NCBI GenBank assembly: GCA_903879705.1
Contig: CAIRMO010000054.1
Location: 1-47,324 of the forward strand
Origin: an uncultured Candidatus Competibacteraceae bacterium
Lineage (GTDB): Bacteria > Pseudomonadota > Gammaproteobacteria > Competibacterales > Competibacteraceae
DNA: 47,324 bases
Direction: 5' to 3'
The notes under the pieces are model-generated. The model made no database searches and was not told the DNA's origin. It was given only the letters and a program-made list of their open reading frames with translations. Both the position numbers and the translations under genes were made by a program. Shown here in pieces: positions 1 through 47,324 of the stretch; position 1 is the first letter of the stretch; every line of letters begins with the position of its first letter.

Positions 1-405
1 CAATTTACCAGTGAGGCGTTCACCGGTGTGCTGAAACGGGAAGGGATCACCATCAGCATGGATGGCCGCGGCCGCGCCTTGGACAACATTTTTGTGGAGC
101 GCCTCTGGCGGAGCGTCAAGCATGAAGACGTCTACCTGAAAGGCTATGCCAGCCTGGGCGAACTGACGCTCGGACTCGTTGAGTATTTTACCTTTTTTAA
201 TGGTGAGCGTCCTCATCAGTCCTTGGGCTATCAGACCCCCAACACGGTTTACCAAACCGCTCAAGGGGGTGGCGCGATGATCGTTCATCGTGGCGGTGGC
301 CTACCAGCGACTTCCCCCATTCCATCCTCTGGCACCGGAGAACCCCTCCCTATCGAACCGGGGCAGCGCCGAACCGCTGCGTATGAATCAGACACCACAG
401 CTTAA
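1..405 (+). CDS. IS3-family transposase (OrfB, integrase core), C-terminal fragment
   Basis: This is the end of a DDE transposase that cuts and joins IS3-family element ends. The visible frame starts mid-protein at base 1. It contains the end of the rve integrase core: a DNIFVERLWRSVKHEDVY stretch whose glutamate (visible residue 33) is the third catalytic acid, then the FFNGERPHQSLGYQTP signature of IS3/IS407-type OrfB proteins. About 55 residues, rich in Gly and Pro, extend past that signature, longer than is usual. The N-terminal half and orfA lie outside the window, so whether the element is intact cannot be judged. An internal GTG at 28 is not the true start. Confidence 0.85.
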   Translation, partial: QFTSEAFTGVLKREGITISMDGRGRALDNIFVERLWRSVKHEDVYLKGYASLGELTLGLVEYFTFFNGERPHQSLGYQTPNTVYQTAQGGGAMIVHRGGGLPATSPIPSSGTGEPLPIEPGQRRTAAYESDTTA

Positions 406-444
406 ACCTACCCCAGTTCTGTCTTGACCATGAGGTCCACTTCA
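1..444 (+). mobile_element. IS3-family insertion sequence, 3' end only
   Basis: The window opens inside an IS3-family element. Its transposase frame is open from base 1 and stops at 405. After the stop, a non-coding tail ends in TGAGGTCCACTTCA (431-444); its reverse complement starts TGAAGTGGACC, the TG...CA form typical of IS3-family termini. The last base is inferred from that form. A MITE-like repeat begins three bases later, so several elements are stacked here. Confidence 0.7.
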
Positions 445-447
445 GCC

Positions 448-560
448 TATAGGAATCCGACTCAAGTTGTGGAATTTATCGTAGCACGGGCATCTTGCCC
501 GTGGGCTAAACAGGGGCAGGATGCCCGTTCTACCTCTACAACCGGTTTAGGATGCCTATA
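448..560 (+). mobile_element. MITE-like repeat, copy A
   Basis: A non-coding element of about 113 bp with imperfect terminal inverted repeats: TATAGGAATCC on the left and GGATGCCTATA on the right, 10 of 11 matching. Inside is a perfect hairpin, CACGGGCA-TCT-TGCCCGTG, followed by a second GC hairpin half. Related copies occur near 11737-11830 (inverted) and 32169-32255. The left 28 bases match the left end of the IS630-family element at 46972 at 24 positions, so this is probably a non-autonomous derivative that inserts at TA. Confidence 0.65.
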
Positions 561-561
561 G

Positions 562-766
562 CCCCCTTCCGCATCAGGCTTGCAGATTCGCTTCTTCCTC
601 ACGGATTCGGCTTACCCCTTTCGGGGATGGGGTACGTTGTCCCGCCAGCTTCATACCGTCCCGTTACCAAGGCCGCATGTGGCGGTAGGCTACTGCCGAG
701 GGAACGGCAGGTTCCATCATGGATTTCTCCCAGTGAAACAATTAGTTGGACGACATCACGTCGCAC
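562..766 (-). mobile_element. probable group II intron 5' fragment (domain I), truncated
   Basis: Read on the minus strand from 766, the sequence starts GTGCGACG, matching the GUGYG 5' consensus of group II introns. It continues into a structured region with GNRA-type hairpins such as CCCCGAAAGGGG and a purine-rich GAGGAAGAAGCGAATCTGC segment of the kind found in domain I. No reverse transcriptase, domain V or 3' end is present: the sequence stops where MITE copy A begins. Neither small plus-strand frame across it looks like a protein. Identification is from the 5' consensus and hairpins only; a covariance search would decide. Confidence 0.45.
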
Positions 767-779
767 ATAGGAGACCTAT

Positions 780-887
780 ATGGATGCCCTTTATAGCAGG
801 GTAATACAAGACCCCGATGCTCAAATTTACGCTCCCAACCTTCCTTCACACTCCCAACCTTCCTTCATGTACCTCCCGCGACCATGA
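780..887 (+). CDS. short ORF (35 aa) overlapping the DUF5682 gene start
   Basis: A short frame begins ATGGATGCC at 780, behind a good ribosome site (AGGAG at 769-773, spacing 6). It ends in an ATGA overlap with the next gene's start at 884. The downstream gene has no clear ribosome site of its own, so this ORF may act as a coupling leader. It contains a 17-bp sequence duplicated with 19-bp period (832-848 and 851-867). The peptide matches no family I know. It may equally be the rewritten edge of a gene lost when the mobile elements accumulated just upstream. Confidence 0.3.
   Translation: MDALYSRVIQDPDAQIYAPNLPSHSQPSFMYLPRP
832..867 (+). repeat. two-copy 19-bp-period tandem repeat
   Basis: CTCCCAACCTTCCTTCA occurs at 832-848 and again at 851-867, separated by CA. 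It lies directly upstream of the DUF5682 gene and within the short ORF at 780-887. Confidence 0.8.
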
Positions 888-3187
888 GCATACAAACCGC
901 GACTGACAAGGTTCATCTGTTTGGCATCCGCCACCACGGCCCTGGCTGTGCCCGGAGTCTGGTTCGGGCGCTGGAAGCCTTGCAGCCGGACTGTGTTCTC
1001 ATCGAAGGTCCGCCCGAAGCCGACAGTCTGGTGGCGTTGGTGAGCGCAGAGGACATGGTGCCGCCGGTGGCGTTATTGCTGTATGCCCCGGACGAACCGC
1101 AACGCGCCGCGTTCTACCCGTTCGCCGAGTTCTCGCCGGAATGGCAGGCGATGCGTTATGCCACGCAAACCGGGGTTCCGGTCCGGTTCATGGATTTGCC
1201 GCAAACCCACGCGCTGGCGCTGGAAAAGGAGCGCGAGCCGGTGGAGCTGGTCCCGGCTAACGATCTGGCTAAGGGGACCGAAACAGCGATCATGGACAAC
1301 GATCCCCGGTTGCGTTATGACCCGCTCGGCTGGCTGGGACGGGCCGCCGGCTATGGCGACGGCGAGGAATGGTGGGAACACACGGTTGAACAGCGTCAGG
1401 ACAGCGCGGAACTGTTTACCGCTATCGCCGAGGCGATGACCGCGGTGCGGGCTGAAACCCCACCGTTGACCGATCCGTTCCGGGCGCGGCGCGAGGCATT
1501 GCGTGAGGCGTACATGCGGAAAACTATCCGGGCGGCGCGAAAGGAAGGCCGGGAGCGGATCGCGGTGGTGTGCGGCGCATGGCATGTCCCGGCGCTGGCC
1601 CAGATGCTGGGCGTCGGCACGGATAATGACCTGCTCAAGGGCTTGCCGAAACTGAAAGTCGAAGCGACCTGGATTCCGTGGACGTATGACCGGCTGGCGG
1701 CGGAAAGCGGCTACGGGGCGGGAGTCGATTCGCCGGCCTGGTATGAGCATCTGTGGCGGCGCGGCGGACGGGCAGATCCGGCGGCCTGGTTCGCACGAGT
1801 TGCCCGGCTGTTGCGCGAGGCCGAAATCGACTGCTCATCGGCCCATCTGATCGAATGTGTGCGACTAGCGGAAACTCTGGCAGCCGTGCGTAACCGACCG
1901 GGGCCGGGTTTGACCGACCTGTTGGAAGCAGCCAGTACGATTCTTACGACCGGCGAAGATGCGCCCTTGCGCCTGATTCGCCGCGAACTGATCATCGGTC
2001 GCCGGCTCGGTCAAGTCGCCTCCGGGACTCCGACCGTCCCCTTGCAGCGCGATCTGGAGCGGCGTTGCAAAACCCTCCGTCTCACCCTCAGCCCCACCCG
2101 TGAACCCCTCGAACTGGATTTGCGAAAAGAGAATGATCTCGTTCGCAGCCAATTCCTGTACCGGGTGCGACTGCTGCGGATTCCGTGGGGCGAAGTGACT
2201 CAGGCCCGGAGTGGCAAAGGCACTTTCCGCGAGATCTGGGCGTTGCAGTGGCAACCGGAATTCGCGTTGACGGTGATTGAAGCCGCTCTTTACGGTAATA
2301 CGGTCGCGGAGGCAGCGGCAGCGCTGGCCCGGCGCACCGCGATTGAAGCCCGCGATTTGCCCGCACTGACGGAACTGGTTAGCCAACTGCTGCTGGCCGA
2401 TCTACCCGCCGCGCTGGCTGACGCCATGCAGGAACTGGAAAATCGTGCGGCATTGACCGGCGACCTTTCGCAATTGATGGCCGCGATTCTGCCGCTGGCG
2501 CAGGTTTCCCGCTACGGCGATGTCCGCCAGACCGATGCCGCTCAGGTGCTGCATGTTCTCGATAGTCTGATCGTGCGGGTGTGCATTGGGCTGGGAGTCG
2601 CCTGCCAGGCGCTGGATGACGAGGCCGCCGCCAGCATGGCCGGACGGATCAACCGCCTGCATACCGCGATCAAGCTGGTGGATCGGCCAGAGCATCTTGA
2701 CGACTGGTTGACTGCGCTGCGACAGATCGCCGACGCCGGCAGCGTCCATCATCAAGTACAGGGCCGCGCCGCCCGGTTGCTGTTTGATGAACGCCACGGG
2801 GATGCCGGGGATACCGCCGACCGGATGAGCCGCGCCCTGAGCCGGGCGGTTTCGCCGGAAGCCGCCGCTGCCTGGCTGGAAGGCTTTCTCAGCGACGGCG
2901 GGATGATCCTGGCCCACGATGACGCGCTGTTCCGGTTGCTGGATCAATGGGTGATCGGGCTGAGCGCCGACCATTTCACCCAGGCATTGCCGCTGGTGCG
3001 CCGCACCTTTGCGACCTTCCCGTGGCCGGCGCGCCGCCAGATCGGTGCGCGGGTTCAACGCGGTGCGAGCCGCGAACCGGCATTACGAGCGGGAGCTGTA
3101 GCGGAGGATCACTGGAATCTGGCCCGCGCCGAGGCGCTGATTCCAACCTTGAGTCTGATTCTGGGCATCGGAGCGAAAACTGAATGA
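884..3187 (+). CDS. DUF5682 family protein, MoxR/vWA-associated, TIKI/TraB-like N-terminus
   Basis: A large cytoplasmic protein of 767 aa with no signal peptide or membrane segments. The N-terminal LFGIRHHGPG (G14 to G21) is the hallmark I associate with DUF5682. Three elements line up with the metal-dependent TIKI/TraB/EreA-type fold: GIRH (14-17), a following strand with a glutamate in LIEGPP (E41), and GAWH (231-234). The rest is long, Leu/Ala-rich and probably helical. Its stop overlaps the start of the vWA gene (ATGA), so the two are one operon. From memory, such proteins are usually encoded beside a MoxR-type AAA+ ATPase, which is absent here because mobile DNA ends just upstream. The biochemical activity is unknown and the hydrolase suggestion is inference. 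Confidence 0.8.
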   Translation: MSIQTATDKVHLFGIRHHGPGCARSLVRALEALQPDCVLIEGPPEADSLVALVSAEDMVPPVALLLYAPDEPQRAAFYPFAEFSPEWQAMRYATQTGVPVRFMDLPQTHALALEKEREPVELVPANDLAKGTETAIMDNDPRLRYDPLGWLGRAAGYGDGEEWWEHTVEQRQDSAELFTAIAEAMTAVRAETPPLTDPFRARREALREAYMRKTIRAARKEGRERIAVVCGAWHVPALAQMLGVGTDNDLLKGLPKLKVEATWIPWTYDRLAAESGYGAGVDSPAWYEHLWRRGGRADPAAWFARVARLLREAEIDCSSAHLIECVRLAETLAAVRNRPGPGLTDLLEAASTILTTGEDAPLRLIRRELIIGRRLGQVASGTPTVPLQRDLERRCKTLRLTLSPTREPLELDLRKENDLVRSQFLYRVRLLRIPWGEVTQARSGKGTFREIWALQWQPEFALTVIEAALYGNTVAEAAAALARRTAIEARDLPALTELVSQLLLADLPAALADAMQELENRAALTGDLSQLMAAILPLAQVSRYGDVRQTDAAQVLHVLDSLIVRVCIGLGVACQALDDEAAASMAGRINRLHTAIKLVDRPEHLDDWLTALRQIADAGSVHHQVQGRAARLLFDERHGDAGDTADRMSRALSRAVSPEAAAAWLEGFLSDGGMILAHDDALFRLLDQWVIGLSADHFTQALPLVRRTFATFPWPARRQIGARVQRGASREPALRAGAVAEDHWNLARAEALIPTLSLILGIGAKTE

Positions 3188-4392
3188 ATCCAGCCCATCC
3201 CCTTTCCTCATCAGAACGGTTGCGTCGCTGGCGGTTGGTACTGGGTGGCGCTGCCGCCGATGGAACCGGCTGTGCGCTGACCGGTGCCGACCTTGAAATC
3301 GACCGGGCGCTGGCTTCGCTCTATGACGTGGGTCTGGAAGGCGGCGCTGATCTGGCGAAAACCGGTCAACGCAATGGCGGTTCCGGGCTATCACAACCCG
3401 GCGTCGCCCGCTGGTTGGGCGACATCCGCAAGTATTTCCCCAGTACGGTGGTGCGGGTGCTGCAAAAGGACGCGCTGGAACGGCTGAAGTTGCACCAGTT
3501 ATTGCTGGAGCCGGAACTGCTGGAAGCGGTCGAACCGGACGTGCATCTGGTGGCCACGCTGCTGGCGTTGCGCGGTGTCATCCCGGCATCTACCCGGGAA
3601 ACAGCGCGGATCGTGGTGCGCAAGGTGGTGGACGAGCTGATGCGCCGCTTGCAGGAACCGTTACGGTCGGCGGTCAGCGGGGCGCTGAACCGTGCTGAAC
3701 GCAACCGCCGCCCCCGGTTCGCCGAGATGGACTGGCCGCGCACCATCCGCGCCAATCTGCGCCACTATCAGGCGGAGTATCAAACCATTATCCCGGAAAC
3801 CCGAATCGGCTTTGGCCGGAAACGGCAACGCACTCAGCGGCAAGTGATCCTCTGCATTGATCAGAGCGGTTCGATGGCGGCGTCAGTCGTCTATTCAAGT
3901 ATTTGCGGCGCGGTGATGGCTTCGTTGCCGGCGGTCAAAACCCATCTGGTGGTGTTTGATACGGCGGTGGTTGACCTGACCGAACAGCTTGATGATCCGG
4001 TGGAATTGCTGTTCGGGACCCAACTGGGCGGCGGCACCGATATCAATCGGGCGGTCGGCTATTGCCAGAGCCTGATCCAGGATCCGGCCAATACCATCCT
4101 GGTGCTGATTTCCGACCTGTTTGAAGGCGGGGTGGCGGAAAACTTGCTGCGTCGCGCCAACGATTTGGTGCAAAGCGGTGTCCAGTTTATCGCGCTGCTG
4201 GCGCTGGCGGACAGCGGCGCTCCGGCCTATGACCGCGACCTCGCCGCCCGGCTAGCCATGCTGGATGTTCCCAGCTTCGCCTGCACTCCTGATTTGTTCC
4301 CTGACCTGATGGCCGCTGCGATTAAGCGAGAGGACATTAATCAATGGGCGGCGCGGCATGAATTGGCGACTGCTCGGCCAGCCAGAGTTTAA
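3184..4392 (+). CDS. vWA domain protein (CoxE-like, MIDAS motif)
   Basis: A 402-aa soluble protein whose C-terminal half is a von Willebrand factor A domain with a complete metal-ion-dependent adhesion site: DQSGS (D226 to S230), T285 in GGGTDIN, and D311 in LISDLFEGG. The N-terminal half (about residues 1-215) is helical and basic towards the end. In MoxR-vWA systems the vWA protein works with an AAA+ ATPase to remodel or load metal into a target; that role here is inferred from family and neighbourhood. The start codon overlaps the upstream stop by ATGA, indicating translational coupling. The gene converges with the HIT-family gene, 27 bp away. Confidence 0.85.
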   Translation: MNPAHPLSSSERLRRWRLVLGGAAADGTGCALTGADLEIDRALASLYDVGLEGGADLAKTGQRNGGSGLSQPGVARWLGDIRKYFPSTVVRVLQKDALERLKLHQLLLEPELLEAVEPDVHLVATLLALRGVIPASTRETARIVVRKVVDELMRRLQEPLRSAVSGALNRAERNRRPRFAEMDWPRTIRANLRHYQAEYQTIIPETRIGFGRKRQRTQRQVILCIDQSGSMAASVVYSSICGAVMASLPAVKTHLVVFDTAVVDLTEQLDDPVELLFGTQLGGGTDINRAVGYCQSLIQDPANTILVLISDLFEGGVAENLLRRANDLVQSGVQFIALLALADSGAPAYDRDLAARLAMLDVPSFACTPDLFPDLMAAAIKREDINQWAARHELATARPARV

Positions 4393-4419
4393 AAAGCGGC
4401 AACGTCAGCCGCGCCGGAA

Positions 4420-5622
4420 TCAGGGCAAGATTCTCCCAGGGGGTGCGTTTGATGGTGGCCTCGAGCCACGCGCTGGATTCATTGTTGCGACGACTTCTCG
4501 TAAATAAGTTGCTGCGTTTATGGCGCTTTCCTGGCATACCCAAAGGCCCAGTTGCTCAAAACCTCCGATTTCCTGAGTATGTGCAAAAAACTCCAGATAC
4601 AGACCCGCTCCCGGCCCATTATTAACCGTCATATTAAACGCCGGGTCTCGCCCTAATAATGGCATAATGTGCAGTAAGGCACGAATTGCATCCTGAATTC
4701 CCTGGGTTACCTCGCGCATTTCGTCAATCGTTAATTCATGCAGATATTGACGATCCGGGTTCTTGAGCAAGAGCAACATGTCATAGGGTCGCCGCATAAA
4801 ATAGGGAACGATCAAGACGACGTTGTCATAATCGCGGATCATCAACTCCGCCGGATTTTCCCGCAACAGATAGTCACTAAAATACGCCTGATGCCGTTGG
4901 GAAAAGCACCAGTTGTTATAAAAACAGCGTGGCATAATATTACTGTAGCCGATTTGTTGATGGCCATGCGCCAACGAGCCTCCCGCGAGTTGACCGTGAT
5001 TTTTGATAATTGAAACAAAGCCATGCGTTGGTTTGCGGGGAGGTGGGATTTCGGACGGTGGCATCAATCCTTCCGACTCATACAACAACTTTTGTTCGAG
5101 CGCCGCCAGTCGTTGCAACACAATCAGTCCATCTTCCAACGACAGGTTATGCCAATCCTGATCATGGTGTGATGAAGTCCATTGCAGAAAATGGAAGCCA
5201 TAGGATTGCCGTCCAGTATGGGTAGGATCGGGATAGAGAGGTTGTTGGCGACATTCTTCCAGGACATTCTGCAATGGATAGATAATCGGAAACAAATTTT
5301 TATTGATGAACGTGGCCCCTTGACTTAATCGCGCCACATCAATAACACCCGTCGTCTTGCCTTGGCAAATAACGCACGGTTTTTCCGCCGGGGTTAAAGG
5401 AATTTTCACGGTTTCTGAATCGTGAGGGCGTCGTGCCCGAGTGGAATTATAGACAATCAATTCGCCATCTCGGGGATCAATCTGACAGATAGAATCCGGA
5501 AGAAAGGGAATCATCTGCTGTTCGGCATGGAACAATTCGTTCAACTGTTGCATGGACAATTGGTCGATGGATTCCGCTTGCATAATGGTTTGTAGCTGTT
5601 CCCAACTGAGTTGTTGGGTCAT
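4420..5622 (-). CDS. HIT-superfamily nucleotidylyltransferase (GalT / ADP-glucose phosphorylase-like)
   Basis: A 400-aa protein resembling galactose-1-phosphate uridylyltransferases and ADP-glucose phosphorylases, which move a nucleotide between sugar phosphates through a histidine-NMP intermediate. CVIC (C83, C86) fits the zinc site. SLAHGHQQ gives H219-x-H221-x-Q223, matching the H-P-H-G-Q order of E. coli GalT (H164, H166, Q168) but with Gly for Pro. H221 would be the nucleophile. The start at 5622 follows AAGGA with 7-base spacing. The gene stands alone. Other glucan genes are 25 kb away, so a link with ADP-glucose is only a possibility; the true substrate cannot be read from sequence. 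Confidence 0.7.
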   Translation of the reverse strand: MTQQLSWEQLQTIMQAESIDQLSMQQLNELFHAEQQMIPFLPDSICQIDPRDGELIVYNSTRARRPHDSETVKIPLTPAEKPCVICQGKTTGVIDVARLSQGATFINKNLFPIIYPLQNVLEECRQQPLYPDPTHTGRQSYGFHFLQWTSSHHDQDWHNLSLEDGLIVLQRLAALEQKLLYESEGLMPPSEIPPPRKPTHGFVSIIKNHGQLAGGSLAHGHQQIGYSNIMPRCFYNNWCFSQRHQAYFSDYLLRENPAELMIRDYDNVVLIVPYFMRRPYDMLLLLKNPDRQYLHELTIDEMREVTQGIQDAIRALLHIMPLLGRDPAFNMTVNNGPGAGLYLEFFAHTQEIGGFEQLGLWVCQESAINAATYLREVVATMNPARGSRPPSNAPPGRILP

Positions 5623-5732
5623 ATTTATTCCTTAATTGGGTAGAAGAAAAATTGGTGCCATTGATCGGGCAACGAGTGAAGATTCAGCCATGAATCCGGA
5701 TCCAAACCTACCCGGAGTTCCTGCATCGGTTC

Positions 5733-5933
5733 TTACGTCTTCCCGCCCTTCCGGCCTGTATCACCACGGCGACCATTGCTAAACCGGGCTGGACGGGGAG
5801 GGCGATTTTTGGCTTCGTCGCTAAACCGGAATCGTCCGGCCAGTACGCAGCCTTTCATACCCGGATCGCAGGTTCGACCCTGGATGTGCTGGCACGTCCC
5901 ATTCAATTCGTGCGGACAACCCCAACCGCTCAT
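5733..5933 (-). CDS. small four-cysteine conserved protein
   Basis: A 66-aa basic protein with cysteines at 6, 14, 22 and 29 in a CPHELNGTC...CDPGMKGC arrangement, consistent with a small metal-binding module. The C-terminal third is Arg/Lys/Gly-rich and probably disordered. I believe similar small proteins occur in gammaproteobacteria, but I know no function. I chose ATG at 5933 because GGAG sits 7 bases before it; a GTG ten codons earlier (5963) has no ribosome site. No operon partner is evident. Confidence 0.55.
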   Translation of the reverse strand: MSGWGCPHELNGTCQHIQGRTCDPGMKGCVLAGRFRFSDEAKNRPPRPARFSNGRRGDTGRKGGKT

Positions 5934-6110
5934 GCGTTTTCTCCGTTCCTGTTCCGCTTTCACTCTGTATTAGCCAACGCTACCCGCTTCAAGCCGATGC
6001 GGCAAGCGGTATTAAGTGTTTGATTTGCTTTTGCAGGAAATCGGTGAAAGCTCTGAAACTATAGTTTTTGACCAACGTAATCGGTGGTAAGCCCTTCCCG
6101 CACAACCGGA

Positions 6111-6139
6111 TTGAAAAAGGGGTTTTTTTGTGATACACT
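6111..6139 (+). promoter_or_regulatory. candidate sigma-70 promoter for the 91-aa gene
   Basis: TTGAAA (6111-6116) and TACACT (6134-6139) are separated by 17 bases. Transcription from here would give a leader of about 170 nt before the ATG at 6315, unusually long. I found no known riboswitch in it. Confidence 0.4.
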
Positions 6140-6314
6140 CTTGGCCCGGTGGCGTATCAAGTTGCCTTGGAGAGTCCGCAACGACCGGCGCTGCCAGGTG
6201 CAAACCGACAAGACACTTCCCCCACTGATCATGGACGTCGGGGTCGATGAGCGCCTTGTGAATCCGGCTTGGGGCCGGATGAAAAAGGGTCGTTTGCAGG
6301 GTTGGAGGTGTGTG

Positions 6315-6590
6315 ATGTTGACTTATGAAGATTGTGTAGGACTGACTGATTTGGAAGAAGATGAAATCGACGCGATCGCACAGCACGAGCATGTGCCGGA
6401 GATCGTTGCCGCTGAACTGGGTTGTTGCCTGATTCACCAACTGGGCGGCGAATCGTCCATTAAGAAGATCATTCTTGAAGATGTTGAAGAAGCCCGCCGG
6501 CATGGACACCCGCAAGAGGCCGCGCATTGGCGGCAGGTGCTGGATCATTTCTGTGTGGCGCATCCAATGCCGGTGCGCCAAGCCGCTTAA
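6315..6590 (+). CDS. conserved small helical protein (91 aa), function unknown
   Basis: A 91-aa acidic, mostly helical soluble protein beginning MLTYEDC, with EEDEIDAIAQHEHVPEIVAAELG in the first half and a HP-x-Q-AAHWRQVLDHF segment near the end. I have the impression of similar proteins in other gammaproteobacteria, but no assigned role. The open frame runs upstream to 6084, yet the start at 6315 is preferred: GGAGG lies at 6304-6308 with 6-base spacing and the upstream part does not look like protein. The opposite-strand frame 6012-6581 is a shadow. A palindromic repeat follows directly. Confidence 0.7.
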   Translation: MLTYEDCVGLTDLEEDEIDAIAQHEHVPEIVAAELGCCLIHQLGGESSIKKIILEDVEEARRHGHPQEAAHWRQVLDHFCVAHPMPVRQAA

Positions 6591-6591
6591 G

Positions 6592-6639
6592 CACCCCTTA
6601 TCCCCTCTCCCCCGTGAATGAGGGAGGGGGCTGGGGTGT
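6592..6639 (+). repeat. imperfect palindrome after the 91-aa gene
   Basis: CACCCCTTATCCCCTCTCCC and GGGAGGGGGCTGGGGTG form an imperfect inverted repeat around a 10-base loop. It resembles a common intergenic dispersed palindrome and may also act as a terminator, though no T-tract follows. Confidence 0.5.
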
Positions 6640-7044
6640 GCGCGCCAACTTAATCTCTTTTTGTTGGCTGCGCACCTGAACCGGTTGGCAGAGGTCGGTT
6701 GCCGTCGTCGTCTTCAGCACCGCATCCACGCAGGTTTTCTGGCCCTCGTGATCATAAAGATTGAGACCGAGCGGCTTGTAACACACGACTAAACTAATAC
6801 CCCGCCCCGATCCGCCTGCTTAAACCACATCGGCATGGCGTTATGGCATGGGCAACGCCCGTACACCATCGACCAGGGTATCGTCGGCGTTGCCTCGACA
6901 CTGTGCGATGGCGGAGTCTGCTACACAATTTACCGGTGAACCGGTATCTTCCATATCCCCCGGCTGGATGATCGCACGTTCACGCGCTGAAGTATGATGT
7001 CGCCGCTTACCTGTTCACATCGATTCTTGCCGAGGAGCGTTTTT
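6640..7044. other. intergenic stretch, no gene called
   Basis: About 400 bases with only one small minus-strand frame (6598-6786). That frame has no ribosome site and its 3' part runs through the palindrome, so I do not call it. A CGTTCACGCGCTGAAG region near 6980 probably includes the promoter of the next gene, but no clear -35/-10 pair stands out. Confidence 0.5.
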
Positions 7045-7887
7045 ATGCAATTGAATAAAATCAGCGGGATGGCTCTAGGGAGCCTGCTAGCGCTGAGCGG
7101 TCAGGCGCTGGCGGCCGGGGTGCCTGAGAAGGAGACATCGCCGGATCCGAATAAAATCGTCCAGCGGATGTGCGATTACCTGAAATCCCTGGATCGGTTT
7201 TCCTTCCGCGCCGAGATCACCGACGATCAGGTCTACACCGGGGGCAAGAAACTCCAGTACGCCTTTGAAACCGAGACCTTTGTGCAGCGGCCCGATAAGC
7301 TGCGGGTCAACGCCGAAGGTGACTTGGTCAAAAAGCAGTTCTTCCTTGAGGGCAGGACCTTGACCCTGTATGACCCGGCGGACAAGGTTTATGCCACCGT
7401 CGAGGTTCCCGCCGATATCGAAGGCGCGTTGGCGAAAGCGGATCAGGAGCTGAAATTCCGGGTAGCTCTTGCTGATCTGGCCAGCCCGAAACTGTGCGAA
7501 CACCTGGCCAAGGGCCAGACTCATGCTCTGTATGTCGGTTCGAGCAAGGTGCGGGGAGTTACCACTGATCATCTGGCTTTTGACCGGAACGACATCCAGT
7601 TTCAACTCTGGATTGCCCTTGGCGAAAAACCGGTACCGGTGAAAATCCTGATCAACCAGAAAAACCTTCCAGCTGCTCCGCAATGGACGGCCTACGTCCG
7701 CGATTGGAATAACGCACCCCAGCTAAAGCCCGGAACCTTTGCCTTTACCGCGCCGACCGGGGTGCAGAAGATCAAGTTCGTGTCGCCGCCTGCGCCGGTA
7801 TCGGCTCCCGCTGCGGCACAACTGAAACCCGTACAGCCTGTCGCAGAACCTGCTGCTCAGCCTGCCAAGACCGGAGAAAAACCATGA
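7045..7887 (+). CDS. exported DUF2092-type protein (LolA-like fold)
   Basis: A 280-aa secreted protein. A signal peptide covers residues 1 to about 23, ending ALA-A. Next comes a domain of about 200 residues resembling DUF2092 proteins, which share the LolA/LppX-like half-barrel of lipid-binding periplasmic proteins. Recognisable pieces are DPNKIVQRMCDYLKSLDRFSF near the mature start and a central TLTLYDPADKVYATV strand pair. The last 40 residues are a Pro/Ala-rich tail. The start at 7045 has GAGGAG seven bases upstream; the longer frame from 6994 would bury the signal peptide. Its stop overlaps the next start (ATGA), so it is coupled to the glycine-rich protein. Ligand unknown. Confidence 0.7.
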   Translation: MQLNKISGMALGSLLALSGQALAAGVPEKETSPDPNKIVQRMCDYLKSLDRFSFRAEITDDQVYTGGKKLQYAFETETFVQRPDKLRVNAEGDLVKKQFFLEGRTLTLYDPADKVYATVEVPADIEGALAKADQELKFRVALADLASPKLCEHLAKGQTHALYVGSSKVRGVTTDHLAFDRNDIQFQLWIALGEKPVPVKILINQKNLPAAPQWTAYVRDWNNAPQLKPGTFAFTAPTGVQKIKFVSPPAPVSAPAAAQLKPVQPVAEPAAQPAKTGEKP

Positions 7888-8540
7888 AGACTCTCAATGG
7901 CAAGATAGGGCATGGCGCAGTGCTGGTCGTGGCGGCAGTGAGCTTGGCCGGATTGGGACCGCTGGTGCTGGCCCGAGGTTTCGGTGGAGGTGGGGGCGGC
8001 TTTCATGGCGGTGGGGGCGATTTCCACGACAATGGGTTTAGCGGCGGCAGCGTTCGGGACAGCGGTAGCAGCTTCCACGATGGCGGCTATAGCGGCGGCA
8101 CCTTCAAGGACGGCGGCGGCTATGCTGAAGGACCTCGTGGTAGTGGCGCGGTGGTGGCTCCGGATGGTGCTGCTGTCGCTCGCGGTCCCGACGGCGGAGT
8201 TGCTGCTCGCGGTCCGGGTGGCGATTATGTTGCCCGTGGCCCGGATGGTGGCGTAGTGGCGGGCGGCCCCAATCACAACAACTATAATTACAACAATTCC
8301 AATTACTACGGCGGGGGTGGCGACGGGGGCAGTTACTACGGCGGTCCCGGTTGGGGCGGCGCAGTTGCGGCGGGTGCAGTCGCCGGGTTGGCAGTTGGTG
8401 CAATGATAGCGACCTTGCCGGTCGCGGCTACACCCATCATCGTGGCTAATCAGACCTACTACTCTGATGGCGATATTTATTATCAGCCTTGCTATCAGGG
8501 CGCGGCGGTCAATTACTGCGTGGTTGCTAACCCGTATTAG
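7884..8540 (+). CDS. exported glycine-rich protein
   Basis: A 218-aa protein with a signal peptide (about residues 1-30, ending near VLA-R). Its first half is very Gly-rich (FGGGGGGFHGGGG and GGxxxDGG steps), with later near-repeats of ARGPDGGV. After an Asn/Tyr-rich linker (YNYNNSNYYGGGG) comes a hydrophobic Gly/Ala segment (about 150-180) that may be a membrane-associated or glycine-zipper stretch. The end has YYSDGDIYYQPCYQG, a tyrosine-rich motif seen in DUF6515-like surface proteins. It overlaps the upstream DUF2092-type gene by ATGA, so both are made together, probably as envelope components. Function is not established. Confidence 0.65.
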   Translation: MKTLNGKIGHGAVLVVAAVSLAGLGPLVLARGFGGGGGGFHGGGGDFHDNGFSGGSVRDSGSSFHDGGYSGGTFKDGGGYAEGPRGSGAVVAPDGAAVARGPDGGVAARGPGGDYVARGPDGGVVAGGPNHNNYNYNNSNYYGGGGDGGSYYGGPGWGGAVAAGAVAGLAVGAMIATLPVAATPIIVANQTYYSDGDIYYQPCYQGAAVNYCVVANPY

Positions 8541-8661
8541 CATCGCCTATTTTCTTTTGGGCGGCTAACGTCCATTCAATCCGGGGCAATGCCGAGTATT
8601 GCAGGATCGTACCTGCCCTGTTCTGAAATCAAGCGATCCTCGGGTCGCAGCGCATTTTTCG

Positions 8662-8690
8662 AACCCGTCCCCACCCGACGGGTTTATTTT
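8662..8690 (+). terminator. candidate intrinsic terminator
   Basis: AACCCGTC and GACGGGTT form an 8-bp stem around a 7-base loop, followed by TATTTT. It would end the DUF2092/glycine-rich transcript 120 bp after its last stop. Confidence 0.5.
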
Positions 8691-8903
8691 CAGGCGCAAA
8701 AACCCGTGAATGTTTGGTTCCAAGCGTTCTACAATGGCTTCGCCCCGGACGGCGGTTTCGACTGGAGCTTATGTCTGTCGGTGAAGTTGCTGTCCTCAAA
8801 GTAACCGCGCTTGCAAGTCAGGAGCGCCAAGCAGCGGCCCAGGGTCATCGGTCGTTGTGTGGCATTACTAAAGATGACCATCATTCTGTATCGAGGTAAT
8901 AAC

Positions 8904-9404
8904 ATGAAATTTTTCCGCACATTGGGTGCCGTGTTGGTGTTGTCGTTGGGCGCGATGCTCGCCCATGCTCAGGGATGGGAGAATGAAAGCTTTCCGACGG
9001 GTCCGGGCCAACCGGAGCTGAAATACCACCTGCTGGTGCCGGCGGGCATCATCATCACCAACAAGAAAGGTGTCGCGTTCAAGGGCGGCGATGTAGTGGT
9101 AGTCCCCGGAAAAAACGTCACGGTGCTGAAATCCGCCTATGTCCAAGAGCATATGAAGGATACGGCTTTCCAATCCAGTTTTGTCAACGAGCAGGATAAT
9201 GCCGGAATGTCGGAGGAGAAGGTCCGTGATTACGCTATTGTCTCGGTGACAGTGCCCGAAGGTGTGACTGTCCAGGGTCATGGCAAGACCATCAAAGGCC
9301 CATCGAAGGTCACGCTGATGGTCACGAACAAGGGTTCAAAGGCGACGCCTGATAAGACGCCTGGCCCGATGTGGGACTCTACTGGTGGTTGGAATAACGA
9401 ATAA
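8904..9404 (+). CDS. small exported protein, function unknown
   Basis: A 166-aa protein with a clear signal peptide (MKFFRTLGAVLVLSLGAMLA, cleavage near AHA-Q at 23). The mature part is about 143 residues, rich in Val, Lys and Gly with alternating strands such as ITNKKGVAFKGGDVVVV and GVTVQGHGKTIKGPSKVTL, suggesting a beta-sandwich or solenoid. No cysteines appear in the mature part. I do not recognise the family. ATG at 8904 follows GAGG with suitable spacing and places the signal peptide at the N-terminus. A TTG at 8811 in the same frame is rejected. A strong terminator follows. Confidence 0.65.
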   Translation: MKFFRTLGAVLVLSLGAMLAHAQGWENESFPTGPGQPELKYHLLVPAGIIITNKKGVAFKGGDVVVVPGKNVTVLKSAYVQEHMKDTAFQSSFVNEQDNAGMSEEKVRDYAIVSVTVPEGVTVQGHGKTIKGPSKVTLMVTNKGSKATPDKTPGPMWDSTGGWNNE

Positions 9405-9449
9405 AAAGTGGTGCTTGGTTAGTCAAGTCCTGCTGATTTGATGTAATGA

Positions 9450-9498
9450 CCCGGTCGGATCTGTGAGTCGTGTCTGACTCGCCCGACCGGGATTTTTT
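9450..9498 (+). terminator. intrinsic terminator
   Basis: CCCGGTCGG (9450-9458) pairs with CCGACCGGG (9483-9491), with an inner GAGTC/GACTC stem, followed by ATTTTTT. It ends the small exported protein gene and separates it from the convergent CoA-transferase gene. Confidence 0.8.
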
Positions 9499-9567
9499 GG
9501 TTGGTTAAACCGTGCTGATTTTTTTCTAATCGTACAGGCCAAAACTCTTGCGGCAGCCCACTGGCCT

Positions 9568-11571
9568 TTAGCCGCCCTTGGACGGGTCCAGCCGCGCTGC
9601 CGCCTCCGCCGCCGTCCCATAGATTTGCGGGACAAGATCATGTTCACGCAGCGCATCGCCCAAGCGGGCACGGAGAAAGGCGCTGGTGGTGTAGCGGGTC
9701 ACGCCGACGTAATAGCGCTGCACCACCTCCCGCACCATGTCCATGTAGTCCTGCAACAGTTCCGGAGTGATCGAGAAATTGTCGTAATTGACAATAGCGA
9801 ACACCTTCTTGCCCAGCGGTTCCAGTTGCTCATCGACTGCCGCTCGAATCCGGGCGATGTCCTCGTGGCTGCGCACCGCCAAGCCCTCGAAATTGAGGAA
9901 AAACCGGTTCTTGGCTGGATCGTAGGACAGCCGTTGCTCGAGCGGTTGGGTCAGTAGTAAATCGCGCAGTCCCATCAGCCCATCGCCAAAAATGCGGGCG
10001 TCCATCAGCCGCAGTTGCGGACTGATCCGGGGCTTGAACCCCATATGCCCCAACACATCCCGATTCAGATCAATGCCCGGCGCGATTTCGATCAGTTCCG
10101 GTCCCTCAGCGGTTAAGCGGAACACCGCTCGCTCGGTGATATACAGCACCGGTTGCTTATTACGACTAGCCACCTCGCCACTGAAAGTGCGTTGCTCCAC
10201 TTCAGCCACGAACTTGGCGCTTTTCCCTTCGCGCTGAATCTGCAATTGACCTTGTTCGACCGCGATCTTCAATCCGCCGGCGGTAAAAACTCCAGCGAAA
10301 ATCACTTTCCGGGAGTTCTGACTGATGTTGATGAACCCGCCAGCGCCGGCAATCCTGGGGCCAAATTTCGAGACGTTGAGATTGCCGTGCCGATCCACCT
10401 CGGCCAGCCCCAGTACCGCAATATCCAGGCCACCGCCATCGTAAAAATCAAACTGATTGGGCTGGTCAACAATCGCCTGGACGTTCGTTGACGCACCGAA
10501 ATCCAGTCCGCCGGCTGGAATGCCGCCAACCACGCCCGGCTCGGCGGTGAGGGTCAACAGGTCGATGATTTTCTCCTCAGCGGCAATATTGGCGACGCCT
10601 TCCGGGACACCAATCCCCAGATTCACAATGGCATTGGGCACCAGTTCCATGGCTGCCCGGCGGGCAATAATTTTCCGCTCGCTCATGGGCATCGGTGGAA
10701 TAGAAGCCAGCGGTACCTTAATCTCGCCGGAGAAGGCCGGGTTGTACTGAGTGGCGAAGGTTTGCCAGTGGTTTTCCGGCGGTGACACTACAATGCAATC
10801 GACCAGAATGCCCGGCACCCGCACATCTTTTGGTTTCAAAGTCCCGCGTTCAGCCACCCGCTCGACCTGGACAATCACGATGCCGCCGGAATTGCGAACC
10901 GCCGTCGCAATCGCCAGTGATTCCAGGGTTAGCGCCTCTTTTTCCATGCTTAGATTGCCGTCAATGTCGGCAGTAGTGGCGCGAATAATCCCGACATTAA
11001 TCGGAAATGACTGATAAAACAGGTATTCATGATCATCAATCGTCATTACCCGCACCAAATCCTTCTGGGTCATGGCATTGAGCTTGCCACCGCCGTAACG
11101 CGGATCAACGAACGTGCCCAGTCCAACACGGGTCAGCGTACCCGGCTTGCCGGCGGCGATGTCGCGGTACAGGTGGGTAATCACGCCCTGCGGCAGGTTG
11201 TACGCCTCGATTTTATTGGCGACCGCCAGGGCTTGCAGTTTTGGCACCAGCCCCCAATGCCCACCGATGACCCGCCCGACCAACCCTTCGTGGCCCAGAT
11301 GGTTGAGTCCCCGGTCTTTACCATCGCCCTGACCGGCGGCGTAAACCAGAGTCAGGTTGCGTGGTTTGTCCAAGCCGGGTGAAGCCGGATCAGCATCCGG
11401 CTCCAGAAACAATTCTTCAAGGGCAATTGCGATGTGTTCGGCAAAGCCGGTGCCGACAAAACCACTGGTAGCTACCGTGTCGCCCGTCCGAATCAGACTC
11501 ACCGCTTCGCGAGCGCTGACTACTTTGCCGCGTTCAGGAATGCGGAGTAAAGCAAGCAGTGGATGTTGCAT
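9568..11571 (-). CDS. acetate/propionate CoA-transferase family I, with C-terminal extension
   Basis: A 667-aa family I CoA-transferase, expected to move CoA between acyl-CoA and a short carboxylate such as acetate or propionate through a glutamyl-CoA intermediate. The N-terminal alpha-type half carries [16 protein letters not shown]. The beta-type half carries the catalytic glutamate E344 in TAEPGVVGG, near the position of E333 in E. coli YdiF. YdiF-type enzymes are about 530 aa; this one has about 140 extra C-terminal residues with [11 protein letters not shown] and [13 protein letters not shown] segments. Start at 11571 has AAGGAG nine bases upstream; a longer frame to 11619 lacks support. 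It may feed acetate and propionate into the CoA pool used by the methylmalonyl-CoA genes. Confidence 0.85.
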
Positions 11572-11660
11572 CGTGTTGTTCTCCTTGGTGTGATGAACAG
11601 GGCGTGACGCCATCGCCACACTATTATGATTGGGCCGGCTTAATCAGGACTTTTGCTTTC

Positions 11661-11692
11661 CGTCGTTCCCGCGCGGGTGGGTATGACGGAAA
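11661..11692. repeat. dispersed palindrome, CCGTC...GACGG type
   Basis: CCGTCGTTCCCGC-GCG-GGTGGGTATGACGG forms an imperfect hairpin. Related palindromes lie at 23505-23532 and 28930-28957, so this is a small dispersed intergenic repeat family. Confidence 0.5.
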
Positions 11693-11736
11693 AGACAGGC
11701 AAGTGAAAGTCCTGTTAATAAATGCCGGTCAGGCCA

Positions 11737-11830
11737 TACAGGCATCCTGAACCGGTTGTAGAGGTAGCACGGGCATCTTGCCCGTAGTCTAAATACGGGC
11801 AGGATGTCCGTGCTACGATAAATTCCACCA
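11737..11830 (-). mobile_element. MITE-like repeat, copy B (inverted and decayed)
   Basis: The reverse complement of copies A and C: it begins TACAGGCATCC, runs through ACCGGTTGTAGAGGTAG, a CACGGGCATCTTGCCCG hairpin and GATAAATTCCA. The end corresponding to TATAGGAATCC has decayed beyond about 11830. It lies between the CoA-transferase and chemoreceptor genes. Confidence 0.6.
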
Positions 11831-12382
11831 CTGACCATCAGGAAACTCATTTAAATTAACCCTAGGTGAGTGTCGTTATGGGAAATGTCCGGTTGCAATC
11901 CGATGGTTGAAACCAGACAGGCTAACCATAGCGGGCGCTGGCCTTGGTGAAAATACTTCGCGTAAATTTTCCCGTGATTCGATCACCCCGTCGGGTAGGG
12001 CCACGCTGCTCGAACCTTCCATATCAATGGATTGGAAAGAACCCCGACGGTCTGACTGACCCTGCGACTCCCTGCTATCACAGAAAAATTTACCCGATAG
12101 AATTTATCGAAAGAATAGCAAATCGGTCGGCGGGTCACTTGGGCTTGAAAAGGTGTTCACGCTAACAAAGGTGAAACACGCTGAAACACGCTTGTTTCAA
12201 AGTTGAAATGCAGTGGCTTGATTTTTCAATAACTGTTTTTTTTCTTGTTGAGTACCCGGTTTGCTTGGATAATAAATCCTGGTTTGGCAAGATACCTGAC
12301 CCGTCGGCTTTGAATTAGCTCGCGGGTCATTCACTTTCAAGGGCCGACTTGGGTTCTTCGATGATTGGATAATGGGGAAAAA
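11831..12382. other. long upstream region of the chemoreceptor gene
   Basis: About 550 bases without a convincing gene; the small frame 11944-12165 has no ribosome site or family resemblance. It holds a TGAAACA repeat/palindrome (12172-12199). I could not find a clear sigma-28 flagellar-type promoter. Confidence 0.5.
12172..12199. promoter_or_regulatory. possible operator: TGAAACA direct and inverted repeats
   Basis: TGAAACACGC occurs twice head to tail (12172-12181, 12182-12191). The second copy forms a perfect palindrome, TGAAACA-CGCT-TGTTTCA (12182-12199). It sits about 185 bp before the chemoreceptor start and has the size of a dimeric repressor site. The cognate regulator is unknown. 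Confidence 0.35.
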
Positions 12383-14365
12383 ATGTTTAAAAATATGAAG
12401 TTAAGTACACAGTTAAACTCCGGCTTTGCGGCAGTTATCTTGTTGCTGGTGATCGTATCCGTCATCGCATACTGGGGCCTGACCGGGGCCTTCGACGGAT
12501 TCAGCGAATACCGGCGGCTGGCCCGCGCCAACGCCCGGGTCGCTTCCCTCCAGGAGAACATGCTCAATACGCGGCTGGCGGTCCGGGGGTTTATTGCCAA
12601 CCCCAGCGACCAAGCGGTGCAGGATTATCGCCAGAACTTCGGCGACATGATGACCGTACTCAAGGACATGAAAGAGAACATGGGGAAAAATCAGGAGCGG
12701 GTGAAAAAGGTGGATTTTATTGGTGAGCAGGCCGCCAAGTACGGCACAGAGTTTGGGCAGTTGCAAACATTGAGCAAGCAACAGCAGTCGGAGGTCGATC
12801 AGCTCGCTGAGGTCGGCACCACCCTGCGTAAAGTGGGGACCTCGATGATCGAAGCGGCCGCCAAGGGCAGCGATGTCGAGATTGCAACGCTGGCCGGTCA
12901 GCTCCAGGAACAGGTGATGCAGGGGCGGCTGTACATGGCCAAGTATGTGGAGTCGCACCAGGGTGCAGATTCCAAGCGGGCCAAAGACGAAATCGTCAAG
13001 ATTGACGATCTGGCGAAAGCCCTGCGCGGTAAGGTCACGAATGCCGACCGGACGCTGCTGGATCAGTTTGACAAGGCGCGTGGCGCCTACCTGACCTTAA
13101 TGACCTCGGTGTTCGAAATCACTGAAAAAAGCGATGTCGTGGTTCAGACGCTCACTCAAATCGGCCCGGTGGTTGCCAAGACCACTGAAGAATTGAAGAC
13201 CTCCTACACCGAGGATCAGAACACGCTAGGACCGCAGGTGCAACGCGCCAATGAACTGGCCGTAACGATAGTGACCTGGTTATCGGCAGGAGCCATCCTG
13301 GCGGGCATCCTGTTGGCGTGGCTGCTGGTGCGCATCATCCGGCGGCCGATTGGTGGCGAACCGATGGAAATGGCCGCGATCACCGAGAAGATTGCGGGCG
13401 GGGACTTGACCGTGCGGTTCGCCAACACTGGGCAGGAAACCGGCATCTATGCGGCGATGCGGGAGATGACCGGGCAGTTGCAAGACATGGTCGGAAAAGT
13501 CACCCAAGCGACCGATCAAGTCAGTTCCGCCGCCGCGCAAATTGCCCAAGGCAGCGCTGATCTCTCGCAACGCACTGAAGAACAGGCTTCCGCCTTGGAA
13601 GAAACCGCATCCTCAATGGAGGAGCTGACCTCGACGGTCAAGCAGAGCGCTGATAACGCCGGGCAGGCCAATCAACTGGCCGGAGCGGCGCGGACTCAGG
13701 CCGAACAGGGCGGACAGGTGGTTGATCAGGCCATTACCGCGATGAGCGCCATTAACGCCAGCAGCCGCAAGATCGCCGACATCATCGGCGTGATTGACGA
13801 GATCGCCTTCCAAACCAACCTGCTGGCCTTGAATGCCGCGGTCGAGGCCGCCCGTGCCGGCGAACAGGGTCGGGGCTTTGCGGTCGTGGCCGGCGAAGTG
13901 CGCAAGCTCGCCCAACGCAGCGCCGATGCCGCCAAGGAGATCAAGACGCTGATCACCGATAGCGTGGCCAAGGTGGAAGATGGCGGCAAACTGGTGGATC
14001 GGGCCGGCCAGACCCTGCGCGAGATCATGACCTCGGTGAAAAAGGTCAGCGATATCGTGGCGGAAATAGCTGCCGCCGCCCGCGAACAGGCCAGCGGCAT
14101 CGAGCAGGTCAACAAGGCGATTCTGCAAATGGATCAGGTGACGCAGCAAAACGCCGCGCTGGTCGAGGAAACCGCTGCCGCCAGTCATGCGATGGGCGAT
14201 CAGGCTCGCGAACTTCAGCAGTTGATGGGCTTCTTCAAGCTGGATGATCGGCAGGTGGCGATGACCACAACGCACGGTCAGAACCATAGTCGTGGGGATG
14301 CAGCGGCGGGGCATCATCATGATCCCCACCGATCAGCCACCACCAAAAAGTTGCGGGCAGTCTGA
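12383..14365 (+). CDS. methyl-accepting chemotaxis protein, HBM-like periplasmic sensor
   Basis: A 660-aa inner-membrane chemoreceptor. A first membrane helix is near residues 13-35. About 260 helical periplasmic residues follow, with [17 protein letters not shown], resembling helical bimodular (HBM) sensors for organic acids. A second membrane helix is near 292-318, followed by a HAMP segment. The cytoplasmic signalling domain has the hairpin tip [20 protein letters not shown]. The C-terminus is His-rich with no NWETF-type CheR tether. Start at 12383 (after GGGGAAAA) is preferred over TTG at 12365. No che genes are nearby, so it is an orphan receptor that would use a distant signalling cluster. 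The ligand cannot be told. Confidence 0.9.
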
Positions 14366-14394
14366 GCGCCGTTGCGTCAAGACCTTGATGATCC

Positions 14395-14427
14395 GACTCC
14401 GTCCGCGCCAGTGGCCGGAGTCTTTTT
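14395..14427 (+). terminator. intrinsic terminator after the chemoreceptor
   Basis: GACTCCG (14395-14401) pairs with CGGAGTC (14416-14422), followed directly by TTTTT. Confidence 0.75.
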
Positions 14428-14455
14428 GCCCGATAACACCCATGAGCCGGATCAT

Positions 14456-14782
14456 TCAGCGCCGATTGCTGACGCAGTAATTGCCTTCAGTATGATAACC
14501 GGTGGGACAAACGCCATTCTTGGGAATGGCATCCGGGGGATCAGCACGATTAGCCACGCAGTAATTGCCTTGGGTGCTATAACCGATCGGACAAACTCCA
14601 TCCTTGGCAACAGCATCCGGGGCATTAGCGCGACTAGCCACGCAATAGTTCCCCTGAGTGTGATAGCCAATGGGGCAAACTCCGTCCTTGGGAATCGCCT
14701 GGCCTGATTCGGCGGTTACCATAATGGGGAGAAACAGAACCAGCGCAAGGTAGAACCGCTGGGCATGGAAGCAAAGGGTCAT
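14456..14782 (-). CDS. secreted protein with three tandem CPxGYxTxGNYC repeats
   Basis: A 108-aa exported protein. A signal peptide runs to about residue 24 (ending MVTA-E). The mature part is almost entirely three tandem units of about 28 residues, each with DGVCPIGYHTQGNYCV and a short Ala/Pro/Asn linker; the third unit reads NGVCPTGYHTEGNYCV. Each unit has two cysteines, so three small disulfide loops are likely. The DNA repeats are also similar, giving spurious plus-strand frames. The start at 14782 has GGAG eight bases upstream; a longer frame to 14824 would spoil the signal peptide. Function unknown: adhesion, wall binding or an extracellular matrix role are guesses. Confidence 0.7.
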   Translation of the reverse strand: MTLCFHAQRFYLALVLFLPIMVTAESGQAIPKDGVCPIGYHTQGNYCVASRANAPDAVAKDGVCPIGYSTQGNYCVANRADPPDAIPKNGVCPTGYHTEGNYCVSNRR

Positions 14783-14926
14783 GGCAACATCTCCAATGGA
14801 TTCAGAAAATCGGGTGTAATTCAATCAAGCTCATCTTCAGTCTCCGCCCACAATCCGCCGAGTTCCAAGGTCATTTCCGCAAACGACGCTGCGCTCACCT
14901 GATCCTGCTCCTGAAATGATCCAGGT

Positions 14927-16036
14927 TCAGCCTTTCGCCAGAATCTGTTGGAGAGCGGCAAGCAGCGCGGCATTCTGCGCCGGGTCGCCGACCGTAATGC
15001 GCAGGAATTGTTCGATGCGCGGCTGGCGAAAGTGGCGGACGATCACCCGTTGCTCACGCAAGGCGACAGCCAGCACGGCGGCGTCCCAGTGCGGCAGGCG
15101 GGTGAAGATGAAGTTCGCCGCCGAGGGCAATACCTCGAAACCCAGCGCCTGCAACGCCGTGATCAAGGCTTCCCGACTGCCGATCACCGCCTGGCGGGTG
15201 CGCTCGAAGTACTCCCGATCCTCGAATGCGGCGACTGCCCCGGCAATCGCCAGCCGGTCCAGCGGATAGGAATTGAAGCTGTTTTTGATCCGCTCCAGCG
15301 CCTCGATCAGTTCGGGATGACCGACCGCAAAGCCGACCCGCAACCCAGCCAGCGACCGGGCCTTGGACAGGGTTTGCGTCACCAGCAGATTCGGATAGCG
15401 ATCCACCAGCGCAATGGCGCTCTCCCCGCCAAAATCAATGTAGGCCTCATCAATGACCACTGCCGAATCCCGGTTGCGTTGCAGCAGCCAATCAATATCG
15501 GCCAGCGGCAACAAACGACCGGTCGGGGCGTTGGGATTCGGGAAAATGATCCCGCCATTGGGCCGCAGATAATCCTGGAGCCGCAGCATGAAATCATCGG
15601 TCAATGGCACAGCGGCAAAGTCGATCCCGTACAGGCCGCAGTAGACCGGATAGAAACTGTAGGTAATGTCGGGAAACAGCAGCGACGCCGGGTGTTGGAA
15701 TAAACCATGGAAAACGTGTGCCAGCACTTCGTCGGAACCATTACCGACAAAAACCTGCGCCGGAGTGATGCCGTAATAATCGGCAATGGCCTGTTTCAAG
15801 CGCTCGGCGTTCGGGTCGGGATAAAGCCGCAGAGCGTCGGACAACTCGGCCCGGATGGCGTCCAGCACCCGGGGCGACGGCCCATAGGGATTTTCGTTAG
15901 TGTTGAGCTTGACCAAATGGCTAAGTTTGGGCTGCTCACCGGGGATATAGGGGGTCAGCCGGCGCACTACCGGACTCCAGCAGCGATTGACGGCGCGGGT
16001 TTCAGGGGAAGGCGAGTCAGTAGGGTGGACAGTCAT
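14927..16036 (-). CDS. hisC: histidinol-phosphate aminotransferase
   Basis: A 369-aa PLP enzyme of fold type I that converts imidazole-acetol phosphate and glutamate to histidinol phosphate in histidine synthesis. Family marks include the substrate loop [13 protein letters not shown], the VGNGSDEVL turn, FPNPNAPTG, and the PLP lysine K225 in [14 protein letters not shown]. Arg in LRITVG near the end binds the substrate phosphate or carboxylate. Length is normal. It is not inside a his operon here; neighbours are a secreted repeat protein and, divergently, an acyl-CoA dehydrogenase. Confidence 0.92.
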
Positions 16037-16286
16037 GCAGGCCGCCGAGGGTCAATGGAATGAGAGCTGTCTTGCTACCGCAACTACACTGATTCGTCAA
16101 TGCCCGGGTTTGCCGTAATGATCGAGCGTTGCGCAAAACCAACCGATAGTGCAGCGCAATATTTTGAATAATCTGGCTATTTTCTGAAAGTTAGGGTGTT
16201 TATTCTAATTTTTGCGGTTACGTTTGCAGTATGACGCGACGCGCCGATAACGTGTTGAAATCCCAACGCAACCCAGGATTATCCCC
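16037..16286. other. divergent promoter region, hisC and acyl-CoA dehydrogenase
   Basis: About 250 AT-richer bases between divergent genes. It contains TATTCTAAT (16201-16209) and other -10-like strings but no -35/-10 pair strong enough to call. No gene or RNA seen. Confidence 0.5.
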
Positions 16287-18089
16287 ATGCCCAGCTATAC
16301 CGCTCCAGTCCGCGACATGCAGTTCGTTTTGCACGAACTGCTCAAGATCGACCGTTACACCGATGTTCTGGCCGGTTTCGCCGAGGCGACGCCGGACACC
16401 GTCGCCGCCATTCTGGACGGCGCGGCCCAGCTCAGTCAGGAAGTGCTGCAACCGCTGAATCGGGTCGGCGACCGCGAAGGCTGCCGGTTGGAAAACGGCA
16501 AAGTCACCACCCCAACCGGGTTCAAGGCCGCCTATGACGCGGTCGTAGACGGCGGCTGGACGGGTCTGATCGGCGATCCCCATCACGGCGGCCAGGGCTT
16601 GCCGTATGTGCTGGGATTAGCGGTCAGCGAGATGATGGCGTCGGCCAACATGGCGTTCACCATGTACCCCGGCCTGAGCAGTGGCGCGATGGAAGCGATT
16701 GAAATCGGCGGGACCGATGCCCAGAAGGCGCTGTATCTGCCGAAAATGGTCAGCGGCCACTGGACCGGTACCATGAACCTGACCGAGCCACATTGCGGCA
16801 CTGATCTCGGTCTGCTGCGGACCAAGGCCGAGCCACAGGCCGATGGCAGCTACCGGATCACCGGTGCCAAGATTTTCATTTCCGCCGGCGAACATGATTT
16901 GGCCGAGAATATTATTCATCTGGTGCTGGCCAAAATCCCCGGCGGCCCGGACGGGGTTAAGGGCATCAGCCTGTTCGTCGTCCCCAAATTTCTGGTCAAT
17001 CCTGATGCCAGTCTCGGCGACCGTAATGCGGTCAGTTGCGGCGCGCTCGAAGAGAAAATGGGCATTCACGGCAACTCCACTTGCGTCATGAACTACGACG
17101 GCGCGGTCAGCTATTTGCTCGGCGAGGCCCACAAGGGCCTGCGCACCATGTTCATCATGATGAACGCGGCGCGGCTGGGAGTGGCGGTGCAGGGCCTGAG
17201 TCAGGCTGAAGTCGCCTATCAGAACGCGGTCGCTTACTGCAAGGATCGAGTGCAAGGCCGGTCGCTGCGCGGCGCGAAGTTTCCCGATCAGGCCGCTGAT
17301 CCGATCATCCTCCATCCCGATATTCGCCGGATGCTGATGACGGTTCGGGTGTTCCAGGAAGGAGCGCGGTCGCTGGCTTACTGGGCTGGTTTGCAGGTGG
17401 ACATCATCCGCAAGCATTCCGACCCGGAGACCCGGCGCAAGGCCGAAGATCTGCTGAGCCTGCTGACTCCGGTGATGAAGGCCTATTTCACCGACATGGG
17501 CTTCACATCCGCGAATTTGTGTCTGCAATGCTTTGGCGGCCACGGCTATATTGCTGAATGGGGCATGGAGCAGTTCGTGCGCGACGTCCGCATCACCCAG
17601 ATTTACGAAGGAGCCAATGGCATTCAGGCGCTGGATTTGATCGGGCGTAAATTGCCGGCGAACAAGGGTCGGGCGATTCAGCTTTTCTTTGCGGTGGTGG
17701 GCGGATTTTGCGAAAAGTACGAGGATAACGCCGCGTTGTCGCCGTTCGTTAAACCACTGACCGAGGCGCTGGAGCGGCTGGTGGAAGCGACCCAGTGGCT
17801 GATGCAGCACGCCATTTCCAACCCGGACAACGGCGGTGCGGCGTCGATGGATTATCTATACATGATGGCGCTGGTAACGCTGGGCTATCAGTGGGCGCAA
17901 ACCGCCCGGATTTGCGAGAATCAGCTTTCCAATCCGGACGATGACAGCTTTGACCGGCAGTTTTATCAGAACAAGCTGGTGTGCGCCGGGTTTTTCATGG
18001 AGAAAGTACTGCCAGAAACCATGAGCCATTTGGCCAAGATTCAGGCCGGGGCTGATTCGCTGATGACGCTGAAGGCGGAGGCGTTTTAG
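16287..18089 (+). CDS. acyl-CoA dehydrogenase, DmdC-like long form
   Basis: A 600-aa FAD flavoenzyme that introduces a trans-2,3 double bond into acyl-CoA. It belongs to the long class with an extra C-terminal domain that includes 3-methylmercaptopropionyl-CoA dehydrogenase (DmdC). The FAD/substrate loop MNLTEPHCGTDLG and the catalytic base E441 in QIYEGANGIQALDL are clear; residues after about 470 form the additional helical domain. The true acyl substrate is not deducible: no other DMSP genes are present, so ordinary short or medium fatty acyl-CoA is as likely. No operon partner. A GC-rich palindrome follows the stop. Confidence 0.85.
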   Translation: MPSYTAPVRDMQFVLHELLKIDRYTDVLAGFAEATPDTVAAILDGAAQLSQEVLQPLNRVGDREGCRLENGKVTTPTGFKAAYDAVVDGGWTGLIGDPHHGGQGLPYVLGLAVSEMMASANMAFTMYPGLSSGAMEAIEIGGTDAQKALYLPKMVSGHWTGTMNLTEPHCGTDLGLLRTKAEPQADGSYRITGAKIFISAGEHDLAENIIHLVLAKIPGGPDGVKGISLFVVPKFLVNPDASLGDRNAVSCGALEEKMGIHGNSTCVMNYDGAVSYLLGEAHKGLRTMFIMMNAARLGVAVQGLSQAEVAYQNAVAYCKDRVQGRSLRGAKFPDQAADPIILHPDIRRMLMTVRVFQEGARSLAYWAGLQVDIIRKHSDPETRRKAEDLLSLLTPVMKAYFTDMGFTSANLCLQCFGGHGYIAEWGMEQFVRDVRITQIYEGANGIQALDLIGRKLPANKGRAIQLFFAVVGGFCEKYEDNAALSPFVKPLTEALERLVEATQWLMQHAISNPDNGGAASMDYLYMMALVTLGYQWAQTARICENQLSNPDDDSFDRQFYQNKLVCAGFFMEKVLPETMSHLAKIQAGADSLMTLKAEAF

Positions 18090-18100
18090 AGGCGTTTTAT

Positions 18101-18127
18101 CGTTCCCACGCTCCGGGCGTGGGAACG
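18101..18127. repeat. hairpin CGTTCCCACGC / GCGTGGGAACG
   Basis: A perfect 11-bp inverted repeat with a 5-base loop, 11 bp after the acyl-CoA dehydrogenase stop. It matches a dispersed palindrome common in gammaproteobacterial intergenic DNA and could also end transcription (CCGTTTT follows). Confidence 0.65.
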
Positions 18128-18180
18128 CCGTTTTAGCCGCCTGGATCGGGGGTGAATAACTTGCCCCGCCCACCCACTAC

Positions 18181-19008
18181 TCAGCCCTCCGAATCGACGC
18201 CCAAATCCCGCAGCCGTTGTGCCAAGCGATCCGCCCGTTGTTGTTCGCGATCCGCCCGTTGTTGTTCGCGATCTGCGCGCTGTCGTTCCTGTTCAGCGTG
18301 TTGCCGTTCCTGTTCGGCGTGCTGCCGTTCCTGTTCGGCGTGTTGCCGTTCCTGTTCAGCGTGTTGCCGTTCCTGTTCAGCGTGTTGCCGTTCCTGTTCG
18401 GCGTGTTGCCGTTCCTGGAGCGCCGCTTCGGCTGGACCCAAAACCAGTGTCCCATCGGCTTCAAAGTATCGCAGTCGCCCATCCACCGCGCCCAGGTATA
18501 ACTCCAACATATTGCTCCAGCGCCAGCCCCGCTCATCCACCGGGATCGCCTGATACCAGCCACTGTTCAGCCGGAAGCCGGCAAATTCCCCGGTGAGCGG
18601 CGAAAACCAGAAATACTCCGGAGTATGGAAAATGGTCTGATACAGGCGCTTTTTTTCAGTCCGATCCACCTCGGCGGTCGAATCGGAGAGTAATTCAATG
18701 ATCAAATCCGGGTAACGTCCCCCCTCTTCCCAAACCACCCACGAGGTGCGCGGTCGCGGGTCTGTCTCTCGCACCAGAAAGAAATCAGGTCCACGAAATT
18801 GCCGCCGTTGTAATTGTTCATGGGCGTAATACACAGTCAGATTGGCACCGATAAAGAAATCGGTTCGTTCCTGCCAGCGCCATTCCAGATGACTGACCAG
18901 CAAGGCCAGTTGTTGATAGTGTTGGGTGCTTTCCATTTCCGGTTCGTCGCTCAGCAGTTCGCGGGCATCCGGCATCCGCTCGGCTAGTTGTTGGGCAGTG
19001 ACCATCAT
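18181..19008 (-). CDS. Uma2-family (DUF820) PD-(D/E)XK protein with repeat coiled-coil tail
   Basis: A 275-aa protein of the Uma2/DUF820 family, a restriction-endonuclease-like fold whose cellular role is unknown. The core has the PD...E...K pattern in RYPDLIIELLSDST followed by KKRLYQ, and the EYFWFSP strand typical of the family. From about residue 195 the chain becomes six copies of ERQHAEQ and then three RADREQQ-like heptads, which should form a long charged coiled coil. The DNA beneath is a 21-bp tandem repeat, so copy number may vary by slippage. Start at 19008 has GGAG with 8-base spacing; an upstream frame to 19065 runs through a palindromic element. Confidence 0.75.
   Translation of the reverse strand: MMVTAQQLAERMPDARELLSDEPEMESTQHYQQLALLVSHLEWRWQERTDFFIGANLTVYYAHEQLQRRQFRGPDFFLVRETDPRPRTSWVVWEEGGRYPDLIIELLSDSTAEVDRTEKKRLYQTIFHTPEYFWFSPLTGEFAGFRLNSGWYQAIPVDERGWRWSNMLELYLGAVDGRLRYFEADGTLVLGPAEAALQERQHAEQERQHAEQERQHAEQERQHAEQERQHAEQERQHAEQERQRADREQQRADREQQRADRLAQRLRDLGVDSEG
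18288..18413. repeat. 21-bp tandem repeat, six copies
   Basis: Six near-identical units (CCTGTTC[A/G]GCGTG[T/C]TGCCGTT) encode ERQHAEQ heptads in the Uma2 tail on the minus strand. A degenerate 21-bp extension (TTGTTCGCGATCCGCCCG units) continues down to about 18220. It is coding, not CRISPR: there are no spacers. Confidence 0.9.
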
Positions 19009-19032
19009 CGTTAAATCTCCAGAAATCGTTGT

Positions 19033-19088
19033 GGCGTGGAACGGGCGTATTGCCCATTTCAACACGGGCTAGAAGCCCGTGCTACGCC
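19033..19088. repeat. double-hairpin palindromic element
   Basis: Outer arms GGCGTGGAACGGGC and GCCCGTGCTACGCC match at 12 of 14 positions, with an inner ACGGGCT/AGCCCGT hairpin. The hairpin resembles the centre of the MITE-like repeats but lacks their TATAGG ends. Confidence 0.55.
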
Positions 19089-19118
19089 CGGTTTTGAGAT
19101 CAAAGTGAAAGTCCTTTT

Positions 19119-19232
19119 TCAGAGGTTGTCATCAGGTAAAGTCAATTCAAACCGCTTGGGTTGATATTGATAACCGTGATCTTCGGAATAGTGTTGACAG
19201 AATAGGCAGTGAGCTTCACCTCCATGAATCAT
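19119..19232 (-). CDS. small ORF (37 aa) with CxxC after holC
   Basis: A short frame starting MIHGGEAHCLFCQHY, 18 bp after the holC stop on the same strand, with a strong GGGGAGG ribosome site about 9 bases before ATG. The CLFC pair plus neighbouring His residues would fit a tiny metal-binding peptide. It could instead be the stump of a longer gene, since a palindromic element follows. I recognise no family. Codon usage looks ordinary, and the context suggests co-transcription with pepA-holC. Confidence 0.4.
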   Translation of the reverse strand: MIHGGEAHCLFCQHYSEDHGYQYQPKRFELTLPDDNL

Positions 19233-19250
19233 GGCAAAACCCCTCCCCGC

Positions 19251-19682
19251 CTACAGCCGGTGCGACTCCGGCGCACAACCCCGTTCCCGGTACTGCTTGA
19301 ATCGCTCCCGCGACTTGGCCAGCACGTCGGGTTGCTGATCCACCAACTCCACTACCCGCTCAAACCGCTCAAAACCATCGGGCAAGGCGAGGGTAAAATT
19401 GATCAACACCTGCGCGTTCACTTCTGCTGGCGATGCCGTCCCGATCAGCACCGGCGACCCCTCGGTGCCCACCAGCGGATAACGCTCGTGGGGGATAAAG
19501 CTGTCCTGGCGGAAGATCCACAACAGATCATCCAGCGTCGCCGCCTGCGCCTCCGAGGCACTGAACAGATAGACCGTATGGCCGAGGCTGTAGGCTTTGT
19601 CGGTCACCCGGCAGGCCAGCAACGCCCGGCCATGCTCGTGCTGGTCAGGCAACACATAGAAATCAATTCGCGGCGTGCTCAT
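19251..19682 (-). CDS. holC: DNA polymerase III subunit chi
   Basis: A 143-aa protein, chi of the DNA polymerase III clamp-loader complex, which links the replisome to single-strand-binding protein. It begins [14 protein letters not shown] and keeps the conserved features of the family: [25 protein letters not shown] and the [19 protein letters not shown] core. The ATG at 19682 lies inside the end of pepA, overlapping it by 20 bp, the classical gammaproteobacterial pepA-holC order. The longer frame reaching 19985 is a shadow of pepA. Confidence 0.9.
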
Positions 19683-21189
19683 AGCGCCAGCCCGCATCAA
19701 TCGCCCGATCCAGCAGATATTGCGCCAGCAAGGGCACTGGTCGCCCGGTGGCGCCCTTGGCCTTGCCGATCGTCCATGCGGTGCCGGCGATGTCCAGATG
19801 TGCCCAATGGAACTTCTTGGTAAAACGCGCCAGAAAACAGGCCGCCATGATCGCTCCGCCATCGCGGTTGCCGGCGACGTTGGCCATATCGGCGAAATTG
19901 CTGTCCAGACCCTCCTGATAATCCTCCCACAGCGGCAGTTCCCACACCCGGTCGCTGGCGGTCTGGCCGGCGGCTTCCAGAGCATGAGCCAGCGGCGGGT
20001 GATTGCTGAACAGCCCGTGTGGATGCCGGCCCAAGGCGATGACGCAGGCCCCGGTCAGGGTGGCGATGTCGATGACCGCCGCTGGATCGTCGCGCTCGAT
20101 GTAGGTCAGCGCATCGCAAAGAATCAGCCGGCCTTCGGCGTCGGTATTGAGAATTTCCACGGTCTGGCCGGACAGGCTGGTGACGATGTCGCCCGGCCGG
20201 GTCGCCCGCCCGCCCGGCATATTCTCCACCGCCGGAATCAGTCCGATCACGTTCAGTGGCAGTTTCAACTCGGCACAGGCCCGCAGCGCCCCCAGCACGC
20301 TGGCCGCACCGCACATGTCGTACTTCATTTCATCCATGCCCTCGCCCGATTTCAGCGAGATGCCACCGCTATCAAAGGTCACGCCTTTACCGATCAGCAC
20401 ATGCGGCTTTTGCGCCGCCATTCCATTCCGGTAATCCAGCCGGATCAGCTTGGCCGGTTGGGCGCTGCCCCGGCTCACCGCCAACAGCGCGCCCATGCCT
20501 AGCTGCTCCAGCTCGGTTTCTTCCAGCACCGTCGCCTGTAGCGTCGAAAATTCGCCCGCCAGTGCTTGGGCCTGTTCAGCCAACCAGGTTGGGGTGCAAA
20601 GATTGGGTGGCGTGTTGCCCAGGTCTTTGGCCAGTTTGACGCCACTGGCAATGGCGACGCCTTCGTGCATCGCCTGCTCGCCGCTGGTCAGATCCCGCCG
20701 GCTGGGGACGTTGAGGAGCAGTTTCCGTAACGGCCGGCGGGGCGCGTCTTTCTTGCTCTTGAGTTGATCGAAGCGATAGTCCGAAGCCTCGACCGCCTCG
20801 ACGATTTGACGGATTTTCCAAGGCAGTTCCCGACCCTTGACCGGCAGTTCGGACAGGTAGATCGCCGCTTCGGTGGCCCCGGTCTCCTGCAAGGCGGTGG
20901 CGGCATGGGCCACGATCTGCCGGAAACGGCGATCATCCAGGTCACGCTCCCGGCCACAGCCGACCAGCAACACCCGTTCCACCAACGATCCGGGGACATT
21001 CAATAACAGCAGCGACTGGCCCGGCTTACCTTCCAAATCACCCCGGCGCAACAGGTTGCCAAGATAGCCGTGGCTGGCATGATCAAACAGCTCTGCCGCC
21101 CGGGTCAGCCGCCGGGATTCATAAACGCCCAGCGCAAGACAAGCGGTGCGCTGTTTTTCGGGATTACCGCTCTTGACTGTAAATTCCAT
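19663..21189 (-). CDS. pepA: leucyl aminopeptidase PepA
   Basis: A 508-aa M17 leucyl aminopeptidase, a hexameric two-metal enzyme that removes N-terminal residues from peptides; in E. coli it also binds DNA in recombination and carAB control. The metal and active-site segments are intact: [23 protein letters not shown] and the NTDAEGRL signature. I chose the MEFTVKSG start (21189), normal for the family; a start four codons earlier (21201) is possible and neither has a clear ribosome site. It overlaps holC downstream and is divergent from lptF, as in many gammaproteobacteria. Confidence 0.95.
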
Positions 21190-21301
21190 CGGGGATGCCA
21201 TTCGTTAGGATTAGGGTTCATTCGTGGATAAATCATCGTAAACTGGAGCAGTTTAGCCCGAAATCACTGCGTCTCACAGGGACGCATGCTGTGGAGCATC
21301 C

Positions 21302-22417
21302 GTGGGCCTGCCTTCCATCATCGATCGTTATCTGAGCCGCGAGATTGGCCTCACCTTGCTGGGGACCACCCTGGTGCTGCTGGCGATCATTCTCAGCCAC
21401 CGCCTGGCCGGCTATCTGAGCAAGGCCGCCACTGGTCTGCTGGCGCGGGACGCCATCTTTCAGTTGCTGATCCTGCAAATGGCCGATTTGCTGGTCATGC
21501 TGATTCCGCCCGCTTTTCTGCTGAGCGTCATGCTGGCCCTGGGGCGGCTATACCGCGATCATGAAATGACCGCGCTGGCCGCGTGTGGATACGGACCTTT
21601 ATCGGTTTACCGGGCGGTGTTTCTGCTGGCGGCCCCACTGGCGCTGGCGACCGCCGGCCTTTCATTGTTTCTGACCCCGGCCATTATGGAATTGCAATTT
21701 GAGGCGCTGGACAAAGCCCGCAAGGAAGCCGAGGTGTCGATGTTCACGCCCGGTGCGTTCCGCGAAATTCTGGACGGTCGCCATGTGATCTATATCGGCG
21801 CGCTCGATGAGCGGGAACTGCGCAATGTTTTCATCCAGACCCGCGAGCCGGATGGCCGGATCAGCATCACTACCGGCGATCGGGGTCGGCAGCAGATCGG
21901 CGAGGACGGGACCCGTCAGGTGATTCTCGATCACGGCTATCGTTACCGGGGAACGCCGGGACAGGGCGATTATGAGATGGTGCGGTTTGAGCGAGCGATG
22001 GTGCGGGTCGATAGCGCCCCACCGCCCCAGCCTTGGCAACACCGGGAAACACTGCCCATGCGCCAGTTGTGGAATTCCCAGGAACCCGTGCATATCGCTG
22101 AATTACAGATGCGCTTCAATAGCCCGATTCAGGTATTACTGATTGCCCTGTGGGCACCCTTGCTGGCCCGCGCCCATCCGCGTGAGGGGCGTTATGGCCG
22201 GATTATCGCTGCGGTGCTGATCTACGCCATTAATTTCAACTTGATCGGAATCAGCCGATCCTGGCTTAGTCACGGCGTGGTCGGCGCGGCAGTGGGCCTG
22301 TGGTGGGTGCATGGCCTGTTCCTGCTGTTCAGCGCCAGCCTGTTACTGCGCTACTACTCCGGCCGGTGGAGTTTCCGACGCTGGCGGCGCTCGCCGGAAT
22401 CAGCGGCCACCCCATGA
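21302..22417 (+). CDS. lptF: LPS export permease LptF
   Basis: A 371-aa inner-membrane permease of the LptB2FG ABC exporter that extracts lipopolysaccharide from the inner membrane for transfer through LptC and LptA to the surface. Membrane helices lie near residues 15-35, 55-80 and 100-125, then a periplasmic jellyroll (about 135-260), then three more helices. It starts with GTG at 21302, with GGAG five bases before; the alternative ATG choices would cut the first helix. The stop overlaps lptG (ATGA). The lptA, lptB and lptC genes are not in this window, which is usual. Confidence 0.92.
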   Translation: MGLPSIIDRYLSREIGLTLLGTTLVLLAIILSHRLAGYLSKAATGLLARDAIFQLLILQMADLLVMLIPPAFLLSVMLALGRLYRDHEMTALAACGYGPLSVYRAVFLLAAPLALATAGLSLFLTPAIMELQFEALDKARKEAEVSMFTPGAFREILDGRHVIYIGALDERELRNVFIQTREPDGRISITTGDRGRQQIGEDGTRQVILDHGYRYRGTPGQGDYEMVRFERAMVRVDSAPPPQPWQHRETLPMRQLWNSQEPVHIAELQMRFNSPIQVLLIALWAPLLARAHPREGRYGRIIAAVLIYAINFNLIGISRSWLSHGVVGAAVGLWWVHGLFLLFSASLLLRYYSGRWSFRRWRRSPESAATP

Positions 22418-23481
22418 AGATTCTCGACCGCTACATTTTCCGCACCGTGGCGATCACTACCTTGGCCGCGCTGCTGGTGTTGCTGTTGCTGGAGTTGTTT
22501 CTGAGCCTGCTGGTGGAACTGGAAGATGTGGGCAAGGGCAACTATGACTTCCCGGCGGCGCTTCAGTACCTGCTGTTGATTCAGCCGCAACGTCTGTATG
22601 AAATTTTCCCCATGGCATTGCTGGTGGGCGGGCTGTTGGGAATGGGAGCGCTGGCCGGTGGCAGCGAGCTGATCGTCATGCGGGCCGCCGGTTTGTCGCT
22701 GCTCCGGCTGACCCGGTCGGCCTTGCAAGCCGGGCTGTTGCTCAGTCTGGCGGTGCTGGTGATGGGGGAATTCGTCGCGCCACCGCTGGAACAGCTCGCC
22801 TATGAACAGCGGGCGGTGGCTAAAAGTCAGAATGTGGCGATTCGCGGTGGACGCGGCTTCTGGGCGCGGGATGGCGACTATTTCATTCATGTCCGGGCGG
22901 TGTTGCCGGGCATCCGGCTGGTGGATATCCACACTTTCAAGATCGATGCTGAATCCCGGCTGGAAATCGTCACCAAGGCCCAAGGAGCGCGTTACGTCGC
23001 CGGGGGCAACTGGCTGCTGGAAGGAGTTAGTCGCACTATTCTGAATGACGACGCGGCGCAGATCGAGCAACTGGACAGTTTGACGGTGGTTTCGGCGATC
23101 AGCCCGAAGATTCTTGATGTGCTGGCCAGTAATCCCAGCGAACTGTCGATCCGCGATCTGCTGGTTTATGTGGATTATCTGGAGCGCAATGGTCTGGATG
23201 CCCAGAGTTACTGGCTGGCGTTGTGGCGCAAGGTGCTGGCCCCGCTGGTCTATTTGGCGATGCTGGTGGTCGGAATGCCGTTCGTGTTCGGTCCGCAGCG
23301 TTCCTCCGGGGTCGGTCAGCGCTTGTTGATCGGGCTGCTGCTGGGGCTGGCGTTCTTTCTGTTCAACTATCTGCTGGGCAATGTGGTGCTGCTGTACGGT
23401 TACCCGCCGCTGCTGGGAGCCAGCCTGCCATCGCTGCTGTTTTTAGGCGCGGGTTTTTACGCGCTGCGCCGACTGCGTTGA
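22414..23481 (+). CDS. lptG: LPS export permease LptG
   Basis: A 355-aa partner of LptF in the LptB2FG lipopolysaccharide transporter. It starts MKILDRYIFRT, typical for LptG, with six predicted membrane helices split three and three around a periplasmic beta domain (about residues 130-260). The KVLAPLVYLAMLVVGMPFVFG segment carries the coupling region that contacts LptB. The ATG at 22414 overlaps the lptF stop, so both are made in equal amounts. The frame is open upstream to 22300, but the coupled start is the family norm. A dispersed repeat and a bidirectional terminator follow. Confidence 0.93.
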   Translation: MKILDRYIFRTVAITTLAALLVLLLLELFLSLLVELEDVGKGNYDFPAALQYLLLIQPQRLYEIFPMALLVGGLLGMGALAGGSELIVMRAAGLSLLRLTRSALQAGLLLSLAVLVMGEFVAPPLEQLAYEQRAVAKSQNVAIRGGRGFWARDGDYFIHVRAVLPGIRLVDIHTFKIDAESRLEIVTKAQGARYVAGGNWLLEGVSRTILNDDAAQIEQLDSLTVVSAISPKILDVLASNPSELSIRDLLVYVDYLERNGLDAQSYWLALWRKVLAPLVYLAMLVVGMPFVFGPQRSSGVGQRLLIGLLLGLAFFLFNYLLGNVVLLYGYPPLLGASLPSLLFLGAGFYALRRLR

Positions 23482-23504
23482 GTCCGGTTTTTTCAGCGGC
23501 TGAC

Positions 23505-23569
23505 GGGATTCCCGCATTCGCGGGAATGACGGAACCCGGGAGACCTAAACGCGAAAACCTACTGGAAAT
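23505..23569. repeat. dispersed repeat, left copy flanking the methylmalonyl-CoA module
   Basis: A GGGATTCCCGCATTCGCGGG palindrome followed by a 44-bp segment (23526-23569) beginning ATGACGGAACCCGGG. The 44 bp recur in the same orientation at 28952-28995 with 42 identities. Confidence 0.8.
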
Positions 23570-23716
23570 CGCCTGAGGAATGCACTGATGACACGGATTC
23601 AAGAAAAAGCCGTGTCATCCTTTAATGGGTGGCCTCCGTGATTCAGGCCTTGCGGATGAAGGCAACGATCAGCACCGCGTTACTCATCTTGGCGTTCACA
23701 GGAAACTTTACACGCG

Positions 23717-23758
23717 GAAAAAATCCCTCCCCACAAAGCGCATGGGAGAGGGATTTTT
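23717..23758. terminator. bidirectional terminator between lptG and the epimerase-like gene
   Basis: AAAAAATCCCTCCCC and GGGAGAGGGATTTTT form a strong stem around an 11-base loop, with A-tract and T-tract on either side. It serves both the plus-strand lptFG transcript and the minus-strand VOC gene. Confidence 0.8.
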
Positions 23759-23814
23759 GACGGGCGATCACTCCCGCATCAGCAGGAAATGACGATTTTT
23801 ACCCAGGCCAGCGA

Positions 23815-24288
23815 TCACGCCACCTTGGCGAACGCCTCAATCACTTCAGGTGGGGCCTGGATCAGTTCGATCAGCACGCCCTCGCCAGACAGCGGCGTCG
23901 CGTCGTTGCCCTTGGGATGGATGAAACAGACCTCGTAGCCGGCTGCGCCCTTGCGAATCCCGCCAGGGGTAAAGCGCATCCCCTGTACAGTCAGCCATTC
24001 CACCGCCACCGCCAAATCATCGATCCACAGCCCAATATGATTAAGTTGTGGCTCATGCACCTTGGGGGCCTTGCCCGGATCGATCGGCTGCATCAAATCC
24101 ACTTCCACCTTGAACGGCCCGGAGCCAATGGCGGCGATATCCTCGTCCACATTCTCCCGCTCGCTGCGAAAATTGCCGGTCAGGGTCAGGCCCAAGGTGT
24201 CGATCCACAACCGGCTGAGCCTGGACTTGTCCAGCCCGCCGATGGCGATTTGCTGGATGCCCAGCACGTTGAAGGGTCGGTTTACCAC
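23815..24288 (-). CDS. VOC-family protein, probable methylmalonyl-CoA epimerase
   Basis: A 157-aa vicinal-oxygen-chelate protein with two beta-alpha-beta modules. Its position, divergent from mutA-mutB, suggests (2R)/(2S)-methylmalonyl-CoA epimerisation. LNHIGLW supplies a ligand histidine (H84) and GVLIELIQ a ligand glutamate near 144, as in known epimerases. The first ligand is odd: where epimerases have His (as in DHVA), this reads Q13 in QQIAI, and the usual Gln/Glu of the second strand reads D64 in VDLMQP. The alignment is mine, by eye. It could therefore be a related VOC enzyme with a different activity. Start at 24288 follows AGGAGG. Confidence 0.6.
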
Positions 24289-24420
24289 GAAAAACCTCCT
24301 GAATAGTCAGATAACGGTGCGAATTGAAGAAGGCAATAGCGCCTTTATTGAGTATGTCATTCAAGCCCATGATTGCAACCATAGCCCTGCTGAGCGCCGG
24401 GAATCAGGCCAATCTTCAGT

Positions 24421-24426
24421 TATACT
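24421..24426 (+). promoter_or_regulatory. candidate -10 element for mutAB
   Basis: TATACT at 24421-24426, 50 bp before the mutA start. No good -35 lies at the expected distance, so it may need an activator or be coincidental. Confidence 0.3.
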
Positions 24427-24475
24427 TTCCCGGTACCGTCAACTCACTGTGTTTCGGTTCCTTCGGAGGATGTGC

Positions 24476-26617
24476 ATGGCTAATCAATCCCTGATCGACG
24501 CGGCAATCCCGACGTTCGACGAATTTCCCCCCGTTTCTTACGCCGACTGGCGCAAGGCCGCTGAAAAAGCCCTCAAGGGCGCATCGTTCGAGAAGCGGCT
24601 GATCACTAAAACCTACGAAAACATCGATCTGCAACCGATCTACCGGCAGGAGAATCTGGACGGTCTGCCACATCTGAACGGCCTGCCCGGCTTTGCGCCC
24701 TATGTGCGGAGTACGACGCCACTCGGTTTTGTCGCCCAAAGCTGGGATGTCGCCCAGGAAATCACCTACGGAACCCCGGCAGCGTTCAACGCGGCGTTGC
24801 GCTCTGATCTGGAGCGCGGCCAAACCGCAATCAATCTGGTGCTGGATCATCCGACCTTGCATGGGGTGGATGCCGATCAGGCCGATGCGGATGAAGTCGG
24901 CAAAGGCGGCCTGTCGGTCTCCAGTGTCGCTGATCTGGCTCAGGCGCTGGCCGGGGTTGATCTCGAAACCACCCCGATCTACGTCCAAGCCAACACCAGC
25001 GCCCTGAGTTTCACCGCGCTGCTGGCGGCACTGGTGCAACAGCAGGGCCAGTCGCTGGCTAAACTGCGCGGCGCGATGGGGATGGATCCGCTCGGCCACC
25101 TGGCGTGCTACGGGCATCTGCCCCGCGATCTGGCCGGTGTTTATGACGCTATGGCGCAACTGACCGGCTGGGCGACGACCAACGCCCCGCAGTTGCAAAC
25201 TATCACTGTCCAGGGTCACCCCTACCACAATGGCGGCGCGTCTACCACTCAGGAACTGGCCTTTGCGCTGGCGACCGCGGTGGAGTATCTGCGGACCCTG
25301 CAGGCGCATGGCCTGAGCATTGACGACACCGCGCCTCGCATCCGCTTCTCGCTGTCAGTCGGCTCCAATTTCTTCATGGAAATCGCCCGGCTGCGGGCTG
25401 CGCGAGTCCTGTGGGCCAAGATCGTCGCGGCATTTGGCGGCAACGCGGAGGCGCAGAAGATGCGCGTTCACGCCCGTACCTCGGCCTGGAACCAGACCTT
25501 GTGCGACGCACACGTCAATCTGTTGCGCGGCACCACTGAAGCCTTTTCGGCGGTGGTCGGCGGCTGCGACAGCCTGCACGTTTCGCCGTTTGACGAACCG
25601 GTTCGGACCCCGGATGAATTTTCCCGTCGCATCGCCCGCAATACCCACATCGTCTTGCGCGAAGAAAGCAATCTGGCCCGCACCGTCGATCCGGCCGGCG
25701 GTTCCTGGTATGTCGAAACCTTGACCGATGCGATTGCCCGCCAAACCTGGGCGCTGTTCCAGGAAGTGGAAAAGCAGGGCGGCATGGCTAAGGCGCTGGA
25801 AGCCGGTTGGCCGCAGAGGCAAGTCGCCGATACCGCTGCGCAACGGGCGGTCAACATCGCCAAGCGCAAGGATATTTTCGTCGGGACCAACATGTACCCG
25901 AACCCGAAAGAAACGTGGCTGGAAGCGCCGATGGTTGACGCGACGGCCATCAAGACAGAACGGGCAGCCGCATTGGCAATTTGCCGGGCCGTTGCCGATG
26001 CCGGCAAGAAGCAGGCGGCACTGGCGCAATTGGCCCAAAGCGGCAAGCCGGTCGATGCGGCGATTCAGGCGGCGCTGGCCGGTGCGACTCTCGGCGAGAT
26101 TGCCCGGGCAGCGCGAACGAGCGCCCAGCCCGGCCCCACGATCAACCCGATTTGCGCCCAGCGCGGCACGGTGCCGTTTGAGCGGTTGCGGGCAGCCGCG
26201 AACGCCTTCGCAACCCGCACTGGCCAACGCCCGCAGGTGTTCCTCGCCACCATGGGGCCGCTGGCCCAGCACAAGGGCCGCGCCGATTTCGCGACCGCGT
26301 TCCTGGGGGTGGGCGGGTTTGAGGCGGTTTATCCCCTTGGTTTTGATAGTACCGACGAAGCAGCCGAAGTCGCGCTGGCCTCAGGGGCAAAGGCTGTGGT
26401 GATTTGCTCTACCGACGCAACCTATCCCGAACTGGTCCCGCCACTGGCCCAAAAGCTCAAACAGGCCAATCCCGGCCTGACCGTGTTGCTGGCCGGTTAC
26501 CCGATCGATCAGCTTGACGCTTTCAAAGCTGCCGGCGTTGATGACTTCATTCATGTGAATGCCAATTGCCAGGCATTGCTGTCCACTCTGCAACAAAAAA
26601 TGGGGATCACCCAATGA
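24476..26617 (+). CDS. mutA: methylmalonyl-CoA mutase small (beta) subunit
   Basis: A 713-aa small subunit of the adenosylcobalamin-dependent mutase that interconverts succinyl-CoA and (R)-methylmalonyl-CoA. It has the TIM-barrel substrate domain ([15 protein letters not shown] early; [21 protein letters not shown] near 290-310) and a Rossmann-like C-terminal domain. That domain lacks the DxHxxG cobalamin motif, reading [13 protein letters not shown] instead, as expected for the non-catalytic subunit. ATG at 24476 has GGAGGA five bases before; the frame open from 24062 upstream is rejected. It overlaps mutB by ATGA. The route serves propionate assimilation or, run in reverse, propionyl-CoA supply for hydroxyvalerate polymers. 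Confidence 0.93.
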
Positions 26618-28794
26618 GTCAGTCGCCCGATTTCACCACGATGGCCTATGACCTGGACTTCCCCAAGCCCAGCTTTGCGGAATGGCAGGCGGCAGTAGAA
26701 AAATCCACCGGCAAGACGCTGGAGCAACTGGTTTCAGCCACGATGGAGCTAATTGATGTCAAGCCGCTGTATACCCAGGAAGACCTCAAGGGTTTAAAAC
26801 ATCTGGGTTATACCGCTGGAGTGCCGCCGTTCCTGCGCGGCCCGTATCCGACGATGTATGTAGCTCAACCGTGGACGGTGCGCCAGTACGCCGGGTTTTC
26901 TACGGCTGAGGAAAGCAATGCTTTTTATCGCCGCAATCTGGCTGCCGGGCAAAAAGGTCTGTCCATTGCCTTTGATTTGGCCACCCATCGCGGCTACGAC
27001 TCCGATCATCCTCGGGTAGTGGGCGATGTCGGCAAAGCCGGGGTGGCGATTGACTCGATTCTGGATATGGAAATCCTGTTTAACAGCATCCCGCTGAATC
27101 AAATGTCGGTGTCCATGACCATGAACGGTGCGGTGTTGCCGGTCTTGGCTTTTTACATTGTCGCCGCTGAAGAACAGGGCGTTCCACACGATAAACTTAC
27201 CGGCACCATTCAGAATGACATTCTGAAAGAATACATGGTGCGCAATACCTACATTTACCCGCCCGATCCGTCCATTCGGATTATCGGCGATATCTTCTCC
27301 TACACCTCCAGGGAAATGCCGAAGTTCAACAGTATTTCGATCTCCGGCTATCACATGCAGGAAGCCGGCGCGACTGCCGATCTGGAACTCGGTTATACCT
27401 TGGCCGATGGACTGGAATATGTCCGCACCGGCATCAATGCCGGGATGGATATTGATGTATTTGCCCCCCGCCTGTCTTTCTTCTGGGCGATTGGGATGAA
27501 CTACTTCATGGAAGTCGCCAAGATGCGGGCCGGGCGACTGCTGTGGGCGAAAATCATCAAGCAGTTCAACCCGAAAAATGAAAAGTCAATGGCGTTGCGA
27601 ACCCACAGCCAGACTTCGGGCTGGAGTCTGACCGAACAAGATCCGTTCAATAACGTCGCCCGCACCTGCATTGAAGCTATGGCGGCGGCTTTGGGCCATA
27701 CCCAGTCCTTGCACACCAATGCGCTGGATGAAGCGATTGCCCTGCCGACCGACTTTTCAGCCCGGATTGCGCGTAATACCCAGCTTTATTTGCAGGATGA
27801 AACCGGCATTTGCAAAGTCATTGATCCGTGGGGTGGTTCCTACTTTGTCGAGGCGCTGACCAATGAACTGGTCAAGCGGGCCTGGGGCCACATTCAGGAA
27901 GTGGAAAGTCTCGGCGGCATGACCAAGGCGATTGAAACCGGCCTGCCCAAGATGCGGATCGAAGAAGCGGCAGCGCGACGGCAAGCACATATTGACTGCG
28001 GACGGGAAACCATCGTTGGCGTCAACAAGTACCGGATGGACAAAGAAGATCCGCTGGATATTCTCAGCATCGACAACACCGCGGTGCGCGAGGCGCAAGT
28101 GCAGCGACTCCACAAGCTGCGGGCCAACCGGGATGAAGCCGAGGTTAAAGCCTGTCTGGCGGCCATCACTGAAGCCGCTCAAGCCGGCACGGGCAATCTG
28201 CTGGAGAAGGCGGTCGAAGCCGCTCGCGCCCGCGCCAGTCTCGGCGAAATCTCCGATGCGATGGAGAAGATATTCGGGCGGCACAAGGCGATTATTCGGG
28301 CTATTTCCGGGGTGTACAGCAGCGAGTTTAGCGATGTCCAGGAAATCGCCAAGGTGCGACAGATGGCGGACGATTTCGAGCAGCATGAAGGTCGTCGCCC
28401 CCGCATTCTGGTCGCCAAGCTCGGTCAGGATGGCCATGACCGGGGTGCCAAGGTGATTGCCACCGCCTTTGCCGATCTTGGCTTCGACGTGGACATCGGC
28501 GCGTTATTCCAGACCCCGGAAGAAGTGGCCCGGCAGGCCGTGGAAAATGATGTCCATGTGGTCGGGATGAGTTCGCTGGCTGCCGGGCATAAAACCCTGT
28601 TGCCGCAACTGATCGGGGAACTGAAAAAACTGGGCCGCGAGGACATCATGGTGGTCATCGGCGGCGTGATTCCCGCCCAGGACTACGAGTTCCTTAAAGC
28701 CAATGGCGCGGCGGCAATCTTTGGTCCCGGCACCGTCATTCCGGTTGCTGCCCAGAAGGTGATTATGGAGTTGAACGAACGACTGGCGGCATGA
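26614..28794 (+). CDS. mutB: methylmalonyl-CoA mutase large (alpha) subunit
   Basis: A 726-aa catalytic subunit with a substrate-binding TIM barrel ([33 protein letters not shown]) and a C-terminal B12 domain. The lower-axial cobalt ligand is H608 in DGHDRG (D606-x-H-x-x-G611), followed by the GADIG-like and GGVIP segments of the cobalamin fold. ATG at 26614 overlaps the mutA stop, ensuring a 1:1 ratio. The chaperone gene meaB/argK, often next door, is not in this window. Possible terminators lie at 28813-28846 and 29018-29058. Confidence 0.96.
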
Positions 28795-28812
28795 TGTGAT
28801 CAGAAATAAGGC

Positions 28813-28846
28813 AGGGTGGGCATTGCCTACTGACATTGCTCACCCT
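28813..28846 (+). terminator. hairpin after mutB
   Basis: AGGGTGGGCA and TGCTCACCCT pair at 9 of 10 positions around a 14-base loop, 18 bp after the mutB stop. No T-tract follows, so it may only stabilise the mRNA end. Confidence 0.35.
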
Positions 28847-28929
28847 CATCCATAACCTTTTGATTATTTTTGAGTTACACCGTTTCCAGATAGATTTTAT
28901 CTTTTTCAGGTCAAAAACCACCCCCCGTT

Positions 28930-28995
28930 CGTCATACCCGCTTTCGCGGATATGACGGAACCCGGGAGACCTGAATGCGAAAACCTACTGGAAAT
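28930..28995. repeat. dispersed repeat, right copy flanking the methylmalonyl-CoA module
   Basis: A CGTCATACCCGC-TTTC-GCGGATATGACG palindrome runs into the 44-bp segment at 28952-28995, the direct repeat of 23526-23569. Confidence 0.8.
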
Positions 28996-29011
28996 TGGTA
29001 TTAACAATTTT

Positions 29012-29830
29012 TTAATCCCGCAGCAACTCATTCAGACCGACTCGGCTGCGGGTTTTTTCATCAACCTGCTTGATGATCACCGCGCAATACAGGCTATGGC
29101 TACCGTCCGGGGCCGGCAATCCGCCGGGGACTACGACGGAACCCGCTGGCACTCGCCCATAACTGGTTTCGCCGGTCAGGCGGTTATAAATTTTGGTGCT
29201 TTGACCGAGATAAACGCCCATCGAAATCACTGAACCACGCTCGACAATTACGCCTTCCACCACTTCGGAACGGGCACCAATGAAGCAGTCATCCTCAATA
29301 ATGGTGGGACTGGCCTGCAACGGCTCCAGCACTCCGCCAATTCCGACCCCGCCGGATAGATGCACATTCCGGCCAATCTGGGCGCAGGAACCGACCGTTG
29401 CCCAGGTATCCACCATCGTCCCGGAATCAATATAAGCCCCGATGTTGACATAGGACGGCATTAACACCACGCCCGGCGCGATGTAACACCCCCGACGGGC
29501 AGCGGCGGGCGGCACTACCCGAACGCCCGCAGCCAGAAAGTCGTTTTCGCCATATTGGGCATACTTGGGCGGAACTTTATCGAAATAACTGGTATAGCCG
29601 TCGCGGATAATCACATTCTCATTCAGACGAAACGACAGCAATACCGCCTTTTTCAGCCAGGCATTGACGGTCCAGACCCCGTCATGCGGTTCCGCAACCC
29701 GTACCCGGCCCAGTTCCAGCAGGCCCAGCGCTTCTTCAACCGCTTCCCGCAGTTCCGCCGGCGCAGTGGCTTGGTCCAGTTCGCTGCGGCGCTCGAAAGC
29801 ATCTTCAATCAGTCGTGGCAATTCATTCAT
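29012..29830 (-). CDS. dapD: tetrahydrodipicolinate N-succinyltransferase
   Basis: A 272-aa trimeric left-handed beta-helix acyltransferase that succinylates tetrahydrodipicolinate in the succinylase branch of lysine and diaminopimelate synthesis. The hexapeptide-repeat region (about 105-230) has [22 protein letters not shown] and [15 protein letters not shown], conserved in DapD. The C-terminal [17 protein letters not shown] is also typical. I start at MNELPRL (29830) because GAGG lies 9 bases before; the ATG three codons earlier is too close to it. It is monocistronic and faces away from glgE. Confidence 0.95.
29018..29058 (+). terminator. plus-strand terminator inside the dapD 3' end
   Basis: CCCGCAGC (29018-29025) pairs with GCTGCGGG (29045-29052), followed by TTTTTT. 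Read on the plus strand it is a good intrinsic terminator for transcripts coming from mutAB. On the minus strand the same bases encode the last residues of DapD. Confidence 0.55.
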
Positions 29831-30015
29831 CAGCAACATCCTCAGGCGCAGGCGGCGGGCTTAGGCACAGCCGCAAAAAAACGTCATAATAAGCGGGGGT
29901 GACAGGCAGGGAACTTTAACACTCAACGCCCTCGAACCGCAGCAGGCCATCCGGGCCGCGACCGCAGCTTCAGCATGATCAAAAATTAGAATCATAACAA
30001 CGAGGATCAACCGGC

Positions 30016-32157
30016 ATGTCCAGGAAACCCCCAGTGGATGAAAAAAAACGGGTCAACGCCGAACCCGCTCCGGCGGCGGTCAAGGTGGCCACTCGTCAGG
30101 CAAAACCGGCAGTGGTTGAACGGGTCGCCCCGCCTGTCCCGGAACCTGATGCGCCCACCCTGGCGGTCGATGGCCGCAAGCGGGTAATCATCGAAGGCGT
30201 CACCCCGGAACTGGATGGTGGCGAGTTCGCGGTTAAGCGCACGGTCGGCGATATCGTCACCGTTGAGGCTGATGTCTTCACTGACGGCCACGATGCGCTG
30301 TCCTGCCGCCTGCAATACCGCAAAGCGGGTGAAACTGCCTGGCAGGAAACGCCGATGCGGGTGCTGGTCAATGATCGCTGGCGCGGCGAGTTTCCGGCGG
30401 CGGAACTGGGTCGCTACGAATACACGATCCTGGCCTGGGTCGATGCGTTCAAATCATGGCGACATGACCTGAGCCGCTGGGTGCAGGCTGAAGACATCGC
30501 GATTGCCCTGCGGGTCGGCGAGCAACTGGTCGGCAAGGCCGCGCAACGCGCTACCGGTGAAGATACCCGCTGGCTGACTCAGCGCGCCAGTGAACTGACC
30601 GGCCAGCGCGATCTGGACTATCGCCGCCAACTGGGATTGGACGATCATCTGGCCGGCTTGATGGAGCGCTACGCTGACCGCAGTCTGGCCCTCGGCTATG
30701 GCAAGGAACTGGCGGTGATCGTGGACGACGAACGCGCCCGCTTTAGCACCTGGTACGAGCTGTTTCCCCGGTCATGCAACCCGGCCCCCGGCCAGCATGG
30801 CACCTTCAAGGATTGTGAAGCCTGGTTGCCGCGTATCGCCGCGATGGGTTTCGACGTGCTGTATTTCCCGCCGATCCATCCGGTGGGCCAGGTCAATCGC
30901 AAGGGCAAAAACAACACGCTGACCCCCGGTCCCGATGATGTTGGCAGTCCGTGGGCGATTGGCTCCAGCGAGGGCGGACATAAGGATATTCTGTCGGCGC
31001 TGGGTACCCTGGATGACTTCCGCCACCTGGTCCAAAAGGCCAGGGAACACGGTATCGCCATTGCGCTGGATATCGCCCTGCAATGCGCCCCGGATCATCC
31101 CTACGTTCAGCAGCATCCCGACTGGTTCCGCTGGCGGCCCGATGGCACCGTGCAATACGCCGAGAATCCGCCAAAAAAGTATCAGGATATTTACCCATTC
31201 AATTTCGAGACCGCGGACTGGCGGGCGCTATGGGATGAAATCAAAAGCATCTTCGCGTTTTGGGCTGAGCAAGGCGTGCGGATTTTCCGGGTGGATAACC
31301 CGCATACCAAGCCGTTTGCGATGTGGGAATGGCTGATTGCCGAGATTAAACAGACCACGCCGGACGCGATATTTCTGGCCGAAGCCTTCACTCGACCCAA
31401 AGTCATGCACCGGTTGGCCAAGATCGGCTATAGCCAGTCTTACACCTACTATGCTTGGCGCAATACCAAGGAAGAACTGACCGAGTATCTGACCGAATTG
31501 ACCCAAGGGCCGGGCGCTGAGTATTTTCGCCCCAACTTTTGGCCCAATACCCCGGACATTTTGACGGAGGCGCTGCAATTCGGCGGCAAGCCGCTGTTTA
31601 TGACCCGGCTGATTATGGCGGCGACCATGACTGCTAACTACGGCATTTACGGCCCGGCTTATGAAATGATGGAGCATGTCGCGGTCAAGCACGGCAGCGA
31701 GGAATACCTCGATTCCGAGAAATACCAGGTGCGCCACCGCGATTTTTCGATGCTGGATGGGCCGGACAGCCTGCACGACTTTATCGCACTGGTGAACCGG
31801 ATTCGCCAGCGTAATCCGGCGCTGCACTCCGATCCGAGCCTGCGTTTCCATAAAATCGGTAACGAGCAACTCATCTGCTACAGCAAGGCCACTGCTCATT
31901 TTGCCAACGTGATTCTGGTGGTGGTCAATCTCGATCCCAATTACACCCAGGCCGGCTGGACTGAGCTGAATCTGGCGAAATTGGGTCTGGATTTGCACCA
32001 TCCGTTTCAGGTTCACGACCTGCTGAGTGGCGCTCATTACCTGTGGCATGGGCCGCGCAATTATGTCGAATTGAATCCGCACCGAATGCCAGCGCATGTA
32101 TTCCGCATTCGTAGCAGCCTGCATACCGAGCAGGATTTCGCCACTTTCGACGGTTAG
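30016..32157 (+). CDS. glgE: maltose-1-phosphate maltosyltransferase GlgE
   Basis: A 713-aa GH13_3 enzyme that transfers maltosyl units from alpha-maltose-1-phosphate to the non-reducing end of alpha-1,4-glucans. The nucleophile is D427 in FRVDNPHTKP and the acid/base E456 in FLAEAFTRP, 29 residues apart as in Streptomyces GlgE (D394, E423). An N-terminal beta domain (about 55-150) and helical insert precede the barrel. The first 55 residues are a Lys/Ala/Pro-rich extension not needed for the fold. GAGG precedes the ATG. TreS, maltokinase and GlgB, frequent partners, are absent here; GlgC lies downstream across a MITE. Confidence 0.93.
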   Translation: MSRKPPVDEKKRVNAEPAPAAVKVATRQAKPAVVERVAPPVPEPDAPTLAVDGRKRVIIEGVTPELDGGEFAVKRTVGDIVTVEADVFTDGHDALSCRLQYRKAGETAWQETPMRVLVNDRWRGEFPAAELGRYEYTILAWVDAFKSWRHDLSRWVQAEDIAIALRVGEQLVGKAAQRATGEDTRWLTQRASELTGQRDLDYRRQLGLDDHLAGLMERYADRSLALGYGKELAVIVDDERARFSTWYELFPRSCNPAPGQHGTFKDCEAWLPRIAAMGFDVLYFPPIHPVGQVNRKGKNNTLTPGPDDVGSPWAIGSSEGGHKDILSALGTLDDFRHLVQKAREHGIAIALDIALQCAPDHPYVQQHPDWFRWRPDGTVQYAENPPKKYQDIYPFNFETADWRALWDEIKSIFAFWAEQGVRIFRVDNPHTKPFAMWEWLIAEIKQTTPDAIFLAEAFTRPKVMHRLAKIGYSQSYTYYAWRNTKEELTEYLTELTQGPGAEYFRPNFWPNTPDILTEALQFGGKPLFMTRLIMAATMTANYGIYGPAYEMMEHVAVKHGSEEYLDSEKYQVRHRDFSMLDGPDSLHDFIALVNRIRQRNPALHSDPSLRFHKIGNEQLICYSKATAHFANVILVVVNLDPNYTQAGWTELNLAKLGLDLHHPFQVHDLLSGAHYLWHGPRNYVELNPHRMPAHVFRIRSSLHTEQDFATFDG

Positions 32158-32168
32158 AGAATCAGTGG

Positions 32169-32255
32169 TATAGGAATCCGACGCAAGTTGTGGAATTTAT
32201 CGTGGCACGGGCATCTTGCCCGTGCTACCGCTACAACCGGTTTAGGATGCCTATA
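32169..32255 (+). mobile_element. MITE-like repeat, copy C (short form)
   Basis: An 87-bp element with ends TATAGGAATCC and GGATGCCTATA. It is like copy A but keeps only one CACGGGCA-TCT-TGCCCGTG hairpin. It is inserted 12 bp after glgE. Its last A begins the ATG of the short ORF coupled to glgC. Confidence 0.7.
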
Positions 32256-32389
32256 TGAATCTGGACCGCTGGAAAAAAACCTGCTACGCCTTGTGCTATG
32301 AATGGGATAACCGCCCTGACGGGATCGCTATTCCGCTTGGGGATTTGTGTCAACTGCTCTTACGGCCACTGAAGGATGAACCACGATGA
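32255..32389 (+). CDS. short ORF (44 aa) coupled to glgC, probable gene stump
   Basis: A frame of 44 codons beginning MNLDRWKKTCYALCYEWD and ending in an ATGA overlap with glgC. Its start codon straddles the right end of MITE copy C, and no ribosome site precedes it. The peptide has a natural look (Trp, Tyr, Cys and LCQLLLRPL) and the precise coupling to glgC suggests real coding. The simplest reading is the C-terminal part of a gene truncated by the MITE, which gave it a new ATG. I do not recognise a family. Confidence 0.4.
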   Translation: MNLDRWKKTCYALCYEWDNRPDGIAIPLGDLCQLLLRPLKDEPR

Positions 32390-33618
32390 AACAACCAAAA
32401 ATTCTGGCGTTTGTGATGGCCGGCGGCGAAGGCTCCCGCCTGCAACCGCTGACTGTTGATAATTCCAAACCCTCGTTACCCTTTGGTAGCCGCTATCGGA
32501 TTGTCGACTTTGTATTGAGCAACCTGCTCAATTCCGGCATTCAGGCCATTTATATGCTGGTTCAATACAAATCGCAGTCGCTGATTGAACATGTCCGCAA
32601 GGCGTGGGTCGTCTCGCCGATGCGGAATGAGGAATTCGTCACCGTGGTGCCGCCGCAAATGATGCGGGGCGGCGACTGGTTCCAAGGCACTGCTGATGCG
32701 GTCTATCAGAACATCAATCTGATTCAGTTACACGATCCGGATTTGGTCGTCGTTTTTGGCGCCGATCATATTTACCGGATGGATATTCAGCAGATGGTCG
32801 ATTTCCACCATGAACGGGCAGCAGATGTCACCGTTGCTGCCTTGCCCGTGCCGATTGCTGACGCTCGCGCTTTTGGTGTGATTACGGCTGATCACGCTGG
32901 ACGGGTTAGTGAGTTTCAGGAAAAGCCGGCGAATCCGACCCCGATGCCATCGGACTCAACTCGCGCTTATGCGTCAATGGGCAATTACCTGTTTGACGCT
33001 AAAGTTTTGGTGCAGGCACTCAAGGAAGCTAATCAACGTGGCGAGCATGACTTCGGTCAGAACGTCTTACCGAAGCTGAAAGAAACCCACCGGTTGTTTG
33101 CTTATGACTTTTCCACTAACAAAGTGCCGGGGACCAAACCGTATGAAGAACTTGGCTACTGGCGTGATGTGGGAACGCTGGATGCCTATTTTGAAGCGCA
33201 TCAGGATATGTTGGGACTGACCCCGCGCTTTGACGTTTTTAATCCACAATGGCGAATTTTCTCCAGCAATTATCAGGGGCCAGTAGCGCGAATTTTGGAA
33301 GCGCAGATGCGTAATAGCGTGATTGCTGCCGGGTCAATGGTGCATCAGGCGTCGATCCGCAATTCCATGATTCGTCGTGAAGTCATTATTGAGGATGATG
33401 TAGAACTGGAGGATTGTGTGATTCAGGATTATGTCTGGATCAAGCGAGGTTCCCGGTTGCGGCGAGTCATTGTCGGCCAGTACAACGTCATCGAGGCCGG
33501 CAGCCACATTGGCTTCGATCCAGAAGTTGATCGGCGGCGTTATACCGTAACTGACGGTGGTATTACCGTGGTCGGACCAGGCGAAGTCACCAAGAGTCTG
33601 CGGGCGTTTAGCGAATGA
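32386..33618 (+). CDS. glgC: glucose-1-phosphate adenylyltransferase
   Basis: A 410-aa ADP-glucose pyrophosphorylase: glucose-1-phosphate plus ATP gives ADP-glucose and pyrophosphate, the entry step to bacterial glycogen. The nucleotidyltransferase loop reads MAGGEGSRLQPLT (residues 11-23), with SKPSLPFGSRYRIVDFVLSN and the GTADAVYQN and FGADHIYRMD catalytic strands. The C-terminal third is a left-handed beta-helix for tetramer and allosteric control. The GEGSRL loop resembles actinobacterial GlgC more than the GRGTRL form of enterics. It is translationally coupled to the short ORF upstream and followed by its own terminator. Confidence 0.95.
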   Translation: MKQPKILAFVMAGGEGSRLQPLTVDNSKPSLPFGSRYRIVDFVLSNLLNSGIQAIYMLVQYKSQSLIEHVRKAWVVSPMRNEEFVTVVPPQMMRGGDWFQGTADAVYQNINLIQLHDPDLVVVFGADHIYRMDIQQMVDFHHERAADVTVAALPVPIADARAFGVITADHAGRVSEFQEKPANPTPMPSDSTRAYASMGNYLFDAKVLVQALKEANQRGEHDFGQNVLPKLKETHRLFAYDFSTNKVPGTKPYEELGYWRDVGTLDAYFEAHQDMLGLTPRFDVFNPQWRIFSSNYQGPVARILEAQMRNSVIAAGSMVHQASIRNSMIRREVIIEDDVELEDCVIQDYVWIKRGSRLRRVIVGQYNVIEAGSHIGFDPEVDRRRYTVTDGGITVVGPGEVTKSLRAFSE

Positions 33619-33635
33619 GCCTGGTTTGAAATTTT

Positions 33636-33668
33636 CCCCCGTCATCTGACAGTGGCGGGGGTATTTTT
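33636..33668 (+). terminator. intrinsic terminator after glgC
   Basis: CCCCCG (33636-33641) pairs with CGGGGG (33656-33661), followed by TATTTTT. It marks the end of the glgC transcript and the left border of the AT-rich restriction-modification pair. Confidence 0.7.
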
Positions 33669-33695
33669 GGTAATGATAAAGCGGTGATTAATAGT

Positions 33696-34700
33696 ATGAA
33701 CGAAATTCTTTTTGATTACGGTATAGATTTTACGGATTCTAACGAAGTCAGTAGTCACTATGATGCTGAAGCCCGGATTATTTTATATCCTGGCGATACC
33801 AATGATTTTTTAGCAACTATTCCTGATGAAACTGTTGCTTTGATTATGACTTCTCCACCTTATAATCTCGGTAAAGACTACGAAAGTCGAACTTCAATCG
33901 AATATTATCTTGAAGCTCAATCCCAAGTGATTAAACAGCTTTACCGGATTCTTCGGAGCGATGGCAGTATTTGCTGGCAGGTTGGCAACTTTGTTGATAA
34001 AGGTGAAGTGTATCCTCTGGATGTTTTTTACTACGGGATTTTTAAAAAGTTTGGTTTTCATCTCAGGAACCGGATTATTTGGCGATTTGGACATGGATTA
34101 CATGCATCGAAGCGTTTTTCCGGTCGATATGAGACGATTCTATGGTTTACGAAAAGTAACCGGTATACTTTTAATCTTGATCCGGTACGAGTTCCTTCCA
34201 AGTATCCAGGCAAGCGACATTTCAAGGGGCCTAATCGAGGCAAGCCTTCAGGTAACCCTCTAGGCAAAAACCCCTCTGATATTTGGGAAATTGTGGCTCA
34301 AGATTGGGAAAAAGAACTTTGGGATATTCCCAATGTTAAAGCTAATCATCCTGAAAAAACTGATCATCCTTGCCAATATCCAATAGAACTGGTTGAACGC
34401 TGCTTATTGGCGTTAACGAGAGAAAACGACCAGGTTTTTGATCCTTATGCTGGTGTAGGCACATCGCTTGTCGCGGCGATTCTCAATAATCGGCGGGCGA
34501 TAGGGAGCGAAAAGGAGGCTGCTTACGTCGCTATTGCTCACCAACGCATTCGCGATAGTTTGAATGGCGTACTTCGCCATCGCTCGATTGGTACACCAGT
34601 ACATCAACCGACCGGCAATGAAAGAGTTTCCCAAATTCCAGATGAGTGGAAAGATGATCCCGAAGCGCGACTTTTTGAAGAAAGGATAAACTACCCATGA
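33696..34700 (+). CDS. type II DNA methyltransferase, beta class, probably N4-cytosine
   Basis: A 334-aa site-specific DNA methyltransferase that protects host DNA from the adjacent endonuclease. Catalytic motif IV TSPPYNLG (around residue 53-59) precedes the AdoMet motif DPYAGVGTS (from D249), the beta-class order. SPPY favours N4-methylcytosine, as in the BglII and BamHI systems. ATG at 33696 is preferred to an in-frame GTG at 33684; neither has a strong ribosome site. Its stop overlaps the endonuclease start (ATGA). The gene is clearly more AT-rich than its neighbours (one sampled line of coding sequence is about 38% GC), which points to transfer. Confidence 0.9.
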   Translation: MNEILFDYGIDFTDSNEVSSHYDAEARIILYPGDTNDFLATIPDETVALIMTSPPYNLGKDYESRTSIEYYLEAQSQVIKQLYRILRSDGSICWQVGNFVDKGEVYPLDVFYYGIFKKFGFHLRNRIIWRFGHGLHASKRFSGRYETILWFTKSNRYTFNLDPVRVPSKYPGKRHFKGPNRGKPSGNPLGKNPSDIWEIVAQDWEKELWDIPNVKANHPEKTDHPCQYPIELVERCLLALTRENDQVFDPYAGVGTSLVAAILNNRRAIGSEKEAAYVAIAHQRIRDSLNGVLRHRSIGTPVHQPTGNERVSQIPDEWKDDPEARLFEERINYP

Positions 34701-35266
34701 TGATTGCAGGCGTCTATTCATTCAATGGCGGCAAAGAGGCTTTAGAATCGGGTTATAGTTCAGAACTCGATGCCGTAAAACAGATTATTACTGTTGTAGA
34801 TAGCCTGGAACATAAGACTAAAACCAGTTACGAAAAAACCATGCTAGGCAAGCAATTGTATAGTCCAGTGTCGTTGAATAAATCGTTCAAGCAAGGATTT
34901 GAAGAGCGGGATTGGCACAATTACCGGGTGAGGTGTGAATATCCAACTCAATACTATACGGCAGATTATCAGCCCTCACCACTGTCTGCTGGCGCGTTTC
35001 GCGACATGGATTTTGTCAAGAACCGGGTAGGTGTTGAAGTGCAGTTTGGAAAATACGCCTTTATGGTCTACAACGTGTGCGCAAAAATGACTATCTTTAA
35101 TAAACTGGGCGTAATTGATGTCGGTATTGAGATTGTTCCCGTCAAGGATTTTGCTGCGGAAATGTCATCTGGTGTTTCCTATTTCGAGCAATTTGTTTGG
35201 GATTTGGAACAGCGCGGCGTTTGCAACATTGATATTCCAGTCCTGATTTTAGGCGTTGCAATATAG
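34697..35266 (+). CDS. BglII/BstYI-like type II restriction endonuclease
   Basis: A 189-aa nuclease, slightly shorter than BstYI and BglII. The active site DFVKNRVGVEVQ gives D105, E114 and Q116, with the same spacing (9, then 2) as D84, E93 and Q95 of BglII, where Gln replaces the usual Lys of the PD-(D/E)XK motif. By relation it would cut a GATC-centred hexamer such as AGATCT or RGATCY; this is inferred, not shown. The start overlaps the methyltransferase stop. Base composition is AT-rich like its partner. No controller (C) protein gene is present between the two. Confidence 0.8.
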   Translation: MMIAGVYSFNGGKEALESGYSSELDAVKQIITVVDSLEHKTKTSYEKTMLGKQLYSPVSLNKSFKQGFEERDWHNYRVRCEYPTQYYTADYQPSPLSAGAFRDMDFVKNRVGVEVQFGKYAFMVYNVCAKMTIFNKLGVIDVGIEIVPVKDFAAEMSSGVSYFEQFVWDLEQRGVCNIDIPVLILGVAI

Positions 35267-35301
35267 TTTGGGAAATACCCTGATTTTGGATTGATGACCT
35301 A

Positions 35302-37443
35302 ATGAATAAACCGACTACCATCTGGCCGGGCCGGCCGTATCCACTGGGTGCTACCTGGAATGGTGAAGGCGTTAATTTTGCCCTGTTTTCGCAAAATGCT
35401 GAACAAGTGGTGTTGTGTCTGTTCGACGCCAAGGGCAAGCACGAAGTCGAGCAGATTCCATTACGGGAACGGACGGGCCAGGTCTGGCATGGCTATCTGC
35501 CGGATGCCCGCCCCGGACTGCTCTATGGCTACCGGATTCATGGCCCTTATGCGCCGGAGGAAGGCCACCGCTTCAATGCCCATAAGTTATTGCTCGATCC
35601 TTACGCCAAGGCCATTGCCGGACCGATCCATTGGAGTGATGCCCAGTTTGGCTATCGAATCGGCGGACGCGGCGAAGACCTGAGTTTTAATACTCGCAAC
35701 AGTGCGCCGGGAATGCCCAAATCTCAGGTCGTGGATACGGCTTTTTTCTGGGGCGACGATCGCCCGCCGCGCATTCCTTGGCACGATACGCTGTTTTATG
35801 AACTGCACGTTCGCGGTTTTACCATGCGCCATTCCGGATTGCCGCCGGAATTGCGCGGTACTTATGCGGGTCTTGGTTGTGGCGTGATTATTGATTACCT
35901 GAAAGCATTAGGGGTAACGGCGGTTGAATTATTGCCGATTCATTATTTTGCTGACGAACGGTTATTACTGGATCAGGGACTGCATAATTATTGGGGTTAT
36001 AGCACCCTCGGCTATTTCGCCCCAAATCCCCGCTATGCCGCGACGGATAATCCGGTTGCTGAATTTAAGAGCATGGTCAAGACCCTGCATTCAGCCGGCC
36101 TCGAAGTCATTCTCGATGTGGTCTATAACCACACGGCGGAAGGCAATCATCTTGGCCCGACGCTGAGTTTCAAGGGCATTGACAACGCGGTTTATTACCG
36201 ACTGTCCCCAGAGCATCCGCGCTATTGCATGGATTACACCGGGTGTGGCAATACCCTGAATACCGCTCATCCGCGCGTGTTGCAATTGGTGATGGACAGC
36301 CTGCGCTACTGGGTGCAGGAGATGCACGTTGATGGCTTTCGCTTTGATCTGGCTGCCACTTTGGCGCGAGAAACCAATGGCGAAGTCGATCAGGGCGGTG
36401 CTTTCATGGATGTGATTCAACAGGACCCGGTTTTGTCGCAAGTCAAACTGATCGCCGAGCCGTGGGATGTCGGTGAAAATGGCTACCAGGTGGGCCAATT
36501 TCCGGTGGGCTGGAGTGAGTGGAACGGTAAATACCGCGACGTGGTGCGCGACTACTGGCGCGGCGAGAGTGGCTTAATTGGCGATCTGGCGTATCGGCTC
36601 ACCGGTTCCGCTGATCTCTATCAGCACAATGACCGTCGCCCACACGCCAGTATTAATTTCATCACTGCACATGATGGCTTCACTCTTTATGATCTGGTCA
36701 GCTATAACGAACGCCATAACGAAGCCAATGGCGAAAATAATCAGGATGGAGAATCTCATAATCGCAGTTGGAATTGCGGGGCTGAAGGTGACACCCATGA
36801 TCCGGCGATTTTGGCCTTGCGCTTACACCAGCGCCGCAATCTGCTGGCAACGCTCCTGCTTTCGCAAGGTGTCCCCATGTTATTGGCCGGCGACGAAGTT
36901 GGCCGTACCCAGAGCGGCAATAACAACGCCTATTGCCAAGATAATGAAATCAGTTGGCTGGACTGGGATATTTCCTGGTTGCCAGAGAACCGGCAATTAC
37001 TCGCGTTCACTCAAAGTCTGATTCAACTGCGCCGCGAGCATCCTACCTTTCGCCGCCGGCATTTCTTCCGGGGGATTCATGGCGATGGCGTTCGCGACAT
37101 TCTCTGGTTCAATCCCGATGGCCGGGAAATTGATGATGAGGAATGGACTCATGATTACGCCCGCTGTCTGGGGCTTTATCTGCCGGGCGATGGCTTGGGC
37201 GACTGGGATGAGCGCGGTCATCCTTTGCAGGACGATGATTTTCTGCTGCTGTTCAATGCCCATCACGAGGAAATCCCGTTTGTATTGCTGACGTTGTCGG
37301 ATCAAACCCGGTTTGAAGTGATGATTGACACCGCCTTGCTGCAAGGTCGGCCGGTCGGCGGTTATCAACATCCCCCCGAAGAACCTTATCCAGTACAAGG
37401 CCGGTCGCTGGTGGTATTGCGGCATCAACGCCAATTGTTGTAG
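35302..37443 (+). CDS. glgX: glycogen debranching enzyme (isoamylase type)
   Basis: A 713-aa GH13_11 enzyme that hydrolyses alpha-1,6 branches of glycogen after phosphorylase trimming. An N-terminal CBM48 domain (about 10-110; [18 protein letters not shown]) precedes the barrel. Catalytic residues are D349 in DGFRFDLA, E386 in IAEPWDVG and D458 in TAHDGFT. Length and motifs are normal. It lies just downstream of the AT-rich restriction-modification pair, which separates it from glgC, so the original glgE-glgC-glgX order was probably contiguous. No strong ribosome site is seen before the ATG. Confidence 0.94.
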
Positions 37444-37463
37444 TGGAAGGTTGCCATAAATGA

Positions 37464-37715
37464 AGAAAACTGCTAAGTTATCATACTGTAAAGGAAGATG
37501 TGAAGAAGGACAAACGACGTGCTAATCAGCTGGAAAGTCAAGGATGGGCCATGCTGCGTTATACCACTGAAGATATTAACCAGCGTCTTGACGATTGCCT
37601 TCATCAGGTCAAAGAAACCATTAACACTTATGGTAGATTACAGGATACTGTTGACCTGTTGCACTACCGGTATTTGGACACTGGACAAAGCCAATTACTG
37701 CTGTTCGACCAATAA
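37464..37715 (+). pseudogene. remnant of a DUF559/Vsr-like endonuclease-domain gene
   Basis: An open stretch after a stop at 37461 encodes about 83 residues including KKDKRRANQLESQGWAMLRYT and EDINQRLDDCLHQVKETI. This resembles the C-terminal helix-strand of DUF559/Vsr-like nuclease proteins (charged helix, short GW.VLRF strand, then a helix). The N-terminal half with the acidic catalytic residues is missing, and only a weak GTG start at 37500 is available. I read it as a decayed gene end. It lies between glgX and uup, near a second nuclease system. Confidence 0.5.
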
Positions 37716-37801
37716 GAATGGCGGATTTATCGAAAAGATCATCCGCCGCCATGTGCGTAAATTTGCAATCCCCGCGATTTAATCTTCGAGCCCCTCCCTC
37801 C

Positions 37802-39703
37802 ATGCCGTTGTTAAGCATTGACCATCTCGCAATTGCCTTCGGCGCTGAAAAACTGCTGGACGACGCCAGTTTCCAACTCGATCCGGGCGAACGGGTGTGC
37901 CTGATTGGCCGCAACGGTACCGGCAAAACAACCCTGCTGCGGCTGCTGACCGGTGAAGTGCAACCCGACAGCGGTGACATTTGGCGGCAGCCGGGGTTGC
38001 GCATCGCCACCTTGGCCCAGGAACTGCCGGCGGATACCACCGCGACCGCCTTTGAAATCATCGCCAGCGGACTGGAAGGGCTGGGCACGCTGCTGGCCGA
38101 ATATCATGAAGCCACGCACCATCTCGCGCACACGGCGACGCCAGATGGTTTGCAGCGACTGGAACGGTTGCAGCACGATCTGGAAGCGCGGGATGGCTGG
38201 CGCTGGCAACAACGAGTCGAAACGGTCATCAGCCGGTTGCAATTGCCGGCGGATATACCGCTGGCGGAACTGTCCGGCGGCTGGCGGCGCCGGGTGCTGT
38301 TAGGCCGGGCGCTGGTCGGCGAGCCGGAGGTGCTGCTGCTGGACGAGCCGACCAATCATCTTGATCTGGAAACCATTCAGTGGCTGGAAGACGAGTTACT
38401 GGAATTTCGCGGCGGGTTGCTGTTCGTCACCCATGACCGGGCGTTGTTGCAACGGCTGGCGACCCGGTTGCTGGAACTGGATCGCGGAATGCTGACCTCC
38501 TGGCCCGGCAATTACGCGGCGTTTGTCGAGAAAAAAGCCGCGGCGCTGGACATTGAAGATCGTCATAACGCCAAATTTGACAAGACGCTGGCGCAAGAGG
38601 AGGTGTGGATTCGCCAAGGCGTCGAGGCGCGGCGTACCCGCAATGAAGGCCGGGTGCGAGCGCTGCTGGCCCTGCGCGAGGAACGTCGCCAGCGCCGTGC
38701 GATGGCCGGCAAGGCCCGCATCGCGCTGGAGCAGGCGGACACCTCCGGCAAACGGGTGATCGAGGCGAAAAAGCTCTGTTATGGGTGGCAGGATGAACCG
38801 CTGATCCGCGATTTTTCCGTGCGCATTCTGCGCGGCGACCGGATCGGGCTAATCGGCCCCAACGGCTCAGGCAAGACCACGCTGCTGAATCTGTTGCTGG
38901 GACGCTTGACCCCGGATGCCGGTCAGGTGCGGCTGGGCACCAAGCTGGAAATCGCTTATTTCGATCAGTTGCGCGAGCGGCTGGACCCGGAACAGACCGT
39001 GCTGGACAGTGTGGCCGGGGGGCGGGAAACCGTTGAAATCAACGGACAGCGTCGGCACATCATCGGCTACCTGGGTGATTTTCTGTTCACCGCTCAGCGG
39101 GCGCGGTCCCCGATCAAGTCGCTGTCGGGCGGTGAACGTAACCGCTTGCTGTTGGCTCGCCTGTTCAGTCAGCCCGCCAATCTGCTGGTGATGGACGAAC
39201 CGACCAATGACCTCGATCTGGAAACCCTGGAACTGCTGGAAGAATTGCTGCTGAACTATGCCGGCACCCTGCTGCTGGTCAGCCATGACCGGGCGTTTCT
39301 GGATAATGTGGTGACCAGTTGCCTGGTGTTCGAGGGCAACGGGCGGATTCAGGACTATGTCGGCGGTTATAGCGACTGGCTGCGCCAGCGACCTGCGCCA
39401 GAACTGGTTTTCGCCACCAAGCCTAAATCGCCGCTCCCGCCGGCCATGAAATTGCCCCGGTCCGAAGTATCCGGCAGGCTGGGTTATAATGAGCGGCGGG
39501 AACTGGAGCAGTTGCCGGCGCAAATTGAGAAACTGGAACAGCGGCAACAAGCGCTGCACGCCATGACTGCCGATCCGGAGTTTTATAAACAGGAACCGGC
39601 AGCGATGGCCCTGAAACTGGCAGAATTACAGGCGCTGGAAGCAGAATCAGCGACGGCTTATCAGCGCTGGGAGGAGTTGGAAAATCGCAGTGGGGCGAAA
39701 TAA
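37802..39703 (+). CDS. uup: ABC-F ATPase Uup
   Basis: A 633-aa soluble ABC-F protein with two ATPase domains and no membrane segments. Domain 1 has Walker A GRNGTGKTT and signature LSGGWRRRVLLGRAL with DEPTNHLDLE. Domain 2 has GPNGSGKTT and LSGGERNRLLLARLF with DEPTNDLDLE. A linker with a coiled region lies between them and a C-terminal coiled coil follows (EKLEQRQQALHAM). ABC-F proteins act on ribosomes; Uup also influences precise transposon excision. The start at 37802 matches the family; the longer frame from 37718 does not. It converges with patB, with only one base between the stops. Confidence 0.9.
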   Translation: MPLLSIDHLAIAFGAEKLLDDASFQLDPGERVCLIGRNGTGKTTLLRLLTGEVQPDSGDIWRQPGLRIATLAQELPADTTATAFEIIASGLEGLGTLLAEYHEATHHLAHTATPDGLQRLERLQHDLEARDGWRWQQRVETVISRLQLPADIPLAELSGGWRRRVLLGRALVGEPEVLLLDEPTNHLDLETIQWLEDELLEFRGGLLFVTHDRALLQRLATRLLELDRGMLTSWPGNYAAFVEKKAAALDIEDRHNAKFDKTLAQEEVWIRQGVEARRTRNEGRVRALLALREERRQRRAMAGKARIALEQADTSGKRVIEAKKLCYGWQDEPLIRDFSVRILRGDRIGLIGPNGSGKTTLLNLLLGRLTPDAGQVRLGTKLEIAYFDQLRERLDPEQTVLDSVAGGRETVEINGQRRHIIGYLGDFLFTAQRARSPIKSLSGGERNRLLLARLFSQPANLLVMDEPTNDLDLETLELLEELLLNYAGTLLLVSHDRAFLDNVVTSCLVFEGNGRIQDYVGGYSDWLRQRPAPELVFATKPKSPLPPAMKLPRSEVSGRLGYNERRELEQLPAQIEKLEQRQQALHAMTADPEFYKQEPAAMALKLAELQALEAESATAYQRWEELENRSGAK

Positions 39704-39704
39704 G

Positions 39705-40865
39705 CTACTTGGCAGTTAATGCCGCCCGCATCCGTTCCAAACCTTCCATCAGCGTAGCGCGGGGACAACCAAAATTCAGCCGGATAAATCCCTCGCCACC
39801 CGGTCCAAACGTCGCCCCATCATTCATGGCTACTCCGGCGTTTCGGACAAAAAATTCATGCGGATTCCCGGTAATTCCAGCCTCCCGACAATCCAGCCAC
39901 GCCAGATAAGTCGCTTCCGGCTTAGTCATGCGAACGCCGGGCAAATAGCGATCAACATAATCCACCAGAACGTCCCGATTAGCTGCCAAATACGGCAATA
40001 ATTGCTGGAGCCAGTCGCCGCCGTGCTGATAGGCGGCGACTGCTGCGGTCAAAGCGAGTACGTTGACATCCGGCACAATGCCACGCATGGCGTTTTTAAC
40101 GCACTGTCGCAATTCAGGATTCTGAATAATGGCAAAACTGGCCCCCAGTCCGGCAATGTTGAACGTCTTGCTCGGAGCCATCAGGGTGATGCAGCGTTGC
40201 GCAATCTCCAGGGACAAAGTGGCGAAAGGAATATGCCGCTGTCCATCCAGCAGTAAATCGCAGTGAATCTCATCGGAACAAATCACCAGATCATGTTGCT
40301 CACAAATAGCCGCCAGTTGAGTTAATTCATGGATACCGAATGAGCGCCCGACCGGGTTATGCGGGTGGCAAAGCATGAACAGCCGGGTGTCTGAACGGAT
40401 AACATCAGCAAGTGCAGCATCGTCGAAGGTGTAATAAAGCCGTCCATCGCGATATTCAGCGGTCAATTCAGCCATGAGTAACTGCCGATCCTGATGAGTC
40501 GGCGCACTGAGAAATGGCGGATAGACCGGGGTTTGCACCAGTACGGCGTCGCCGGGTTCGCCGACTGCCCGGCATACCACATTCAATCCACAAACCAGCC
40601 CCGGCAGATAGATGATCTGTTCCGGCGTCACAGTCCAGCGATAAAGATCAGCCATCCTGGCGCAAAGAGTTTCCGTCAATTCATCTGGCGGCGCACCATA
40701 GCCAAAGATCCCGTGCGCTATTCGGTCATGCAGCGCCGTTAGCACGGGTTCCGGAGCGGCAAAATCCATATCGGCTACCCACAGCGGTAGCGCAGCGCCG
40801 TAGCGCTGCCATTTCAGACTGTCCGTGTCGTGACGGACCGGCAGAGTGTCAAAGTTGTAATCCAT
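39705..40865 (-). CDS. PatB/MalY-family cystathionine beta-lyase
   Basis: A 386-aa fold-type-I PLP enzyme that cleaves C-S bonds of cystathionine or related thioethers. Family marks are LPLWVADMDFAAPEPV at the N-terminus, CHPHNPVGRSF, ICSDEIHCDLLL and the PLP lysine in APSKTFNIAGLGASF, with RLNFGCPR near the end. PatB/MalY enzymes may also regulate genes (MalY represses MalT in E. coli); no such target is seen here. Start at 40865 is normal length. It is monocistronic, and a terminator for the upstream minus-strand gene lies just before its start. Confidence 0.9.
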   Translation of the reverse strand: MDYNFDTLPVRHDTDSLKWQRYGAALPLWVADMDFAAPEPVLTALHDRIAHGIFGYGAPPDELTETLCARMADLYRWTVTPEQIIYLPGLVCGLNVVCRAVGEPGDAVLVQTPVYPPFLSAPTHQDRQLLMAELTAEYRDGRLYYTFDDAALADVIRSDTRLFMLCHPHNPVGRSFGIHELTQLAAICEQHDLVICSDEIHCDLLLDGQRHIPFATLSLEIAQRCITLMAPSKTFNIAGLGASFAIIQNPELRQCVKNAMRGIVPDVNVLALTAAVAAYQHGGDWLQQLLPYLAANRDVLVDYVDRYLPGVRMTKPEATYLAWLDCREAGITGNPHEFFVRNAGVAMNDGATFGPGGEGFIRLNFGCPRATLMEGLERMRAALTAK

Positions 40866-40877
40866 GATGGCTGGAAA

Positions 40878-40904
40878 ACGTAAAAACCCGGCAATGCCGG
40901 GTTT
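40878..40904 (-). terminator. intrinsic terminator for the 152-aa gene
   Basis: AAACCCGGC-AAT-GCCGGGTTT is a perfect 9-bp stem with a 3-base loop; on the minus strand it is followed by a T-rich run (TTTTTACG). It separates the 152-aa gene from patB. Confidence 0.75.
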
Positions 40905-40932
40905 GGTAAGAGAAGGCGGGGAGTAACGTCAT

Positions 40933-41391
40933 TCAGAATCCCGCTCGTATTGAAACCGGATCGTGATCGGAAATTAGCGCGCAACCGTGACCATAATAGT
41001 GCTGCAAGGTCTGCCAGACTTCAAAGACGTATTGGTGAGAGCTGTCGAGGGTAGTCGGTGGTGGAGATTCATTGATGCCGATAGGGTCAAATACCGCCAA
41101 GGTGTTGCCTGGCGTCGGCAATTGGCCGGCTTCCAGCAGGGCCACCGCTTGATGAGCATAGTCGCCGCTGGTTTGCTCGCCAACGCCGATGCGGTAAAGC
41201 CGGAAGTTTTTCATCCGCGCCATACGCGGTAGATAGTGAAGAAGACGAAGAGCCGGGTCGTTAGCCGGAGTCGCCGCGCCGTTGTTTAGGCCGAAATCGG
41301 TGTAAACCGTATCAATCCGGCGCAGTTCTTTGGCTTTGTCGGGATCAATGCTTTCAAACTGCTGGGCGATTTGCTGCAAGACGCTGGACAT
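40933..41391 (-). CDS. hypothetical protein (152 aa), not recognised
   Basis: A 152-aa soluble protein starting MSSVLQQIAQQFESIDPDKAKEL. It has a helical N-terminus, an internal RLLHYLPRMARMKNFRLYRIGVGEQTSG segment and a C-terminal YVFEVWQTLQHYYGHGCALISDHD. There is no signal peptide or membrane segment and only one cysteine. GAGG precedes the ATG at about 10 bases, a possible extended -10 lies upstream and a clear terminator follows, so it looks like a genuine single-gene unit. I know no family for it. Confidence 0.65.
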   Translation of the reverse strand: MSSVLQQIAQQFESIDPDKAKELRRIDTVYTDFGLNNGAATPANDPALRLLHYLPRMARMKNFRLYRIGVGEQTSGDYAHQAVALLEAGQLPTPGNTLAVFDPIGINESPPPTTLDSSHQYVFEVWQTLQHYYGHGCALISDHDPVSIRAGF

Positions 41392-41534
41392 GAAACTTTA
41401 CCTCGCTCGACCACAGGATTGTGGCCGACAGATTGCTTATAGAGGCAGAGCGCACACCGCGCAGAGGCGGATTCAAGCCGGGCGGGCTTTAGTAAACGGG
41501 GAAAATCGGTGAAACTCCGGCTTGAACGGGGTTA

Positions 41535-41543
41535 ATTGTAGCA
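41535..41543 (-). promoter_or_regulatory. candidate extended -10 promoter for the 152-aa gene
   Basis: On the minus strand TGCTACAAT reads as an extended -10 element, about 145 bp before the start at 41391. The -35 region is poor. Confidence 0.3.
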
Positions 41544-41600
41544 TTCTAAAGAGCAGTTGCGCCCGGCAATGCAAAAAATATTTCGCATTGTGCAATTGCA

Positions 41601-41627
41601 CAAAAAAAGCCCCGCGGGGCCGGGCTT
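41601..41627 (-). terminator. intrinsic terminator after grxD
   Basis: On the minus strand AAGCCCGGCCCCGCGGGGCTTTTTTT has a GC-rich stem and a seven-T tract. It ends the grxD transcript 20 bp after its stop. Confidence 0.8.
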
Positions 41628-41647
41628 CAAATTGGGCGAAGCGGCAT

Positions 41648-41983
41648 TCAGGCAGACGGTGGATTGGCCTTGACGACCGCATCTTCAACCCGCTTTTGCA
41701 GATCACCGTTTTTCAGCAATTCCAGCGTAATATCACAGCCGCCAATTAACTCACCGCCGACATAAATTTGCGGAAAAGTCGGCCAGTCAGCATAGCGCGG
41801 CAGGTTGTCGAAAATTTCCGGGTCTTCCAGCACATTGACGTAGGCAAAGGGCTGGCCGGTCGCCGTCAGCGCCTGGACGGCCCGTTGCGAGAAGCCACAA
41901 CGCGGTGCTTCGGGCGAACCCTTCATATAAATCACCACCGGATTGGTTTGGACCTGATTTTTGATGCGATCCAGAACGTCCAT
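41648..41983 (-). CDS. grxD: monothiol glutaredoxin, CGFS type
   Basis: A 111-aa Grx4-type glutaredoxin that carries and delivers [2Fe-2S] clusters, often with BolA proteins. The single active cysteine is C29 in CGFS; TFPQIYVGGELIGG provides the cis-Pro and glutathione-binding loop. ATG at 41983 is preferred over an in-frame GTG at 41992 because GAGG sits 8 bases before it. It lies downstream of the amidotransferase gene on the same strand, 28 bp away, but has its own ribosome site and a strong terminator. Confidence 0.93.
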   Translation of the reverse strand: MDVLDRIKNQVQTNPVVIYMKGSPEAPRCGFSQRAVQALTATGQPFAYVNVLEDPEIFDNLPRYADWPTFPQIYVGGELIGGCDITLELLKNGDLQKRVEDAVVKANPPSA

Positions 41984-42010
41984 CAACTTCACCTCAACAA
42001 GAGCAACGAT

Positions 42011-43804
42011 TCAGGCAATGACCCGCGATCCCGGGTCGACGTTCAATTGCAGCCACAATTCTAGCAGCGCGGCGTGCCACAGCTTGCTGCCCAGCAACCG
42101 GGTCAAATGCGCTTCCGGTTCAGCCAGTAATCGATCCAGATAGGCCCGCTGAAACAGACCGCGTTCCCGGCAAGCACGGGAATTGACGATGTCGCGCATG
42201 AACTCCAGAAAGTCGCCGCGCACGAACTTGAGCGCCGGCACCGGGAAATAGCCCTTAGGCCGGTCGATCACCGCAGCAGGCAACAAATCACGCGCGATCT
42301 TTTTCAGAACATCCTTGCCGCCACCACCGATTTTCAGGTGCAGCGGCAGCTGCATCGCCAGTTCCACCAGTTCGTGATCCAGGAACGGCACGCGCGCCTC
42401 CAGCCCCCAAGCCATCGTCATGTTGTCTACCCGCTTGACCGGGTCATCGACAATCAGCGTGGTCACGTCCAGCCGCAGCACCTGATCGAGATAGTCTTGG
42501 GCGCCGGGCTCCGCCAGTCGGGCGGCAATGAGGTCAGCGGTATAGTCCGGGCCATGCCAGGCCGGCCCTACCGTGTCCAGAAACTCGGCATGATCGCGGT
42601 CGAAGTAATGCCGCCGGAACCGCTCCACCGCGTTGCCTGTCTCGGCGGCCATGCGCGGATACCAAAAATAGCCACCGAACACTTCATCCGCGCCCTGGCC
42701 GCTCTGCACCACCTTGACCGCCTGGGAAACTCGCTCGGCCAGCAGGAAAAATGCCACCGCATCCTGCCCGACCATCGGCTCGGCCATACAGGTGACGGCT
42801 TCCGGCAGGCGCTTGAGGACATCGCCGTTGGGAATCAGATATTGGTGATGACGGGTCTGGTAGCGGGCCACCACCTGATCGGAATACTCGAACTCGCTGC
42901 CCTTTTCCTCCGGCTGATCCTCGAAACCGACCGAAAAGGTGCGTAAATCGTGAACGCCGGTCTCGGCCAGCAAGGCCACCAGCAGGCTGGAATCCAGTCC
43001 CCCGGACAGCAAGACCCCCACGGGCACGTCAGCCACGTCCAGTCGCCGCCGCACCGCCAGCCGCAGCGCCGCATGAACCGCCTCAATCCATTCCGCTTCA
43101 GTACGCGGTTCTGCTGGCCGCATCGCCTGCAACCGCCAGTAAACCCGGCTACGCTCATGGCCCTGTGCGTCAATCGTCAGTGTCGTGGCTGGAGCCAGTT
43201 TGCGAATGCCCTGCAGCAAGGTGCGCGGGGCGGGAATCACGGCGTGGAGGGTGAGTTGATGATGCAACGCCACCGGATCAAGGGTGGTATCCACGTCTGG
43301 AGCGGCCAGCAGCGCCTGGCTATTGGAAGCAAAGCGGAAAATGTACGGGGTGCGACTGTAATACAGCGGTTTGATGCCCAACCGGTCACGGGCCAAAAAC
43401 AGGTGGCGTTCGCGCTGATTCCACAGCGCAAAGGCGAACATCCCGATCAGATGTTCGACGCATTGCTCGCCCCATTCAGCATAGGCTTTGAGAATGACTT
43501 CGGTATCGCCACCGGAGAAAAACGGGTAGCCCTTATCTAGCAGCTCACTGCGCAGTTCCCGGTAATTGTAGATCGCGCCATTAAACACCAGCGCCAATCC
43601 CAGTTCAGCGTCGACCATTGGTTGATTGGAACGGTCACTGAGGTCAATCACCGACAACCGGCGATGGCCGAGCAGCAGGGGGCCGTCAGTCCAGGTTCCT
43701 TCATGATCGGGACCGCGCCGGGCGAGGCGCTGCAACATCCGCTCCATCAAGGCCCAATCAGGCTGGCCGCCATCAAAATGCAATTCGCCGCTAATACCGC
43801 ACAT
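42011..43804 (-). CDS. asparagine-synthase-family amidotransferase, N-acetylglutaminylglutamine type
   Basis: A 597-aa glutamine-dependent amidotransferase. Cys2 starts the class II glutaminase domain (MCGISGE); a PP-loop SGGLDSS near 265 marks the synthetase domain. From memory it follows the subgroup that makes the osmolyte N-acetylglutaminylglutamine amide (AsnO of Sinorhizobium, PA3459 of Pseudomonas) more closely than ordinary AsnB: QSGQGADEVFGGYFWYP, DDPVKRVDNMTMAWGLEAR and RPKGYFPVPALKF are near-identical landmarks. In that pathway it amidates a dipeptide made by a GNAT/ATP-grasp synthetase, whose gene is not here. A conventional asparagine synthetase role is the alternative. Confidence 0.8.
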   Translation of the reverse strand: MCGISGELHFDGGQPDWALMERMLQRLARRGPDHEGTWTDGPLLLGHRRLSVIDLSDRSNQPMVDAELGLALVFNGAIYNYRELRSELLDKGYPFFSGGDTEVILKAYAEWGEQCVEHLIGMFAFALWNQRERHLFLARDRLGIKPLYYSRTPYIFRFASNSQALLAAPDVDTTLDPVALHHQLTLHAVIPAPRTLLQGIRKLAPATTLTIDAQGHERSRVYWRLQAMRPAEPRTEAEWIEAVHAALRLAVRRRLDVADVPVGVLLSGGLDSSLLVALLAETGVHDLRTFSVGFEDQPEEKGSEFEYSDQVVARYQTRHHQYLIPNGDVLKRLPEAVTCMAEPMVGQDAVAFFLLAERVSQAVKVVQSGQGADEVFGGYFWYPRMAAETGNAVERFRRHYFDRDHAEFLDTVGPAWHGPDYTADLIAARLAEPGAQDYLDQVLRLDVTTLIVDDPVKRVDNMTMAWGLEARVPFLDHELVELAMQLPLHLKIGGGGKDVLKKIARDLLPAAVIDRPKGYFPVPALKFVRGDFLEFMRDIVNSRACRERGLFQRAYLDRLLAEPEAHLTRLLGSKLWHAALLELWLQLNVDPGSRVIA

Positions 43805-43835
43805 AACGGGTCGCCTTCAGGACAGGGCAGAGGAA

Positions 43836-44186
43836 CTAGAATTTCAGATTAGCGGCATTGACCGGCGGACGCACCCCGGGGGCGCTGCGAGCCACCGAGA
43901 TCGCCCGGTTATAAACCAGCGCGCTGGGGACAGTGCCGCTCAGAGTGACTACGCCCTGCTCCGCATTAACCGTGATGCTGGCGGCAGCCAGTTGCGGGTC
44001 CTGCTGGAAAGCACCCTTGATGGCGGAGACGATGTCGGAATCGCTGACGTTGGCACCGCCACGTCCGCCGTCGCTGGAGCGGGTCGCACTGGAACTGCTG
44101 TCGCTGTCGCCGCCGAGAGTAGCGCAGCCGGCGGCAGCCAGAGCAGCGACCAGGAGCGCGGGGATCATAAGATTGCGGGTCTTCAT
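43836..44186 (-). CDS. BON-domain lipoprotein
   Basis: A 116-aa lipoprotein. A type II signal peptide ends in a lipobox, AAAG-C (Cys at about 20), then a Ser/Asp/Gly-rich linker. A single BON domain (about 50-116) has DSDIVSAIKGAFQQDPQL and GVVTLSGTVPSALVYNRAI. BON domains bind phospholipid or are found in OsmY/DolP-type envelope-stress proteins. The start at 44186 has GGAG 9 bases before; a longer frame to 44225 would shift the lipobox. Probably an outer-membrane maintenance factor; the role is inferred from the domain. Confidence 0.8.
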   Translation of the reverse strand: MKTRNLMIPALLVAALAAAGCATLGGDSDSSSSATRSSDGGRGGANVSDSDIVSAIKGAFQQDPQLAAASITVNAEQGVVTLSGTVPSALVYNRAISVARSAPGVRPPVNAANLKF

Positions 44187-44311
44187 CGGGACGGTCTCCG
44201 TAAGGTTGAAAGAGGGTAGCGCCAAGCGGTGTCGAACCGATCCGGTGCGAGGCAGCGAAAGAACATCATACCGCTACCGTTCGTAACCCACCCTGCAAAG
44301 TGCTTGGTTTT

Positions 44312-44458
44312 ACCGTTGCATCAACCATGACATTTTATTCCACGGTTGATTTCCTGTTTCAACGAGGCCGGTTTCACCAAGGTTGTTAAATCCTAGCCAG
44401 CGCCTTCCTCTCCACAGGCGTTACTTCCCGCCCAACTGGCGGTAGATTCCTGAGAACG
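44312..44458 (-). mobile_element. decayed repeat, copy 1 (possible IS200/IS605 tnpB 3' remnant)
   Basis: About 147 bp sharing both ends with copy 2 at 44678-44882: ACCGTTGCATCAACCATG on one side and CTGGCGGTAGATTCCTGAGAAC on the other. Read on the minus strand it encodes LRNLPPVGREVTPVERKALA before a stop, reminding me of C-terminal tails of IS605-type TnpB proteins. That assignment is from memory and uncertain. Confidence 0.4.
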
Positions 44459-44677
44459 AGTAAAATTATATGTTTAACGACTAGGAAGTCAACAATTTCT
44501 ATCAGGGCTAATGGCCTATGAACTGAGTTTAATGACGTATGGAATGCACTGTTGTAGCCTATTATGAGATAAAAATTTCAATAGCTGAAAACCTCGCGCT
44601 GACTGGCGGTCTGTGAAACTTGACGTGGTCGCCGGACTTCAACTGGTGCTAAACTCAGCACGGATTCCAATTCAATC

Positions 44678-44882
44678 ACCGTTGCATAAATCATGGTCTT
44701 TTATTCCATGACTCGCTTCTTGCTTCTACGAGGTTGCCCAAGGGTACGGCTTGGTTTTCGCCACTCAACTCCCTACGGGTGGGGAGCTTTACGCCGATGA
44801 GGCGACCGCATGCTCCCCCAGGTCTCACACCCTCTCTGCAAGCGTTACTTCCCGTCCAATTGGCGGTAGGTTCCTGAGAACA
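44678..44882 (-). mobile_element. decayed repeat, copy 2 (possible IS200/IS605 tnpB 3' remnant)
   Basis: A second, about 205-bp copy with an extra internal segment of some 55 bp. The minus strand aligned to copy 1 reads [17 protein letters not shown] then stops; an overlapping frame has REGVRPGGACGRL, again like TnpB tails. The 86-codon frame at 44691-44951 is therefore a remnant, not a working gene. The remaining DNA between 44187 and 44982 has no gene I can support. Confidence 0.4.
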
Positions 44883-44982
44883 GAGGAGATTTTTTGATGA
44901 AATTCCAGGAAAGTCGACAAAATTTTCAGTAGCTGTTAACCCAACATTCAATCACCCCCACCCGATCAATGGAGCGACACCC

Positions 44983-45561
44983 ATGGTTCATCTGTTACCC
45001 GAACTGCCCTACGCCAAGAATGCGCTGGAGCCGCATATTTCGGCGGAAACGCTGGAATATCACTACGGCAAGCACCACCAGACCTATGTGACCAACCTGA
45101 ATAATCTGATTAAAGGCACCGAGTTCGAGAATCTGTCGCTCGAAGAAATCGTGCTGAAATCGTCCGGCGGCGTGTTCAACAACGCCGCGCAGGTCTGGAA
45201 TCACACCTTCTACTGGCATGGCCTCAAGCCCAACGGCGGCGGCGAACCGACTGGAGCGCTGGCGGCGGCGATCAACCAGAAGTTCAGCTCGTTCGCGGCG
45301 TTCAAGGAAGAATTCGCCAAGGTCGCAGTCGGCACCTTCGGTTCCGGCTGGGGCTGGCTGGTTAAGAACCCGGATGGCTCCATCGAATTGTTCAGCACCT
45401 CCAACGCCGGCACTCCGGCCACCACTGGCAAGAAAGCGCTGCTGACCTGTGATGTATGGGAACACGCCTATTACATCGATTACCGCAATCTGCGGCCCAA
45501 GTACGTTGAGGCGTTCTGGAATCTGGTCAACTGGGATTTTGTTGCCCAGCAATACGCCTGA
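44983..45561 (+). CDS. sodB: superoxide dismutase [Fe]
   Basis: A 192-aa cytoplasmic iron superoxide dismutase that converts superoxide to oxygen and hydrogen peroxide. Metal ligands H27, H74, D157 and H161 are all present. Q70 in NNAAQVWNH and the [13 protein letters not shown] signature indicate the Fe rather than Mn form. GGAG lies 8 bases before the ATG. It is a single-gene unit behind a region of decayed repeats and converges with lpxB. Confidence 0.96.
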
Positions 45562-45588
45562 ACGGATCAAGCCCCACCCGCCGGCGCT

Positions 45589-46743
45589 TCATCCTGCCGG
45601 CGGTTCCCGGTTCAGTAGCGCCACAATCGCCTCAGCCGCCTCCTGACTGGCATCGCGGCATAATTTGCCATGCAATGCCGCAAACTCCGCCATCATCGCC
45701 TCACGCGCAGCGCCATCCTCCAGCCAGCGCAACACTGCCGGTCCCAGATTTGCCACCGTCGCCGCATCCTGAATAAATTCTGGAACCAGTTCGCGCCCGG
45801 CCAGCAGATTCGGCAGGGCAAAATGGGGAATGCTGACCAATCGCCGGGCGATCCAGGCCGTCAGCGGCGCGACCCGATAGGCCACCACCATGGGCCGCTT
45901 GAGCAACATCGCCTCCAAGGTGGCGGTTCCCGAAGCCAGCAACACCACATCAGCCGCTGTCATCGCTTCGCGGGAATGGCCTTGCAACAGAATCAACGGC
46001 AGGTTCGGGGCTTGTTCAGAACGCATCGTCTCCAGCAGATCATGCAGTTGGGGCGTCGCTGCTGGTAGCAGAAAATGCAGATCGGGCCGTTGGACATGGA
46101 GCCATTGGGCGGTTTCCAGAAACAGCGGCCCCAGGCGCTTGACCTCACCGACTCGACTTCCCGGCAACAAGGCTACGATTCGGGCATTGGCGGGCAAGGA
46201 CAGCTTCAGCGCCTGTCGGGCCAAAGCCGGATCGCTGTTCATGGGAATCGCATCGGCCAGCGGATGACCGACGTACCGCACCTGGACGCCGCGATCTTGA
46301 TAAAAGCGGGCTTCGAACGGCAACAGGGTCAGGATCAAATCCACCGAACGGGCGATCTTGCGCACCCGCCACGGTCGCCACGCCCACACCGAGGGACTGA
46401 CATAGTGGACGGTCGGGATGCCGTGAACATGTAACCGGCGTTCCAGACCGAGGTTGAAATCCGGGGCATCGATTCCGATCAACACTGCCGGCGGATCGGC
46501 CAGAAAATGGCGGTAGAGTTGCCGGCGAATGCGCAGCAGTTCAGGGAGATGGCGCAACACTTCCACCAGCCCCATCACCGCCAGCCGCTCCAGCGGAACC
46601 TGGCTTTGCAGTCCTTGCGCGATCATCGCCGGACCGCCAACGCCGCTGAATCGGGCGTGTGGATAACGGGATTGCAAAGCGGCGATCAGCGGAGCGCCCA
46701 GCAGATCGCCGGACAGTTCACCAGCGACCAGGGCAATGTGCAT
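45589..46743 (-). CDS. lpxB: lipid-A-disaccharide synthase
   Basis: A 384-aa GT19 enzyme that joins UDP-2,3-diacylglucosamine and lipid X to form the lipid A disaccharide at the inner-membrane face. Family marks are VAGELSGDLLGAPLI at the start, GIDAPDFN, VHYVSPSVWAWRPWRV, LLPGSRVGEV and the ASGTATLEAML nucleotide loop, with VPEFIQDAAT near the end. It sits apart from the common lpxD-fabZ-lpxA-lpxB order: upstream is intergenic DNA and an IS630 element, so either the cluster is split in this organism or the element has separated it. Confidence 0.94.
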   Translation of the reverse strand: MHIALVAGELSGDLLGAPLIAALQSRYPHARFSGVGGPAMIAQGLQSQVPLERLAVMGLVEVLRHLPELLRIRRQLYRHFLADPPAVLIGIDAPDFNLGLERRLHVHGIPTVHYVSPSVWAWRPWRVRKIARSVDLILTLLPFEARFYQDRGVQVRYVGHPLADAIPMNSDPALARQALKLSLPANARIVALLPGSRVGEVKRLGPLFLETAQWLHVQRPDLHFLLPAATPQLHDLLETMRSEQAPNLPLILLQGHSREAMTAADVVLLASGTATLEAMLLKRPMVVAYRVAPLTAWIARRLVSIPHFALPNLLAGRELVPEFIQDAATVANLGPAVLRWLEDGAAREAMMAEFAALHGKLCRDASQEAAEAIVALLNREPPAG

Positions 46744-46971
46744 CTTTGCTACCTTCCGCCTTCTAACGCCTGAATGAAGCCGCGCTGTGAAGCAGCATCA
46801 GCTTGAATGAATTGTTATAGTCCCGCTAATGTATAAACTAACTCAGATATTAAGCAACAGATTGATCTTGCTAAAATATTCTGAAATTGGCTGTTCGGGA
46901 TGTGGGGATCACTATTAGCGAGACTATGAAATGTTGTATCACCGGAATCGCATTCCTTTCTAATGACGCGA
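46744..46971. other. intergenic DNA between lpxB and the IS630 element
   Basis: About 230 AT-richer bases with no gene, RNA or repeat that I recognise. It probably carries the lpxB promoter on the minus strand, but no clear pair of elements is visible. Confidence 0.5.
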
Positions 46972-47003
46972 TATAGGAATCCGATCTGAGTTGTGGAATA
47001 ATA

Positions 47004-47012
47004 TGCTATAAT
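47004..47012 (+). promoter_or_regulatory. extended -10 promoter of the IS630 transposase
   Basis: TGCTATAAT is a perfect extended -10 (TGn plus TATAAT) 36 bp before the transposase ATG. There is no good -35, which extended -10 promoters can do without. Confidence 0.6.
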
Positions 47013-47048
47013 GCCAAATCAATTTACCACATTTCTGGAGTAAAAGTC

Positions 47049-47324
47049 ATGACAACACTTGAAGATTTCATTGATGTTCCTGAGTGTTTGGAAGCGAGAA
47101 GATCGCTTGTGGTCAAGATGTTTTTGATGAACTTTGAAACAAAAGATATTTGTGAATTATTAAATGTGTCCGATGCTTTTGTAAGCAAATGGAAGATTAT
47201 TTATGAGAATCAAGGCGCAAGTGCGCTAGAACTAAAGTACAAAGGAGGAACCAGTTTTCTAACAGAAATCCAGCGACAAGCAATTCTTATGCATTTGAGA
47301 ATCCAGTCGCATTTTGATTTAAAA
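47049..47324 (+). CDS. IS630-family transposase, N-terminal part
   Basis: The first 92 residues of a transposase that continues past the window edge. Residues about 30-50 (TKDICELLNVSDAFVSKWK) form a helix-turn-helix, and the next segment (GASALELKYKGG) is the linker before the second DNA-binding part, a pattern I know from IS630-type transposases; the DDE catalytic domain would follow. GGAG lies 8 bases before the ATG and an extended -10 sits just upstream. The gene is AT-rich relative to the chromosome. Its terminal repeat is shared with the MITE-like elements, so it may mobilise them. Confidence 0.8.
   Translation, partial: MTTLEDFIDVPECLEARRSLVVKMFLMNFETKDICELLNVSDAFVSKWKIIYENQGASALELKYKGGTSFLTEIQRQAILMHLRIQSHFDLK

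Follow-up and report, generated by a model that had tools for sequence, protein, structure and literature searches.

The DUF5682 (YehM) protein of a MoxR-vWA operon: a predicted TIKI-superfamily domain and candidate hydrolase

The DNA analyzed here, referred to as the window, is the whole of positions 1 to 47,324 (47,324 nucleotides) of contig CAIRMO010000054.1 from an uncultured Candidatus Competibacteraceae bacterium (assembly GCA_903879705.1). At 884 to 3,187 on the plus strand it encodes a DUF5682 protein of 767 amino acids, which in a Pfam search matched PF18934 over residues 28 to 760 (882 bits, E 3.4e-265). Pfam titles DUF5682 a "family of unknown function"; the same family takes in E. 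coli YehM, which a plasmid record annotates as DUF5682. The protein appears to be made up of an N-terminal domain, residues 1 to 296 (884 to 1,771, plus strand), for which AlphaFold2 and VIA-align predict a TIKI/TraB/ChaN/Ere fold, and a C-terminal region, residues 297 to 767 (1,772 to 3,184, plus strand), that is mostly helical and repeat-like in the full-length model. The gene for its vWA partner follows at 3,184 to 4,392 on the plus strand (VWA_CoxE, PF05762, E 3e-51), its start codon overlapping the DUF5682 stop. Upstream, the end of a transposase-type ORF (1 to 405, plus strand; rve_3 integrase core, PF13683, E 6.2e-15) sits where most other loci have MoxR.

Three sets of loci were compared, a locus being testable if it had at least 1.3 kb of sequence on the side concerned. 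MoxR was found upstream of DUF5682 on the same strand in 72/77, 12/12, and 11/11 testable loci and lay at most 400 bases away in 65, 11, and 11 loci, while vWA was found downstream in 70/73, 10/11, and 11/11 testable loci, at most 1.3 kb from the best match in 68, 10, and 9 of them. Of the first-set loci with at least 4.5 kb upstream, 66/71 carried DUF5691 and 65/71 carried SWIM. The operon of the window genome is split over two contigs, with MoxR at 8324 to 9400 of contig C82, which also carries DUF5691. Similarity to an intact relative (L020) starts at window base 879, and that of DUF5691 and MoxR on C82 stops at base 9404, adjoining the MoxR stop; the DUF5682 and vWA frames are still open. 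An Hsp70-like gene adjoining DUF5691 on C82 was considered as a member of the system and rejected, as the 103 other loci gave no match to it at E 1e-10. PADLOC returned no match for DUF5682, vWA, SWIM, or DUF5691 and a weak match of MoxR to IetA.

The order on the E. coli plasmid record is yehL (MoxR ATPase), yehM (DUF5682), yehP (vWA), and yehQ (SWIM). The YehL subfamily is named in passages of PMC3893208, which give YehL as one of two MoxR proteins in E. coli K-12, and we regard the yehL-yehM-yehP-yehQ system of that subfamily as the same system as that of the window. A copper-evolution study lists yehM among its mutated genes, too slight a mention to build on. The YehL-type system occurs in two layouts, one with the order SWIM-DUF5691-MoxR-DUF5682-vWA and the other containing DUF4132: the E. 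coli stretch inspected has yehI (DUF4132) and yehQ (SWIM) but lacks an annotated DUF5691, and two Rhizobiaceae plasmids carry DUF4132 with DUF5682 on one side of it and vWA on the other.

The TIKI superfamily is defined by two GxxH motifs and a glutamate. It was on such a set of residues that the original prediction based its tentative reading of the DUF5682 N terminus as a TIKI/TraB/EreA-type metal-dependent hydrolase, and the ORF translation has each of them exactly where it was placed: GIRH at residues 14 to 17 (923 to 934), E41 (1,004 to 1,006), and GAWH at residues 231 to 234 (1,574 to 1,585), all on the plus strand. We aligned 104 DUF5682 proteins (the window protein, 12 from genomes, 80 from genome contigs, taking in all the loci fetched, and 11 from plasmid or phage-collection records), which according to the record titles come from many phyla and whose identity to the window protein is as low as 22%. 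E41, G231, and H234 are each present in 104/104, and H17 is present in 103/104, the remaining protein (L004) having a gap that is an extraction artifact, since another extraction of the same protein reads GIRHH. These residues are thus kept across the family members examined, E. coli YehM included. The glycine of the first motif is looser (residue 14: G in 97, P in 6, and a gap in 1 of 104). Position 15 is I in 84, V in 19, and a gap in 1; R16 is found in 103/104 and H18 in 102/104. Beyond the residues first noted, S84, P85, and E86 (1,133 to 1,141, plus strand), D104 (1,193 to 1,195, plus strand), E169, R189, and R207 and E208 (1,502 to 1,507, plus strand; helix 198 to 220) are each present in 104/104. 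In a smaller alignment of 13 members (A1), one of them N-terminally truncated (L008), the invariant charged or histidine residues were, up to residue 300, E41, E86, D104, E169, R189, R207, E208, and H234 and, farther on, D412, E450, and R706. Two further alignments (A2 and A3) comprised the window and 61 of the 80 fetched loci, the 19 omitted being close duplicates and L085, which was in the wrong frame.

The bare motif is not rare, and we dropped its rarity as proof of homology. A loose pattern (G..H, 20 to 32 residues, E, 120 to 250 residues, G..H) occurred in 88/5000 shuffles of the first 300 residues of the window protein and in 53/505 other ORFs of at least 300 amino acids outside the DUF5682 cluster, a mechanically called set with antisense shadow ORFs among its members. 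The case for the superfamily rests on conservation and fold.

The full-length AlphaFold2 model of the window protein had a mean pLDDT of 87.9. Because Foldseek results for this model were mostly filled with helical-repeat proteins, residues 1 to 296 were folded separately (pLDDT 86.3, pTM 0.87). When this N-domain model was ranked by VIA-align, which re-scores Foldseek's own candidates, 14 of the 14 solved-structure entries with Z above 5 were TIKI-superfamily proteins, and rank 15 (Z 4.9) was an unrelated methyltransferase. The best match was 7w5z_E (Z 10.2, 192 residues, 4.4 Å), which together with 8bqs_DQ and 8b6h_DQ spanned Z 10.2 to 9.6; the top chains, 7w5z_E included, carry the PDB name "TraB family protein," with which a legend in PMC10060162 agrees. 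ChaN (2g5g) was fourth, with Z 8.3. The remaining ten fell in the range below Z 8, which can reflect a common arrangement: HopBA1 (7.7), 2qgm (which we take to be an Ere-like structure), two EreC entries (6xcq), and two BcR135 entries (Bcr135 3b55) at 7.1 to 6.6, PMT (6.3 and 6.2), and RRSP (6.1 and 5.3). Entry 6a7h, whose PDB title is just "Bacterial protein toxins," was recognized as RRSP by its residue numbers. Passages of PMC6254334 group PMT, HopBA1, Bcr135, and ChaN as TIKI-superfamily proteins, and those on RRSP back the definition of the superfamily by GxxH and Glu.

Foldseek itself returned no match for the N-domain model in the PDB at E 0.001 or below (best, 7.2e-3), and in a viral library the sole match at that level was a TraB family protein (E 1.6e-5). 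We find the fold call convincing because one superfamily occupies the entire top of the VIA-align list. As had been proposed, the modeled N domain appears to match, above all else in the structure comparison, the TIKI/TraB/ChaN/Ere core, a central parallel beta sheet with helices on its flanks that is seen in ChaN, Ere, HopBA1, and RRSP. The motif residues come after the strands at 10 to 15 (GIRH at its end), 37 to 40 (E41 just after it), and 226 to 231 (GAWH), and these places at strand ends would fit one shared pocket. In the C-terminal region the model has three short strands between residues 407 and 454, and matches to helical-repeat proteins were middling (Z at most 8.7, under the level that the tool advises for helical repeats).

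Profile comparisons with hhalign drew on sets of 24 TraB, 15 Ere, 25 ChaN, and 9 PrgY-like proteins (the last a label given in this analysis), among which L111, L132, and L158 are possibly wrong ORF picks. The N-domain profile (74 sequences) scored 87.2% against the nine PrgY-like TraB proteins over 241 columns, with an E-value of 3.9e-6 that, as in all such single comparisons, is without library calibration. In this alignment each of the two GxxH motifs of DUF5682, its Glu, and its Arg is paired with the counterpart in the PrgY-like proteins. The YehM branch alone (14 proteins with 22 to 29% identity to the window protein) scored 88.4% (E 2.8e-6, likewise uncalibrated) and pairs the same four signature residues. 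Against the 24 mixed PF01963 proteins, the family that ranked first for the DUF5682 query, the main profile scored 64%, with GIRH and E41 aligned to GTxH and to a Glu kept in 24/24 of the TraB set, and in a global alignment with that set R207 was paired to the TraB Arg and GAWH to the last GxxH. The PrgY-like proteins have an Asp in the column of D104, and S84-P85-E86 does not fall in columns that the TraB proteins conserve. Other versions of these comparisons varied widely: the close branch scored 46%, 64% (71 columns), and 72% against the mixed PF01963, PrgY-like, and merged sets, respectively; the YehM branch scored 7% against the mixed PF01963 set and 28% against the merged set; and versions of the DUF5682-TraB comparison built on other alignments, made with an alignment tool, scored 38% and 2.8%. 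The ChaN profile scored 1.5% against the main profile and 8.8% against the YehM branch. The Ere profile scored 0.1% against the N domain, from an alignment that is shallow (n = 15) and includes some doubtful ORF picks, while the same Ere profile scored 86.7% against ChaN.

Eleven control profiles scored at most 0.7% against the main profile and at most 1.7% against the two branch profiles. Eight of these were ordinary ORF families (MoxR, vWA, SWIM, DUF5691, and clusters 7, 8, 9, and 13), and the other three, clusters 4, 5, and 6, were antisense to operon genes (21/21, 12/13, and 10/10 members) and are random-like rather than real families; reversed-profile controls scored at most 3.2%. Direct searches were less productive. 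A PF01963 search did not list the window protein and matched 1 of 13 DUF5682 members, at E 0.25. Among solved structures, a sequence search with the whole protein found no match, and the N-domain profile gave just weak, unrelated matches. A TraB profile (A4, 21 of 25 TraB loci; the ChaN counterpart A5 held 17 of 25 ChaN loci) found mainly designed helical proteins in the PDB and did not find the TraB subunit, which a single PrgY-like protein found at E 1.9.

Taken together, we regard the N domain of DUF5682 as almost certainly homologous to the TIKI superfamily, a placement for which fold, residues, and hhalign all speak. Neither of the outcomes that the original prediction named as refuting it, a predicted fold unlike the TIKI/EreA core or a lack of conservation of the three residues, was seen. 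As a refinement, the domain appears from sequence profiles to be nearest to the TraB/PrgY branch (87% and 88%) and probably not to EreA, the shallow Ere profile having scored 0.1%. We would class DUF5682 as a separate family within the TIKI superfamily rather than as part of PF01963 or of the erythromycin esterases. It shares with TraB/PrgY/GumN (PF01963) the predicted fold, the Glu, the two GxxH motifs, and, ahead of the last of these, the RDxxMA/RN arginine (R207 in DUF5682). It differs from TraB/PrgY in its first motif ([GP][IV]RH instead of GTxH), in the invariant S84-P85-E86, E169, and R189, and in its 470-residue extension and MoxR-vWA operon. ChaN (PF04187) is alike in fold, but its conserved GExH is absent from DUF5682, and the erythromycin esterase family (PF05139) is likewise alike in fold (Z 6.6 to 7.1), with the low profile score from the shallow alignment given above. 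RRSP, HopBA1, and PMT C-terminal domains have the fold in common with the DUF5682 N domain (Z 5.3 to 7.7). Passages of PMC6254334 give RRSP a His, a Glu, and a His in the same order as in DUF5682; the 2His/2Glu motif of RRSP, a TIKI endopeptidase, also has a Glu two residues ahead of the first His, a position that in DUF5682 is I/V15. We found no mention of "DUF5682" in the literature searched, which took in no subscription papers and did not extend to InterPro, UniProt, or the clan notes of Pfam, nor, among the papers seen, a link between YehM/DUF5682 and TIKI/TraB.

Computation supports the predicted fold, the conserved residues, and the repeated occurrence of the MoxR/vWA operon, and a model for how the protein might act builds on these three. 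DUF5682 (YehM) would consist of a TIKI-superfamily domain in its first 300 residues and a mostly helical, repeat-like remainder. The N domain has an intact superfamily residue set (H17, E41, R207, and H234, of which three sit where strands end) and might be a hydrolase acting as a peptidase, amidase, or esterase; docking of the target or a partner could fall to the helical part, and MoxR and vWA could remodel or present the target or open the active site, such that cleavage would be under the control of ATP. We lean slightly toward a TIKI-superfamily domain that does chemistry in a MoxR-vWA operon, and that the N domain is specifically a hydrolase is an evenly balanced call. The fold alone leaves hydrolysis and metal dependence unsettled, because ChaN binds heme and PMT is described in passages of PMC6254334 as being without the 2His/2Glu motif. 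Metal dependence, which was part of the original prediction, should not be asserted, because the same source describes RRSP as metal independent. The contrast that the original prediction drew between an enzyme and a scaffold also seems too sharp, because the mostly helical region of about 470 residues could be a scaffold part.

The chief rival to hydrolysis is cofactor handling, because ChaN has the same fold and NorQ-NorD enables metal insertion. Here, the N domain, its TIKI fold and His/Glu pocket retained, would bind a metal or cofactor without hydrolysis and, together with MoxR and vWA, would load it into a target enzyme along the lines of NorQ-NorD. The structure that ranked fourth (2g5g) bears the title "Cofacial heme binding to ChaN," the vWA partner belongs to a CoxE-like Pfam family, and two papers report that NorQ-NorD enables metal insertion (PMC13036017) and that CoxD is needed for metal cluster assembly (PMC3893208). 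However, DUF5682 is nearer in sequence to TraB/PrgY than to ChaN, and the neighbors that recur in the loci seen are SWIM and DUF5691, or DUF4132, with no known cofactor enzyme among them; we consider cofactor loading possible, if unlikely.

The size of the mostly helical, repeat-like region would also suit a pseudoenzyme, a protein acting chiefly as a scaffold that joins MoxR, vWA, and a target and in which the TIKI fold has been kept for structure or recognition. PMT provides a precedent for a superfamily member lacking the catalytic motif (PMC6254334). Such a role is disfavored because about ten charged or polar positions show no drift: E41, R207, E208, H234, S84, E86, D104, E169, and R189 do not vary among 104 proteins with identities down to 22%, and H17 varies solely by the one extraction gap. 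On this evidence a pseudoenzyme seems improbable. It is hardly credible that an unrelated alpha/beta fold owes its likeness to TIKI/TraB to a motif arising by chance, for although the loose motif is common, the Foldseek E-values are weak, and some profile comparisons are weak, one superfamily holds the structure ranking down to its first drop, and both the family and its divergent branch align the four signature residues to the PrgY-like proteins, which the controls do not.

With the YehM N domain placed among TIKI/TraB proteins, mutagenesis could be aimed at particular residues and assays at a specific kind of chemistry or of cofactor binding; the placement would also bring a further family into the TIKI superfamily and tie this fold to an AAA+ machine. 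In its most specific form, hydrolysis would make YehM/DUF5682 the active-site subunit of a hydrolase that is gated by ATP and as yet undescribed, in which a MoxR-vWA motor feeds a TIKI/TraB-type peptidase, a proposal that we put forward as speculative and, for the present, doubtful. If true, such an enzyme would follow a logic like that of the AAA+ proteases with an unrelated active site, and it would be found in E. coli and in many phyla.

The MoxR-DUF5682 operon is split in the genome of the window, with one part directly after window positions 1-883 and the other on a second contig of the same genome (C82:6804-9403). Upstream of the window DUF5682 gene, within positions 1-883, lies the end of a transposase-type open reading frame (ORF). 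The region on C82 carries DUF5691 and MoxR genes, adjoining an Hsp70-like gene; the second gene beside DUF5691/MoxR is one that we take to encode MurJ. In two close relatives (L015 and L016), a MoxR match was likewise absent from the approximately 7 kb upstream.

Elsewhere in the window, two methylmalonyl-CoA mutase genes are adjacent (24062-28794). A B12-binding domain match was found in the second gene and not in the first, as would be expected for small and large subunits. At 7857-8543, a glycine-rich, low-complexity ORF of 218 amino acids on the plus strand is accompanied on the opposite strand by an ORF of comparable length (228 amino acids), each at most a candidate gene.

MoxR, DUF5682 and vWA matches were also found together on one 14.2-kb scaffold of faecal origin (L168; MT835988.1), which is labelled as an unverified "Bacteriophage sp." and is possibly mislabelled bacterial DNA. 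The Streptomyces DUF5682 protein (L169, 4944-8711) has approximately 1255 residues and is about 490 residues longer than that of the window.

A second operon layout, in which DUF5682 is followed by DUF4132 and then vWA, was seen on Agrobacterium and Sinorhizobium plasmids, and in E. coli yehL is preceded upstream by a DUF4132 gene, yehI. The DUF4132-containing layouts were located at L164 4959-12169, L170 4950-12151 and, for E. coli, L162 570-11391.
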